Source of the DNA: Acidobacteriota bacterium
GTDB taxonomy: Bacteria > Acidobacteriota > Terriglobia > Acidiferrales > UBA7541
Assembly: GCA_003225295.1 (NCBI GenBank)
Contig: QHYZ01000106.1
Location: 1 to 49,336 of the forward strand
DNA length: 49,336 bases
Direction of reading: 5' to 3'
The notes beneath the pieces were generated by a model, which was given only the letters and a program-made list of their open reading frames with translations, ran no database searches and had not been told where the DNA came from. The translations under genes were made by a program, and so were the position numbers. Each line of letters begins with the position of its first letter. The stretch's first letter is position 1. Below are positions 1-49,336 of this stretch, one piece after another.

Positions 1-225
1 GGCCGATCTGTGCTGCAAGCCACGAAAGGCCAGCAGAAGCGCACTTCAGTACCAGACTTCAGGCGCACCAACGGCTCGCTTCAAGTCGGAGGGCGCAGTG
101 GACTTCACCTCGGCGCTTCACTCATAGCTTTGATTCGCTTCACCTTGGCGGTAACGCGAACTTGTAAAAGGCAGGAGAATTAATTCGTGAAGAGGAAGCT
201 CGGAAGGACGCGGCCGAATTCGGAT

Positions 226-312
226 GAGGCGGGAGCGACCCCACCCTTTGACGCACCGTGCGTCACGGCTTCTGTGGGGTCGCTCCCGCCTCAGTCACGC
301 GCAGCGCGTGAC
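226..312. repeat. Compound palindromic (REP-like) element
   Basis: A perfect 19-bp inverted repeat (226-244 with 274-292, GAGGCGGGAGCGACCCCAC and its complement) encloses a second perfect palindrome with 8-bp arms (249-256 with 258-265, TGACGCAC/GTGCGTCA). It is followed at once by a third with 9-bp arms (294-302 with 304-312, GTCACGCGC/GCGCGTGAC). The GGAGCGACC core recurs in the element at 1173-1230. Confidence 0.75.
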
Positions 313-1041
313 CCATTTAGCCGCGTCCCAGAGCCGGAGTTTCGGAGTTGTAAGACAACGTCCATTACACGCCGTAAGGGAGAAAGTAAGGACAAGGATC
401 AGAGCCCCCTCAATACAACCCAAGACGGTAACCTCCCAGGTTCATGACGAGCAGGCCATCGAAGGCGTCTTGGACCGGCATGCTTAATTCAGTGATGATC
501 CTGGTTTTCCTGACTGTGGCTCCCTTCTGGTGGCTTCGCCAATTTCCCGAAAAAAACAAACTTTCTGATTGAGGTTTTCCCTTTTCGAGGCCTCTTAATA
601 GTAGGGGGTTCGATTGCTTCAAAGAGCCTCGATCGCTGTTTGCAGTGTGGGAAGGTCAACAGCGCACATGTGTCGGACGCCATGGAACTGTGGCCGGTGC
701 CCGAAAGAAAAATGGCAAATCACAAAGATTCTCCATGAGGTTTTCCTGACTGGAGGCCCTCTGAGTATATGGGGGGAGTTCACGTTGATATTCCCCGTAG
801 GCCCGGTGAAGCCGTTTCATACGCAGTCTCGGGGGGAGCGTTTGGAAGTTGCTTCGATGGATGCAGGAGAGTCCAAGATTCCAGGAGTGGTTCCACAAAC
901 GACGATCAAAAACGATGGGAGCCCGGGCACGCTCCGGCGTCGGTCGCGATTTTCCTTTTACATTTTTTGTTTCCGAGATCGTCGACGGTCTAGAGCGGGA
1001 AGGATCCTAATGAGATTCAAAGGCCTTTTCTCGCGCGGAAA

Positions 1042-1096
1042 GGTGACGGGTGCGTGAAAGACACACGTAACCATCCCCGTCACCGTTAACGTCACC
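1042..1096. repeat. GGTGACG/CGTCACC repeat cluster
   Basis: GGTGACGGG (1042-1050) is the complement of CCCGTCACC (1076-1084), and CGTCACC occurs again at 1090-1096. The result is one inverted copy and two direct copies of a 7-bp word within 55 bp. Such arrays can be protein-binding iterons or arm sites, but no function can be shown from sequence. Confidence 0.4.
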
Positions 1097-1172
1097 CAGG
1101 GGCGAGGCGAAATTGTTGGGAGCATAGAGGTTGCACATGGCGCCACGCGCAGTTTGGACGCGGGTAATGCAC

Positions 1173-1230
1173 CGAAGTGGTCTGGAGCGACCCCACTTCG
1201 TTGCCACGGAAACCGTGGCGGTCGCTCCAG
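1173..1230. repeat. Second compound palindromic element, same core
   Basis: Outer arms CTGGAGCGACC (1182-1192) and GGTCGCTCCAG (1220-1230) enclose a palindrome with 7-bp arms (1203-1209 with 1213-1219, GCCACGG/CCGTGGC). CGAAGTGG/CCACTTCG (1173-1180 with 1193-1200) overlaps the left arm. The GGAGCGACC(CCAC) core matches the element at 226-292, so these appear to be two members of one dispersed family. Confidence 0.7.
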
Positions 1231-1410
1231 CCCACACGTTTTCCCAGGCGGATGCCGCTGGAGCTCTTGCGCCGGTACGCGCAGCACGGAGTCATAGGGG
1301 TAAAGGATGAGGTGCGCCGTCGAACAAAGCAAGGCGCGAGCAGCGAACGAGCCGCATCCGCACAGCGCCCCTCTATCTCGCGGCGTGGAAGGGGTCTCAA
1401 GGCTGAGGGC

Positions 1411-1713
1411 ATGAGAAACCTGCTCCAACCCGTGCTCCAGTCCCTGTGGGGTCTGACAAAAGAGGAACTCCCGGAGCTGATTGGAGACCTGGAATCCCTA
1501 AAAGCTACCGCGTGGGCGCGTCTGATGGAGCCGGCGGCAGCGCCTGACCAGCATGACGAGCTCCTCGATGTGGAGGTAGCCGCAGAGCGCCTGGGTGTCA
1601 GCCGGGACTACTTATACCGCCATCACCCGCAATACGCGTTCACGCGGCGCCAGGGGCGCAAGTTGCTCTTCTCCGCGCTGGGCATCGATCGCCATATCAA
1701 ACAGAAGTATTGA
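1411..1713 (+). CDS. Excisionase-like helix-turn-helix protein
   Basis: A 100-residue protein whose C-terminal half (about residues 52-100) matches the excisionase/MerR-like winged-helix pattern: LDVEVAAERLGVSRDYLYR is a helix-turn-helix recognition segment, followed by a basic wing (TRRQGRKLLFS) and a short last helix. Such proteins bend DNA at attachment sites or act as small regulators. The ATG at 1411 is preferred over the upstream start at 1177, because the extra 78 residues lie over a palindromic element and look non-coding. The stop overlaps the possible TTG start of the next gene, and the integrase follows, so an accessory role in site-specific recombination is likely. A plain transcription factor is the alternative. 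Confidence 0.7.
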   Translation: MRNLLQPVLQSLWGLTKEELPELIGDLESLKATAWARLMEPAAAPDQHDELLDVEVAAERLGVSRDYLYRHHPQYAFTRRQGRKLLFSALGIDRHIKQKY

Positions 1714-1916
1714 CAACGGATATTTTATGTGTGACAACAAATCAAGACATGAGACGAGGCAGGCCGCGGACATCGGCGTCAAAGCGCCGGTCCAAGCTGT
1801 TGCACCACCGACTTACGGTGGAGGAGTACCGCCAAGTGCGGGCAGCTGCGAAGCGGGAGGGCCTGCCGCTGTCGGAGTACGTCAGAAAGAAACTCCTGCA
1901 GGACGGTGCGAAATGA
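1710..1916 (+). CDS. Small ribbon-helix-helix-like protein
   Basis: A 68-residue basic protein. The N-terminus (RRGRPRTSASKRRSK) is strongly positive, and the rest resembles a CopG/MobC-type ribbon-helix-helix: a short beta strand (LHHRLTVEEYRQV), then helices AAAKREGLPLSEYVRKKLL. Proteins of this kind dimerise on DNA as repressors or as relaxosome/mobilisation accessory factors. The TTG at 1710 overlaps the stop of the HTH gene, but the ATG at 1749 (MRRGRPR) gives a more typical protein and may be the true start. The stop overlaps the integrase ATG (ATGA), implying translational coupling in a three-gene unit. The exact role is not determinable. Confidence 0.65.
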   Translation: MTTDILCVTTNQDMRRGRPRTSASKRRSKLLHHRLTVEEYRQVRAAAKREGLPLSEYVRKKLLQDGAK

Positions 1917-3046
1917 GTCGCGGACAAGGCCGAGTGTTCGAGCGCAAGGGCAGTCCCTATTTATGGGTGGCGTATTACAGTCACGGACGCGAAGAGCGCG
2001 AGGTTGCGCGCCACGTCCGCACTGGCGAGAAGCTGGAAGCAACAACGGAAAAGAATCGCCACGAAGCCGAACGTTGGCTCAAGCATCGGCTCGGAGAAAT
2101 TGCGGCCGAGAAGCACGGCGGCCGGCCGTTTGTCGGCCCATCGCAAGAGCGCATCACGGTTGATGAATTGCTGGACGGACTCGAGCGCGACCTTAGGCTG
2201 CGCGACAAATGGAGAGCAGCGGTTGCCTCGAGCGCGAAGGCAGTGCGGAAGCGCTTCGGCACTTGGCGTGCCGCTGAGCTCACGTCGGACGCCATCGGAA
2301 AGTACATCGAAGGACTGCGCGAGGAAGGCTACCGCAATTCGACGATAAACCGCCGGACGCAACTTCTCGGGCAGGCGTACAAAGTCGCCATGCGCGAGAA
2401 AAAGCTATCTACTTCGCCATTCATCACGCACTTGTCAGAGATTGGTAATGAACGCGAAGGTTTTTTTGAAACGACGGACTTTGAAGCCGTGGTATCGCAC
2501 CTGCCAGAATATCTCCAAGACTTTGCCCGCTTCGGCTTCCTTACCGGCTGGCGCAAAAGCTCCATCAATTCGCTGCGTTGGGCTGACCTCGGTGATGATG
2601 TGATCTATCTCAGGGCCGAAAACTCCAAGACGCGCAAAGCGGAAACCATCCCGCTCGAGGGTGAACTGCAGGAGATCATCGAACGGCGCCGCGCGGCCAC
2701 GGTCATCAAGGAAGAGGGCAAAGAGCCGCGGTTCGCGGAGTTTGTCTTTCATCGCAAGGGAGAGCCGATTGGAGACTTTCGCAAGGCATGGGCCACAGCC
2801 TGCAGGGCCGCGAATGTGGATCATCGGCTCTTTCACGATCTTAGGAGAACTTGTGCCCGCAATCTCTTGGCCGCAGGCGTTCCTCAAGCCGTAGCCATGA
2901 AGATTACAGGGCATCGCACAGACTCAATCTTCCGCAGATATGCAATCGTCAACGAAGAGCAAAAACGCGAAGCCCTAGCCAAGGCGCAGAAGTACATCGC
3001 GGATTCGCCGACCCGCAAGGTTGTGACGATGGGCGGTGGAAAATGA
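1913..3046 (+). CDS. Tyrosine-type site-specific recombinase (integrase)
   Basis: A 377-residue phage/island-type integrase. An N-terminal arm-binding segment (residues 1-75) is followed by a core-binding SAM-like domain (about 80-170) and the catalytic domain. Visible catalytic elements are the first Arg in LTGWRKSS, the H-x-x-R box in FHDLRRTCARNLL, the second His in ITGHRTDS and the Tyr nucleophile in FRRYAIV. The frame is open further upstream, but the ATG at 1913 overlaps the previous stop (ATGA) and begins the family-like start MSRGQGRVFERKGSPY. It probably catalyses integration and excision of the element to the left, using the tRNA-derived site 140 bp downstream. All catalytic residues appear intact, so it may be active. 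Confidence 0.92.
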   Translation: MSRGQGRVFERKGSPYLWVAYYSHGREEREVARHVRTGEKLEATTEKNRHEAERWLKHRLGEIAAEKHGGRPFVGPSQERITVDELLDGLERDLRLRDKWRAAVASSAKAVRKRFGTWRAAELTSDAIGKYIEGLREEGYRNSTINRRTQLLGQAYKVAMREKKLSTSPFITHLSEIGNEREGFFETTDFEAVVSHLPEYLQDFARFGFLTGWRKSSINSLRWADLGDDVIYLRAENSKTRKAETIPLEGELQEIIERRRAATVIKEEGKEPRFAEFVFHRKGEPIGDFRKAWATACRAANVDHRLFHDLRRTCARNLLAAGVPQAVAMKITGHRTDSIFRRYAIVNEEQKREALAKAQKYIADSPTRKVVTMGGGK

Positions 3047-3185
3047 GCCCTGAAATTGTCCGTGAAAATGTCCGTGAACCGGGTACAACACCAGCCGAAG
3101 CCAGCCGAAGACTGACCGCCCTTTCCGCTGATTCTTTTGGCTCTTGCAGGCTGGGATTGTTTGGCATTGGGCGCAAAATTTCCTT

Positions 3186-3228
3186 TACACCCGAAAGGTC
3201 GTCCGTTCAAATCGGACAGTGCCCATCA
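3186..3228 (+). other. tRNA 3'-half: probable attachment site (att)
   Basis: The sequence reads as the 3' half of a tRNA: a variable loop, a perfect 5-bp T stem (GTCCG 3201-3205, CGGAC 3213-3217) with loop TTCAAAT, acceptor strand AGTGCCC (3218-3224) and discriminator A. The matching 5' acceptor GGGCACT, D arm and anticodon stem are absent upstream, so this is a half and not a gene. A tRNA 3' end 140 bp after an integrase stop is the classic footprint of tRNA-targeted integration. The isoacceptor cannot be fixed; the spacing would fit a TAC (Val) anticodon. CCA is not encoded. Confidence 0.7.
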
Positions 3229-3239
3229 TTGTGACGCAA

Positions 3240-3487
3240 TACCCTTCAGTTTAGTTGGCTAAAACGTTGCCGCGGTCGGTAAGGTCGTCAAAAACCCTTG
3301 AAATACTTGGATCCGTGACTTTATTCGCCAAAACAGCCAGGGCCATAAATTTCGTTGGTGTAATAATATTACGTCCCCACAGGCCATTCATTCAATAGGC
3401 ATTTGCGGGGGACAAGGCGATCGAGAGTCTTGTCTCAGCGGGTTTGAAGGAGAATTGGGTACGCCGAGTCAAAAATGCCCCTGCCTC
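3240..3487. other. Intergenic, nothing recognised
   Basis: About 250 bp between the attachment site and the 3' end of tryptophan dioxygenase. I see no gene, no RNA fold and no clear terminator. Confidence 0.5.
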
Positions 3488-4228
3488 TCAGTGCAGGCCG
3501 CCCAGCGAGTCCCTCTTCATCCCATACACCGCCCCCCACGCATCCGTCATGTGACTGCGAATCTCCCACAGCTCGGGATAAAATTTGTGCCGCATTCCCT
3601 CTTCCAAAATCTCCACCGGCCGCCCTTTGAGGGAATTGGAACCGAACCCGATCGTTCGATGAATCAACTGCATGTGTTCATACCGGAATTTCTGAAACAA
3701 CTCATCGAATTCCGCCAGTGCTTCCGCCACGACGTAAGCGTCATCATGGCTATATTCCGAGTCATAGATCTTTTTTACGTTCAGCCCGTGTTTGTCCAAA
3801 TAATTTTCCTTGAATGAATTCCAAATCGGCTGGTACAACCTCAGCAGCGCACGAAAACCAGGCGACTCCTGCCCGCTTCCATTCCCCAGCCGCTTGCGGA
3901 TTTCCTGGTACTCCTTGGGTGACATGGTCTCAAGCAGCGCCACCTGCTGTATCATCAGCCGCTGTGCCATGTGCACGCGCCGGAAAAGGGTCACTACTCG
4001 ATTGGTGTTTTCACGTTGCAAGAATTCATCAATGTCCAGCAGCGTGTAGGCAATCAGTTTCATCCACAACTCTTCGATCTGATGGACTAGTTGAAACTGA
4101 AGCTCGTCCCCGTTGCACAAGTCCTCAAACTTCGACTGGCAGCTCAGCAGCGTTTTGGTGTTTAGGTACAATTCGTAGTCCAACGTTCCTTCGCCGCTCA
4201 TAGCGGCGTAAAACTGTTCACGATTCAC
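3488..4228 (-). CDS. kynA: Tryptophan 2,3-dioxygenase
   Basis: A haem enzyme that opens the indole ring of L-tryptophan to N-formylkynurenine, the first step of the kynurenine pathway. Family blocks are clear: DYELYLNTKTLLSCQ near the N-terminus, ELQFQLVHQIEELWMK with the haem-pocket His, FRYEHMQLIHRTIGFG and FYPELWEIRSHM close to the end. I place the start at GTG 4228, because GGAGGAGGG lies five bases upstream; this gives 246 residues. An ATG at 4201 is possible, and the open frame extends up to 4390 without family similarity. It is the last gene of the minus-strand catabolic cluster but is separated from it by 395 bp, so it may have its own promoter. No kynurenine formamidase is visible nearby; the class V enzyme at 25685 is only a distant relative of kynureninase. 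Confidence 0.93.
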   Translation of the reverse strand: MNREQFYAAMSGEGTLDYELYLNTKTLLSCQSKFEDLCNGDELQFQLVHQIEELWMKLIAYTLLDIDEFLQRENTNRVVTLFRRVHMAQRLMIQQVALLETMSPKEYQEIRKRLGNGSGQESPGFRALLRLYQPIWNSFKENYLDKHGLNVKKIYDSEYSHDDAYVVAEALAEFDELFQKFRYEHMQLIHRTIGFGSNSLKGRPVEILEEGMRHKFYPELWEIRSHMTDAWGAVYGMKRDSLGGLH

Positions 4229-4623
4229 GAGGTCCCTCCTCCCCCATTCTGGCACATAAAAAAACGTCGGCGCCACCGCCGGCCCGTGGCTTCCCAAACG
4301 GTGCGGCGTGCCATTCGAAGTCGTCCGTGAAAGTGCGCGGGAATCTTCGGCCCGGCGCACGCGCAGGCCCCATCGCATCGACAACGACAATTTCCCCTGT
4401 TCCTGCCCCGACCTTCCATGGGAGCTTGGGTGACAGAAGCACGAAGGCCGGGTCGCACCAATTCTTCCACGTCGGCCGTGAGAGCCCGAGAGCAGCCCGG
4501 GGCCCCGCTTTCCAATTAGCTTTGAGCATCAACTGAATGGCTTGGGCATCATCAGCGGAAACCCGTGGAAATCCGGCCGCTGACCCACACTCTCGAATTT
4601 AGAGAGTTCGTCATCCGGCGAAC
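4229..4623. other. Intergenic gap, nothing recognised
   Basis: A 395-bp gap between the fumarylacetoacetase-fold gene and tryptophan dioxygenase on the same strand. Open frames on both strands show no known domain. The length would allow a separate promoter for the dioxygenase, but I cannot point to convincing -35/-10 boxes. Confidence 0.45.
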
Positions 4624-5655
4624 CTATCGATTCGATTCCTGTGTTCGAAGCACAGCGGGTTTCTTTCCGTAGGCCTGCTCCCAGGAAATCACCGGATTGC
4701 GAAGGATCCCGATTTTTTCAATTTCGCACTCCATGACGTCGCCAGGCTTCAGGTACCACGCCTGCGGATCACCGGAGAACGCCGCAACTCCCGAGACCGT
4801 GCCCGTCGAAACGACATCACCCGCGCTGTAGCCCATTGGCGAATAGTGCGAGAGGATCTCGGGAATTGTGACGGACATTTTGCTGGAATGAGAATTCTGG
4901 CGCGGTTCGCCATTGACGCGCAGTTGCATGGCAAGATTGTGCGCGTCACGAATTTCGTCAGCGGTGACGATCCAAGGACCCAGCGGACAAAAGGTGTCGA
5001 TGGCTTTGCAGAAACTGAACACCCCGGACTTCATTTCGCGGCGCTGGATGTCGCGCGCGGTGATGTCATTGAAAATCACGTACCCGCCGATATAGTTCGT
5101 CGATTCTTCGGGGGTGAAATGCTTGCCGCTTTTCTTCAGCACCACGGCCAGTTCCAGCTCATAGTCGAGCTCTTGCGTCAGATGCTCCGGAAAGATGACG
5201 GGGTCTTCATGTCCGATGATGGCGTCCACGTTCTGGAAGAAAACAATCCAGGGCATGACTGGATGAGAAAAGCCAGCCTTGGTGGCTTCCTCGTGATGCT
5301 CGCGGAAATTTCCGGCCGTATGAAAGAACTTCTTGGGAATGATCGGCGCTCTGAGCCGAACGGCGGAAAGATTGTAAAATAGTGGCTCACCATGACACCC
5401 GGATGCCCTGTCCCCGCTCTTCAAAGCGAAGTCGAGAGCGTTGCTTGCACCGTTGAGGCTGGTGTCACCTCCTTCGAAAAGGGCCCGCATGTTGGGCGGA
5501 ACTAGGGCGTTGGCCAGGCGATCGAAGGCCTCTTCGTGCTGCTGGTCGCGCAGACGAAGAGCGCAAGCAGAATTGAGATCGATGATTTGACCACTGCCGG
5601 CGTAGGCGCCAATGCGTGACGCTCCGGCTAGATTTTCAAATGTGACGAGTCGCAT
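4624..5655 (-). CDS. Fumarylacetoacetate hydrolase family protein
   Basis: A 343-residue member of the FAH superfamily (fumarylacetoacetases, 2-keto-4-pentenoate hydratases, 5-carboxymethyl-2-oxo-hex-3-ene-dioate decarboxylases), which use a divalent metal to cleave or hydrate keto acids late in aromatic degradation. The metal-binding signature is DYELELAVVLKK, followed by YVIFNDITARDIQRRE, an ordered GPWIVTADEI loop and VSTGTVSGVA. The ATG at 5655 has GGAG five bases upstream and matches the family start MRLVTFEN; the open frame extends to 5841 without similarity. It sits 56 bp after the luciferase-like gene in the same transcription unit. Exact substrate unknown; an acyl-pyruvate or 2-oxo-ene-dioate is likely. 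Confidence 0.85.
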   Translation of the reverse strand: MRLVTFENLAGASRIGAYAGSGQIIDLNSACALRLRDQQHEEAFDRLANALVPPNMRALFEGGDTSLNGASNALDFALKSGDRASGCHGEPLFYNLSAVRLRAPIIPKKFFHTAGNFREHHEEATKAGFSHPVMPWIVFFQNVDAIIGHEDPVIFPEHLTQELDYELELAVVLKKSGKHFTPEESTNYIGGYVIFNDITARDIQRREMKSGVFSFCKAIDTFCPLGPWIVTADEIRDAHNLAMQLRVNGEPRQNSHSSKMSVTIPEILSHYSPMGYSAGDVVSTGTVSGVAAFSGDPQAWYLKPGDVMECEIEKIGILRNPVISWEQAYGKKPAVLRTQESNR

Positions 5656-5711
5656 GAAAGCTCCAAAGAGAAGAAGGACCCGACGATTATGCAGGGAAAC
5701 ACGGAGCCGCG

Positions 5712-6779
5712 CTATTTCTTGAAATGCGGAAGCACCGCTTCTCCGAAGAGTTTGGCCTGGCTGAGACGATCGTCGCCCCAAATTTCCAGCATGATGTGCG
5801 TGCAGCCCGCCGCACGATATTCTTCGATCTGCCGAATGCATTCGTCAGGACTACCGGCTATCGCGCAAACTTTTCGCAGAATCTCGTCCGTGACAGCCTT
5901 GGCTGCGGCTTTTCGTCCGCCCTTCTCCATGGCATCGGCAACCGGCTGAAGTTCCTCAAACGTCAGCCCGGCGCATTCGAGTAGCACATCCGCCGAGCCC
6001 TTGATGTTCTGCACTTTGTTGGCGAGATACATGGCGGCTTGTTCGCGCGCGCCTTCTTTCCCCTTGACCGCATCGCGACCGATGCTGCCGACAATCACGG
6101 AACCAAGCGCCAACTGCGAAGCATCTCTGCCTGCCTGGCGCGCTCCCTCTTCCATATTTTTCCGCGAGTAACGTACAAAGGCCGGCGTGGTGATGCTGGC
6201 GGTTAGTAAACCATCGCTTATGGATCCGGCGAGCTTCTGAAGCACGGGCCCTGTCCCTGCGACATAAATACGCGGAATCCCGCGAGGCGTGTGTGCATCC
6301 ACCTTCAAAGCAGGCACGGCGGCGGCAAAAACTCTGCCCTGATATTCGAACGCCTCGCCCTGCAGCACACCCTTGATGATCTGGATGCTCTCGCGCATCA
6401 CCGTCGCTGGGCCGACTTTCTCGCCCTCACCTTGGCCGATTTCCTTCATGAAAATTTTCGAAGCGCCAAGGCCGAGGAGGAAGCGGTCGCCTGCCAGGTC
6501 TTGCATGACGCGCGCTTCCATGGCCACCTGAACAGGATGCCGCGTGTAAGGCGAAATAATGCCCCAGCCAAGTTGCATGCGCCGCGTTTGCGAGGCAATG
6601 ACCGCGAGAATCGCCGTCGAGGAGCGCGCTTCGAAGCCGTGCTTGCGCCACCAGGGATAGGCTTCTGCAATCCAGAACGCGTCGAAGCCGGCGACTTCGC
6701 AAGCCATGGCCATCGAGGCGGTCTCGTGCACTGGTTCCATGCTCAACTGCAACACGCCAATGTTAAATGGGGCGCTCAT
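5712..6779 (-). CDS. LLM-class flavin-dependent oxidoreductase
   Basis: A 355-residue luciferase-like (LLM) TIM-barrel oxidoreductase using FMN or F420. The N-terminal pattern (EVAGFDAFWIAEAY), GIISPYTRHPVQVAMEARVMQDLAGDRFLLGLGAS and the C-terminal AGSPDECIRQIEEYRAAGCTH match the methylenetetrahydromethanopterin-reductase-like subgroup. Members are monooxygenases acting on small organic substrates, or F420-dependent reductases. The cofactor cannot be read from the sequence. It starts 18 bp after the ketopantoate-reductase-like gene, inside the cluster. A second LLM protein is encoded on the opposite strand at 21146, so two flavin enzymes flank this locus. Confidence 0.85.
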   Translation of the reverse strand: MSAPFNIGVLQLSMEPVHETASMAMACEVAGFDAFWIAEAYPWWRKHGFEARSSTAILAVIASQTRRMQLGWGIISPYTRHPVQVAMEARVMQDLAGDRFLLGLGASKIFMKEIGQGEGEKVGPATVMRESIQIIKGVLQGEAFEYQGRVFAAAVPALKVDAHTPRGIPRIYVAGTGPVLQKLAGSISDGLLTASITTPAFVRYSRKNMEEGARQAGRDASQLALGSVIVGSIGRDAVKGKEGAREQAAMYLANKVQNIKGSADVLLECAGLTFEELQPVADAMEKGGRKAAAKAVTDEILRKVCAIAGSPDECIRQIEEYRAAGCTHIMLEIWGDDRLSQAKLFGEAVLPHFKK

Positions 6780-6797
6780 CCGCGCTGATGTGCTCCT

Positions 6798-7721
6798 CTA
6801 GTCCGGGTCCGGCCAAGAGTGCTCGAGGCCCTTGATCAGTGCCCATAGCGTCTTGTTGAGAGGAGTGGGCACTCCGATCTTGTCTCCCCAGTGGGAGATC
6901 GCCCCGTTCATGAAATCCACTTCCGTCTGCCGCTTGGCGAGAACGTCTTGAAGCATGCTGGCACGGTGCTTCCCGGGCGCGTGCGCTCCCTTCTGGACAA
7001 GCTGTCGCGGATCACCGTGCAATTCGATGCCGAGCTTACGGGCGACGGCTTCGCCTTCTGCAATCAAGTCATTAAAAAGCTGACCGGTCGGAGCGAATCT
7101 CGTGGCAGCACCGTGATGCAACAGCGTCAAGGCGCCAACCGGATTCGTGGACGCATTGAAAATGAGTTTGGTCCATTGCGCCCCACGCGCATCCTTCAGC
7201 GGAATGGTATTCATTCCCCCGCGGGTAAGAAGACCGGCGAGTTCTTCGACGCGCGCCATCGGCGTGCCTGTGGGCTCGAATGGTCCGATCCACGTATCGC
7301 CTTGTATGTCATAGCCGATATGGCCGGGAGCGATCGAGTGGCCCGCGGGAAAGGTCGTGCCGCGAATAACGTATTTCACACGCTCAGCGATGAGTTCCTC
7401 ATTGCCAACGCCGTTTTGCACCGAGCACACAGCGCTCTTTTCATCGAAAGCGTGCGCCACTTGGGCGATCGCCGTCTTTGTATGAATGGCTTTCGTGGCA
7501 ACAATGCCGTACTCACAATGCGGCAACTGCCTTGGGTCGCTGGTCGTGTTGAAGCGTGCCGTCAATTCAGCCGCGCCGGAAATCCGCAGGCCGTTCTTCT
7601 GAATGGCCGCGACGTGTTCTTTCCAGACGTCATAGGCCCATACCTCTGCCTCACCCGCTTTCGCCAGATGCGCTGCGAAAAGGCTGCCAACTGCACCACA
7701 CCCGATGACGCAAATCCTCAT
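6798..7721 (-). CDS. 2-Dehydropantoate 2-reductase family protein (copy 1)
   Basis: A 307-residue NADPH-dependent 2-oxo-acid reductase of the ApbA/PanE family. The Rossmann motif GCGAVGSLFAAHLAKAG is at residues 8-24. The catalytic Lys lies in QWTKLIFNASTNPVGAL and the conserved C-terminal Glu in RQTEVDFMNGAI. Two family members in one catabolic operon (the other at 11427) argue against a pantothenate role; reduction of 2-oxo acids or semialdehydes from the degraded compound is more likely. Substrate unknown. Confidence 0.85.
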   Translation of the reverse strand: MRICVIGCGAVGSLFAAHLAKAGEAEVWAYDVWKEHVAAIQKNGLRISGAAELTARFNTTSDPRQLPHCEYGIVATKAIHTKTAIAQVAHAFDEKSAVCSVQNGVGNEELIAERVKYVIRGTTFPAGHSIAPGHIGYDIQGDTWIGPFEPTGTPMARVEELAGLLTRGGMNTIPLKDARGAQWTKLIFNASTNPVGALTLLHHGAATRFAPTGQLFNDLIAEGEAVARKLGIELHGDPRQLVQKGAHAPGKHRASMLQDVLAKRQTEVDFMNGAISHWGDKIGVPTPLNKTLWALIKGLEHSWPDPD

Positions 7722-7796
7722 TCGACTTCAACTCCTGATCTGGACACGCTTGGTCGATTAGGCGGGCGTGTAGTTCGAATGTGCCAGCAACACCAC

Positions 7797-8939
7797 TTAC
7801 GACGCGGTGCGATGCCGGGCCTCCTCGCCCGTAAAGAATTTCCAAGGCACATTGGCAAGGCATTCGCCTTCTAACTTTCCGATTCGATAGGTGTCTTGTG
7901 TGTAGAGACACACCTTTCCATTCTGGTCCACGACTTGCGGATGCAAAGAAAAAATCATGTTTTCCTGAAGTACGACATCGCTATTCTCGCCAATGGCAGG
8001 GTATTCAAGCATGGTGGTGCCGATGCTGTGACCGGATAAGTGTCCGAGCGCAAAACCGTGTTTGGTGAATCTCTGGGCAACCACTCGATGCACATGGCTG
8101 GCGAGTTCGCCCGCGCGCATTAGCTTCCGTGCGGCTTCCAATGCTTCCGGGTAAGCGTCTGCCATGGCCTGTGTACGGGGACTGATCTTCCCACGAATGA
8201 GTGGCCGGGAAAACTCCACCCAGTAGCAGCCCGCGCCGGTGACTTCCAGCGAATATAGAAGTAAATCATTGGCTGCGACGATGCGATTTCCTGGAATCTT
8301 GAAAGCGGCTTCAGCTTCACCGTGGGTGCCGGAGAGGAGAATGTTCATCATCCGTGGACCTGCACCTCGCGCGAAAAAGCGCTCCACAGCAGGGGCCATG
8401 ATTTCCGCTTCCGTCTTGCCCGGCTGGTAGGCCGCAGCCAGCGCCCAGAAGCCGTCGAGGATGATATCCATGGCATCGCGCACTTCCACCAGTTCCTCTT
8501 CGCTCTTTACCGCGCGCACCATGTCGAATGCCGTGTCGAACGGAACCATTTCGAAGGAAGCGTTGGTCAGTTCGCGGTAATCGCGAACCGCCATCACGAA
8601 ATTCATGCCGTAGACTCCGACGCGCTTCCACCTCTTTTCGGCACCCCGCTCGGCGAGCCAGTGACCGGGGACATCCGGCCACACTTGGTTTTTGACCCAT
8701 GGTTTGGCTTTGTCGCCGATCCAGCGCGCCTCTTGCGGAAACACCAGCGTGGGCTCGCCTTCCAGGGGAATCAGCACATAGACGTACCGGTGAACGATTT
8801 CAAATCCGGAAACATAGAAAACAGCGCCTTCGAAGCCAGCATACTGGTTGCCGCAAACGATGAGAGCGTCAAGGCTTTCACGCAACATGGCGTGGCGGAT
8901 ATTTTTGAATCGCCGCCCGATTTCAGTTTCGCTTGGCAA
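7797..8939 (-). CDS. M24 (creatinase/aminopeptidase P-fold) protein, altered metal site
   Basis: A 380-residue protein with the two-domain layout of Xaa-Pro peptidases and creatinase: an N-terminal creatinase domain (residues 1-150) and a C-terminal pita-bread domain. Canonical M24 enzymes bind two metals through Asp, Asp, His, Glu, Glu. Here the Asp positions read LLYSLEV and YWVEFSR, so Glu or nothing takes their place; the His in GHLSGHSIGTT is kept; the usual EPG box reads SLHPQVV. The metal site is therefore probably lost or rebuilt, as in creatinase, which hydrolyses a C-N bond without metal. Hydrolysis of a small amide or ureido intermediate is a reasonable guess. It lies 22 bp after the M20 gene. 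Confidence 0.82.
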   Translation of the reverse strand: MPSETEIGRRFKNIRHAMLRESLDALIVCGNQYAGFEGAVFYVSGFEIVHRYVYVLIPLEGEPTLVFPQEARWIGDKAKPWVKNQVWPDVPGHWLAERGAEKRWKRVGVYGMNFVMAVRDYRELTNASFEMVPFDTAFDMVRAVKSEEELVEVRDAMDIILDGFWALAAAYQPGKTEAEIMAPAVERFFARGAGPRMMNILLSGTHGEAEAAFKIPGNRIVAANDLLLYSLEVTGAGCYWVEFSRPLIRGKISPRTQAMADAYPEALEAARKLMRAGELASHVHRVVAQRFTKHGFALGHLSGHSIGTTMLEYPAIGENSDVVLQENMIFSLHPQVVDQNGKVCLYTQDTYRIGKLEGECLANVPWKFFTGEEARHRTAS

Positions 8940-8961
8940 CGTCGTCTCTCCTGGCAGCAGG

Positions 8962-10239
8962 TCACTGCGCGCCGCAAAGCTCCGCGGCGATCAATGCATA
9001 GATCTTGGTTATATCCACCAGCGTCTTAATGTGCACCTTCTCGCCTTCCGCATCGCGCGGCCCGCTGGATGGTCCATAGTTCACCGTTTCAATTCCGTAG
9101 CGGCTAAGAACGCTGGCGTCGGAACACCATGTGACGACTTCGCGCTCGGGACGTTGGCCCATCACTCGCTCGTGGCTTGCGTCAATAGCGCGAATCATGG
9201 GGTGTTCTTGACTGACGCGCGCGCCAGGGACGGACACGTAAGTTTCGAATTCCAGACCCCAGTCCGGATGCTTTTTTTCGAGATCGAGGAAAACCGCTTG
9301 AATGTCTCGCCGTGCCTCGCTCATGGGAATCGTCGGAGGCACGCGCACGTCGAGAAACACATCGGTCTTTTCCGGTGTGCGGCTCGCTCGCCAGGCGTGG
9401 CCGCCGCGAATCCCGCCCAGATTAACAACGGCTTTTTTCCCCCCGTGAGCAGCTTTTGTCTCCCACGCGGCGCTCCACTGCATGATCGTCTCCATCAGCT
9501 TATGCATGCGGCGGATGGAGTTCATCTCTTCGCGGCCCTCGCAGAATGCGGTGTGTACATAAATGCCGGTGCAGGAAATGCGCACCCACATCGAACCGAA
9601 GTGCTCCAGCACGACGTGCATGTCCGTTGGCTCGCCGAGAATGCACATGTCCGGTAACACGCCGTGATTGACGAGGTAGTGGGTGCCGTAGCCGTAGCCG
9701 CGATATTCCCTGCCTTGGTACTCGCCCCACTGCGTTTTCTCAATTTCTCCGGCGACCGCCGCGATGATCACGTCGCCCTTTAGCTTCACGCCCGCGCGTT
9801 GCAACGCTTTCAGGGCCTGCGTGTAGCAAACCAGTGCCCCCTTCATGTTGTAGATTCCAAGGCCGTAAATCGCGCCATCCTTGACGACCGCGTGCGGTTT
9901 GTAACCGATGCCAGTGAGAAATTCCTCTCGGCCTGTGTTCGAGGTGTCCATGTGGCCGTTAAACATCAGGTTTTTCCCGTCGCCCGTGCCGGTCCACCGC
10001 CCCACAACATTGGCGCGCCCTTCCTCCACTTCCTGCCAGGTCACGTTCAGACCCACCTGCTGAAACGCGCCACGCATGTATTCCGCCATCTGCAACTCTT
10101 CGCCAGTAGGGCTTTGAATGTTGATCACTTCGCAAGCCATCGCGATGATCTCTACTTCCCGGACGGCCGCAAGAATTTTGTCGATCAGCCTGGAATCGAG
10201 GCTGGATGTCGGATTTACGTTCGTCGCAGGAGTCGTCAA
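8962..10239 (-). CDS. M20 family metallo-amidohydrolase (ArgE/DapE-like)
   Basis: About 425 residues, related to acetylornithine deacetylase, succinyl-diaminopimelate desuccinylase and carboxypeptidase G2. Visible elements: SPTGEE at the N-terminus; the HxD metal box FNGHMDTS; GLGIYNMKGAL where the family normally has a D-M-K-G bridging Asp; GEIEKTQWGE around the general-base Glu; ILGEPTDM; and the C-terminal metal His in EKVHIKTLVD. The bridging Asp appears to be Asn, which could weaken one metal site. I place the start at TTG 10239, four bases after the upstream stop; ATG 10284, overlapping the previous gene, is the alternative. Likely an amide or N-acyl hydrolase of the cluster. Confidence 0.82.
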   Translation of the reverse strand: MTTPATNVNPTSSLDSRLIDKILAAVREVEIIAMACEVINIQSPTGEELQMAEYMRGAFQQVGLNVTWQEVEEGRANVVGRWTGTGDGKNLMFNGHMDTSNTGREEFLTGIGYKPHAVVKDGAIYGLGIYNMKGALVCYTQALKALQRAGVKLKGDVIIAAVAGEIEKTQWGEYQGREYRGYGYGTHYLVNHGVLPDMCILGEPTDMHVVLEHFGSMWVRISCTGIYVHTAFCEGREEMNSIRRMHKLMETIMQWSAAWETKAAHGGKKAVVNLGGIRGGHAWRASRTPEKTDVFLDVRVPPTIPMSEARRDIQAVFLDLEKKHPDWGLEFETYVSVPGARVSQEHPMIRAIDASHERVMGQRPEREVVTWCSDASVLSRYGIETVNYGPSSGPRDAEGEKVHIKTLVDITKIYALIAAELCGAQ

Positions 10240-10243
10240 GTCT

Positions 10244-11443
10244 TTATCTCGTTTGGCCGGCGGCACGCGCCAGCCTAAAATCATCCGGATACGAGCAAAG
10301 TTTCTGATTCCCCGCATCCGTGATCCAAAAATTGTCTTCCAGCCGCAGGCCACCGCCACCCTGCCAGTAGACTCCCGGCTCGATTGCCAAAACCATCCCC
10401 TTTCGGATCGTTCCCGTCCCGGCTTGATGCGCATACGGCGCTTCGTGCGCGCGTGCTCCAACTCCGTGGCAAATCGGATGCGACGGTTGACCTGGATAGC
10501 CACCCTCCGCAATCCGCGCGCGTGTCAAGCGATCCAGTTCCGGAAAGCTCGCTCCATCTTTCGAATACGAAACGGCTTCATTGAAAACTTGCAGCAAGAG
10601 ATCGAGCAGGCGGTGATATTCGCGGGTAAGCTCTCCGGGACAAACATTCTTGGTTAAATCGGTCCAATAGCCGTCCGCACAAACCCAAATTTCCAGCAAC
10701 GTCGGCTCGTGTTCCTGGACGGGGCGGTCTCCCGTGGCCGTAAATGTCGCGATTCCCTTTCCCGACCAGACAAGCGTGAACGCGCGAGCCATTTCCACTT
10801 TTCCTTTGTATCCGACGCCCACCCCATGCACGAAGCCTTCGAACATCGCGCCGACTTCGCTTTCTTTCATCCCCGGCCGAATGTGATCGCGCACATGCTC
10901 CATGGCGAGTGCGGCCAACTCATTTGCCAGGCCCATGCGCTCAATTTCTTGAGCCGTCTTGATGGCGCGCGCTTCGTTCAGCAGAGGCGTGGCATCGACC
11001 ACTTCACCGGCGATTTGGCGAAACGAATCGAAGAAGATCTGCGTTGCCGTGGTCGGTTCGCCTACCATGCGGTCGGCCGACTGCGTACCCATATTGAGTT
11101 CAATGCCGATCCTTCTCGTCAGGCGGTGCTCGTTCAGGACACGGATGGCCAAATCAAGCGATCGAAATTGTGGTGGTCGTGAATCTTTCTCGTCGTAGCC
11201 CTTGAACAAGCGGATGTCTTTCGTCCAGGAATTGCGTTGCGCCTCTGCAAGCTGTGGTTCGAGGGCTATCAATGTAGCGTCACCTTCCCGCGGGAATACC
11301 AGAGCGTCATAGCCCTTCATGCACCAATAATTCGACAGATAAACGAGGTTATCGGGAGCGCGGACGACGAGGGCGTCCAGATCCTGCTCCTTCATCAGCG
11401 TGCGGACGCGGCTGAGTTTGACGATATCAGTGGGCCACGCCAT
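10244..11443 (-). CDS. M24 family metallopeptidase (Xaa-Pro peptidase-like)
   Basis: A 399-residue two-domain M24 protein. Here the metal site is mostly canonical: LLEIWV (first Asp replaced by Glu), GYWTDLTKNV with the second Asp, the His in CHGVGARAHEAP, AIEPGVYW and LRLEDNFW. It is paralogous to the gene at 7797, whose site is degenerate, so the operon pairs a probably metal-dependent and a probably metal-independent version. The start overlaps the end of the second ketopantoate-reductase-like gene by 17 bp and the stop is four bases from the M20 start, so expression is almost certainly coupled. Substrate is probably a small amide rather than a peptide, judged by context only. Confidence 0.85.
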   Translation of the reverse strand: MAWPTDIVKLSRVRTLMKEQDLDALVVRAPDNLVYLSNYWCMKGYDALVFPREGDATLIALEPQLAEAQRNSWTKDIRLFKGYDEKDSRPPQFRSLDLAIRVLNEHRLTRRIGIELNMGTQSADRMVGEPTTATQIFFDSFRQIAGEVVDATPLLNEARAIKTAQEIERMGLANELAALAMEHVRDHIRPGMKESEVGAMFEGFVHGVGVGYKGKVEMARAFTLVWSGKGIATFTATGDRPVQEHEPTLLEIWVCADGYWTDLTKNVCPGELTREYHRLLDLLLQVFNEAVSYSKDGASFPELDRLTRARIAEGGYPGQPSHPICHGVGARAHEAPYAHQAGTGTIRKGMVLAIEPGVYWQGGGGLRLEDNFWITDAGNQKLCSYPDDFRLARAAGQTR

Positions 11444-12392
11444 TTTCCACCACTGCGTGCTTGTTTTCGTTCCGGTAATTCCACGAAGCTTCCTTGCCTT
11501 TAATCAACTGGTAGACAGCCGTGTGCAGCGGAGCAGGGATGCCTGAACGCCGCGCTTCGCACGCGATTGCGCCGCTCAAAAAATCAACCTCGGTTGGAAG
11601 CTCATGACGAACATCATAGAGCATGGATGGTGGATGGTTGGTCATCGCTCCAATCTTGTTCATTTCCCAGGGATCTTCGTGGAGCTCGACCCCCGCTTCC
11701 TTGGCAACTCGTTTGCCCTCGTCGATCAATTTGTGGAGCAAGTGTCCCAAGCTTGAAGGCCGGCTTTCATCGGCAAAATGCGGCGAGTGGGGCAGTCCGG
11801 TTAGCGCGGACACTGCGTTGACGGAAGCGTTGAAGATTAGCTTCGACCACTGTGCGGGCCGAGCGTCGTGAAGCGCTTCGGCCTTCAACCCTCCGGCAAC
11901 GATTAAGTCGGCAGCCTCCTTGACAAAGGAAAAGGGCGTGTGCCGCGGTTCAAACGGGCCCATCCAAGTAGCCGTATCCAACTCGTATTGCACGTGCGTG
12001 TCGCTGTGTCGCGTCCCGCTCATGAAAGTTGTGCCGCGAATAATCTGCCCGCGCGTATGCTCGGCGATGATCTCTTCGCTGCCCAGACCATTTTGTGCAG
12101 AAAGCACAACCCCCTGATCGAAGTGATGTCCAACCGGCGCAAAGGATTCCTCGACTTGCCTTGCCTTCGTGGCCACGATGGCGAAGTCGCAGTCAGGAAC
12201 TTCTGCCGCACGCCACGTGGCCTTAAGAGAAACGTGGAACTCATGTTTCCCGCTGACACGCAATCCATCGCGGTTGAGCGCGAGCGCGTGATCTTCTCTC
12301 CGCACGAAAGCCCAAACCTCCGCAACGCGCGCGAGGTGCGCCGCATACAATGAGCCGATGGCGCCACATCCGACGATGCAAGTTCGCTTCAT
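11427..12392 (-). CDS. 2-Dehydropantoate 2-reductase family protein (copy 2)
   Basis: A 321-residue paralogue of the gene at 6798. The Rossmann motif GCGAIGSLYAAHLARV begins at residue 8; WSKLIFNASVNAVSAL holds the catalytic Lys and Asn, and LPTEVDFLSGAI the conserved Glu. It has no pan genes around it, so a dedicated catabolic 2-oxo-acid reductase is likelier than coenzyme A biosynthesis. It begins 12 bp after the molybdenum subunit stop and overlaps the M24 gene by 17 bp. Confidence 0.85.
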   Translation of the reverse strand: MKRTCIVGCGAIGSLYAAHLARVAEVWAFVRREDHALALNRDGLRVSGKHEFHVSLKATWRAAEVPDCDFAIVATKARQVEESFAPVGHHFDQGVVLSAQNGLGSEEIIAEHTRGQIIRGTTFMSGTRHSDTHVQYELDTATWMGPFEPRHTPFSFVKEAADLIVAGGLKAEALHDARPAQWSKLIFNASVNAVSALTGLPHSPHFADESRPSSLGHLLHKLIDEGKRVAKEAGVELHEDPWEMNKIGAMTNHPPSMLYDVRHELPTEVDFLSGAIACEARRSGIPAPLHTAVYQLIKGKEASWNYRNENKHAVVENGVAH

Positions 12393-12404
12393 GTTCGTGC
12401 AGCC

Positions 12405-14774
12405 TTACGCTCGTTTCTCCATCTTCACCAGATCGCCTGCCTGGTAAATGTCCTTCGCCACCATCGCGCGGTACAACGTGTCCGCGTTGTTAAAAGAATC
12501 GCTGACCACAATCCCGCTGGAAAACAGGGCGTCTTGCAGGGCCGCTGAAATTGTGTGAATCGGGGCGGCACCACCTTCGCCCATGCCTTTCGCGCCGTTG
12601 TAACTGTGTGGCGATGGCGTCTCCATGTGCGCGTATCTCACGTTCGGTATGTTCACGGCCGTGATCGGAGTGTAATCGCTGAATGTCGCCGTTAGCATAT
12701 TTCCGACAGCGTCGTAGACACAGCGCTCCATTAATGCCGCCCCGATTCCGTGCGCCGTTGCGCCGTAGACTTGCCCTTCCACAATCGGAGGGTTGATGAC
12801 TTTTCCGCAATCATCGACGGCCACATACTCCAGGATGTGCGGGATGAAGGTGTCGCGGTCGATCTCGACCACAGCAATGTGAAGCTGTGACGCGTACGTC
12901 AGAGTCAGGCTGCCATATTTCTTTTCCTTGTCGGGCACTTTGAAGGGAGCGCGCCAGACGTAACGGCAGTTCAACGTCAGCTCGTAGAGTTCTTCGGGAA
13001 GGACCGCCGAATTCACATTGACAACGTTTGCCAACTGCCAGTAATTCACGGAACTGCCCGTATCTTTCGCGCGAATCTGCGGGCCCTGCTGTCCCATTCC
13101 AAATTCAAGATTTTCCTCGCCGGTTTTAAGCAAGAAGGCCGCCAGCTGTTTCATCTCGCTCTTCAGTTTTCGAGCCGCTCCGTGCACGGCGGACAAGCCG
13201 GAAACCGCAAACTGACTGGCGTACGTGCCCGATGCCCCCGTGTGCACGTTGCGTTCGGTGTCGAAACCGGTACGCACAGTAACCATGTCCGGGTGAATGT
13301 TGAGGACGTCGGCGACGACTTGCGCGGCGGTCGTTTCGTGGCCCTGGCCCTGGGGACAGGAACCGACAGCAACGACAACTTCGCCATAGATATCCAGCTT
13401 GCAGTTCGCGCCTTGAGAATTCCCGGAAAACGGCGCATGGGGATTAACGATCTGCGACTGTCCAAAATTGTTTGTTCCGGAATCAAGTGTAGTGCCAATC
13501 CCAATGCCCAGCCAGCGTCCTTCTGCTCGCGCCATGGCCTGTTTCTTTTTCCAATCCTCCCAGTCAATCCGCTCTTTGGCCACTTGCAGCATTTTGGGAT
13601 AGTTGCCGGAGTCGTAGACGCAACCGTTTGGCGTTGTGTAAGGAAATTCCTCCGGACGAATGTAATTGCGCAGCCTCATCTCGTCGGGAGGAATGCCTAG
13701 TTGGTGCGCGCAAATATCCACAACTCGTTCCAGGAACCACAGGTGCTGCATCCGCGAATAGCCGCGATTCGGGCCAACCGGACACTTGTTCGTTACTGCC
13801 TGGCTGAAATCGATGCGCGCATTCCGGAAGCGGTAGACGCCGGGAAAAACCTGCGCCCAGATCACGCAGCCCAGTGGCTCATAGCGCGGATAGGCACCGC
13901 AATCATCAATGTGGCGGGAGTCGATTGCCATGATGACTCCGTCTTTGTCCAAAGCGACACGCGTGTCGCGGAATGTCCGCTCGTTGCCGTGTGCGCTCGA
14001 GACGTTGTGCTCGGAGCGCGTCTCGATCCACTTCACCGGGCGGCCGCCCGCTTTTTTCGACGCCAGCGCGCAAACCGACATTTGCGGGTAACTGGTGATC
14101 TTGATCCCAAAGCTGCCGCCGATGTCGAAAGTCTGAACACGAATCCTGTCGATGGGGGTACCTAGATGCGCTGCGATGAACTGCATCGCAAAGGACGGAA
14201 ATGAATTGTTGCACCAGTAATAGATATGCTCGTCTTTGGCGTCCCACTGACCAATCACCGCGTTATTTTCGAGCGGCGTGCTGGAAAAGCGGTGAAAATG
14301 CATCTTGTCGATACGCACGATGTGAGCCGCTTCGCGAAACGCTTTCTCGATGTCACCGTATTCGAAGGTGCCTCGCCAAACACGATTTGTTCCGGCCTCC
14401 TCGTGAAGCAGGACGGAGGCTTTCAAGGCTTCTTCGCCGTCAACTACTACCTCCAATGACTCATAATCGACTTGCACGAGTTCTGCGATTCGCGCGAAAG
14501 GATCCGGTCCGATTTCGATGAAAGGATTCGTCTGATGCGCGATCTCCGCACCAGTGAGCGTGCAGATGACCCCCGGCAGGGCCTCCGCCGCGGCGGTATC
14601 GAGGCTGGTCACCCGGGCATGAGCATACGGAGAGCGCACGAACTTCAAATACAGCATATCGTGCAGCCTGATGTCGTCGATGAACTTGCCGCGTCCGCGC
14701 AGGAGTCGGTTATCCTCCTTCCGTGCCAGCCCTTTGCCGACCCATCCCGCGCCATCGCTTCCCACGCAAGTCAC
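12405..14774 (-). CDS. Xanthine dehydrogenase family, molybdopterin-binding subunit
   Basis: The large (CoxL/XdhB-like) subunit of a three-component molybdenum hydroxylase, 789 residues. Features include the N-terminal hammerhead domain (RLLRGRGKFIDDIRL, KFVRSPYAHARV), Mo-pterin contacts (DIGGSFGIK, GPNRGYSRMQ, GSCPQGQGHETT) and the C-terminal active-site Glu in KGMGEGGAAP. The CO-dehydrogenase VAYRCSFR loop is absent, so this is a heterocycle or aldehyde hydroxylase rather than CODH. The hammerhead domain looks about 30 residues short: between GAEIAHQTNP and ARIAELVQVDYE the usual VRYVGEPVA segment is missing while the frame stays open. The start is GTG 14774 after a GGGAAAGAGAG stretch. Acts with the CoxG-like, 2Fe-2S and FAD proteins immediately upstream. 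Confidence 0.88.
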   Translation of the reverse strand: MTCVGSDGAGWVGKGLARKEDNRLLRGRGKFIDDIRLHDMLYLKFVRSPYAHARVTSLDTAAAEALPGVICTLTGAEIAHQTNPFIEIGPDPFARIAELVQVDYESLEVVVDGEEALKASVLLHEEAGTNRVWRGTFEYGDIEKAFREAAHIVRIDKMHFHRFSSTPLENNAVIGQWDAKDEHIYYWCNNSFPSFAMQFIAAHLGTPIDRIRVQTFDIGGSFGIKITSYPQMSVCALASKKAGGRPVKWIETRSEHNVSSAHGNERTFRDTRVALDKDGVIMAIDSRHIDDCGAYPRYEPLGCVIWAQVFPGVYRFRNARIDFSQAVTNKCPVGPNRGYSRMQHLWFLERVVDICAHQLGIPPDEMRLRNYIRPEEFPYTTPNGCVYDSGNYPKMLQVAKERIDWEDWKKKQAMARAEGRWLGIGIGTTLDSGTNNFGQSQIVNPHAPFSGNSQGANCKLDIYGEVVVAVGSCPQGQGHETTAAQVVADVLNIHPDMVTVRTGFDTERNVHTGASGTYASQFAVSGLSAVHGAARKLKSEMKQLAAFLLKTGEENLEFGMGQQGPQIRAKDTGSSVNYWQLANVVNVNSAVLPEELYELTLNCRYVWRAPFKVPDKEKKYGSLTLTYASQLHIAVVEIDRDTFIPHILEYVAVDDCGKVINPPIVEGQVYGATAHGIGAALMERCVYDAVGNMLTATFSDYTPITAVNIPNVRYAHMETPSPHSYNGAKGMGEGGAAPIHTISAALQDALFSSGIVVSDSFNNADTLYRAMVAKDIYQAGDLVKMEKRA

Positions 14775-14802
14775 CTCTCTTTCCCAGGCAGCGGATTTCG
14801 CC

Positions 14803-15243
14803 TCAACGTAACGCCACTATCAATCCATCAATCAGTTTCTGGACATTTTTCCTTCCAAGCGGCTCTAGAAGACCACCCGCCACGGACATCAAGCGTCCGA
14901 AAATTTGCGCCTCGCCTTGCCAGGCGACTTTCGTACCGCCGCCAGCCGCAACAAGATCGAAACCTGCCGTCAGCGATATATTTCCGCCGGCGACCTTTCC
15001 CTGCCCCTTATACCGGGCACGCTGCGGGCGGCTAGCTTCGGCCAACTCCATTTTCATCTCCGCGGTCCCCTTGATATACGAGATGCCCACATTTACCTTT
15101 ACCTCAAAATGGCGCTCGTCCTGCACAGCCATTTCTTGAAAGTCCGGAAGCAAAGGCGCGAACTTATTCGGATCCGTTAGGAAGTCGTACACTTCTTCTG
15201 GTGCGCGCGGGACTTGGAAGTCTCCCCCGAATTTAATCGGCAT
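14803..15243 (-). CDS. CoxG-like SRPBCC protein
   Basis: A 146-residue START/SRPBCC-fold protein of the carbon-monoxide-dehydrogenase subunit G family (MPIKFGGDFQVPRAPEEVYDFL, then the beta-rich middle and the C-terminal helix LIDGLIVALR). CoxG recruits CO dehydrogenase to the membrane in CO oxidisers. Homologues accompany many other molybdenum hydroxylases and probably help assembly or membrane docking. It overlaps the 2Fe-2S gene by 11 bp and lies 28 bp before the molybdenum subunit. Confidence 0.85.
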   Translation of the reverse strand: MPIKFGGDFQVPRAPEEVYDFLTDPNKFAPLLPDFQEMAVQDERHFEVKVNVGISYIKGTAEMKMELAEASRPQRARYKGQGKVAGGNISLTAGFDLVAAGGGTKVAWQGEAQIFGRLMSVAGGLLEPLGRKNVQKLIDGLIVALR

Positions 15244-15733
15244 GGCTGGGACTCCTCATTGTCGTCGCGGCGTTCTCGATTGCTTTGAAAATATTCTGAT
15301 AGCCAGTGCATCGGCAGGTATTTCCTGCAATCGCTTTGCGAATCTGTTCCCGGTTGGGCGTCGGATTATCCTTCAGGAGTTGCAGCGCAGAAATCATCAG
15401 CCCTGGTGTGCAATAACCGCATTGGAGACCGTAGCAGTCGCCAAACGCTTTTTGAATGGGATGAAGGTCGCCGTTTTTCGCCAAACCTTCGACGGTGGTA
15501 ATTTCCGCACCGTCGGCTTGCACCGCGAAAACCGTGCAGGACTTCACCGCCGCGCCGTTCATCAGCACCGTGCACGCGCCACAATAGGTCGTGTCGCATC
15601 CGATGTGCGTCCCTGTCAGTTCAAGATCTTCGCGAATAAATTCAACCAGCAACTTCCGAGGTTCGACTTCACGCGGGTGTAACTTTCCGTTGACGCGGAC
15701 CTGAATGGAAACCCCTGGAGCGGCTTCAGGCAT
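15233..15733 (-). CDS. Molybdenum hydroxylase (2Fe-2S) subunit
   Basis: A 166-residue small subunit (CoxS/XdhC-like) carrying two [2Fe-2S] clusters. The N-terminal plant-ferredoxin-type site is GCDTTYCGACTVLMNG, with the fourth Cys in KSCTVFA. The C-terminal helical site is CGYCTPG plus CRCTGY. It passes electrons between the molybdopterin and FAD subunits. The ATG at 15733, eight bases inside the FAD-subunit gene, fits the family length; the open frame extends to 15802. GGAGG lies about 12 bases upstream of the ATG. Confidence 0.92.
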   Translation of the reverse strand: MPEAAPGVSIQVRVNGKLHPREVEPRKLLVEFIREDLELTGTHIGCDTTYCGACTVLMNGAAVKSCTVFAVQADGAEITTVEGLAKNGDLHPIQKAFGDCYGLQCGYCTPGLMISALQLLKDNPTPNREQIRKAIAGNTCRCTGYQNIFKAIENAATTMRSPSHAD

Positions 15734-16619
15734 AGATGTGGCTGACCTCCACCTGCTGTCCGCGAGCACGCCGGAGCGCAGCTTCAGTCGCGCGTTTAAC
15801 AAGTGCCCCTACGAGTTGCCGCTTGTAATCCGCCGAGCCCCGCATATCTGATTGCGGATCGGCGGCAGCGCGCGCGGCATCTGCGGCAGATGCGATAAGC
15901 TTTGGAGTGATTTGCTGGCCACGGAGTGCCGCCTCTCCTTCTCGCGCCCGAATCGGCAGCAAACCGACGCACCCCAAAGCGATTGTAATGTCTTTGCAAC
16001 GATCACCCTCCACCGTCAACTGCACGGCAGCACTCGCCGTCGGATAGACAGGCGCCGTCCGCTTGAAAGCAATGTAGGCGCCCCCGCTGTTCTCCGGCGG
16101 GACTTTGACGATCACCTCTGAAACAAGTTCGTCGGGGGCAAGTGCCGTGGTAAAGGCATCTTTCAGGAATTCCGTCAGCTTTAGGGTGCGATCGCTTGAT
16201 TGCACAGCGCAACGGACTTCGCAGGAGAGAGTCAGTAACACGGTGGCCCAATCGCCGCTAGGGTCGGCCTCGGCAAGCGATCCGCCGATCGTTCCGCGAT
16301 TTCTCACCTGTACATCGGCGATTCCCGCCGCGCAATCGTGCAGAATGGGAACACGCGCAACTGAGGCTGACTTCTCAATTTCCGCGTGCCTTGTAAGTGG
16401 TCCGAAACGAAAAGCGCCATCCTGTTCCCGGATGTATGATGTTCCGCTGATAAAATTTAAATCCACGAGATGAACTGGATTGGCAAAACGCAATTTCATT
16501 AATGGAATCAAACTCTGGCCGCCAGCCAGCAGCTTCGCACCTTCCCCCAGTTGAGAGAGGAGCGTGGCTGCGTCCTTGAGTGAGCTAGCTCGATGATAGC
16601 TAAAAGCCCGGGGATACAT
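15726..16619 (-). CDS. Molybdenum hydroxylase FAD-binding subunit
   Basis: The medium (CoxM-like) subunit of the three-part hydroxylase, about 297 residues. It shows the PCMH-type FAD signatures AGGQSLIPLMKLRFA and RNRGTIGGSLAEADPSGDW, and a C-terminal CO_deh_flav_C domain. The ATG at 16619 is chosen because MYPRAFSYHRASSLKDA matches the normal family N-terminus and GAGGA lies 10 bases upstream; a TTG at 16655 is also in frame. First structural gene after the GntR regulator, and overlaps the 2Fe-2S gene by 8 bp. Confidence 0.9.
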   Translation of the reverse strand: MYPRAFSYHRASSLKDAATLLSQLGEGAKLLAGGQSLIPLMKLRFANPVHLVDLNFISGTSYIREQDGAFRFGPLTRHAEIEKSASVARVPILHDCAAGIADVQVRNRGTIGGSLAEADPSGDWATVLLTLSCEVRCAVQSSDRTLKLTEFLKDAFTTALAPDELVSEVIVKVPPENSGGAYIAFKRTAPVYPTASAAVQLTVEGDRCKDITIALGCVGLLPIRAREGEAALRGQQITPKLIASAADAARAAADPQSDMRGSADYKRQLVGALVKRATEAALRRARGQQVEVSHIYA

Positions 16620-16739
16620 CCTGCGTAAGTCCTCGAATGACCACCGCGACTTCAAATCGACAGAAGGCTAGCAAGTTTGCCTTCGGGTGAACTTGTTTAC
16701 AGTAACCGGCCCGGACGCGCAACCTCGGCCAGATTAAAA

Positions 16740-17414
16740 CTACTTGGCAACCCTGGCGATTCGCTGATCCATCACGGCAGTCAATCTTGTTTCCGAATCT
16801 CGCAGATGCTGCGCGAGAAGCGAGGCGCACTCCTCCGTCTTTCCCCCGGTCAACAATTCGAAGATTCTCCGATGAACTGGAACGAGTCCGCCTGGATTAT
16901 CGTGTCTGAGATCGACAAGAACCATGCCCATCCGCAATTCACCCAGAAGTTTCTGGTAAAAGGACTCCAGGCGGCGGTTCCGGTGAAAGCGAATCAGCAG
17001 CGTGTGAAAGTAGAGATCGAACCGGACAGCTCTCACCCAATCCAGGCCCTCAACCGCCTCCTCGTAGCCTTCCAGTGCGTTTCGCATCTCCGCCAGCACA
17101 TCGGAGCCTTCCATCCGCGCTGCCCGCACAGCCGGAATCTCCAACAGGTGGCGGAGCCGATAAATTTCACCTACGTCTTCCAAAGACAGCTGCGCGACAG
17201 TCACACCGCGATGCGCACTCCGCTTGAGCAAGCCCTCCAGAGATAAAATACGTGTCGCTTCCCGGATGGTATTTCTGGATACACCGAGCGATGCGGCCAT
17301 GGGCACTTCTTGTAGGGCCGTTCCGGGGATCAACACTCCATCGAGGATCCGCTGCCTGAGAATCGAGGCAACCTGATCTGCGACAGAGACCCGATGTATT
17401 TCAGCAAGTTCCAT
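16740..17414 (-). CDS. GntR-family regulator with FCD domain
   Basis: A 224-residue FadR-subfamily transcription factor. The winged helix occupies residues 1-75 (VADQVASILRQRILDGVLIPG, then EVPMAASLGVSRNTIREATRIL as the recognition region). A helical FCD ligand-binding domain with metal-ligand Asp/His positions (RFDLYFHTLLIRFH, HRRIFELL, QHLRDSE) follows. FCD regulators sense small carboxylates, which suits a cluster breaking down an acid. The ATG at 17414 is preferred over an open start at 17459. Being first in the minus-strand cluster and divergent from the TonB receptor, it probably controls both sides. Its operator is not proven; TGTTCAACA at 17477-17485 is a candidate half-site pair. Confidence 0.9.
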   Translation of the reverse strand: MELAEIHRVSVADQVASILRQRILDGVLIPGTALQEVPMAASLGVSRNTIREATRILSLEGLLKRSAHRGVTVAQLSLEDVGEIYRLRHLLEIPAVRAARMEGSDVLAEMRNALEGYEEAVEGLDWVRAVRFDLYFHTLLIRFHRNRRLESFYQKLLGELRMGMVLVDLRHDNPGGLVPVHRRIFELLTGGKTEECASLLAQHLRDSETRLTAVMDQRIARVAK

Positions 17415-17853
17415 GTTTGATCTCGACCGGTGCCGGGCAGGGCGACATCTTGCCCCCAAACCGGATCGGAGTCAAGTGTTCAACAAGTCTCATATTCAAT
17501 TGGTCTCCTCTTTCCGCTTGACATGCTCTATGCCCACGCTTAGTGTATCGTTCATTCCGCTGTTCTTTTGTCGAGGTAGGGGCTTGGGATGGGTCGCTCC
17601 AGTGCGCTGCCAGGGCATCTTAAACGACGTTGACTTTCCCGGCGGGTTCCTTGGCATACCTTCACTCCGGGTGCACCCGATCTACCCTTCGTGCTTCGCG
17701 GCTCTGTTCGCCTTGCCTATTCCTGCGGGCTAGAAAAGGCTGCTCACTCATTTCCAGGCGAGCCAAGGCTGCCATGATCAGAGTGCCGTTGAAAGACATT
17801 ATTTCGACCGATGTTGGGACTGCTCGTTTTGAGATGGCTTACGGGGGTGTTCC
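17415..17853. other. Divergent intergenic region (GntR / TonB receptor)
   Basis: A 439-bp control region with no gene. It holds a small palindrome TGTT-C-AACA (17477-17485) near the regulator start and a TTGACA box on the plus strand (17518-17523). A lone copy of the GGTCGCTCCAG word seen in the palindromic elements at the window start lies near 17588. The leader of the receptor mRNA would be about 300 nt if the TTGACA promoter is used. Confidence 0.5.
17518..17546 (+). promoter_or_regulatory. Candidate promoter for the TonB receptor
   Basis: A perfect -35 box TTGACA (17518-17523), a 17-bp spacer and a weak -10 TAGTGT (17541-17546) point towards the receptor gene. The -35 and spacing are good, but the -10 matches the consensus at only three of six positions. 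Confidence 0.35.
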
Positions 17854-20800
17854 GTGATTCGCAGCAAGTGGAGTTTTCCGCTTCAGATTCTTCCGATCGT
17901 TTTATGCGCTGCTTTCCTCCTAATTTTGCCGGCGTCTGTCCGCGGCCAGGCGGTCAATGCCACGCTCTCTGGAAAGATAACCGATGCTTCCGGCGGAAGT
18001 GTGGCCAAAGCCACGGTGACGGCTTCCAATCTGGCCACGGGGTTCTCGCGCTCCGCACAAAGTTCCGATAACGGCGAATACACCATACGCGCGCTCCCGG
18101 CTGGTGAATATAAGGTCATGGTTGAATTCTCGGGATTTGGAAAACAGACTAAAAACATCACGCTCCAGGTCGGGCAAGCCGCGGAGCTCGGATTCACTCT
18201 CTCGCCGGGGGAAATGGTTCAGAAAGTGGAAGTCGAAGCAACTGCAGAACTTGCTGAGCCGACCCGCACCCAGGTCAGCACGGTGATCACGGAAAACCAG
18301 ATTGTCAATCTGCCGGTGAACGGGCGCGAATTTATCGACTTTGCGTTGCTCTCCCCCGCCGTTACCATCGGGGATACCACGGCCGGAAACACCGACGTGA
18401 TTGTCGAGCCGGTAACCAAGCTGTCTTTTGCGGGCCAGAACATCCATTACAATTTCATCGCTGTCGACGGCGCCGACGACATATCGACAGCCTCGGGCAT
18501 CCAGCGCGGCACACCTCCACAGGAATCGGTGCTGGAATTCCGCGTCATCAACACCGATTATTCTGTAGAGTTTGGCCGCGCGAGCGCTGGCATCGTGAAC
18601 ATTATCACACGTGGCGGCACCAATGAATGGCACGGAGTCGCTTACGAGTATTTTCGCAACAACAAACTGGATGCTATCAATCTCCTGCAGGCTACTGGTG
18701 CGCACGATTTGCGGCAGAATCAATTCGGCGCGGCAATTGGGGGTCCGATTCAAAAAGACCAGACTTTTATTTTCGGCAACCTTGAACTCCAGCGCCGCGG
18801 TGAATCGCCTTTCTACAATTCCGCTGTGCTCCAAAACATCAAATTCATTAATGAGGTGAAAGCCGTCTATGGTCTGGCGCAGGAACCGGCCTTGGGTAGT
18901 GTTCTGCGCACAAACGACAATGACAACGGCTTCCTGAGGTTGGACCGCAGCTTCAACCAGAAGGAAACAATGTTCGTCCGCTATTTCATTAGCGATGGAA
19001 GGTTGCTCGACCAGTCGCCGCTGAACGACGGCTTCGACTTGCCCTCCGCTTTCAAGGACAACTTCTATCGCGATCAATCCGTCGCTGGCACGCTTGCTTC
19101 CGTACTCAAACCGTCGACGGTTAACGAGCTGCGCATGCAGTTTGCTCGGCGGTCTTTTGACTTCCCTACCGTCTCCACCCAGCCGCACCTGGAACTCTCA
19201 AATACCTTTACTACGGGGGTGAACCGCGGTAATCCGGATTTCTACCGCGAATCCCGCTTTGAATTGGTCGACAATTTTTCAATCTCCCATGACCGCCATA
19301 CCTTCAGCTTCGGGGGAAATACCAATTACGTTCGCACCACGGAATCGTTTCCACTGTTCTATCCGTTTGAAGCCGACTTCCCCAATCTCGGCGCTTTTCT
19401 GGGGAATGATGGCGTCAACGGAGCCCAATGCGTCTCGGCCGCGGGGGACCCCGGAGGCGCTGGTCCAGCTGGCTGCCAGCATCCCAACGTGATCTTTTTT
19501 GAGCGCTTTCAGGCGCCCAATTTCAACGAGCGTAGCCTGAATACCTCGGTTTACAGCGGAACGCGGATTTCTCCCACCATCCGCAATCAAGCGGAAGGCA
19601 CTCTCAACCACACCTATAATGGCCTCTTCATACAAGACAAATGGCGCGCGACAAGCCGTTTGACATTGAACGGCGGGATTCGCTGGGAGTGGGAGACCTG
19701 GCCCAGCGGCGTCCTCAATACTCAGTGGAAGAACTTCGACCCCAGGTTGGGTGTTGCTTATAATCTCGGGACCAAGCACAACTTTGTCATTCGCGCTGGC
19801 TTTGGCTTGTTCCACGGAATTATTCCCGCTCCGCTCCTGGCCTGCCAACTTCCGTCTTGCGGTGGGACCATCGGCAAATATCCCAGCCGCCCGTTCGAGA
19901 ACAACCTCGACGCCAAGACGGAACTCTTCGCTTTCGCCAGTTCTCCGGCGATCACCGCTCTTGGGCTCGAGGGGTTGGTCAAAGACGGAGCTTATCCGGA
20001 CAATACAACGGATCCATTTACGAATCCTTTCCCGGGTTGTACTCCGATCACTAACTGTGCATTTTTTGGACCGTCCGTAGTGGTTCGCTTCGATCAAAAC
20101 CATCAGAACCCTTATGGCATTCAAGCCAGCGCTGCAATCGAATTCGATCCGCTCCCCGATACAGCAGTAAGCATCAGCGGTCTCCACATCCGCGGCGTCC
20201 ATCTCGGTAGCTTCTTTAACGTAAATCAGCCTGACCCAACCGCCCAGGTGACCGCTTTTGACTCGCAAGGCCGCAGTGGACAAAAAAACGTCTATTGCTC
20301 TTCCGTTCAGGCATGCCCTTTTACTCCCGGCGTGCGCACTTTTCCGATCGCAATTTACTTCGAGGCAACTTCTCGTTGGGATTCCCAGTATGACGGGCTG
20401 TTGATCAATGTGAACAAGCGCCTGTCTCATCATTTCTCGTACGGCGTCAGCTACACCTGGTCGAAATCCATTGACGATGGGCCGAACCCCAGCTTCGTAT
20501 TGATCCCGCAAGACAGCCAGAACTTCCGCGCGGAGCGTGCTCTTTCTTCGGACGATGTTCGCAACCGTCTCGTGTTTAATGGCACGGTGACAACGCCTAA
20601 GGAATGGAATGTCTTCGCTCGCAACTTCGAGGCTGGCATGATTGCCACAATCCAGTCCCCCATGCGTTTCACGAAATTTGCCGGTTTTGACGCGAACGGA
20701 GACATCTTCGGCAATAACGACCGTGTCGGCATCGAGCCCCGCAACACCTTCGTTGGCGACAATTTCCGCTCCGCTGATTTTCGCCTGGGACGAACCTTTC

Positions 20801-21045
20801 CGTTCAAGGAGCGACGCAGCCTGGAGGTCCTCGCGGAGGCCTTCAATCTCTTCAACACGACCAACATTCGCTTCTTTAACACCGTTTATGGCGCGGCCGA
20901 TTTTTGTCCGCCTGATCCGACTGCCTTCGGCTGCCCGGCGAGCCCGTCCACTTTCCGAGAGGGCTCGCCGAATCCGCTTTACGGGTCTCCCCGCGCAGTT
21001 TTCAATCCGCGACAGATTCAGCTGGCGTTAAGATTCAACTTCTAA
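17854..21045 (+). CDS. Oar-type TonB-dependent receptor
   Basis: A 1063-residue outer-membrane protein. A signal peptide (hydrophobic LPIVLCAAFLLILPA, cleavage near VRGQA) is followed by a carboxypeptidase-regulatory-like beta-sandwich (about residues 30-110: ATLSGKITDASGGSVAKATV). A plug-like region then contains QIVNLPVNGREF and IVNIITRGGTNEWHG, and a long beta barrel ends in the terminal aromatic LALRFNF. This layout is typical of the greatly expanded Oar-like receptors of Acidobacteriota, which import polymers or bulky nutrients using TonB energy. The start is GTG 17854 with GGGGG just upstream. Divergent from the GntR gene and probably co-regulated with the catabolic cluster; the ligand cannot be read from sequence. 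Confidence 0.92.
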   Translation: MIRSKWSFPLQILPIVLCAAFLLILPASVRGQAVNATLSGKITDASGGSVAKATVTASNLATGFSRSAQSSDNGEYTIRALPAGEYKVMVEFSGFGKQTKNITLQVGQAAELGFTLSPGEMVQKVEVEATAELAEPTRTQVSTVITENQIVNLPVNGREFIDFALLSPAVTIGDTTAGNTDVIVEPVTKLSFAGQNIHYNFIAVDGADDISTASGIQRGTPPQESVLEFRVINTDYSVEFGRASAGIVNIITRGGTNEWHGVAYEYFRNNKLDAINLLQATGAHDLRQNQFGAAIGGPIQKDQTFIFGNLELQRRGESPFYNSAVLQNIKFINEVKAVYGLAQEPALGSVLRTNDNDNGFLRLDRSFNQKETMFVRYFISDGRLLDQSPLNDGFDLPSAFKDNFYRDQSVAGTLASVLKPSTVNELRMQFARRSFDFPTVSTQPHLELSNTFTTGVNRGNPDFYRESRFELVDNFSISHDRHTFSFGGNTNYVRTTESFPLFYPFEADFPNLGAFLGNDGVNGAQCVSAAGDPGGAGPAGCQHPNVIFFERFQAPNFNERSLNTSVYSGTRISPTIRNQAEGTLNHTYNGLFIQDKWRATSRLTLNGGIRWEWETWPSGVLNTQWKNFDPRLGVAYNLGTKHNFVIRAGFGLFHGIIPAPLLACQLPSCGGTIGKYPSRPFENNLDAKTELFAFASSPAITALGLEGLVKDGAYPDNTTDPFTNPFPGCTPITNCAFFGPSVVVRFDQNHQNPYGIQASAAIEFDPLPDTAVSISGLHIRGVHLGSFFNVNQPDPTAQVTAFDSQGRSGQKNVYCSSVQACPFTPGVRTFPIAIYFEATSRWDSQYDGLLINVNKRLSHHFSYGVSYTWSKSIDDGPNPSFVLIPQDSQNFRAERALSSDDVRNRLVFNGTVTTPKEWNVFARNFEAGMIATIQSPMRFTKFAGFDANGDIFGNNDRVGIEPRNTFVGDNFRSADFRLGRTFPFKERRSLEVLAEAFNLFNTTNIRFFNTVYGAADFCPPDPTAFGCPASPSTFREGSPNPLYGSPRAVFNPRQIQLALRFNF

Positions 21046-21145
21046 GTGTCTCCGGAGTTGGATTTCGGCACCGAGGCTTTAGAGCGCGGACAGTGCGGGA
21101 CCAACGACTCACCTCGTCGAGGGCCGCAGTCGATCCGGAGGGGCT

Positions 21146-22231
21146 ATGAGATTCGGCATTTACGCGGAGATGCAGACCGCGCCGGGAAAATCGCACAGCG
21201 ATATGACTTGGGAAATCCTTCACCAGATCGAGCACGCCGATCAAGTCGGTTTCGATGTCTACTCCGTCATTGACCATCATTTCTTTCAGAAATTTTCCAT
21301 CTCGGCCAATCCCCTGGCACTCTTCTGCGCCGCGGCCCAGCGCACCGAGCGCATTCGCTTTCGCGTCGCCCTGATCACTCTTCCCCTCGAGAACCCCATG
21401 CGGCTGGCAGGTCAAGTCGCGGAAGCCGATATCCTCACGCGCGGGAGGCTCGAATGCGGGTTGGGGCGCGGCCATGCGTGGCTCTTCGGCCCTTCGAATG
21501 TCCCGCTCGAAGAAAGCCGCCCGCGCTACGACGAAGCCGTCGAAATTCTGATTAGCGCCTGGACCACCGACAAAATGTCCTATGCGGGCCGGTTTTACAA
21601 AGTGCAGGACCTTACCGTCGTGCCCAAACCGAGGCAGAAACCGCATCCGCCGCTTTTCACGGGCGGCACGAGCGATATCACTTATCAGATGGCCGGACAG
21701 CGGGGATGGGGAATCTTGGTACCGCCCTTGCTTCCCTGGGGCGTGTTGGAAAAGCCTCTCGAGATCTATAAAAAAGCCTGCGCCGACCACGGACACCAGC
21801 CCAACATCGTTTATATCCGTCCTGTTTATTTGGACGAAGACGAAAAACAAATTCGAAAAGAGGTGGAAGGCGCGCTGCACAATTTCCTGGCGTTTAACGC
21901 TTCGCCGGTAGAATCTTTGCAGGGCGAAGCGATGAAGGCGGAACTTCGTGCCAAGGGCTATGGTTTCTACGCCAGCGGCGCGCTAGAATCGCTGACCAAG
22001 CTGACCTACGAAGAGTTCGTGGGCCAGGAGATTGGTTTCATCGGCACCCCGGAAAAAGTGATTCGTCAGATTCGAAACCTGCAAGCCAAAGGCGGCATCG
22101 GAGAATTGGCCATTGTCTCCAATTTTGGTGGCCTCGAACACTGGAAATCCATCAAGACTCAGCAGCTCTTTGCCGAGCGTGTGATGCCGGCATTCCGCGG
22201 AGACGCTGCTGTTTCTCAAGTGGGCGCATGA
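21146..22231 (+). CDS. LLM-class flavin-dependent oxidoreductase (second copy)
   Basis: A 361-residue luciferase-like protein, clearly of the bacterial-luciferase monooxygenase branch: MRFGIYAEMQTAPGKSH, EHADQVGFDVYSVIDHHF, FRVALITLPLENPMRLAGQVAEADILTRGRLECGLGRG, and a C-terminal GTPEKVIRQIRNLQAKGGIGE. Such enzymes use FMNH2 and oxygen to oxidise aldehydes, alkanes or ring ketones. GGAGGGGCT lies directly upstream of the ATG. It sits 100 bp after the TonB receptor and 35 bp before the HxH membrane protein. It differs considerably from the LLM protein at 5712, so the two are not recent duplicates. Confidence 0.87.
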   Translation: MRFGIYAEMQTAPGKSHSDMTWEILHQIEHADQVGFDVYSVIDHHFFQKFSISANPLALFCAAAQRTERIRFRVALITLPLENPMRLAGQVAEADILTRGRLECGLGRGHAWLFGPSNVPLEESRPRYDEAVEILISAWTTDKMSYAGRFYKVQDLTVVPKPRQKPHPPLFTGGTSDITYQMAGQRGWGILVPPLLPWGVLEKPLEIYKKACADHGHQPNIVYIRPVYLDEDEKQIRKEVEGALHNFLAFNASPVESLQGEAMKAELRAKGYGFYASGALESLTKLTYEEFVGQEIGFIGTPEKVIRQIRNLQAKGGIGELAIVSNFGGLEHWKSIKTQQLFAERVMPAFRGDAAVSQVGA

Positions 22232-22265
22232 ACACAACCGGAATCTTTGCAACGTAACGGGTTCA

Positions 22266-23399
22266 ATGGAATCGATGAGCTCGTCTCAAGGCGCAATGCC
22301 GCTCGAATCAGACACCGTGTTCGTGCAGAGCCAAACGTTCGCACCGCTTAGCGCGCGGCGTCTCCTACTCTTGGGCGGCATGGGCCTGATCCTTGTGGGA
22401 ATGATTTTCGGCGACATCTTTGCGGTCTTTGTTTTGCACCAAAACGCCGCACGAGTCGGTGCGAGCCTTGCTGCAGCCTCGCATGCAGCACTCGGCGGTG
22501 ATAGCGCTGCCGTGGTCAAGAATTTTCAAAATGTTGGCAGTTTCCTCGAAAATCGCGGCACCAAAGTTGACACTCATGTCCACATTATCGCTTTCGGGTA
22601 TGTGGCGCTAATGCTCGCGCTCCTCGTTCCCTGGATGACACTTTCAGCAACTACAAAAAAGAGGTTGGCCTGGTTGCTTCTTTGCGGCGCCGGATTGCTG
22701 CCGCTATGCGTTTTCCTCATCCACTACGTGGGTTTGGCTTACAGCCCGCTTCAGGCCATTGGATGGGCAAGCATCTTTGCCGATCTCGGCGGCTTGTTGG
22801 TGATCGTTGCCTTGGCTGGTTTCCTCTATGGGCTGGTGAAGCGCTTTCTCTCTGCGGAACGGGCCCCCGTCGAGGACGAACTGCTTGCCGGATCAAGTGC
22901 CACCGGTCGGTCGCTGCTTGCCGGAGGCTCATTCCTTGTGCTGCTCGGGTTCCTTCACGGCACCTATTACGCCGCTGTCGACCTCTATCGCCACGAAGCG
23001 CTCGACTATGCGATTCTTTCGCAAATCAGCGTTGGAGCTGCAGGCGAGAACACCACAGCTGTTGAGAGCGCACTTGCGGCGTATGGCCGACTCCAAGGTG
23101 ACAAGGCGGTGAATATCGCCGCACACGCTCACATAATCGAGTTCGGCCTGCTGGCCATGCTACTGGCGTATTTTCAACCCTATGTAAATTTGCGCGCGGC
23201 CTGGAAGCAGCGTTGGGCCGTGGTGCTCTTGCTCGGATCCGTGCTTCTGCCTGTTTGCGTGCTGCTCGAGCTGAACTATGGCTTGGTCGCTGGCGGATTA
23301 GCGGACATCGCAGGCTTGCTCGTCATCGTCGCGATGCTGGCAATGTGGATTGGCATTCTGCGTTACACCGGTAAACTCGATGCGGGAGGCGCAACATGA
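22266..23399 (+). CDS. Membrane protein with two tandem four-helix HxH modules
   Basis: A 377-residue integral membrane protein I do not recognise. Two homologous halves are visible: module A (about residues 30-195) and module B (about 212-368). Each begins with a (R)LLxGG helix, has an amphipathic segment with a His (LHQNAA with H58; YRHEAL with H243), then an HxH motif at a helix start (VDTHVHIIAFG, H104/H106; AAHAHIIEFG, H287/H289). Each ends with two more helices (LLPLCVFL / LLPVCVLL and LGGLLVIVAL / IAGLLVIVAM). The His-to-HxH spacing is 46 and 44 residues. A third copy forms the next gene, whose ATG overlaps this stop (ATGA). Conserved His at membrane-helix ends suggest haem or copper binding, which is inference only. 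Confidence 0.85.
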   Translation: MESMSSSQGAMPLESDTVFVQSQTFAPLSARRLLLLGGMGLILVGMIFGDIFAVFVLHQNAARVGASLAAASHAALGGDSAAVVKNFQNVGSFLENRGTKVDTHVHIIAFGYVALMLALLVPWMTLSATTKKRLAWLLLCGAGLLPLCVFLIHYVGLAYSPLQAIGWASIFADLGGLLVIVALAGFLYGLVKRFLSAERAPVEDELLAGSSATGRSLLAGGSFLVLLGFLHGTYYAAVDLYRHEALDYAILSQISVGAAGENTTAVESALAAYGRLQGDKAVNIAAHAHIIEFGLLAMLLAYFQPYVNLRAAWKQRWAVVLLLGSVLLPVCVLLELNYGLVAGGLADIAGLLVIVAMLAMWIGILRYTGKLDAGGAT

Positions 23400-23884
23400 G
23401 CGGAGCGCGCCGGCTACTCCTTACGGGTGGGATTGTTCTGGCCTTGTGGGGCATGAGCTACGGGCTGTGGTATGCGGTTTTTGCCGAGCACCAGGCACTC
23501 GAAGAGATCGGATCATCGCTCGCACGAGGGTTCAGCGGAGCTGCGGCTAGGAATATAGCGCTCGCCGAAGCGTCCCTTCGGCAATACCAGCAAGCCAAAT
23601 ACGTTTACGACCGGCAAGTGGATGTCCACGGCCACTGGATCGGTCTGGCAATGGTATTGGTTGTCGCGGGGATTGGCCTCGATCGCTTGGCGTTCTCCGA
23701 GCGAATCAAAATGCTTCTCTCTGTGACCGCCTTGCTCGGCTCTTTTCTTTTTCCGCTGGGTGTGTTGCTACAGACTCTAAACCGCGGGAATGGGCCGCGC
23801 GCCGTCGCAATCCTGGGATCCGCGCTCATCATTGCCGCCCTCGGCACGTTCGCACTGGGGTTCGCGCGCAAGCCTGCTGCCTGA
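23396..23884 (+). CDS. Membrane protein, single four-helix HxH module
   Basis: A 162-residue, four-helix membrane protein homologous to each half of its upstream neighbour. RRLLLTGGIVLALWGM opens the module, AEHQALEEIGSSL carries H32, VDVHGHWIGLAMV carries H78/H80, and LLGSFLFPLGVLL and LGSALIIAALG are the last two helices. The H-to-HxH spacing of 46 residues equals that of module A. Translation is coupled through an ATGA overlap. Together the two genes supply three modules, which suggests a multi-subunit membrane complex. No known family could be assigned. Confidence 0.82.
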   Translation: MSGARRLLLTGGIVLALWGMSYGLWYAVFAEHQALEEIGSSLARGFSGAAARNIALAEASLRQYQQAKYVYDRQVDVHGHWIGLAMVLVVAGIGLDRLAFSERIKMLLSVTALLGSFLFPLGVLLQTLNRGNGPRAVAILGSALIIAALGTFALGFARKPAA

Positions 23885-23991
23885 CATTGGAAGCTCAACC
23901 GGTTTTCCCAGTGTTTCTACATCGCCACGCTGAGAGGGTGGCTGTTAATAAGACAGCGAATCCGGTGGATTCATGGCATACCTCGGTACTT

Positions 23992-25407
23992 TCAATTCGG
24001 CCGAGGAATACCACTTGCTGCCGCCGTCACTGGCGGGATATTTTGGTTCACATGGAAAAAGTTGCCTGGATCGTAGGCTGTTTTGATCGCTCTGAGGCGC
24101 TCCCATCGACCCCGATAGGCCTCGGGAACGCGATCGCCTTCATCGCCACTCATAAAATTGACGTAAACTCCCGGAACCATAGCTGGCCGCAATTGCACAA
24201 ACAAGGTGCGAATCCACGAAATATTTGCAGCATCGTTCGCCGGGTCTGACCAGTTTCCAAGCAGATTAAGAACAAAGGGCGAGCTACGATCACCAAAGGC
24301 AGTTTCGCTGGCCGCCACCCGCGCCGCGGCGCCGCCGAGATATGCCAGCTCAATTTCATTCGTGGGGGAAGGGTTCGTAGCGAGCGCCTCAATCATGATG
24401 TCGATGCTTTCGTCGTTCAAGGACTTGAAATATCCGGACTTGGTGTAGTAGCGGCGGTCGTGTGGGAAGTCGGAATCCGCCATCGTCTGCAACGCGTTAA
24501 ATGAAACTACCTCTTTGGTGACCGCCTTCTGATTGCCAACCGCGAATGCGCGATCTACATACCGGCGGCCTTCCTCGAGGTCGCCAACCCAGAGCGCTGA
24601 CGCACTTGCGATTGGGCGCCCGCGGGCCTCCGTGGGAATGTCTTTCTCGTGGGAAGCGATCCTCAATGAGAAGCCCCATCTCAAGTTATCCGGGGCTTCC
24701 GGCATGAAGTCGCGCCAATGCCGAAGTAGACCTCTCACTTCATCGCCAAGACATATCCCTCTGCCGAACAGAACCGAACCGACCGGATGGAGGGTCACCT
24801 CGAATTCGGTCACTACGCCAAAGTTGCCTCCTCCTCCTCGTAAAGCCCAAAACAGGTCCGAGTTCTCGCTGGCACTGACGCGGACCACCGATCCGTCCGC
24901 AACAACCACTGTAAAGCCCCGCACATTATCACAGGATAAGCCGTACAAACGATTGAGCCATCCGGTCCCGCCTCCGAGCACCAGGCCACCAGCACCTGTG
25001 TGGGAGACCACACCTGAAGGAAATGCGAGTCCCACTGCTTGCGTTACGAGGTCGATGGAACCGAGCAGGCATCCACCCTCGAATCGTGCGTAGCGGGCTT
25101 CCGGGAAGACTTGGACCTTGCGCATGGGCGAGAGGTCAATTACCAGCCCATCATCGCAAGTGCCAAAGCCGGCAAGACTATGGCCTCCACAACGGACTGC
25201 GGTGATCACCCCCGCGGAGCCGGCGGCATGCACCACCGCCTGCACATCACTTGAATCTCGACATCGAGCGATCAGACCCGGGCGACGAGCAACCAAACCG
25301 TTCCAAATTCGACTGGCCTCAGGGTACTCGGCGTCGTCAGGCCGCAGTAAGCTCCCCTTCAGGTGACCTTTGAGGGAGACATAGATTTCTTCAGTTGCTT
25401 TGCTCAT
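23992..25407 (-). CDS. FAD-binding oxidase, berberine-bridge-enzyme family
   Basis: A 471-residue PCMH-fold oxidoreductase. The FAD domain shows RCGGHSLAGFG, whose His is the usual 8-alpha-histidyl FAD attachment, and YGLSCDNVRGFTVV, whose Cys fits the second (6-S-cysteinyl) link, so bicovalent FAD is likely. GGGGNFGVVTEFE follows, and the C-terminal BBE domain ends with YDPGNFFHVNQNI. Family members oxidise alcohols, sugars or alkaloid-like amines and reduce oxygen. No signal peptide is seen, so a cytoplasmic location is likely. It is convergent with the HxH membrane genes and divergent from the class V aminotransferase gene. Substrate unknown. Confidence 0.9.
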   Translation of the reverse strand: MSKATEEIYVSLKGHLKGSLLRPDDAEYPEASRIWNGLVARRPGLIARCRDSSDVQAVVHAAGSAGVITAVRCGGHSLAGFGTCDDGLVIDLSPMRKVQVFPEARYARFEGGCLLGSIDLVTQAVGLAFPSGVVSHTGAGGLVLGGGTGWLNRLYGLSCDNVRGFTVVVADGSVVRVSASENSDLFWALRGGGGNFGVVTEFEVTLHPVGSVLFGRGICLGDEVRGLLRHWRDFMPEAPDNLRWGFSLRIASHEKDIPTEARGRPIASASALWVGDLEEGRRYVDRAFAVGNQKAVTKEVVSFNALQTMADSDFPHDRRYYTKSGYFKSLNDESIDIMIEALATNPSPTNEIELAYLGGAAARVAASETAFGDRSSPFVLNLLGNWSDPANDAANISWIRTLFVQLRPAMVPGVYVNFMSGDEGDRVPEAYRGRWERLRAIKTAYDPGNFFHVNQNIPPVTAAASGIPRPN

Positions 25408-25684
25408 ACGTACGGGGGGCGGCAGTCAGGACCCCGAGTGCACCGGCAACTTTGAAACGCCAGCGTTGTAGATGTCCGGCAGTCCGCCGGCCATAATTCC
25501 CTGCTGCCGACGGGGTCCAAGAACGACCAAAAGGATAGGGATGATCCGACAGAGATGCAAGCGGCAGCCGATAGCATGTCACTTGACACCCGCAGGCACG
25601 CATTATAGGGTTCGCCTGCTTCGGCTTCGCCAAGCAGACGTTAGAGTCCCGAATCGGCTCGAAAGTGGGACACAAGGAAATCAA
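25408..25684. promoter_or_regulatory. Divergent promoter region with 5'-UTR hairpin
   Basis: The 277 bp between two divergent genes. On the plus strand TTGACA (25583-25588) and TATAGG (25604-25609) form a candidate promoter with a short 15-bp spacer. A hairpin follows at 25616-25637 (CTGCTT/AAGCAG and GGC/GCC arms, loop TTC, one bulged C). AAGGA precedes the ATG at 25685. Confidence 0.35.
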
Positions 25685-26977
25685 ATGAGTGGCATCGCTA
25701 ACCGTGCTCCCGTTGTGGATCGGCGCTCCAGGTTCCCAATTGAGTCAATCCGCGCGTTGTTTCCGGCTCTTCATCGGGAACCCTCGTTCATATTCTTCGA
25801 CAATGCCGCTGGCGCGCAGGTGCCGCAGATCGTGCTCGACGCCATCAACGAGCACTTGGTGGAGCGCAACGTGCAGCGCGGTGGCCGCTATCGGCACAGC
25901 CAGCAAGTAGACGCGACCATCGCGCGGGCCCGCCAAAGCGTGGGTGTCTTTCTCAATGCCCGCGATCCGAGCGAAATCGCATTTGGCATGAATGCTACTT
26001 CCTTCATCCGAATAGTGAGCCTGGCGATTGGGCAAACACTCCAGGAGCGGAACGAAATCATTGTCACCGACATGGATCACGAAGCCAACGTCGCCACGTG
26101 GCTGGCGTTGCAAAGAGAAGGAGCAACCTTTCACTGGTGGAAGATGCGGGACGACGGCAATTTACATCCCGAGGACTTGAAACCCCTGCTGTCTTCGAGA
26201 ACACGTTTGGTGGCATGCACGGTCGCCTCAAATGCGCTTGGCTCGATCGTAAACGTTGCGATGGCGGCCAAGCTCGCGCACGAAGCTGGCGCCGAGATTT
26301 TTCTCGATTGTGTGCACTATGGGCCACACGCGGTAATTGATGTGCAAGCCTTCGATTGTGATTACCTGGTATGTTCCGGGTATAAGATCTTTGCTCCCCA
26401 CATGGGATTTCTCTGGGGGCGCCGCAACCTTCTTGAGAAGCTGCCAACTTTCCGCGAGGACTTTATTCCCGACGAGCCGCCCGGAAAACTCGAAGCTGGG
26501 ACATTTATTTATGAAAATGTGGCGGGCATGGATGCCGCTGTATCCTACCTGGAGAATCTGGGAAAGACTCTGGTAACGAGCGAAGGGGACAGTCAAGCAA
26601 TCTCCAAGCGCGCCAATCTCGTGCGCGCGATGACGGGCATACGATCGTATGAAGAATCATTGTCGCTCGAACTGCTGCGTGTTTTGGGTGAATGCGGTGC
26701 CACTATTTATGGCGTGCGCGAAGATCATCGGGTGCACGAGCGCGTGCCAACATTGTGCTTCAATCTAAAGACGATCTCTCCAGCGAGAGTCACAGAGTCC
26801 ATGGCGGACGCGGGGATTGGGATACGCGATGGCCACATGTACACACCGCGCCTGATGAAGCGGTTCGGGCTGAGCCAGGACAGCGGCGTGGTTCGACTAT
26901 CTGCGGTTCACTACAACTCCATGAAAGAAATACATCGCTTTGCGGACGTTCTGTTCGATTTGAGTAAGCATGGGTAA
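25685..26977 (+). CDS. Class V aminotransferase-fold protein (cysteine desulfurase-like)
   Basis: A 430-residue PLP enzyme. FFDNAAGAQVPQIVLDAI near the N-terminus and RGGRYRHSQQVD match the cysteine-desulfurase-like (VC1184) subgroup. The PLP Lys is K234 in CSGYKIFAPHMG, with D208 in FLDCVHYGPHA binding the pyridine nitrogen and FGMNATSFIRIVS in the phosphate-binding region. The active-site Cys loop of true desulfurases is not evident. Relatives include selenocysteine lyase, isopenicillin-N epimerase and kynureninase; with tryptophan dioxygenase and an amino-acid permease in the same locus, a role on an amino-acid substrate is plausible but unproven. The ATG at 25685 has AAGGA upstream and overlaps nothing; the open frame extends to 25472. 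Confidence 0.87.
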   Translation: MSGIANRAPVVDRRSRFPIESIRALFPALHREPSFIFFDNAAGAQVPQIVLDAINEHLVERNVQRGGRYRHSQQVDATIARARQSVGVFLNARDPSEIAFGMNATSFIRIVSLAIGQTLQERNEIIVTDMDHEANVATWLALQREGATFHWWKMRDDGNLHPEDLKPLLSSRTRLVACTVASNALGSIVNVAMAAKLAHEAGAEIFLDCVHYGPHAVIDVQAFDCDYLVCSGYKIFAPHMGFLWGRRNLLEKLPTFREDFIPDEPPGKLEAGTFIYENVAGMDAAVSYLENLGKTLVTSEGDSQAISKRANLVRAMTGIRSYEESLSLELLRVLGECGATIYGVREDHRVHERVPTLCFNLKTISPARVTESMADAGIGIRDGHMYTPRLMKRFGLSQDSGVVRLSAVHYNSMKEIHRFADVLFDLSKHG

Positions 26978-28412
26978 GTTTCACGAGCCCCCCAAGAGCC
27001 TCGCGCCTGGCGCAAGAGATTTGTTGGGCAACGCGGCGGAAACCGGGGAACTGAGGCGGAGGCTCACGCAGCGCCAGCTCAGCATGCTGGCCATTGGCGG
27101 GGCGATTGGTGTCGGGCTCTTTTTGGGAAGCAGCGTGACAATTCGCCTGGCTGGGCCCGGTGTGATCGTGTCCTACCTTCTCGGTGCGGTCATAGCCCTC
27201 ATCATCGCTTACGCGCTGGTGGAAATGGCGGTTGTGCATCCCGTTGCGGGCTCCTTTGGCGTCTATGCTCAGACGTATCTCAGCCCATGGGCAGGATTCA
27301 CGGTTCGTGCTACGTATGGACTGGTTCAAATCATCGCGATTGGAGCGGAAGTGACGGCCGTGGCTATCTATTTCGCTTTTTGGTTTCCCTCGATTCCCCA
27401 GTGGATCTGGGTGGTGGGGGTTTCGATCGGACTGGTCGCGCTGAATGCACTGCAGGTATCCCGCTTCGGCGAGTTCGAGTACTGGTTTGCGTTTATCAAA
27501 GTTCTTACCATCCTCGTTTTTATCGTCGTCGGCTTGGGATTGATACTTGGTCTGGGACCAAGGCCGGCCGTTGGTTTGTCGAACCTCACCGCGCATGGCG
27601 GCTTTCTTCCCTATGGTTGGAGGGGTGTGTGGCTGGCCCTTACTCTCGCGCTTACAAGCTACATGGGCGTGGAAATAATCGCCGTCACCGCGGGTGAAGC
27701 TGAGCGTCCGGAGGAGTCCATTCCCCGCGCCATGCGTACGATTGTGTTTCGGCTCATCCTCTTTTACGTTCTCGCCATTACCGTCATGCTGGCGATGACC
27801 CCTTGGAATCACGCGGGCACCGGCATTACTGGGAGTCCGTTCGTGAGCGCCTTTTCCGCCGTGGGCATTCCCTATGGTGCAAGCATTATGAATCTGGTGG
27901 TGATCACGGCGGCACTCTCGAGTTCCAACACCGACCTGTACCTCAGCACGCGCATGCTGTTTTCCCTATCGAGGGGACGATACGCCCCGGAATGGCTCGG
28001 GCGCCTCAGCGAAAATGGCGTTCCTCGGCACGCCCTGGCTGTTTCGACGGGAGGTATGGCGGCAGCGATATTGCTTGCAATTTATGCGCCAGCGAAGGCA
28101 TTCCTCATGCTCTATGGCGTCGCCGTCGCGGGGATGTTTTTTGTTTGGATCATTATTTTACTGACGCACCTCGCGTTTCGGCGCGCGCTTGCCCCCGAAC
28201 GAATCGCCCGGCTTCCCATGCGTTTGCGATTCTTTCCGTATTCGACATGGCTGGGCATCGCCGCTTTGCTCGGGATCGCTGTGAGCACGTTTTATGTCCA
28301 GGGCTTGCAGTACTCGGTTCCAGCTTTCGCGCCAATTCTTCTGCTGATTTCTCTCGCGTATTGGAAAGTCCGGCGAGGGAAAGCGTTTGCCCGCGGTATG
28401 GAACACCAGTAA
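26970..28412 (+). CDS. Amino-acid permease (APC superfamily)
   Basis: A 480-residue cytoplasmic-membrane transporter with about 12 helices. The N-terminal consensus RQLSMLAIGGAIGVGLFLGSS is the AAT-type substrate-binding helix 1. VHPVAGSFGVYAQTYLSPWAGF and the SYMGVEIIAVTAGEAERPEESIPRA loop are also typical of proton-coupled amino-acid permeases. The ATG overlaps the aminotransferase-fold gene stop by 8 bp, so the two are co-translated. It would take up an amino acid or amine used by the locus; the substrate is not predictable. Confidence 0.92.
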   Translation: MGKFHEPPKSLAPGARDLLGNAAETGELRRRLTQRQLSMLAIGGAIGVGLFLGSSVTIRLAGPGVIVSYLLGAVIALIIAYALVEMAVVHPVAGSFGVYAQTYLSPWAGFTVRATYGLVQIIAIGAEVTAVAIYFAFWFPSIPQWIWVVGVSIGLVALNALQVSRFGEFEYWFAFIKVLTILVFIVVGLGLILGLGPRPAVGLSNLTAHGGFLPYGWRGVWLALTLALTSYMGVEIIAVTAGEAERPEESIPRAMRTIVFRLILFYVLAITVMLAMTPWNHAGTGITGSPFVSAFSAVGIPYGASIMNLVVITAALSSSNTDLYLSTRMLFSLSRGRYAPEWLGRLSENGVPRHALAVSTGGMAAAILLAIYAPAKAFLMLYGVAVAGMFFVWIIILLTHLAFRRALAPERIARLPMRLRFFPYSTWLGIAALLGIAVSTFYVQGLQYSVPAFAPILLLISLAYWKVRRGKAFARGMEHQ

Positions 28413-28497
28413 CCGACTGGCTCCGCAGCGCAGCGGATCTTCTCGTATGTTCACCTCTTCCCTTCCTGAAGGAAGGGGATTCCTACTAGCTCCATGC

Positions 28498-28989
28498 CTA
28501 AGCATGAAGGCCTTCGGTGGGTTCTTGGGCCGACGCCCTTACTTCAGGCGAAGTATCTCCACAAGCTAACAAGGCAAGCCCTGCCTCTTTGATGTTCATG
28601 GCGGCAACCCCATCGGCGTTGGCTGAGAACCCGCACTCGAGGCAGGTGAACTGCGCTTGCCTCTTGCGGTTGTCTCCCGAAGTGTGCCCGCACCCGGGGC
28701 ACTTGCGGCTGGTGTTCTTCGCCGGCACCGCCATGAGCATGCCGCCCTGCCACCTGGTCTTATATTCCAACTGGCGACGTAGCTCGAACGGGCTGGCATC
28801 CAGAATGGAGCGGTTAAGGCCCGACTTTGCCTTGACCCTCCTTCCCTGCTGCTCCCTGGTGCCTGCGGCCGATGCCGACATATTCTTTACTTGCAGGTCT
28901 TCGACGATGACAACGGCGTGGTTTTTGCTGATGTCCGACGAGACCTTATGTAGGAAATGCTTTCTGGTGTTGGCGATTCGTTGGGCCAA
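28498..28989 (-). pseudogene. tnpB: Truncated TnpB (RuvC C-terminal part and zinc ribbon)
   Basis: 163 residues corresponding to the C-terminal 40% of an IS605-family TnpB RNA-guided nuclease. It retains the RuvC-II Glu (VVIVEDLQVKNM), the zinc ribbon (CPGCGHTS, CLECGFSA) and the RuvC-III Asp (NADGVAAMNIKEAG). The N-terminal REC/WED region and the RuvC-I Asp are missing, so nuclease activity is not expected. The reading frame is still open from an ATG at 28989, just at the deletion junction. The 3' end runs towards the hairpin at 28460-28477, where the guide RNA of complete elements is normally encoded. Confidence 0.85.
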
Positions 28990-28990
28990 A

Positions 28991-29101
28991 TGCTACTGGA
29001 AGAATGTTTTGTGCTCGCCTTCTTATTTCGCCGCATCCTGTGGCGGCCCACCACTCCACCTCATCAAGCGCTACATTGAACAGCAGGCGACACCGCATTA
29101 G
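28991..29101 (+). pseudogene. tnpA: C-terminal remnant of IS200-type TnpA transposase
   Basis: 37 codons (CYWKNVLCSPSYFAASCGG through IKRYIEQQATPH) match the end of Y1 HUH transposases. The tyrosine in KRYIEQQ corresponds to the catalytic nucleophile; the HUH motif and the rest of the domain are missing. It lies divergently from the truncated tnpB, as in IS605-type arrangements, and its stop is followed within 11 bp by the terminal hairpin of the element. Confidence 0.75.
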
Positions 29102-29139
29102 TCGTGGCTTACCCCGGCCTGAAGTCCGGGGCTTGCACC

Positions 29140-29401
29140 ACTCGCGGGGTCAAAAACTCGCCCTGGTCACTGCCCTGAGCCAGAACTCATTGCTCTGCGC
29201 ACGTCGATGATGAATCAGTCTTTTTTGCAATGGGAGTTCCCGGCACCCTGAATACACGCGCTGATCGTGAGCCATCGCCAGCTGTCCCGTCGACTTTTAT
29301 GCCGCTTCACTCTCGTCGTACTCCAGCCGGCCCCTAGCGCTCAAACCTCTTGCCGGCTACCAACTTCAAGTCCCACTTGAGCGGAGGGGCTCGCCGACCT
29401 C
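29140..29401. other. Intergenic, nothing recognised
   Basis: About 260 bp between the IS605 remnant and the DUF3011 gene. No gene, RNA or convincing terminator is seen; a TTTTTT run occurs near 29220 without a strong stem. Confidence 0.4.
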
Positions 29402-30352
29402 TCATTTGTTCTCGCCACAAAATGCCGGTGCATTCACGCCCAACAATCCGCATCCTCGCTGAATCTCGTCCTCGATCAGCTTGCACGAATTTTGCACGTT
29501 GCACGGCGTATGCGTTGCCGGCGATACTTGCACGCACTGCCTCACCAACTCATTCGCCACCGGCTTGCCCACCGTCTTCTCGCAACTCTTCCCGGAGGAA
29601 TCCCCCACGCCTGGCTCGCTTCCCGCTTGCACCTGGAACTCCGCGTTGCAGCCTCGATCCACCCAGACACCCCGGCGATCGTGCCCCCATGTCGAACCTT
29701 CCATACATGGCGCCGTGCTGATCTGTCTCGTCAGTTGCACGGTGGCCCCCTGCGTATCCACATCGCAATAATTCTTTCTTCCGTCGAACGAAGCGCAGCT
29801 TATCCTCTGGCTCTTGCCTCCGGCTTTCACGAAGCCGGCCGGATGCCCCGGTACGCCCACTACAAAATCCGCCTCGCATCCTTTATCTACCCATATCCCT
29901 CGAGTATCGTGTCCCCACGAGGAGCCTTCCTTGCACTTCGCGCCGCTCCGTTGTCTCACGAGCTGCACCCCATTGCTGGTATCCGCCCGGCAAACTTTTC
30001 GTCGGCTATCGTCCGAAGCACACGTTATCGTCCTTCCACCATCCGCGGCGCGGGCATCACCGCCGTCATCGCCGCGCCCCAAAGTAAACTCGCCGCCGCA
30101 TCCCTTATCCACCCAGATTCCTTCTTCATCGTAGCCCCACGACCCACCCTCTTTGCACGGCGCCTGGCTGCGTTGCCGCACCAGTCGCGCTCCATACCTG
30201 GTGTCGGCCGTGCAGTAGTGCTTCTCCCCGTCATCCGAAGAACACGGAATGATCTGGCCGTGGCGCTCCTGTGGTCCCTGTCTGGCCAATACCCCACGGC
30301 AAAAAGGTGCTAGGACCGCCATCAAAACAAAAATATACCGGCAAGTTCGCAT
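29402..30352 (-). CDS. Secreted protein with three DUF3011 repeats
   Basis: A 316-residue exported protein. A signal peptide (MRTCRYIFVLMAVLAPFCRGVLA) precedes three tandem 60-residue DUF3011 units at about residues 33-90, 105-165 and 180-240. Each has I.CaS.D...YC.ADT, a LVRQ(R/I)S segment, C.EGS.WG.D and GIWVD.GC.AEF, with four regularly placed Cys that probably form disulfides. A different Cys-rich tail (SCEKTVGKPVANELVRQC, CNVQNSCKLIEDEI, GCGLLG) ends the protein. AGGAG lies six bases upstream of the ATG. DUF3011 is of unknown function, possibly carbohydrate binding at the cell surface; that is a guess. Confidence 0.88.
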   Translation of the reverse strand: MRTCRYIFVLMAVLAPFCRGVLARQGPQERHGQIIPCSSDDGEKHYCTADTRYGARLVRQRSQAPCKEGGSWGYDEEGIWVDKGCGGEFTLGRGDDGGDARAADGGRTITCASDDSRRKVCRADTSNGVQLVRQRSGAKCKEGSSWGHDTRGIWVDKGCEADFVVGVPGHPAGFVKAGGKSQRISCASFDGRKNYCDVDTQGATVQLTRQISTAPCMEGSTWGHDRRGVWVDRGCNAEFQVQAGSEPGVGDSSGKSCEKTVGKPVANELVRQCVQVSPATHTPCNVQNSCKLIEDEIQRGCGLLGVNAPAFCGENK

Positions 30353-30440
30353 GCCATTCTCCTGCGATTGTGGGGTGAGCGAGAAGCATCAGCCGCATGC
30401 AACAATTCTGGCTGAACATATGCTGTCAGGATACCTCCGC

Positions 30441-30578
30441 TTACCGATGCGGCGAAGCATTAATACGGCTTCGCTTTAAGGACGAAGTCAACGGGTCTCG
30501 TTTCCTATGATAGTTTCTTCCTGCGCCTGGTACCAGCGCGTGATCGTCAACGATCAGAATGCGGAGTTTCTTCAGCAT
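30441..30578 (-). pseudogene. Truncated NarL-type response regulator
   Basis: The ATG at 30578 lies inside the 3' end of the histidine kinase gene. The first 17 codons read MLKKLRILIVDDHALVP, the start of a receiver domain with the acidic Asp pair, after which similarity stops; the frame ends at TAA 30441-30443 after 45 codons. The phospho-acceptor Asp, the rest of the receiver and the LuxR-type HTH are missing, and no continuation is visible in the other frames. This looks like a cut-off cognate regulator; the breakpoint lies near 30525. Confidence 0.75.
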
Positions 30579-32013
30579 CCCCCTCGAGGGGTATGGTCAC
30601 GCGTACTGTTGTGCCGTGACTGGTGGAATCGATCTCAAGCCGACCGCCAATCAGCTTTACGCGTTCCTTCATGCTGGGAATGCCGACACCAACTTTGAAC
30701 CGAGGCTCTTCCTTTGCTCTTGGCACACTGACAGAGGCTCCGTGGCCGCGGTCGCTGATTTCCAGCGTAAGATTCGAGTTGCGATCAATCCGTATTTTGG
30801 CTTGCTGACTTCCCGAATGGCGCTGGATGTTTGTGAGGGCCTCTTGCACTACACGAAATAATGCCAACTCCACATCGCGCAGCATCCGGCCAACACCTGG
30901 TGACAGTTCCAATTCCACGTGGATTCCACTCCGCTTGGTGAAGCCGTCCACATAGTCACGAATCGCGTCACCTAAACCAGCTTCATCTAACACCGGCGGG
31001 TGCAACACGTAAGAAAGCGTGCGGATATCACGGATGCACTTGAGTGTCAACGCCTTGCACTCGGAAACGAGACGACGTGATTTTCGCTCGGCCGAAGGGA
31101 TTAAATTGCTTAGTTGACCAAGCATCGTTGCCAATGCGACAAGGTCTTGGCCCGTAGAGTCGTGCAGGTCCCTGGCGATCCTTCTTCGTGCTTCGTCCTG
31201 CAAGCGCAAGAGCTGTCCGGAGAGGCGCCGCAGCTCCTCCTCGGTCTGCTTTCGATCTTCAATATCGGTGTTTGTCCCGTACCACCTTACAATGTGTCCT
31301 TCTGAATTGCGCAGCGGTACACCACGTGCCAAGAACCAGCGGTACGTCCCGTCGGCTCCGCGGTGGCGTTCTTCTTGCTCGTAGGGGGTCCCATTTGTCA
31401 CTGACTCGTGCCAGGCTTTTAGCACTCTCTTCCGGTCGTCGGGATGAAGCATCCTTTGCCAACCATCGCCTCGCAACTCTGCCAGACCGAGCCCCATGTA
31501 AGAACGCCAACGCTCGTTGCAATAGTCAAGCGTGCCGTCAGCCGGGCCACTCCAGATTTGCTGCGGGATCGCGTCGATCAGCGCGCGCGACTGCACTTCC
31601 ACGCGCTTTCGGTCCTCAATATCGATGGACACTCCGTACCACTTAACGAGGTTTCCTCGCTCGTCGCGCAGTGGCGCGGTGCGAACCAGGAACCAGCGAT
31701 ATTGCCCGTCAGCCCGCCGCAGGCGCATTTCATCCTCGGACGGTTCCTCAGCGGCCATGTCCGCGAGCCACTTTTCCATGACGCTTGGAAGGTCTTCGGG
31801 ATGAATCGCGCGCGTCGGCTCTTTAAGTTCCTCCTCGAAAGAAAGGCCCGTGTATTCCAGCCAACGCTTATTGACGAAATCAACGGCGCCGTCAGGCCGA
31901 ACGCTCCAGGCCATCGTGGGAATTGTGTCAATGATGAGCCGCATACGCTCTTCGATGGCATTCGATGCTCCGTCAGCATCGCTCTTGTTGGTTTTAACCC
32001 CGATCTGGCTCAT
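30547..32013 (-). CDS. PAS-PAS sensor histidine kinase (NarL/HisKA_3 type)
   Basis: A 488-residue cytoplasmic kinase with no membrane helices. PAS 1 spans about residues 22-140 and PAS 2 about 142-258; both end in the PAC motif (KWYGVSIDIEDRK, RWYGTNTDIEDRK). A HisKA_3 dimerisation helix follows with the phosphorylatable H284 in RRIARDLHDSTGQDL, then a HATPase domain with its N box in EALTNIQRHSG and a G box in GVGIPSMKERV. The ATG at 32013 is preferred because GGAGGAGGG lies four bases upstream. The 3' end overlaps a truncated response regulator, so the kinase now seems an orphan or must signal to a distant partner. Confidence 0.9.
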   Translation of the reverse strand: MSQIGVKTNKSDADGASNAIEERMRLIIDTIPTMAWSVRPDGAVDFVNKRWLEYTGLSFEEELKEPTRAIHPEDLPSVMEKWLADMAAEEPSEDEMRLRRADGQYRWFLVRTAPLRDERGNLVKWYGVSIDIEDRKRVEVQSRALIDAIPQQIWSGPADGTLDYCNERWRSYMGLGLAELRGDGWQRMLHPDDRKRVLKAWHESVTNGTPYEQEERHRGADGTYRWFLARGVPLRNSEGHIVRWYGTNTDIEDRKQTEEELRRLSGQLLRLQDEARRRIARDLHDSTGQDLVALATMLGQLSNLIPSAERKSRRLVSECKALTLKCIRDIRTLSYVLHPPVLDEAGLGDAIRDYVDGFTKRSGIHVELELSPGVGRMLRDVELALFRVVQEALTNIQRHSGSQQAKIRIDRNSNLTLEISDRGHGASVSVPRAKEEPRFKVGVGIPSMKERVKLIGGRLEIDSTSHGTTVRVTIPLEGDAEETPHSDR

Positions 32014-32513
32014 AGCGCCCTCCTCCAGATGGTGCACGAGGAACACATCGGCCGGTCACGGCAATGGGGACATGGGGGAAACGATTCCTTTAGCTGTCCG
32101 GATAACGAAGATTTAGTTTTCGCCATTATACCCATTTTAAGAAGCCGCGAGCCGCGGCACTCTCTCAAAGTCTACGTAGATGGGGCAAAGCACCTTCTTC
32201 CGACGCCTGGACAGAGACTTGACAGTCTCCTCATGGAGTTCATTGCCCGTGAATTTCAGGAGGAATACAAAGCGAGAATCGTCCACTATGGCGGCAATTG
32301 CTCGATATCACCTGGGTCTCGGAGCGGATGTTCATTCGAGCAATCGGGAACCGGTCGAGATCGATCCAGAAGAGTAAGGGCTTTTCTAAACGTCTCAAAC
32401 AAAAGTACTTTCTTACTAGTCCGGTGCCCTCTCTGTACTATTGCGAGTGGCGGCCCGGTCGGCGATTCTCTCTCTGTCAGCGACCTCGCTGCTCGGCATC
32501 TCGGAGAATAACC
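32014..32513. other. Divergent intergenic region
   Basis: 500 bp between the divergent kinase and peroxidase genes. Open frames run through it on both strands but show no similarity. Promoters for both genes must lie here, yet no convincing boxes stand out. Confidence 0.4.
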
Positions 32514-33656
32514 GTGAAAGTGAGTCTCTTTTGTTGCTCCCCTGTGGTGGCTGCCGCGGCGATCCTTTTCGCCACAGCCGTGCACAGCCCCTCCGTTCAT
32601 GCAGCGTCTGGTCCTGAGGTTCAGGCGAGCGGCGGGGGCGCAATACCGATCGGAAAGCTCGTCAAAATCAAGGCGCCGCTTGGCCTGCCTCCGGTCCCAA
32701 TTCCCCTGCACAATCCGCCCACCGAAGAGACGATCGCTCTTGGGCGACGACTGTACTACGACCCGGGGCTCTCCGTTGATGGAACGGTCTCCTGTGCGAC
32801 GTGCCACGCACCGAACCTTGGCTTCCGCGATGGCAAAGCTCTGTCCAATGGCGTGGGTGGTCAGCGCGGTACCCGCAAGGCCCCAACGGTGGTCAATGTG
32901 GCGTACAACACGCTGCAATTCTGGGATGGGCGCTCGCCCAGCCTGGAGAAGCAGGCAGAAGGGCCGATGACGAATCCGGTAGAGATGGGGCACACGCTGG
33001 AGGGAGTTGTGAAGCATGTGCAATCTGATCCAACGTACCGCAAACTGTTTGCACAGGCCTGGGGCACAGAGCAAATCACGATCGATCTTGTGACTAAGTC
33101 TATCGCGTCTTTCGAACGGACGGTAGTGATCGGGAATTCCCCGTTTGATCTCTTCTATTATGGAGGCGACAAGAAAGCACTCTCGCGGTCGGCGCAGCGC
33201 GGCCTGAAATTATTCCTCAATCGGAAGAAGGGCAACTGCAGCGTGTGCCACGTAATCGGAAAGAAGTATGCGCTTTTCACCGACAACAAATTCCACAACA
33301 TCGGTGTCGGCGCCGATACCCAAGGAAATCTTGCGGACGCCGGCAGGTACACGCAAACGAAAAATGCATCGGATTTGGGCGCGTTCAAAACGCCCACACT
33401 CCGCAACATCGCGGAGACGAGGCCGTACATGCACGACGGCAGCCAAGCCACCCTCAAAGACGTCGTGGACCATTACGTCGGCGGTGGCACATCCAATCCG
33501 CATCTCGATAAGGAGATCCACGCTCTCGATTTTCTAACCTTCGATGAGCGGGCTGACCTCAGGGCATTCCTGGAGTCACTGACCGGCACATTGCCACCGA
33601 ACGTGGGTCCGCCGGCGGACTTGTCAGTAAAGATCCAAACTGCGCAAAGGCAGTAG
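32514..33656 (+). CDS. Di-haem cytochrome c peroxidase (CcpA/MauG family)
   Basis: A 380-residue periplasmic protein. A signal peptide (residues 1-32, VVAAAAILFATAV, Ala-rich cleavage region) precedes two c-type haem sites, CATCH at 94-98 and CSVCH at 242-246. Typical blocks are NVAYNTLQFWDGR, GPMTNPVEMGH and FKTPTLRNIAETRPYMHDG, the last supplying the distal Met or Tyr region. Family members reduce hydrogen peroxide with cytochrome electrons or carry out protein-radical chemistry. The start is GTG 32514 with GGAG seven bases upstream; the frame is open upstream but without similarity. Confidence 0.92.
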   Translation: MKVSLFCCSPVVAAAAILFATAVHSPSVHAASGPEVQASGGGAIPIGKLVKIKAPLGLPPVPIPLHNPPTEETIALGRRLYYDPGLSVDGTVSCATCHAPNLGFRDGKALSNGVGGQRGTRKAPTVVNVAYNTLQFWDGRSPSLEKQAEGPMTNPVEMGHTLEGVVKHVQSDPTYRKLFAQAWGTEQITIDLVTKSIASFERTVVIGNSPFDLFYYGGDKKALSRSAQRGLKLFLNRKKGNCSVCHVIGKKYALFTDNKFHNIGVGADTQGNLADAGRYTQTKNASDLGAFKTPTLRNIAETRPYMHDGSQATLKDVVDHYVGGGTSNPHLDKEIHALDFLTFDERADLRAFLESLTGTLPPNVGPPADLSVKIQTAQRQ

Positions 33657-33660
33657 TTCA

Positions 33661-33852
33661 GTGAGACATCCCGGAGCCAATCCGCAGCCGCGAGCTGGCA
33701 CTTTCGGCTCCCTTAATCTCCTGCAAAATTCGCGACCCAATCCCGCAGCATTCGGGTCCTGCCTTACTCATTTCCACGACATGGTCTTCAACCACCCCAC
33801 GCTCGCCGAAGCTTACAAAGTTGCTGCCTTAGACGGACTGAATAAGCTCTAA
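33661..33852 (+). pseudogene. C-terminal relic of soluble transhydrogenase / disulfide reductase
   Basis: The last 26 codons (33772-33849), FHDMVFNHPTLAEAYKVAALDG and following, match the C-terminus of Si-specific NAD(P) transhydrogenase (SthA) and related pyridine-nucleotide-disulfide reductases. The upstream part of this open frame (from 33661) has no similarity, and the FAD and NAD domains are absent. It is a gene relic directly after the peroxidase gene. Confidence 0.65.
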
Positions 33853-33870
33853 TCGTTATTGTGAGTTGGC

Positions 33871-34056
33871 GCAGCAGCGTCTGGAATCCTGCTTAGGCGA
33901 AATGCCGGTCGTGAGTGAGCGCAGCCGCAAGTCGCTCCTCTCTTCCATGATTAAGAAACTGGCACCGTCTGTGAGACTCCAGTTCTTGTCGGTCATGTCT
34001 TGATATCGCTTCAGCGCCAAGGATCGGCTCCCATCGTCAATTTCTGTATCCGACTG
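33871..34056 (-). pseudogene. Relic of a PIN-domain (VapC-like) toxin
   Basis: Reading the minus strand, the segment ALKRYQDMTDKNWSLTDGAS, then FLIMEE, matches the PIN-domain block around DWSLTD. After a frame change it continues ERLAAALTHDRHFA, stop, AGFQTLLR, which is the typical VapC C-terminus with one Gln codon (CAA) turned into TAA at 33893-33895. The N-terminal half with the first catalytic Asp is missing, and no antitoxin is seen. So it has one frameshift, one nonsense change and a 5' truncation. Confidence 0.65.
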
Positions 34057-34146
34057 TATCTATGAGACTTAGAATCCTTGCAGTGACTTGCATCCCGCGC
34101 TAGGTCGCATCCGTGCTTACGACATAATAGATGTTGCAACGATTAT

Positions 34147-34156
34147 CGTTATAACG
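34147..34156. promoter_or_regulatory. Palindrome upstream of the YceI relic
   Basis: CGTTATAACG is a perfect 10-bp palindrome, flanked by TTGCAACGATTAT, about 24 bp before the former YceI start and 320 bp before the pirin gene. The location fits an operator for a stress-responsive repressor of the YceI-pirin pair; the regulator is unknown. Confidence 0.35.
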
Positions 34157-34179
34157 CATCTAAGCAGGGGGAGATAACG

Positions 34180-34416
34180 ATGGCCACCCTGGCTGTGCCG
34201 CAAACCGCCAGGACCGCCTGGAACCTTGATCCGACCCATACCGGGCCGAATTCAAGGTCAAACACATGATGATCTCCCATGTGAAGGGGCACTTCGAAAC
34301 AGTTACGGGAGTGCTGACTCTGGACGAAACCGTGGAACGTAGCGCTCGAGGCTGGCAGTGCTCTCATCGGTGACGAGGTGACCATCACCCTCGACGTCCA
34401 ATTGGTGAAGGCCTGA
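34180..34416 (+). pseudogene. YceI family protein, frameshifted and internally deleted
   Basis: The ATG at 34180, with GGGGAGA upstream, begins MATLAVPQTARTAWNLDPTHT; a lost base then shifts the frame, after which AEFKVKHMMISHVKGHFETV and TGVLTLDET are readable. The end GDEVTITLDVQLVKA, stop 34414-34416, is the normal YceI C-terminus. About 100 codons of the lipocalin-like middle are missing. YceI proteins bind isoprenoid quinones and often sit beside pirin genes, as here. Confidence 0.8.
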
Positions 34417-34473
34417 ATCGTTCGCGGGCGTCATACATCTAACGTCTCAAGCAGCTATATAGAAAGGAGATTT

Positions 34474-35379
34474 ATGTCACTCCGACCTGTCAAACAGATT
34501 ATTCAAACGCAGCCCACCATCGAGGGTGCTGGCGTCAAGTTGCAGCGCGCTTTTGGGTTCGGCAAAACAAAGGAGTTCGATCCTTTTCTCCTGCTAGACG
34601 ATTTTCGCAACGACAATCCAAAAGACTACCTCGCCGGATTCCCGTGGCATCCGCACCGTGGCATTGAGACCATCACCTACGTCCTCGCAGGCTCCGTGGA
34701 GCACGGCGATAGCCTGGGCAACAAGGGCAAGATGACTGCCGGTGACGTGCAGTGGATGACCGCCGGTAGTGGCATCCTGCACCAGGAGATGCCCAAGGGT
34801 GATACCAAGGGGCGTATGCACGGCTTCCAACTCTGGGCCAACCTCCCTTCCGCGCTGAAGATGACCGCCCCGCGTTACCAGGACATTCCGTCGAACGCCA
34901 TACCCGAGGTCGCCGACGACGACGGCACGCGCGTGCGCGTCATCTGTGGCGAGTTCTGCGGCAAAAAAGGACCAGTCGAGGGCGTGGCTGCTGACCCGAA
35001 TTACCTCGACATTTCAGTTCTGCCTGATCAGCGCAAGCGGCTCAAAGTCGAGACCACCCGCAACGCCTTTGCTTACGTATTCGCGGGTTCCGGCACGTTC
35101 CGCGATTCCTCGGAACCTCGCGCGGTTCTGACCGAACAAGTCGCGAAACCCGATGCGCCCCCGGTATACGACGTCAGCAACCACTCGCTGGTGCTCTTCG
35201 ATCGCGGCGACGAGATCACCGTCCAAGCAGGCGACGAAGGCATCCGCTTCCTTCTCGTCTCCGGCAAGCCCATCGAAGAGCCGGTGGCCTGGTATGGCCC
35301 CATCGTAATGAACACGCAAGCGCAGCTACGCCAAGCAATGGCCGAGCTGAATGACGGCACGTTCATCAAACACCGCTAA
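34474..35379 (+). CDS. Pirin family protein
   Basis: A 301-residue bicupin. The N-terminal cupin has the metal site FPWHPHRGIETITYVLAGSVEHGD (two His, one Glu) plus the last ligand in GSGILHQEMP. The C-terminal cupin (about residues 175-290) has no metal ligands, as usual. LDDFRNDNPKDYLAGFP is a pirin hallmark. Bacterial pirins act as quercetin 2,3-dioxygenases or as redox-dependent metabolic modulators. AAAGGAGA lies nine bases upstream of the ATG. It follows the YceI relic and probably shares its promoter. Confidence 0.92.
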   Translation: MSLRPVKQIIQTQPTIEGAGVKLQRAFGFGKTKEFDPFLLLDDFRNDNPKDYLAGFPWHPHRGIETITYVLAGSVEHGDSLGNKGKMTAGDVQWMTAGSGILHQEMPKGDTKGRMHGFQLWANLPSALKMTAPRYQDIPSNAIPEVADDDGTRVRVICGEFCGKKGPVEGVAADPNYLDISVLPDQRKRLKVETTRNAFAYVFAGSGTFRDSSEPRAVLTEQVAKPDAPPVYDVSNHSLVLFDRGDEITVQAGDEGIRFLLVSGKPIEEPVAWYGPIVMNTQAQLRQAMAELNDGTFIKHR

Positions 35380-35401
35380 TGAAAACAAGCCGCAAACCTA
35401 C

Positions 35402-35576
35402 CTACCAGGCGGAGGCCCGGCCAGACCGACCTGCGTTACGTCGGTGGGTCTCCAGGATTTCGAACCAAGCGCACTGTTTTTCGCGCGTGGCATTCTTGCT
35501 CAACAGAACCCATTTATTGGTCCATCGGTACTCCGCTATTTCGATTACGAATAGGCGCGCCTCGGTTTGTCGAGCG
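35402..35576 (-). pseudogene. Unidentified coding relic (copy 1)
   Basis: The minus-strand frame reads RQTEARLFVIEIAEYRWTNK, then WVLLSKNATREKQCAW, to a TAG at 35402-35404, without a start. The IEIAEYRWTNKWVL block matches IEIREYEWTKKWTL in the relic at 47290-47433, and the DNA is also similar there. This is probably the debris of one mobile-element or repeated gene family; I do not recognise the protein. Confidence 0.45.
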
Positions 35577-35778
35577 CGTGCCGAGATTCGTCGGTCAGTT
35601 TCCGCTCTTGCAGGTATCTGTATTAGTATGAATCTCGCGTGAGCGCACAGGTTTTTATTAGTGGTTTATTGGCGGATTGGCAGGGATAGCTGCCGTATGC
35701 ACCGCCAGCGAAAGGTGCGCTGTATGCGCAACCTGCAACCGCCTTATTCCTTAAGGCTTTGCGCTAAGTTGTTGATCC

Positions 35779-35816
35779 CATGGTGTAGTTCGGTTGGTTA
35801 GAACGCTGTCCTGCCA
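35779..35816 (+). other. tRNA 5'-half-like remnant
   Basis: From T8 onward, TAGTTCGGTTGGTTAGAACG forms a proper D arm (GTTC with GAAC). It is followed by a CTGTC half-stem and a CTGCCAT loop that could carry a GCC (Gly) anticodon. The 3' partner stem, T arm and acceptor strand are absent. It is not the partner of the 3' half at 3186-3228, whose acceptor AGTGCCC does not pair with CATGGTG. Confidence 0.4.
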
Positions 35817-36232
35817 TTCTGTTTCAACCATATCTCCGGTAACTTCAAGCGTTTGCGTGAAAACCATGTAGGTCGCATTCCAACCAAGTCGACTTCACTT
35901 CTGATTCTCTTCCCCGCGGCAATCCCCGCGCGAAGTGCGGTATATTTGCCCGTATATTTAGGATAGAGGATCCCCGACGTTCTTCACGACCCTACGGACA
36001 CCCATATGACACTGCGACCCGTCGGGTACCGACAAACGCCCCAGCAGTGACCGACCAATCGGTAGCGAGAAGCCGACTCAGGATTAATCCGCACCCCGGA
36101 GCCCGAATACCTCTGGTTAGCGCACAATTCGCAGTCAATGTCAGCCGAGGTGTGCGATTGGCGATTCGGGCGCCCAAAATCATGCACCGACCGCAAATCC
36201 TCTCGCATCGAAGTGCGTTAGGAGGAAGTGTT

Positions 36233-37219
36233 ATGAAAGCAGCAGTCGTTCCCGCTGTCAGCAGTTCGTGGCAGATCAAAGACGTTCCGCAACCTCAACC
36301 CGGACCTAATCAGGTACTGGTGAAAATGCATGCCAGCGGCATTTGCTACACCGACGTACATCTGACGCTCGGGCACTTTCCCGGACCATTTCCGCGAATC
36401 TTAGGCCACGAGCCAGTGGGCGAGATCGCTGCCGTGGCTCCCGACGTCACGACGCGGCAGGTGGGCGATCGCGTGGGTAGCGCCTGGATTCAATCCACTT
36501 GCGGGCGCTGCGAATGGTGCCAGCGTGGTCGCAGAATGTTCTGTCCCTACATGAAGGGCACAGGAATTGAGGCACAAGGCGGGCACGCCGAGTACATGCT
36601 GATGAATGCCGACGCAACCTATCTGATTCCTGACGAGGTTTCCTACGAGCAAGCAGCGCCGATCTTCTGCGCGGGTTACACGGTCTACAGCGGGCTGCGC
36701 TGGGCCGATCCCCAGCCGCACGAGCGCGTGGCCGTGCTTGGAATCGGCGGCCTTGGACACCTCGCAGTGCAATACGCGAAGGCAGCGGGCTTTGAGGCCA
36801 TCGCCATTTCCCACTCCCCTGACAAAGACAAGTTGATCCGCGATCTCGGCGCGGATGAAATCGTCCGCGACGGCAAGAGCCTTGCCGCTGCAGGCGGTGC
36901 GGACATCATCCTCAGCACCTCCAATTCGGCGAAGTCCATGGTGGACAGCATTCAGGGATTACGGCCAGACGGCCGGCTGATCGCAATGGGCGCAGACGCG
37001 GAGCCACTTTCCGTCTCGCTGATGGATCTCATCATGAAGCGCATCCGCATCATCGGCAGCCAGCAGAACGGCCCCGAATATCTCTACGAAGCTCTTGATT
37101 TCGTGGCGCAAGGGAAAGTCAAAACCTTCGTCGAGACTTACCCATTGGCGGAGGCCGCTAAGGCCTACGAACGCGTTGCGGAGGGCCGGGCCCGGTTCCG
37201 CGCCGTCCTCACAATGTAA
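36233..37219 (+). CDS. Zinc-dependent alcohol dehydrogenase
   Basis: A 328-residue MDR-family dehydrogenase. Catalytic zinc ligands are the Cys in SGICYTDVH, the His in LGHEPVGE and the Cys in FCAGYTVYSG. The structural zinc has four Cys in CGRCEWCQRGRRMFC. The Rossmann motif is VLGIGGLGHLAVQYAKAAG, and the following SHSPDK suggests NADP or mixed preference. GGAGG lies seven bases before the ATG at 36233; the frame is open upstream to 36047 without similarity. First gene of a cluster that also holds an SDR, a crotonase-fold hydrolase and an FAD/disulfide oxidoreductase, where it probably oxidises an alcohol to a ketone or aldehyde. Confidence 0.92.
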   Translation: MKAAVVPAVSSSWQIKDVPQPQPGPNQVLVKMHASGICYTDVHLTLGHFPGPFPRILGHEPVGEIAAVAPDVTTRQVGDRVGSAWIQSTCGRCEWCQRGRRMFCPYMKGTGIEAQGGHAEYMLMNADATYLIPDEVSYEQAAPIFCAGYTVYSGLRWADPQPHERVAVLGIGGLGHLAVQYAKAAGFEAIAISHSPDKDKLIRDLGADEIVRDGKSLAAAGGADIILSTSNSAKSMVDSIQGLRPDGRLIAMGADAEPLSVSLMDLIMKRIRIIGSQQNGPEYLYEALDFVAQGKVKTFVETYPLAEAAKAYERVAEGRARFRAVLTM

Positions 37220-37457
37220 TCGGCGATACGAGCAGTCACCGCCGTTTTCGGGCGGATCAACGGGCAACCCCTCCATAATCCGATAAGGGAAGGGTTGCTG
37301 ACGATTTGTCCAGGATGCAAAATTGAATGTTAACGCGCTGTTTCAAAACGCTCTCTAGCATAAGGAGCATAAATCGTGATTTTCATGCGCGCGAGGCGCC
37401 ATTCACAGCGATGGACGTTCGGGGGTGCGGGGAGTCGGATCAAGAGCAATAGTGAAA
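37220..37457. other. Intergenic with small hairpin and minor ORF
   Basis: GCAACCC and GGGTTGC form a 7-bp hairpin with a long loop at about 37264-37297, without a T run. AAGGAG precedes a GTG at 37376 that opens a 33-codon frame running into the SDR start (stop 37475-37477); it has no similarity and may be a leader peptide or chance. Confidence 0.3.
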
Positions 37458-38216
37458 ATGAGCAGACTGTCGAATAAAGTTGCCATAGTGACGGGCGCGT
37501 CCAAAGGCATAGGCGGTGGGATTGCAACGGCCTTGGGAGCTGCGGGCGCGCGCGTGGCCGTGAACTATTCCTCCGACCGTGAAGGCGCCGAACGCGTCGC
37601 TCAGGCGATCACCGACAACGGGGGCGAGGCGATCGCGGTAGGGGCCGACGTGTCCAAGACTGCAGATGTCGCACGGCTATTCGACAAGGTGGATTCCGCC
37701 TTCGGAAGACTAGACGTTCTGGTCAACAACGCCGGAGTATTCCGCTTCGGCGCATTCGCGGAGATCACGGCAGAGAGCTTTCATCTCCACTACAACATCA
37801 ACGTTCTCGGGGCGATTCTCCCCGTGCAGGAAGCGATCAAGCGGTTCGGGGCCGACGGCGGGAGCATCATCAACCTCAGCTCTATCGTCGGCTCGCATCC
37901 GGTGCCGGGAGCCCTGCTGTACGCTTCCACGAAAGGCGCCATCGAAACGCTGACCAGGGGATTGGCGCTCGAATTGGCGCCGCGCAAGATACGCGTCAAC
38001 GCCATCGCTCCCGGTCATACAGAAACCGAAGGCAATGTAGCCGCGGGGACCTTTGAGGGTGGTGCCGGCGCCGTTCTGGCTGGGAAGACGCCGCTCGGCC
38101 GGCTCGGCCGCGTCACGGATATCGCCCCGCTGGCGGTCTTCCTAGCGTCAGACGAATCAGCCTGGATCACCGGGGAGGTCATTCGTGCCGCAGGCGGTCT
38201 CGTTGTAGCCACCTGA
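37458..38216 (+). CDS. Short-chain dehydrogenase/reductase (SDR)
   Basis: A 252-residue classical SDR. The cofactor motif is TGASKGIG, and NNAG is at the end of strand beta-4. The catalytic Ser, Tyr and Lys are in NLSSIVGS and YASTKGA. The Tyr-to-Lys spacing is normal, and SSDREGAERV after beta-2 suggests NADP preference. The ATG at 37458 is chosen from the family start MSRLSNKVAIVTG; its ribosome site is weak. It lies between the alcohol dehydrogenase and the 6-oxocamphor-hydrolase-like gene, so it probably interconverts a cyclic ketone and alcohol. Confidence 0.92.
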   Translation: MSRLSNKVAIVTGASKGIGGGIATALGAAGARVAVNYSSDREGAERVAQAITDNGGEAIAVGADVSKTADVARLFDKVDSAFGRLDVLVNNAGVFRFGAFAEITAESFHLHYNINVLGAILPVQEAIKRFGADGGSIINLSSIVGSHPVPGALLYASTKGAIETLTRGLALELAPRKIRVNAIAPGHTETEGNVAAGTFEGGAGAVLAGKTPLGRLGRVTDIAPLAVFLASDESAWITGEVIRAAGGLVVAT

Positions 38217-38287
38217 GTGCAATGCGCTGACCTCGCAATAATACATTCGGGTGAACGCAGTCAGGACAACACAGACAGGAGAATCCT

Positions 38288-39094
38288 ATGCAAGGACTTC
38301 AAGATGGCTACTTAGCTGAATATCGCAGCCTGAAACTGACTCGGGACTCCGAAGGTGTCCTGGTTGCTGAATTTCACAGCAACGACGGGCCATGCACTTT
38401 CACGGCACAAGATCATACGGAGTTTGTCGATGCCTTTTATCGGATTGCACAAGATCGAGCGAACAAGATCGTAATTCTGACGGGAGCGGGCGGCGAGTTT
38501 ATTCCCTACATCGATTTTTCGTCTTTCGGCAACGTCGCCGATCCCGGCGTTTGGAGCCAGGTTCACGACGAAGGCGTTCAGTTACTGGAAAACATGGCCA
38601 ATATACGCGTGCCGGTGATCGCGGCTATCGAGGGACGCGCTCATGTGCACTCTGAGTATGCCCTACTTGCCAGTGTGATTGTGGCAGCCGAGGGTGCGAC
38701 CTTCCACGATGTTCCGCACTTCGCCGGAGGCATTGTGCCAGGCGATGGAATTTTTACTATCTGGAGTTATCGCGCTGGAGCAGGACGAGCGGAGGCTTTC
38801 TTGCTGAACCCACAGCCGCTGACGGCGCGCACTGCACACGAATGGGGAGTGGTTAGCGAGGTTGTGCCGAACGGTAAAGCGCTCAGGCGAGCGCAGGAAT
38901 TGGCAGAACTGTACTTGAAGGCTCCGGAAGTAACGCGCCGCAACACACGCGTACACTTCATGCAGCCTTTGAAAGAACGCATCGTGCGAGAAGTTGGCTA
39001 CGGACTGGCGCTCGAAGGAGCGTCAGCAGCCGATCTCGTCAAATCAATGCAAGCCAAGAGTGAACCTGTCGCTCGGAAAGGAAAATCCGCATGA
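38288..39094 (+). CDS. Crotonase-fold beta-diketone hydrolase, 6-oxocamphor hydrolase-like
   Basis: A 268-residue crotonase-superfamily protein. Instead of an enoyl-CoA hydratase site it carries the residues known from 6-oxocamphor hydrolase: H121 in EGRAHVHSEYALL, H144 in FHDVPHFAGG, D153 in GIVPGDGIF and E242 in YGLALEGASAADL, nearly the numbering of that enzyme (122, 145, 154, 244). The known enzyme cleaves a C-C bond of a bicyclic beta-diketone without coenzyme A. A similar retro-Claisen step on an alicyclic diketone is the likely role. AGGAG precedes the ATG, and the stop overlaps the next ATG (ATGA). Function by homology; the substrate need not be camphor. Confidence 0.85.
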   Translation: MQGLQDGYLAEYRSLKLTRDSEGVLVAEFHSNDGPCTFTAQDHTEFVDAFYRIAQDRANKIVILTGAGGEFIPYIDFSSFGNVADPGVWSQVHDEGVQLLENMANIRVPVIAAIEGRAHVHSEYALLASVIVAAEGATFHDVPHFAGGIVPGDGIFTIWSYRAGAGRAEAFLLNPQPLTARTAHEWGVVSEVVPNGKALRRAQELAELYLKAPEVTRRNTRVHFMQPLKERIVREVGYGLALEGASAADLVKSMQAKSEPVARKGKSA

Positions 39095-40566
39095 AGAGCA
39101 CCGAGACCTCTCCATCCGACCACGTTCTTAAGAAGTCGCAGGCGGAAGAATTTGATCTGGTGATTCTCGGTGGCGGCACGGGCTCGACCATCGCTGCGTG
39201 GACGTTTGCTGGCGAAGGCAACCGCGTCGCAGTCGTCGATCGCAAGTATATTGGCGGGTCTTGCCCTAATATTGCGTGCCTTCCGAGCAAGAACATTATC
39301 CATAGTGCGAAAGTTGCGGACTACTTTCGCCGAAGCAAAGAGTTTGGCATTGCTCACGATGGCTTCACGATTGAGATGTCGGGCGTCCAAGACCGCAAGC
39401 GCAAGATGGTCGTCGGCCTGAACGAGATGTATATGGAGAATTACCGGAAGACGGGCGCCGAGTTCATTTTGGGCACCGGGCGGTTCGTTGCTCCGACAAC
39501 TGTGGAGGCCGCCCTCCCCGACGGGAGCACTCGTGAACTCCGCGGTACTAATGTGATCGTCAGCACCGGCACACGGGCCACATTGGAAGCTATTCCCGGT
39601 CTTGCTGAAGCACAGCCGCTCACGCACATCGAGGCGCTCGAATTAGGCCAAGTCCCCGAACATCTGCTCGTTATCGGCGGTGGCTACATAGGAGTAGAGC
39701 TTTCCCAGGCCATGCGGCGATTCGGCAGCAAAGTGACTGTGATTGATCGCAATGGACGATTGATGTCCAAAGAAGACGAAGACGTATGCGAGGGCCTTAA
39801 CCGCCTGCTTGACGACGAGGGCATCGATGTTCATCTGAATACTCCTATCAAACGCGTGTCTGGAAAATCGGGAGATTCGGTGACCATTGCATTCGAACAG
39901 AATGGAGCCGATAAGACGCTGACGGGCACTCACCTGCTTGTCGCGACAGGGCGCACTCCAAACACCGAGGGACTTGGATTGGAGTTAGCCGGTGTTGAAC
40001 TGACCGGCCGTGGATACATCAAGGTCAACGAGCGGCTGCAGACGACAGCACCGGGAGTGTGGGCGATCGGCGAGGTTGCGGGCAGCCCGCAGTTCACACA
40101 CATTAGCATCGACGATTTCCGCGTGGTCCATGCCAATCTGACCGGCGGCAACCGCGTCACAACCGGCAGGCAAGTTCCATATTGTCTGTTTACGGATCCT
40201 GAGCTTGCTCGTATCGGTCTGAGTGAAACCGATGCAAAGGTGACGGGAATCCCATATCGACTATTCAAGGTCCCGATGGAAGCCAACCTGCGTGCCCGCA
40301 CACTTTCCGAAACGCGCGGCTTTCTGAAGACGCTCGTGGAGGCTGATAGCGATCGCATCCTCGGGTTCACGGCCTTCGGTGTCGGTGCGGGGGAGATCCT
40401 GGCCACCGTCCAGATTGCGATGGTCGCAGGGCTGCCCTATACCGCGCTGCGCGACGCGGTCCTGACTCACCCAACGCTGGTCGAAGGCCTCATACCTCTG
40501 TTCTCATCCGCGGCGTCAGCGCACAAAGTTGTCGACACAAGACGAGCCCAGACCTCCGCCGCATGA
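39091..40566 (+). CDS. FAD-dependent pyridine nucleotide-disulfide oxidoreductase
   Basis: A 491-residue enzyme of the dihydrolipoamide dehydrogenase / mercuric reductase family. It has the FAD motif LGGGTGSTIAAW, the redox disulfide GGSCPNIACLPSKN, the NAD(P) motif VIGGGYIGVEL, the second FAD site GVWAIGEVAG and a C-terminal interface His-Glu pair in LTHPTLVEGL. The mercury-specific C-terminal Cys pair is absent. The first 22 residues extend beyond the usual start. It overlaps the oxocamphor-hydrolase-like gene (ATGA), so co-translation is certain, though the link to diketone cleavage is unclear; it may recycle a thiol cofactor or act on a carbonyl intermediate. Confidence 0.9.
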   Translation: MKSTETSPSDHVLKKSQAEEFDLVILGGGTGSTIAAWTFAGEGNRVAVVDRKYIGGSCPNIACLPSKNIIHSAKVADYFRRSKEFGIAHDGFTIEMSGVQDRKRKMVVGLNEMYMENYRKTGAEFILGTGRFVAPTTVEAALPDGSTRELRGTNVIVSTGTRATLEAIPGLAEAQPLTHIEALELGQVPEHLLVIGGGYIGVELSQAMRRFGSKVTVIDRNGRLMSKEDEDVCEGLNRLLDDEGIDVHLNTPIKRVSGKSGDSVTIAFEQNGADKTLTGTHLLVATGRTPNTEGLGLELAGVELTGRGYIKVNERLQTTAPGVWAIGEVAGSPQFTHISIDDFRVVHANLTGGNRVTTGRQVPYCLFTDPELARIGLSETDAKVTGIPYRLFKVPMEANLRARTLSETRGFLKTLVEADSDRILGFTAFGVGAGEILATVQIAMVAGLPYTALRDAVLTHPTLVEGLIPLFSSAASAHKVVDTRRAQTSAA

Positions 40567-40876
40567 GGTGAACTGCAGCAACAATAAGAAACGCAGGAAC
40601 TCGTGATCCGGTCGTTGCGCAACACGGATAATACCTCGGCCTCTCTGAAGGATTGCTTGTTGGCGAGTTTCGTGCGCTATAGAATCAAAGCTGCGACCGT
40701 CTGCAAAGCGGTTTGAGCAATTCTGCTCCAGGCTCGAAAAAGGTCCGCGCCCGCCCGGCGTAACACATCCTTGATGTCAGCGGACCAAGTGCTTCGATGC
40801 GTTTACCGTCCACGTGAATTTCTTCCGAGCGCGACGATACGACTGGTACGTGCCGGGGTCTGTTCCGCCGAGTCCA
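40567..40876. other. Intergenic between convergent genes
   Basis: 310 bp between convergent genes, with no recognisable gene. I could not find a clear bidirectional terminator. Confidence 0.4.
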
Positions 40877-42619
40877 TTATTTAGGTCCTTGCAGGTCGAC
40901 ACCATAAGAACCCAAAACATCCTGCAAGGTTACGATGCCTTCCAGCTTGTGCACGTCAGCGCGGCTGACAACTGGCAGGGTGTCCAACTGGGCCGCGCCC
41001 ATGCGCTCCAACGCAAGATGAAGCGACTGGTCCACGTGGACGTGCGGAAAATCACGTGAATCAACAAGGCCACTCAGCGGTATTGTGGTGGCACCTTCGG
41101 CAAGAGCCTTCTGGAGACTACTCCGGCCGACAATACCCATTACCCCTCGCTCATCAACAACTGGCCAACTGCGGAATTGACTAGATTGTGTTTTTTCGAG
41201 AGCCTCTCCGACCGTCATCTGAGTGGCCAGAATCTCTGTGGCAGTGCGCATTGCTTGGATCACCCGGAGTTGCCCTTGTTGCTGACGTGTCTCGGCGTTT
41301 GGCAAATGAATGCCATCCTGACGCGCCAAAACATCGTAGATGGGCTGCCGTTGCAGCCGTGAGGAGATAAAGAAGCTCACCAGATTCGAAATCATAAGCG
41401 GAACGATGACCGCATAATCGCGCGTGATTTCAAAAATCATGACGACGGAGGTCATCGGCGCCCGCACAATACCAGCAAATGCGGTTCCCATTCCCACGAG
41501 GGCATACACACCTGGAGTCGCGACATAGGTCGGCAATAAGCCGTGGGCCACGTTGCCCACGATTCCACCAAGCATCGCCCCAATAAACAAGCTCGGTCCG
41601 AAAATCCCGCCGGCGTTGCCCGAGGCATAGCTTATGGTCACGGCCAGAAACTTGAGAATTAGGAGCAGAACCATCAGTCTGACCGCCATCCCACCGTTCA
41701 ACGCGTCACCAACATGCTTGTAGCCCACACCTAATACTTGAGGCACAAACCAGCCCATCAATCCAACCACCAAGCCGCCTGCCAGAGGCTGGAGCCATAC
41801 GGTTTTTCGGGGGAATCGCAGAAAGCGCTCGCGCATACCGAGAAGAAGTTTCGTGAAAACCACCGACACCAGGCCTCCAGCTACTCCTAGAACGGCGTAC
41901 ACCACAAACTCCAGCGGACTCACCAGTTGATATTGCGGCACCTGAAAAAGCGGGTCATTTCCAAGCAGCAGGCGCAGCATCGCCCAGGAAGTGGCGGAGG
42001 CCAGAACCACCGACCCCAGCACCGGCGCATGAAGATCTCCTACGACTTCCTCGAGGGCGAACAGGACCGCCGCTAGAGGTGTATTGAACGCCGCAGCGAT
42101 CGCTGCTGCTGCTCCCACTGGCAGGAGCGCCTTCACTTTCTCGGGGCGCAACCCCAGCTTACGAGCTAACACGGACGCTAGCCCCGCGCCCACTTGAACC
42201 GCGGGGCCCTCGCGCCCCAGTGGGATTCCACTTGCCAATGTCGCTGACGTACAGAAGAATTTCCCCACAACGGTGCCCAACGTTATGCGACCTTCCCGGG
42301 CAAACAGGGCAGCTTTTGTTTGAGGAACACCGCTGCCACGAGCTTCCGGAAAGTAGCGGAACAACAGATAACCCATCCCGAGGGAGCCGGTCAGCGGAAC
42401 CAACAGCCGCCGCCAAGCTGCGCCGCCCCCGGGGTACAGTCGTGCGCCAAATCGCTCGGTGAGCAGAATGAAAGCAACAACGATTGCGCCCACCAATGCC
42501 CCTATCAACAACGTCAGGACCAGGAAGACTTGTTCGTCGCGTTCTTGCAAAAGAAGGGTCCACTGTCGCGCTGGTGCTTTCCACCAGGCCGCACTGGGCT
42601 GTTCTTCGGCTTCCTTCAT
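40877..42619 (-). CDS. ClC-family chloride channel/transporter with CBS pair
   Basis: About 580 residues. The ClC core shows all three selectivity-filter motifs: GSGVPQ, GIPLGREGPAVQVG (with the gating Glu) and GNAGGIFGPSLFIGA. ALEEVVGD supplies the internal Glu position that proton-coupled exchangers use. Two CBS domains follow (about residues 440-580; QMTVGEALEKTQ, LVDSRDFPHVH), which usually bind adenine nucleotides and regulate transport. The ATG at 42619 has GGAG 11 bases upstream; another ATG at 42646 is in frame. Exchanger or channel mode is not settled, although the paired Glu favour exchange. Confidence 0.9.
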   Translation of the reverse strand: MKEAEEQPSAAWWKAPARQWTLLLQERDEQVFLVLTLLIGALVGAIVVAFILLTERFGARLYPGGGAAWRRLLVPLTGSLGMGYLLFRYFPEARGSGVPQTKAALFAREGRITLGTVVGKFFCTSATLASGIPLGREGPAVQVGAGLASVLARKLGLRPEKVKALLPVGAAAAIAAAFNTPLAAVLFALEEVVGDLHAPVLGSVVLASATSWAMLRLLLGNDPLFQVPQYQLVSPLEFVVYAVLGVAGGLVSVVFTKLLLGMRERFLRFPRKTVWLQPLAGGLVVGLMGWFVPQVLGVGYKHVGDALNGGMAVRLMVLLLILKFLAVTISYASGNAGGIFGPSLFIGAMLGGIVGNVAHGLLPTYVATPGVYALVGMGTAFAGIVRAPMTSVVMIFEITRDYAVIVPLMISNLVSFFISSRLQRQPIYDVLARQDGIHLPNAETRQQQGQLRVIQAMRTATEILATQMTVGEALEKTQSSQFRSWPVVDERGVMGIVGRSSLQKALAEGATTIPLSGLVDSRDFPHVHVDQSLHLALERMGAAQLDTLPVVSRADVHKLEGIVTLQDVLGSYGVDLQGPK

Positions 42620-42695
42620 CGCTGGCAATTCTCCGTGCATTAGCATATCTCAGTGACGAAACAACTATCAGGCGGCCGTGATGCGACTTTCACAT

Positions 42696-43919
42696 TCACG
42701 CCGCTTTTGCATCGTCACCATTGTCAAGTTTGAGGATTCTTACGAGGGGCTTGATTGTAAGTCCCTGCACTAGAAATGGAAAAGATGACCACGCCGAACG
42801 TCAAGTTTAAGATTTGCTCGCGACAAGGAAACGCGGCGGTCAAGCTCAGCGCAAGAGCGAGCGCCAGTGCTCCGCGAAGTCCGCCCCATACGGCTACATG
42901 CTGCCAACGAAGCGGCATCTTCTCCGCGAAACGATTGCTCAAAGGCACGAGCAGATAGATCGAAAACGCGCGCCCTAGAAACACGGCACCGATGGCCAAC
43001 AGTACGGACGCCCAATTCTGTAGGAGTTCACGCACATGGATTTCCAGGCCAATCAAAAGAAACACGAGAGAATTCATGACGAACGAAATGTACGCCCAGA
43101 ATTGACTCCATCGCAGTACGTGTGCCAGCACTCATGCCTCTTTTCGCACCAAAGTTCCCCAGCATCAGCCCCGCAGATGCTGTCGCTATCACGCCTGACA
43201 GGTGCAGGTGAAGCGCGAGCAGATAGCTGCCGTATGCAAGGATGGTTGTCAGAGTAATCTCAATCTGCGGATCATCCACCGTCCCGGTAATGCGGCTCGC
43301 CAGGTACCCTAGAGTTGACCCCAGACTGCTCGATACCTTTTTGGCACGGTCAGCTTTTCCGCAACGATAGCTCCGAACAGGATGCCAAAGAGAACGACCG
43401 CAGTTCCATCGTTGAGAAGGCTCTCTCCTTCCATGATCAGGGACAACCGCTTGCGTACCCTCAGATCCTTGAAGATGGCCAGCGCAGAAATGGGGTCCGT
43501 GGCAGAAATGATGCCCCGAAAAGAAGTGCAATGAGCACAGGCAAACCGATCAACCAATGCACAAGGTATCGGGTCACAAGGGCAGCGAGCAGCACACCTG
43601 CGTTGGCGAGCGACAACAGAGGCACGGAATTGCGAAGCAGATCCCGCACGTCCAGCTTCACGCTGCCTTCGAAGACCAGCGCCGGAAGAAACAATATCAA
43701 AATCACATCGGGCGTCAGCCAATCGGGACGGTGACCGGGTTGAAGCGGCGACAAGATAGGATGCTGAATGACTCCGAGGAGCAAGCCGCCCAAGACGAGG
43801 GACACCGTATAGGGAATCCTCAGGCGTTACGCCAGCATCGCGATGATCGCGGCAACGATGAGCAGCCAAACCAAGAATTCTATGCCCGAGGTTGGCGTCA
43901 TCTCAGAAACGTTCGACAT
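42696..43919 (-). pseudogene. NhaP-type Na+/H+ antiporter, multiply disrupted
   Basis: A CPA1-family cation/proton antiporter recognisable over its whole length of about 407 codons but broken. MSNVSEMTPTSGIEFLVW starts at 43919; TAA at 43827-43829 interrupts MLA-stop-RLRIPYTVSLVLGG. A frameshift near 43515 leads into ISATDPISALAIFKDLRVRK and MEGESLLNDGTAVV, another near 43345 into DDPQIEITLTTILAYGSYLL, and a third near 43120 into FVMNSLVFLLIGLEI and GLRGALALALAL. A fourth near 42768 restores VQGLTIKPLVRILKL to a TGA at 42696. The core Asp region (ATDP) is still readable. Either a decayed gene or several base-calling errors. Confidence 0.85.
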
Positions 43920-43937
43920 TGCAACTGCTCGGATTCG

Positions 43938-44332
43938 TTAACGAACGCTTGGCGCATTGCCACTCGCAAAAGCACCTCTGACCTGTGGACGAAGAAGATA
44001 CACGAGCAGAGCCCCAGCAATTACGAAGCCGACGCTGCCTCTAAGGAGATCACCCATGAAGGCGTTCACCAGATCTCCCAAGACTTGGGTTGCGATGATG
44101 GCAACTGCCAGTCGCCACCCCCAAAGGCGACGCTTGAACCAGGCCGTGCCAGCAACTGCCATGGTTGCACCGAGCAAGAGTAGGGAATTCCGACTGTTTT
44201 CCCGAACGGTGCAAGCTGTCTGTGCGCAGGCGCATTAAGAGCCCACATGCGGTCAAGAATCGTGCCCCGCCAGATCAGGGTGGCTCCGGCGAGTGAGGCC
44301 ATGGTTGCTCCGAAAAAAAGGAAGATGCCCAT
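43938..44332 (-). pseudogene. Small membrane protein, single frameshift
   Basis: Two overlapping frames join into one protein of about 130 residues: MGIFLFFGATMASLAGATLI, then WRGTILDRMWALN and APFGKTVGIPYS, and after a one-base shift near 44185 LLGATMAVAGTAWFKRRLWG, then VAIIATQVLGDLVNAFMGDLL and a last helix. Four membrane helices are predicted. I do not know its function. It ends 19 bp before the antiporter relic on the same strand, so they probably formed one unit. Confidence 0.7.
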
Positions 44333-44512
44333 AGCTGTGATTCCGGTGTGTGATTCCTCTGGACGAACATTTCCAACTCACGTGGAGAACAACCCCGCGC
44401 CCGATGACTATAACTCGGAACGTTTTCTGTTCACTTCTCATTCGAAGCGAGGCGCCATGTATCACGATCGGTACTTGGGGTTTGGCAGACGTGCTCGGTT
44501 ATCGTGTGCAAG

Positions 44513-45046
44513 CTAGAAGTCTGCGATGAGGCCGACTCCTGCTGAGAAGCGGTTGGCGCAAGCGTAGAGCGAAACGACAAGAACGGTCTCCAGGATTGCG
44601 GCATCGTCCCAACCCGCTGCGCGGAGACGATCAACGTCTGGCTTCTCGATGTCCGCGGGGTGGCGCGTGAGCTTATCGGCAAACCGGAAGAGCTCCATGA
44701 CCTTAGGTTCGACGGACGCACTCGTGTAGTCGAGTGCCAGCTTCCGCGATAACGACTTGTCGATGCCCATCCGACCGAGAATCTCTAAGTGCGCGGCAAG
44801 GCAATAGTTGGATAAATTGATGCCACTGACGACCAGCGCCACCTGCTCTTTGATTTGCTTGGGGAGAACTCGCTGCTCAAACATAACGTGCGTGAAAAGG
44901 TTCACCTGGTCCTGAAGCAATTGGGGATCGCGTCCGAGGGCCAGAAAGTAGTTGGGTACAAAGCCCCAGTTTTCACCGAGGAATTCATAGATGCGCTTTA
45001 CTTCAGGACTGGCTTGGTCTTTGGAAACAGCGGGAATCCAAGACAT
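44513..45046 (-). CDS. Carboxymuconolactone decarboxylase/AhpD-like (peroxidase-related) protein
   Basis: A 177-residue helical protein of the uncharacterised peroxidase-related branch of the CMD/AhpD family. The family site is SNYCLAAHLEIL, with one Cys and a His (the AhpD CxxC first Cys is replaced by Asn-Tyr), preceded by KEQVALVVSGIN. The C-terminal half (GWDDAAILETVLVVSLYACANRF) is also typical. A single-Cys site argues against a full AhpD reductase cycle. Monocistronic by appearance; GAGG lies upstream of the ATG. Confidence 0.85.
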   Translation of the reverse strand: MSWIPAVSKDQASPEVKRIYEFLGENWGFVPNYFLALGRDPQLLQDQVNLFTHVMFEQRVLPKQIKEQVALVVSGINLSNYCLAAHLEILGRMGIDKSLSRKLALDYTSASVEPKVMELFRFADKLTRHPADIEKPDVDRLRAAGWDDAAILETVLVVSLYACANRFSAGVGLIADF

Positions 45047-45579
45047 AAATATCCTCCGGGCATTGGCGAACTGCGGAACTCAGCGGGCGTGAAAACTGAC
45101 CTGAAAGCGCCGCTGAGCGTTTTGGGGGATGATACCAGATTCGGGGCTTGTAACTGTCTTCGCAGCAACGGCAACACGTACTCTGGTCCTTGCAACCTTG
45201 CTCCTGCATAGGCAGCGGGGCGATTGCTGGACGGAAGTGGTCTAAGAAAACCACTGGGGCTCAGGAAGTTAGAGCTGAAACTCCGGTTTCGGATCGCGGG
45301 ACGCCTTGGCGCCGGGTATCGACGGGAGCTGGTACGCGCCGCCACGGTCCTTCATTTGACGTGCATCGCGGAGAAAGAAAAGGCCACGGTTGCGGACGAG
45401 CGCGGAACAGATGCGCGCGAAACATGTTCATTCAGGGGAGAAAGGGCGGCCAAGACCGGTAGCTGACACGTGACGCAGGAACTTCGAATGGCATCATCTC
45501 GGCCTCTCCAACGAAGAAGAATGCACAGAGAAAATTACTTGTTCTGGTGACCGTTGCCATCAGGTCAAACTGTTAACTC
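45047..45579. other. Intergenic, nothing recognised
   Basis: 530 bp between divergent genes. The longest frame (45224-45466, plus) is basic and shows no known domain or good ribosome site, so I do not call it. Promoters for both neighbours are expected here but not obvious. Confidence 0.4.
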
Positions 45580-46065
45580 ATGCGCTCGAGCGCTAGTAAA
45601 ATGTCGCTTATGTTTCTGCTGACTTGGCGGTTCATCGCATTCCTCCTGGCAGCGCTCACGTTGGCAATGGCCTTCTGTCACCTACTGGAAATGGCGCCGA
45701 AGATGAAGGATGACGCGGCACTGTACACAACCGTGCAGCAGACGGTCTACCGCAACTTTGGAGTTCCTCTCGGTGCGGCAATCGAGACGGCCGCAGTGAT
45801 TTTTACCATCGCGCTCGCGACACTCAATCGGAAGGGCGGATCAGCATTCTATCTGACAGCAATTACGGCGTCGTGTTACTTGGTGGCATTCGCCATCTGG
45901 TTCGTACGCGTGTCACCCACCAATGCCGAAATCAACGAGTGGACGACCACGTCCGTGCCAGCGAATTGGACGCTGTGGCGCAATCGGTGGGAGCGGTCGC
46001 ACGCAGTACGCGCCGTTCTCTTTCTGGTCGGATTTAGTACTCTGATTCTCTCTGCTCTCGTCTGA
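45580..46065 (+). CDS. DUF1772-like membrane protein
   Basis: A 161-residue protein with four predicted membrane helices. The C-terminal signature NRWERSHAVRAVLFLVGF and the N-terminal FCHLLEMAPK are typical of the DUF1772 / anthrone-oxygenase-like family, whose fungal members oxidise anthrones; bacterial roles are unknown. Starts at 45580, 45601 or 45610 are all in frame, none with a strong ribosome site; the hydrophobic segment begins right after MSLMF. Confidence 0.8.
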   Translation: MRSSASKMSLMFLLTWRFIAFLLAALTLAMAFCHLLEMAPKMKDDAALYTTVQQTVYRNFGVPLGAAIETAAVIFTIALATLNRKGGSAFYLTAITASCYLVAFAIWFVRVSPTNAEINEWTTTSVPANWTLWRNRWERSHAVRAVLFLVGFSTLILSALV

Positions 46066-46158
46066 TGACACGGCGAAGTGCGGTGCCTTCCCGCTAGCTC
46101 CATGGCAATTCATTTTACCTTTTGGCGAAGCATTACTTGGTGGTCATTGAGCGACCTC

Positions 46159-47082
46159 CTATTGTTGGTAGGCTTGGGTTGTTCGGCGGACGCCTTCGGC
46201 GTAAGAAGTCGGCTGAAAGCGGAACGCCGTCGTGAATTTTGTTGAATCGAAGATGTAGTCGAATTCGTACTGGTAAAGCATCTCGTACAATTCTCGGACC
46301 GTCGTATCGAACCACCCTGCCACCCTGAGCATCGGCCGCGTGAGCACGCGGTACTTCGGTTGCGCTCCGAACTCCTTGGCGACGAGCTCAATGAACTGTT
46401 TCCCGGTCGGCGGATCGGGAGCAGTAGGAACGTGCCATGTTTGATTCCAGGCGCTTTCGCTCTCCGCCAGTAGCACCAGACTCCGCACGGCGTCCGGCGT
46501 GAAGGTGAACGAATGCTTCACAGAATCGTTGGCAAGCCAACTCGCTTTCGCGCCCTTGGCCAACTTGTCGAACACCAGAACATTGGGGATGCCGGGCCGG
46601 GCTCGGGGGCCATAGAAGTCGGCGGAGCGCGCGATGAGTGCCGTGAGGTTGCCCGCCTTTAGCTCGGTTAGAAGCATAGTGGCGATCTGCGCGCGGATCT
46701 CGCCCTTTTTGCTGTAAGGGTGGAAGGGCGTTTGCTCCGTCATCACGCCTTCCACTTTCCCGTACATATACACGTTGTCGAAGAAGACCAATCTTGTGTT
46801 CGCGCGCTTGGCGGCTTCGATGGCGTTGCGCATCATGCGGGGCCACAGTGCCCGCCATTCCGTGATGTCATACTTCAGACCGACAAGCAGAAACGCAATC
46901 CTGGAACCAGTAACTGCCTTAACAGTGTCGTCAAGGTTGGACAGATCGGCTGCGACTGCCTCCGCTGCGCCAGGAACCAGTTTGGGATTCCGGCTGACCA
47001 GCCGGATAGACTCGTTACGAGTGGTGAGCTCTTTGACAAGCTCGCTACTGATCGCGCCGTTCGCTCCGAGGATGGTGACCAT
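46159..47082 (-). CDS. NAD(P)-binding epimerase/NmrA-like reductase
   Basis: A 307-residue extended-SDR protein. The Rossmann motif is MVTILGANGAISSELVKEL (GxxGxxS variant), SRNPKL follows beta-2 (NADP-like Arg), and VYMYGKVEG holds an active-site-like Tyr three residues before the Lys position (YGK). PFHPYSKKGEIRAQ and ARSADFYGPRARPG resemble UDP-sugar epimerase relatives. Substrate unknown. It is convergent with the DUF1772 gene; about 90 bp separate them. Confidence 0.82.
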   Translation of the reverse strand: MVTILGANGAISSELVKELTTRNESIRLVSRNPKLVPGAAEAVAADLSNLDDTVKAVTGSRIAFLLVGLKYDITEWRALWPRMMRNAIEAAKRANTRLVFFDNVYMYGKVEGVMTEQTPFHPYSKKGEIRAQIATMLLTELKAGNLTALIARSADFYGPRARPGIPNVLVFDKLAKGAKASWLANDSVKHSFTFTPDAVRSLVLLAESESAWNQTWHVPTAPDPPTGKQFIELVAKEFGAQPKYRVLTRPMLRVAGWFDTTVRELYEMLYQYEFDYIFDSTKFTTAFRFQPTSYAEGVRRTTQAYQQ

Positions 47083-47505
47083 GGATGTATGTTACGCGGA
47101 ATGATCGAATCACCTCAAGAAGACCAGTTCCGCGCGCGGACGTGAAGGATTTTCCAAAGGCGTAGCCGCACCGGACATTTTGTTTCGAGCCATCACGCGA
47201 TAAGTCCCGGATGCTACAAAAATAACCGGCCAAATCTGTTTGGACCTTGATTCGCGCGTAAGCGCCTTATGATCAAACAGTTTGGCAGGTTATTTTCGAC
47301 ATAAATTGGAAGCGTGGTCTCGAACATCACTTGAAAAGTAAATTCGTTGCGGCAGAGTCCATTTCTTAGTCCATTCATACTCCCGAATTTCGATGGCCAA
47401 CCGGCTACCTCGGTTGGTCGAGGATTCATCGGCAGTGATTCCTTAAGGTAGGGGTCGCGTCAGCGCCAGCCCGTTTGTTTGCAGGGGTTTCCACTCCGGT
47501 CTCAG
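47083..47505. other. Intergenic with a coding relic
   Basis: No intact gene between the reductase gene and the insertion sequence. It holds the relic at 47290-47433 and the left flank of the insertion (TCAG 47502-47505). Confidence 0.45.
47290..47433 (-). pseudogene. Unidentified coding relic (copy 2)
   Basis: The minus-strand frame reads ADESSTNRGSRLAIEIREYE, then WTKKWTLPQRIYFSSDVR, to a TAA at 47290-47292. The IEIREYEWTKKWTL block and the underlying DNA match the relic at 35402-35576. The protein family is not recognised. Confidence 0.45.
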
Positions 47506-47555
47506 TTTGACGGCATTCTTGCAAATCTTTTGGGGTACTTGACTTGATGCTTTTC

Positions 47556-47575
47556 TGACACTATTATTAGTGTCA
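47556..47575. promoter_or_regulatory. Palindrome touching the first IS start codon
   Basis: TGACACTA (47556-47563), spacer TTAT, TAGTGTCA (47568-47575): perfect 8-bp arms ending one base before the ATG at 47577. It occupies the place of a Shine-Dalgarno site, so it could be an operator or an RNA hairpin limiting transposase expression. Confidence 0.5.
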
Positions 47576-47576
47576 T

Positions 47577-47912
47577 ATGAAATCACCACGCGAACCCGAC
47601 CTGGAACTGCGCGGCAAACTCATCCGCAGCCTCGGTGCTCTCCGCGAAATGCTGCCCGGCTCGTTTGTCGAACGCACTCGCGCCTGCGGCCGGCCCAACT
47701 GTCATTGTGCCGACGGCAAACGCCTGCATTCGCAATATCAGATCTCCGTGCTGATTGACGGCAAGCCGAAAGCTCTCAACATTCCGGCGGAACTGGTTGA
47801 CTTGGTGCGCCAAAAGATCGACATGCGCCGACGCTTTGATGCTGCCGCCACTACCATCTGCAAGGTCAACCTGAAGCGGTTTCTCAAAGAAAAGAAAGAT
47901 CGCCAAGTTTGA
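47577..47912 (+). CDS. IS-associated small protein (DUF6788-like)
   Basis: A 111-residue basic protein that often precedes transposases of this kind. ACGRPNCHCADGKRLH has a CxxxxCxC cluster resembling a small zinc-binding site, followed by QYQISVLIDGKPKALNIP and a C-terminal basic coil (LKRFLKEKKDRQ). It has no Shine-Dalgarno site because a palindrome ends just before the ATG. The transposase ATG lies at its very end (47909), so translation of the two is coupled. Probably an accessory or regulatory factor for transposition. Confidence 0.75.
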   Translation: MKSPREPDLELRGKLIRSLGALREMLPGSFVERTRACGRPNCHCADGKRLHSQYQISVLIDGKPKALNIPAELVDLVRQKIDMRRRFDAAATTICKVNLKRFLKEKKDRQV

Positions 47913-49162
47913 TCCGGCACCGGTTCGAGGCTTATCTCGACAAGGTGTTTGGCTTCTCCGATTTGGTGAGCGCTCTGCCCGAGGGACGGCAGTTTCCACA
48001 GCACTCTTGGAAAAAGGTGTTTGACGCCGTCTTCTTGGGTGCGGCTATGCAGATTCCCAGCCTGCTGCAGATGGAGGCAGAATGTCACCATGGGGCGCTG
48101 GCTAAACGCATCGGACCGCTCAGTGACGACACCATCGGCTACTCGCTAGAAAGACAATCTCCCGAAGCCGTGTTCGCCCTCAGTTGTGAAATTGCTCGCC
48201 GCCTGAAACGCAACGGAGTTCTACGCTCCGATTGGTCCCGAGGATTGGTGGTTGGGGCGGTCGATGGAATTGAAATCTGCAGTTCGTTTGCCCGGTGTTG
48301 CGATGCCTGCATGGAGCGGGAGGTTCAGCACAAGGTGAACGGCGAGATGCAAACCGATATTCAGTATTATCACCGCATCGTCGCGGTGGTCTTGGTCAGC
48401 ACCGATTTCCCCATTCCTTTAGGTGTCCGCTTTCAGAAGAACGGCGAAGGAGAGGTGTCCTGCGCCCTGGCGCTGCTCCAAGATCTGGTCGGGCAGTTGG
48501 GCCGCCGCTTCCTGGACGTGTTGGTGGGGGATGCTTTGTATCTGCAAGCCCCCTTCGTCAAAGAGGTGGAACGTCTGGGTCTGGTTTGGGCCTTCACCTT
48601 GAAAGAGAACCAGCCCGAATTATTGCGCGAGGCGGAGCGTCTCACCCAGCAATCTCCCGCCGGCGTTCACGCCGAGCCTGGCCAGGAGATTCGCTACTGG
48701 CACTTGCCGGAGGTCGATTGGCCGGTCGCCGATCGCCAGGTGCGGATCGTCAAAACGGTTCGCATCGAACACCAGCATCGCGTCACCGTCAGCGAACAAG
48801 ACGGTCATCGCATCAAGGGCAAGGCGGCGGTGACGCAAGAAAGTACCAACTTCTACGCCACCAATTTCGAACTCGGCTCGATCTCCCCGCTGTTCATTCA
48901 TCAGTGCAGTCGCAGCCGTTGGCGAATCGATACGGAAGTCTTTCAGACCATCACCACCGACTGTCACCTCAAACACCCTGCGGTCCACCAAACTACGGCC
49001 CTGGTGGTGCTGACGATGATTCGGTTTCTGGCCTATACCTTGTCATTGGTCTTCTACCACCGCCAAGTCCGCAGCCATGCCCGCCGAAAATGCGAGACCT
49101 TTCATGAGTTCGCCAAGAGCTTAGCCTACTGGTTCGTCGCTCTTTCTCCGAATACTAGTTGA
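47909..49162 (+). CDS. DDE transposase (IS4/ISNCY-like)
   Basis: A 417-residue RNase-H-fold transposase. Candidate catalytic residues are the Asp in VGAVDGIEICSS, the Asp in LDVLVGDALYLQAPF and the Glu in SRSRWRIDTEVFQTITTD, the last resembling the Y-(2)-R-(3)-E signature of the IS4 superfamily. FTLKENQPELL is also typical of IS4-like enzymes. The exact IS family (IS4, IS1634 or ISNCY) is not certain. It appears full length, with the terminal repeat 145 bp after the stop, so the element may be active or recent. Confidence 0.85.
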   Translation: MIRHRFEAYLDKVFGFSDLVSALPEGRQFPQHSWKKVFDAVFLGAAMQIPSLLQMEAECHHGALAKRIGPLSDDTIGYSLERQSPEAVFALSCEIARRLKRNGVLRSDWSRGLVVGAVDGIEICSSFARCCDACMEREVQHKVNGEMQTDIQYYHRIVAVVLVSTDFPIPLGVRFQKNGEGEVSCALALLQDLVGQLGRRFLDVLVGDALYLQAPFVKEVERLGLVWAFTLKENQPELLREAERLTQQSPAGVHAEPGQEIRYWHLPEVDWPVADRQVRIVKTVRIEHQHRVTVSEQDGHRIKGKAAVTQESTNFYATNFELGSISPLFIHQCSRSRWRIDTEVFQTITTDCHLKHPAVHQTTALVVLTMIRFLAYTLSLVFYHRQVRSHARRKCETFHEFAKSLAYWFVALSPNTS

Positions 49163-49336
49163 TCTCCGCGGTGCCTTGCCTTAGACGTGTCTAGCAATCT
49201 TTCCGGGTGTCCGCCCTGACGCCATGCCGCCGCATTCCTTCCGACTCGAAAAATCAAGCGGTTTCTGCCATCCCGCGAGCATTCCAACTCGCCCTAGCTT
49301 CCTTGGCTGCCACAACTGGCGTCAAATCAGCGGCGT

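Follow-up and report, generated by a model that had tools for sequence, protein, structure and literature searches.

The 12 helices of haem-copper oxidase subunit I are grouped into three four-helix units that surround a pseudo-three-fold axis, and this core of the respiratory oxidases is considered a product of the triplication of a four-helix unit. An HxH motif in helix X provides one His to haem a3 and the other to haem a, the second ligand of haem a coming from helix II. NnrS (PF05940) and DUF2871 (PF11070) are 12-helix and 4-helix relatives of the oxidases, respectively. In 2014 Pei et al. reportedly defined HCO-homology (HCOH) families, which are said to include single-unit proteins as well as three-unit fusions. 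The MAPEG proteins are not known to bind haem. A trimer fold that resembles the oxidase core has been described as common to the YgdD and MAPEG trimers in an eLife 2015 paper (PMC4602095), in which Pei et al. are cited for families homologous to the oxidases. Styrene oxide isomerase (StyC) was likewise described as a trimer, which binds ferric haem b via H58 at each subunit interface and accepts the substrate at the sixth site of the iron; according to its authors, DALI gave no substantial structural similarities (PMC11374702). In the isomerase from Rhodococcus both haem and activity were lost when the equivalent His was mutated, and the N- and C-termini were both reported to be cytosolic (PMC12502698).

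Here we analysed two genes, P1 and P2, found in a stretch of 49,336 nucleotides from an Acidobacteriota bacterium (the window), and compared the encoded proteins with these systems.

Genes, modules and conserved histidines

The original prediction of two overlapping genes with three copies of one module, two in P1 and one in P2, held both for the coordinates (Table 1) and for the homology of the modules. The copies were 32-35% identical to each other (blastp E 6e-18, 3e-14 and 1e-9), 0/500 windowed shuffles reached the real alignment score for each of the three module pairs, and the module profiles matched each other in hhalign with E 6e-32, 4e-26 and 9e-22. The ATGA overlap was found as in the window in 45 of 48 homologous P1/P2 pairs, in which the P2 starts were chosen by script, and at the locus L052 P1 and P2 are naturally fused in a single frame of 564 aa. 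We read P1 and P2 as parts of one putative 12-helix membrane complex, a 2+1 pseudo-trimer.

Table 1. Positions of the P1/P2 genes, their modules and their neighbours in the window, and of two single-module proteins (L112, L124).
Feature	Coordinates	Strand	Description
CoxL, CoxG, CoxS, CoxM molybdenum hydroxylase genes	12408..16655	-	PF02738/PF20256, PF06240, PF01799, PF00941/PF03450
GntR/FCD regulator	16740..17459	-	PF00392, PF07729; cluster in 22/58 loci
Oar/TonB-type outer-membrane beta-barrel, carboxypeptidase regulatory domain	17854..21045	+	PF25183, PF13620; 45/58 loci
LLM (luciferase-like) oxidoreductase	21146..22231	+	PF00296, E 9e-53; cluster in 24/58 loci
P1	22266..23399	+	377 aa; contains modules 1 and 2; eight TM helices predicted
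Module 1	22350..22862	+	Residues about 29-199
Module 2	22884..23384	+	Residues about 207-373
ATGA start/stop overlap of P1 and P2	23396..23399	+	
P2	23396..23884	+	162 aa, module 3
L112 four-helix HxH protein	1309-1749		No Pfam match at E <= 1
L124 four-helix HxH protein	1498-1989	-	

P1 gave matches at E <= 1e-3 in 5/396 genomes of the phylum. Both P1 and P2 were present in the genome of the window and in G377 and G210; the match in G312 was judged to be chance, and by eye it is a different membrane protein. G259 (L005/L011) has a lone, possibly decaying P2-like gene with a start late in helix 1; its neighbours, identified by eye, encode a TonB protein and a cyclase-like one. A pattern scan with one genome per species yielded 56 loci, mostly from Acidobacteriota and some from Gammaproteobacteria (Halieaceae, Woeseiaceae). 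For the alignments we used 52 P1 and 50 P2 sequences, window counted in, three of the P1 being partial; we left out the duplicates L027 and L043, fragments at contig ends that scored below the limit, and L061, where P1 is in two frames. The gene neighbourhoods were studied in 58 loci, that is the window and L009-L067 minus L027 and L043, with fragments counted in. Neither P1 nor the P2 profile detected any module in the window's own genome other than those of P1/P2, and a search of plasmids with P1 was without match. Only chance-level matches were obtained for P1 and P2 in single-protein searches of Pfam and NCBIfam and for P1 in a sequence search of the PDB.

The HxH was conserved without exception in module 1 (H104/H106, 52/52), module 2 (H287/H289, 51/51) and P2 (H78/H80, 50/50). 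A pattern H-(44-46)-HxH had been proposed as invariant, with spacings of 46 (H58-H104), 44 (H243-H287) and 46 (P2 H32-H78). The spacings were correct, and in the homologue alignment the invariance extended to HxH in all modules and to the first His in modules 1 and 3, but not to the first His of module 2. H58 (52/52) and P2 H32 (50/50) were fully conserved and fell in the same alignment column, where module 2 has Tyr241 (Tyr in 44/52, His in 0/52). H243, aligned with Asn60 and His in 35/52 sequences, lies two residues past Tyr241, and it is because of this shift that the spacing is 44 instead of 46. Judged from the alignment, modules 1 and 3 share a genuine pattern, and its occurrence in module 2 is accidental.

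The residues fully conserved in module 1 were H58, E95, GTK98-100, D102, H104-x-H106, G111, P122, Y154 and D173, with H153 being His in 47/52 homologues. Module 2 had H287-x-H289, P329, E335 and D347 fully conserved and E292 in 50/51, its TM1 His being not conserved, and in module 3 (P2) H32, H78-x-H80-W81 and F119-P120 were fully conserved and Q126 was found in 46/50.

Each module had been described as four helices with HxH at a helix start. AlphaFold predicted the four helices in each, but placed HxH within helix 2 and not at its very start; the long helices 1 and 2 (44-49 residues) form a protruding hairpin. Each loop that follows helix 2 contains three Lys+Arg, against none or one in the loops that follow helix 3; together with the cytosolic termini of styrene oxide isomerase, this suggests an N-in topology with HxH near the periplasmic face. 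The helix 1-2 hairpins hold 3-5 Lys+Arg each, and 3-6 acids, despite their assumed periplasmic side.

Predicted fold and relation to described families

When the L052 fusion was aligned jointly with the P1 and P2 rows the modules were misplaced, and random subsets were tried for this reason. Four of 160 random subsets aligned correctly, the largest of which (A4; 12 P1 and 18 P2 rows and L052) was taken; correct alignment was the only criterion for this selection, which was made before any model existed. The AlphaFold model of L052 obtained with this 31-row alignment had a pLDDT of 86.6 and a pTM of 0.86. Foldseek against the PDB placed NO reductase 4xyd first (E 1.3e-3, prob 0.99) with cytochrome oxidase subunit I also at the top, while superposition on oxidases over the whole length was poor (TM about 0.2, rmsd above 20). 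With a second aligner, oxidase and NO reductase subunits occupied rows 1-42 among the best 50, with 250-308 of the 564 residues aligned, i.e. about half of the model, and a best Z of 13.7, to be read against the Z of up to about 13 that helical bundles may score without kinship.

The P2 model (48 rows) reached a pLDDT of 96.1. In the second aligner it matched the four-helix unit at the C-terminus of oxidase subunit I (R. sphaeroides 376-524) with Z 12.5 and rmsd 2.5 A over 127 residues, and styrene oxide isomerase with Z 11.7 and rmsd 3.1 A over 128 residues; under the aligner's own rule the two are tied, and the caution on helical bundles with Z up to about 13 applies to both. The first Foldseek match of P2 was styrene oxide isomerase 8pnu (E 0.039, prob 1.00, TM 0.62/0.64), followed on ranks 2-18 by V-ATPase rotor-type chains, whose prob and TM did not exceed 0.82 and 0.31, respectively. 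Chains of mPGES-1 had prob 0.98-1.00, TM 0.54-0.61 and E 0.2-0.6. No Foldseek match of the L052 model or the P2 model reached E <= 0.001. MAPEG proteins scored Z 9-10 against P2, LTC4 synthase with an rmsd of 3.4-3.9 and mPGES-1 with one of 5.1-5.4, and MAPEG families were absent from the Pfam listings of P1/P2 and their homologues. We ranked MAPEG below the oxidases on the basis of Z and rmsd.

On these models a predicted arrangement of three four-helix modules around a pseudo-three-fold axis, similar to the oxidase core, is well supported. The view that no family has this triplication could consequently not be kept, since haem-copper oxidase subunit I has a three-fold four-helix core: the three homologous four-helix units and 12 helices of P1/P2, with the three-fold taken from the predicted L052 model, correspond to it. 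P1/P2 shares with the oxidase and NO reductase subunits I (PF00115) an HxH placed early in the second of a unit's four helices, and by predicted fold and motif spacing the module HxH is the equivalent of the helix X HxH. Unlike them, P1/P2 is distributed 2+1 over two genes and carries HxH in all three units. COX1 gave no match for P1/P2 at E <= 10; with 48 homologue rows of each protein the limits were E <= 1 for P1 and E <= 0.12 for P2, again without a match. The oxidase HPxVY/HGxVY was found in 0/52 P1 and 0/50 P2, with His153-Tyr154 of module 1 as the only candidate for the CuB/FeB ligands, and profiles of the oxidase units, built from 22 sequences of subunit I, gave no reliable match (E 0.05 or worse).

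As to the other oxidase relatives, neither NnrS nor DUF2871 appeared in the family listing of 48 P1 homologues (E <= 1); of 48 P2 homologues a single one matched DUF2871 (E 0.11), and no match to NnrS was seen at E <= 0.12. A DUF2871 search of 247 genomes was without match, as were its controls. The HCOH proteins reportedly share with P1/P2 a four-helix unit that carries HxH and is akin to the last unit of the oxidases, but they are said to be encoded as single-unit genes or three-unit fusions. Single-gene four-helix HxH proteins were found in Acidobacteriota also by us (L112, L124-L127), and the profile of P2 matched L112 with an hhalign prob of 90.6 and E 1.3e-6. These five proteins are possible homotrimeric relatives of P2. 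The further candidates L114, L115 and L116 were judged to be chance, L114 and L116 looking soluble. A 2+1 split with HxH in every unit, or the P1/P2 locus itself, was not described in the literature we covered, which included few subscription papers. On its predicted fold, P1/P2 is placed within a known superfamily and there forms a new family and architecture.

Comparison with styrene oxide isomerase

In whole-chain comparison the P1-family profile matched isomerase 30tw with E 1.2, RNA polymerase omega chains scoring alike; the match was made of three collinear pieces, and the HxH of module 2 fell on the haem-ligand His. When modules 1, 2 and 3 were compared with five isomerases by hhalign, E values of 9.5e-4, 3.6e-4 and 0.013 were obtained (single comparisons), and in all three modules the first His of HxH was placed on isomerase H58. 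The same column was retained when the three modules were aligned with L112 and two isomerases by MAFFT (six rows). Column-shuffled isomerase profiles reached the real score in 0/300 cases for modules 1 and 2 and in 7/300 for module 3. Counted from the first His, a Gly at +7 and a Pro at +18, which are common to StyC and modules 1 and 2, occurred in 52/52 and 52/52 of module 1, 50/51 and 45/51 of module 2 and 5/5 and 5/5 of the isomerases; module 3 had the Gly in 9/50, and Pro was not among its four commonest residues at +18. We concluded that the modules have a weak sequence similarity to the isomerase. P1 and P2 did not match the NCBIfam model StyOxIsoStyC (NF045734; more than 150 bits required) at E <= 10, the StyC control scoring 251.7. 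A match of the isomerase to oxidase unit A (E 1e-3) was rejected, as its register (isomerase 6-56 on unit 65-137) contradicts the fold match.

StyC (NF045734; PDB 8pnu, 8pnv) is thus similar to P1/P2 in consisting of an N-in four-helix unit with a His at the haem-ligand position early in helix 2, and its trimer with haems at the interfaces is the arrangement we propose for P1/P2. It differs in being a homotrimer from one gene, in having Gly60 in place of the second His and in its shorter helix 1-2 hairpin. Of the catalytic residues Asn64, Asp95, Asn99 and Tyr103 none was matched in P1/P2 except Tyr103, with Tyr154 of module 1, in one of two alignments.

Putative haem sites and alternative functions

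Haem or copper had been suggested as the cofactor. The predicted fold and the alignment to a known haem ligand support haem, which P1/P2 likely binds; copper is a less probable candidate. The first His of HxH would be the proximal ligand of a haem b at the module interface, and the second would reach the haem of the neighbouring interface, just as in cytochrome c oxidase two haems are served by the HxH of helix X. As HxH is present in all three modules, each pore would therefore have two His ligands, in the pairs H287/H106, P2 H78/H289 and H104/P2 H80. The result would be three haem b sites, bis-His and low-spin, close to the periplasmic face. In the isomerase, Gly60 at the second position leaves the iron open; the second His in the modules favours low-spin, electron-carrying haems over Lewis-acid catalysis. 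We infer from this the bis-His state and the electron-transfer role, and P1/P2 is most likely an electron carrier. The complex would most likely shuttle electrons, with the quinone or respiratory pool on one side and the enzymes of the locus, the molybdenum hydroxylase and the LLM oxidoreductase, on the other. To the complete proposal, a pseudo-trimer with three bis-His haem b sites that acts as the electron-transfer cytochrome of a conserved redox locus, we give an even chance.

P1/P2 could alternatively be a hetero-oligomeric relative of styrene oxide isomerase, its interface haem or haems being Lewis-acid catalysts that act on an epoxide or a related product of the LLM enzyme. The isomerase heads the Foldseek list of P2, the order flavin reductase - LLM - P1, consecutive in 10/58 loci, resembles StyA-StyB-StyC, and Tyr154 of module 1 (52/52) pairs with the catalytic Tyr103 in the hhalign alignment. 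That pairing is however absent from the six-row MAFFT alignment, and in the hhalign alignment, which requires a five-residue gap, Asn99 and Asp95 are without conserved counterpart. The second His present in all modules would moreover occupy the sixth coordination site, and the P1/P2 locus has no known epoxide step. We consider this function unlikely.

Less probable still is an enzyme of the haem-copper/NOR type, a reductase or an oxidase, in which one interface holds haem together with a non-haem metal, for instance in NO detoxification. NO reductases top both whole-model lists, in the second tied with cytochrome oxidases, and His153 (47/52)-Tyr154 at the end of helix 3 of module 1 lies, by eye, roughly at the position of the CuB His pair of oxidase helix VII, with E292, E335, D173 and D347 as conserved acids. 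But His153 is replaced by Tyr in 5/52, the oxidase sequence signals such as HPxVY are absent, and the window's own genome has four COX1 matches elsewhere than P1/P2. Equally improbable is a membrane scaffold, transporter or copper-site protein with an oxidase-like fold but no haem, which would be in line with the MAPEG proteins and YgdD, to which the trimer fold is also ascribed, but has against it the six invariant HxH His, the first of each pair at a proven haem-ligand position.

P1/P2 could be a surviving intermediate between one-gene homotrimers, such as the isomerase and the single HxH proteins, and the fused oxidase core, with bis-His haem in all three pores, of which modern oxidases leave one empty. 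We regard this as a tentative and rather doubtful idea. If true, the oxidase core would originate from a triplicated haem module, and the 'unique' fold of the isomerase would be tied to the oxidases. Our literature search by title, abstract and terms, mostly outside subscription papers, found no such link between isomerase and oxidases. The 2+1 genes with HxH in each unit, together with the natural fusion, would let the triplication origin be tested in living proteins, and P1/P2 provides the isomerase with possible relatives.

Gene neighbourhood

In the window the GntR regulator and CoxM-S-G-L are divergent from TonB-LLM-P1-P2. Neighbour clusters were named after one representative per cluster or after the window's own genes. 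The original prediction had made P1/P2 a possible partner of the neighbouring TonB and luciferase-like pathway, and the co-occurrence with LLM agrees with this: including a second LLM family (5/58), one of the two was found in 29/58 loci. The hydroxylase of the CO-dehydrogenase/xanthine-dehydrogenase type was commoner, with any of CoxM/S/L in 37/58 (CoxM 36, CoxL 33, CoxG 28, CoxS 26). CoxG has been reported to pass electrons to quinone (PMC13240472), and there is thus less need for P1/P2 as acceptor of the hydroxylase. Also frequent were an M20 hydrolase (32/58), a PanE-like protein (30/58) and M24 (29/58), followed by flavin reductase (14/58), MopB molybdoenzyme (5/58) and NrfD (4/58). Genes for F420 biosynthesis or an F420 reductase (any of CofC, CofD, CofG, NpdG) were present near P1/P2 in 20/58 loci, e.g. 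L064:290-3275, and the LLM enzyme may accordingly use F420. Neither CoxM/S/L nor MopB was found in 18/58 loci; some of these are short contig ends, but in at least seven no fewer than ten genes were called.

The gene content of the locus suggests a catabolic pathway, perhaps for a nitrogen-containing compound. P1/P2 is a conserved uncharacterised membrane component of this degradation locus in Acidobacteriota and some Gammaproteobacteria, and probably an undescribed haem protein serving the conserved gene cluster.

At three loci (L029, L009, L062) MopB, a 4Fe-4S protein and NrfD lie beside P1/P2 and replace the Cox hydroxylase; at L060 they lie alongside it. Further downstream in the window, on the minus strand, a TnpB/OrfB-like zinc-ribbon frame (28498-28989, by eye) is probably a transposon remnant, and 29402-30352, also on the minus strand, encodes a secreted-looking protein with three tandem repeats of about 55-60 residues that contain VQLVRQRS-/GIWVDKGC-like stretches (by eye).
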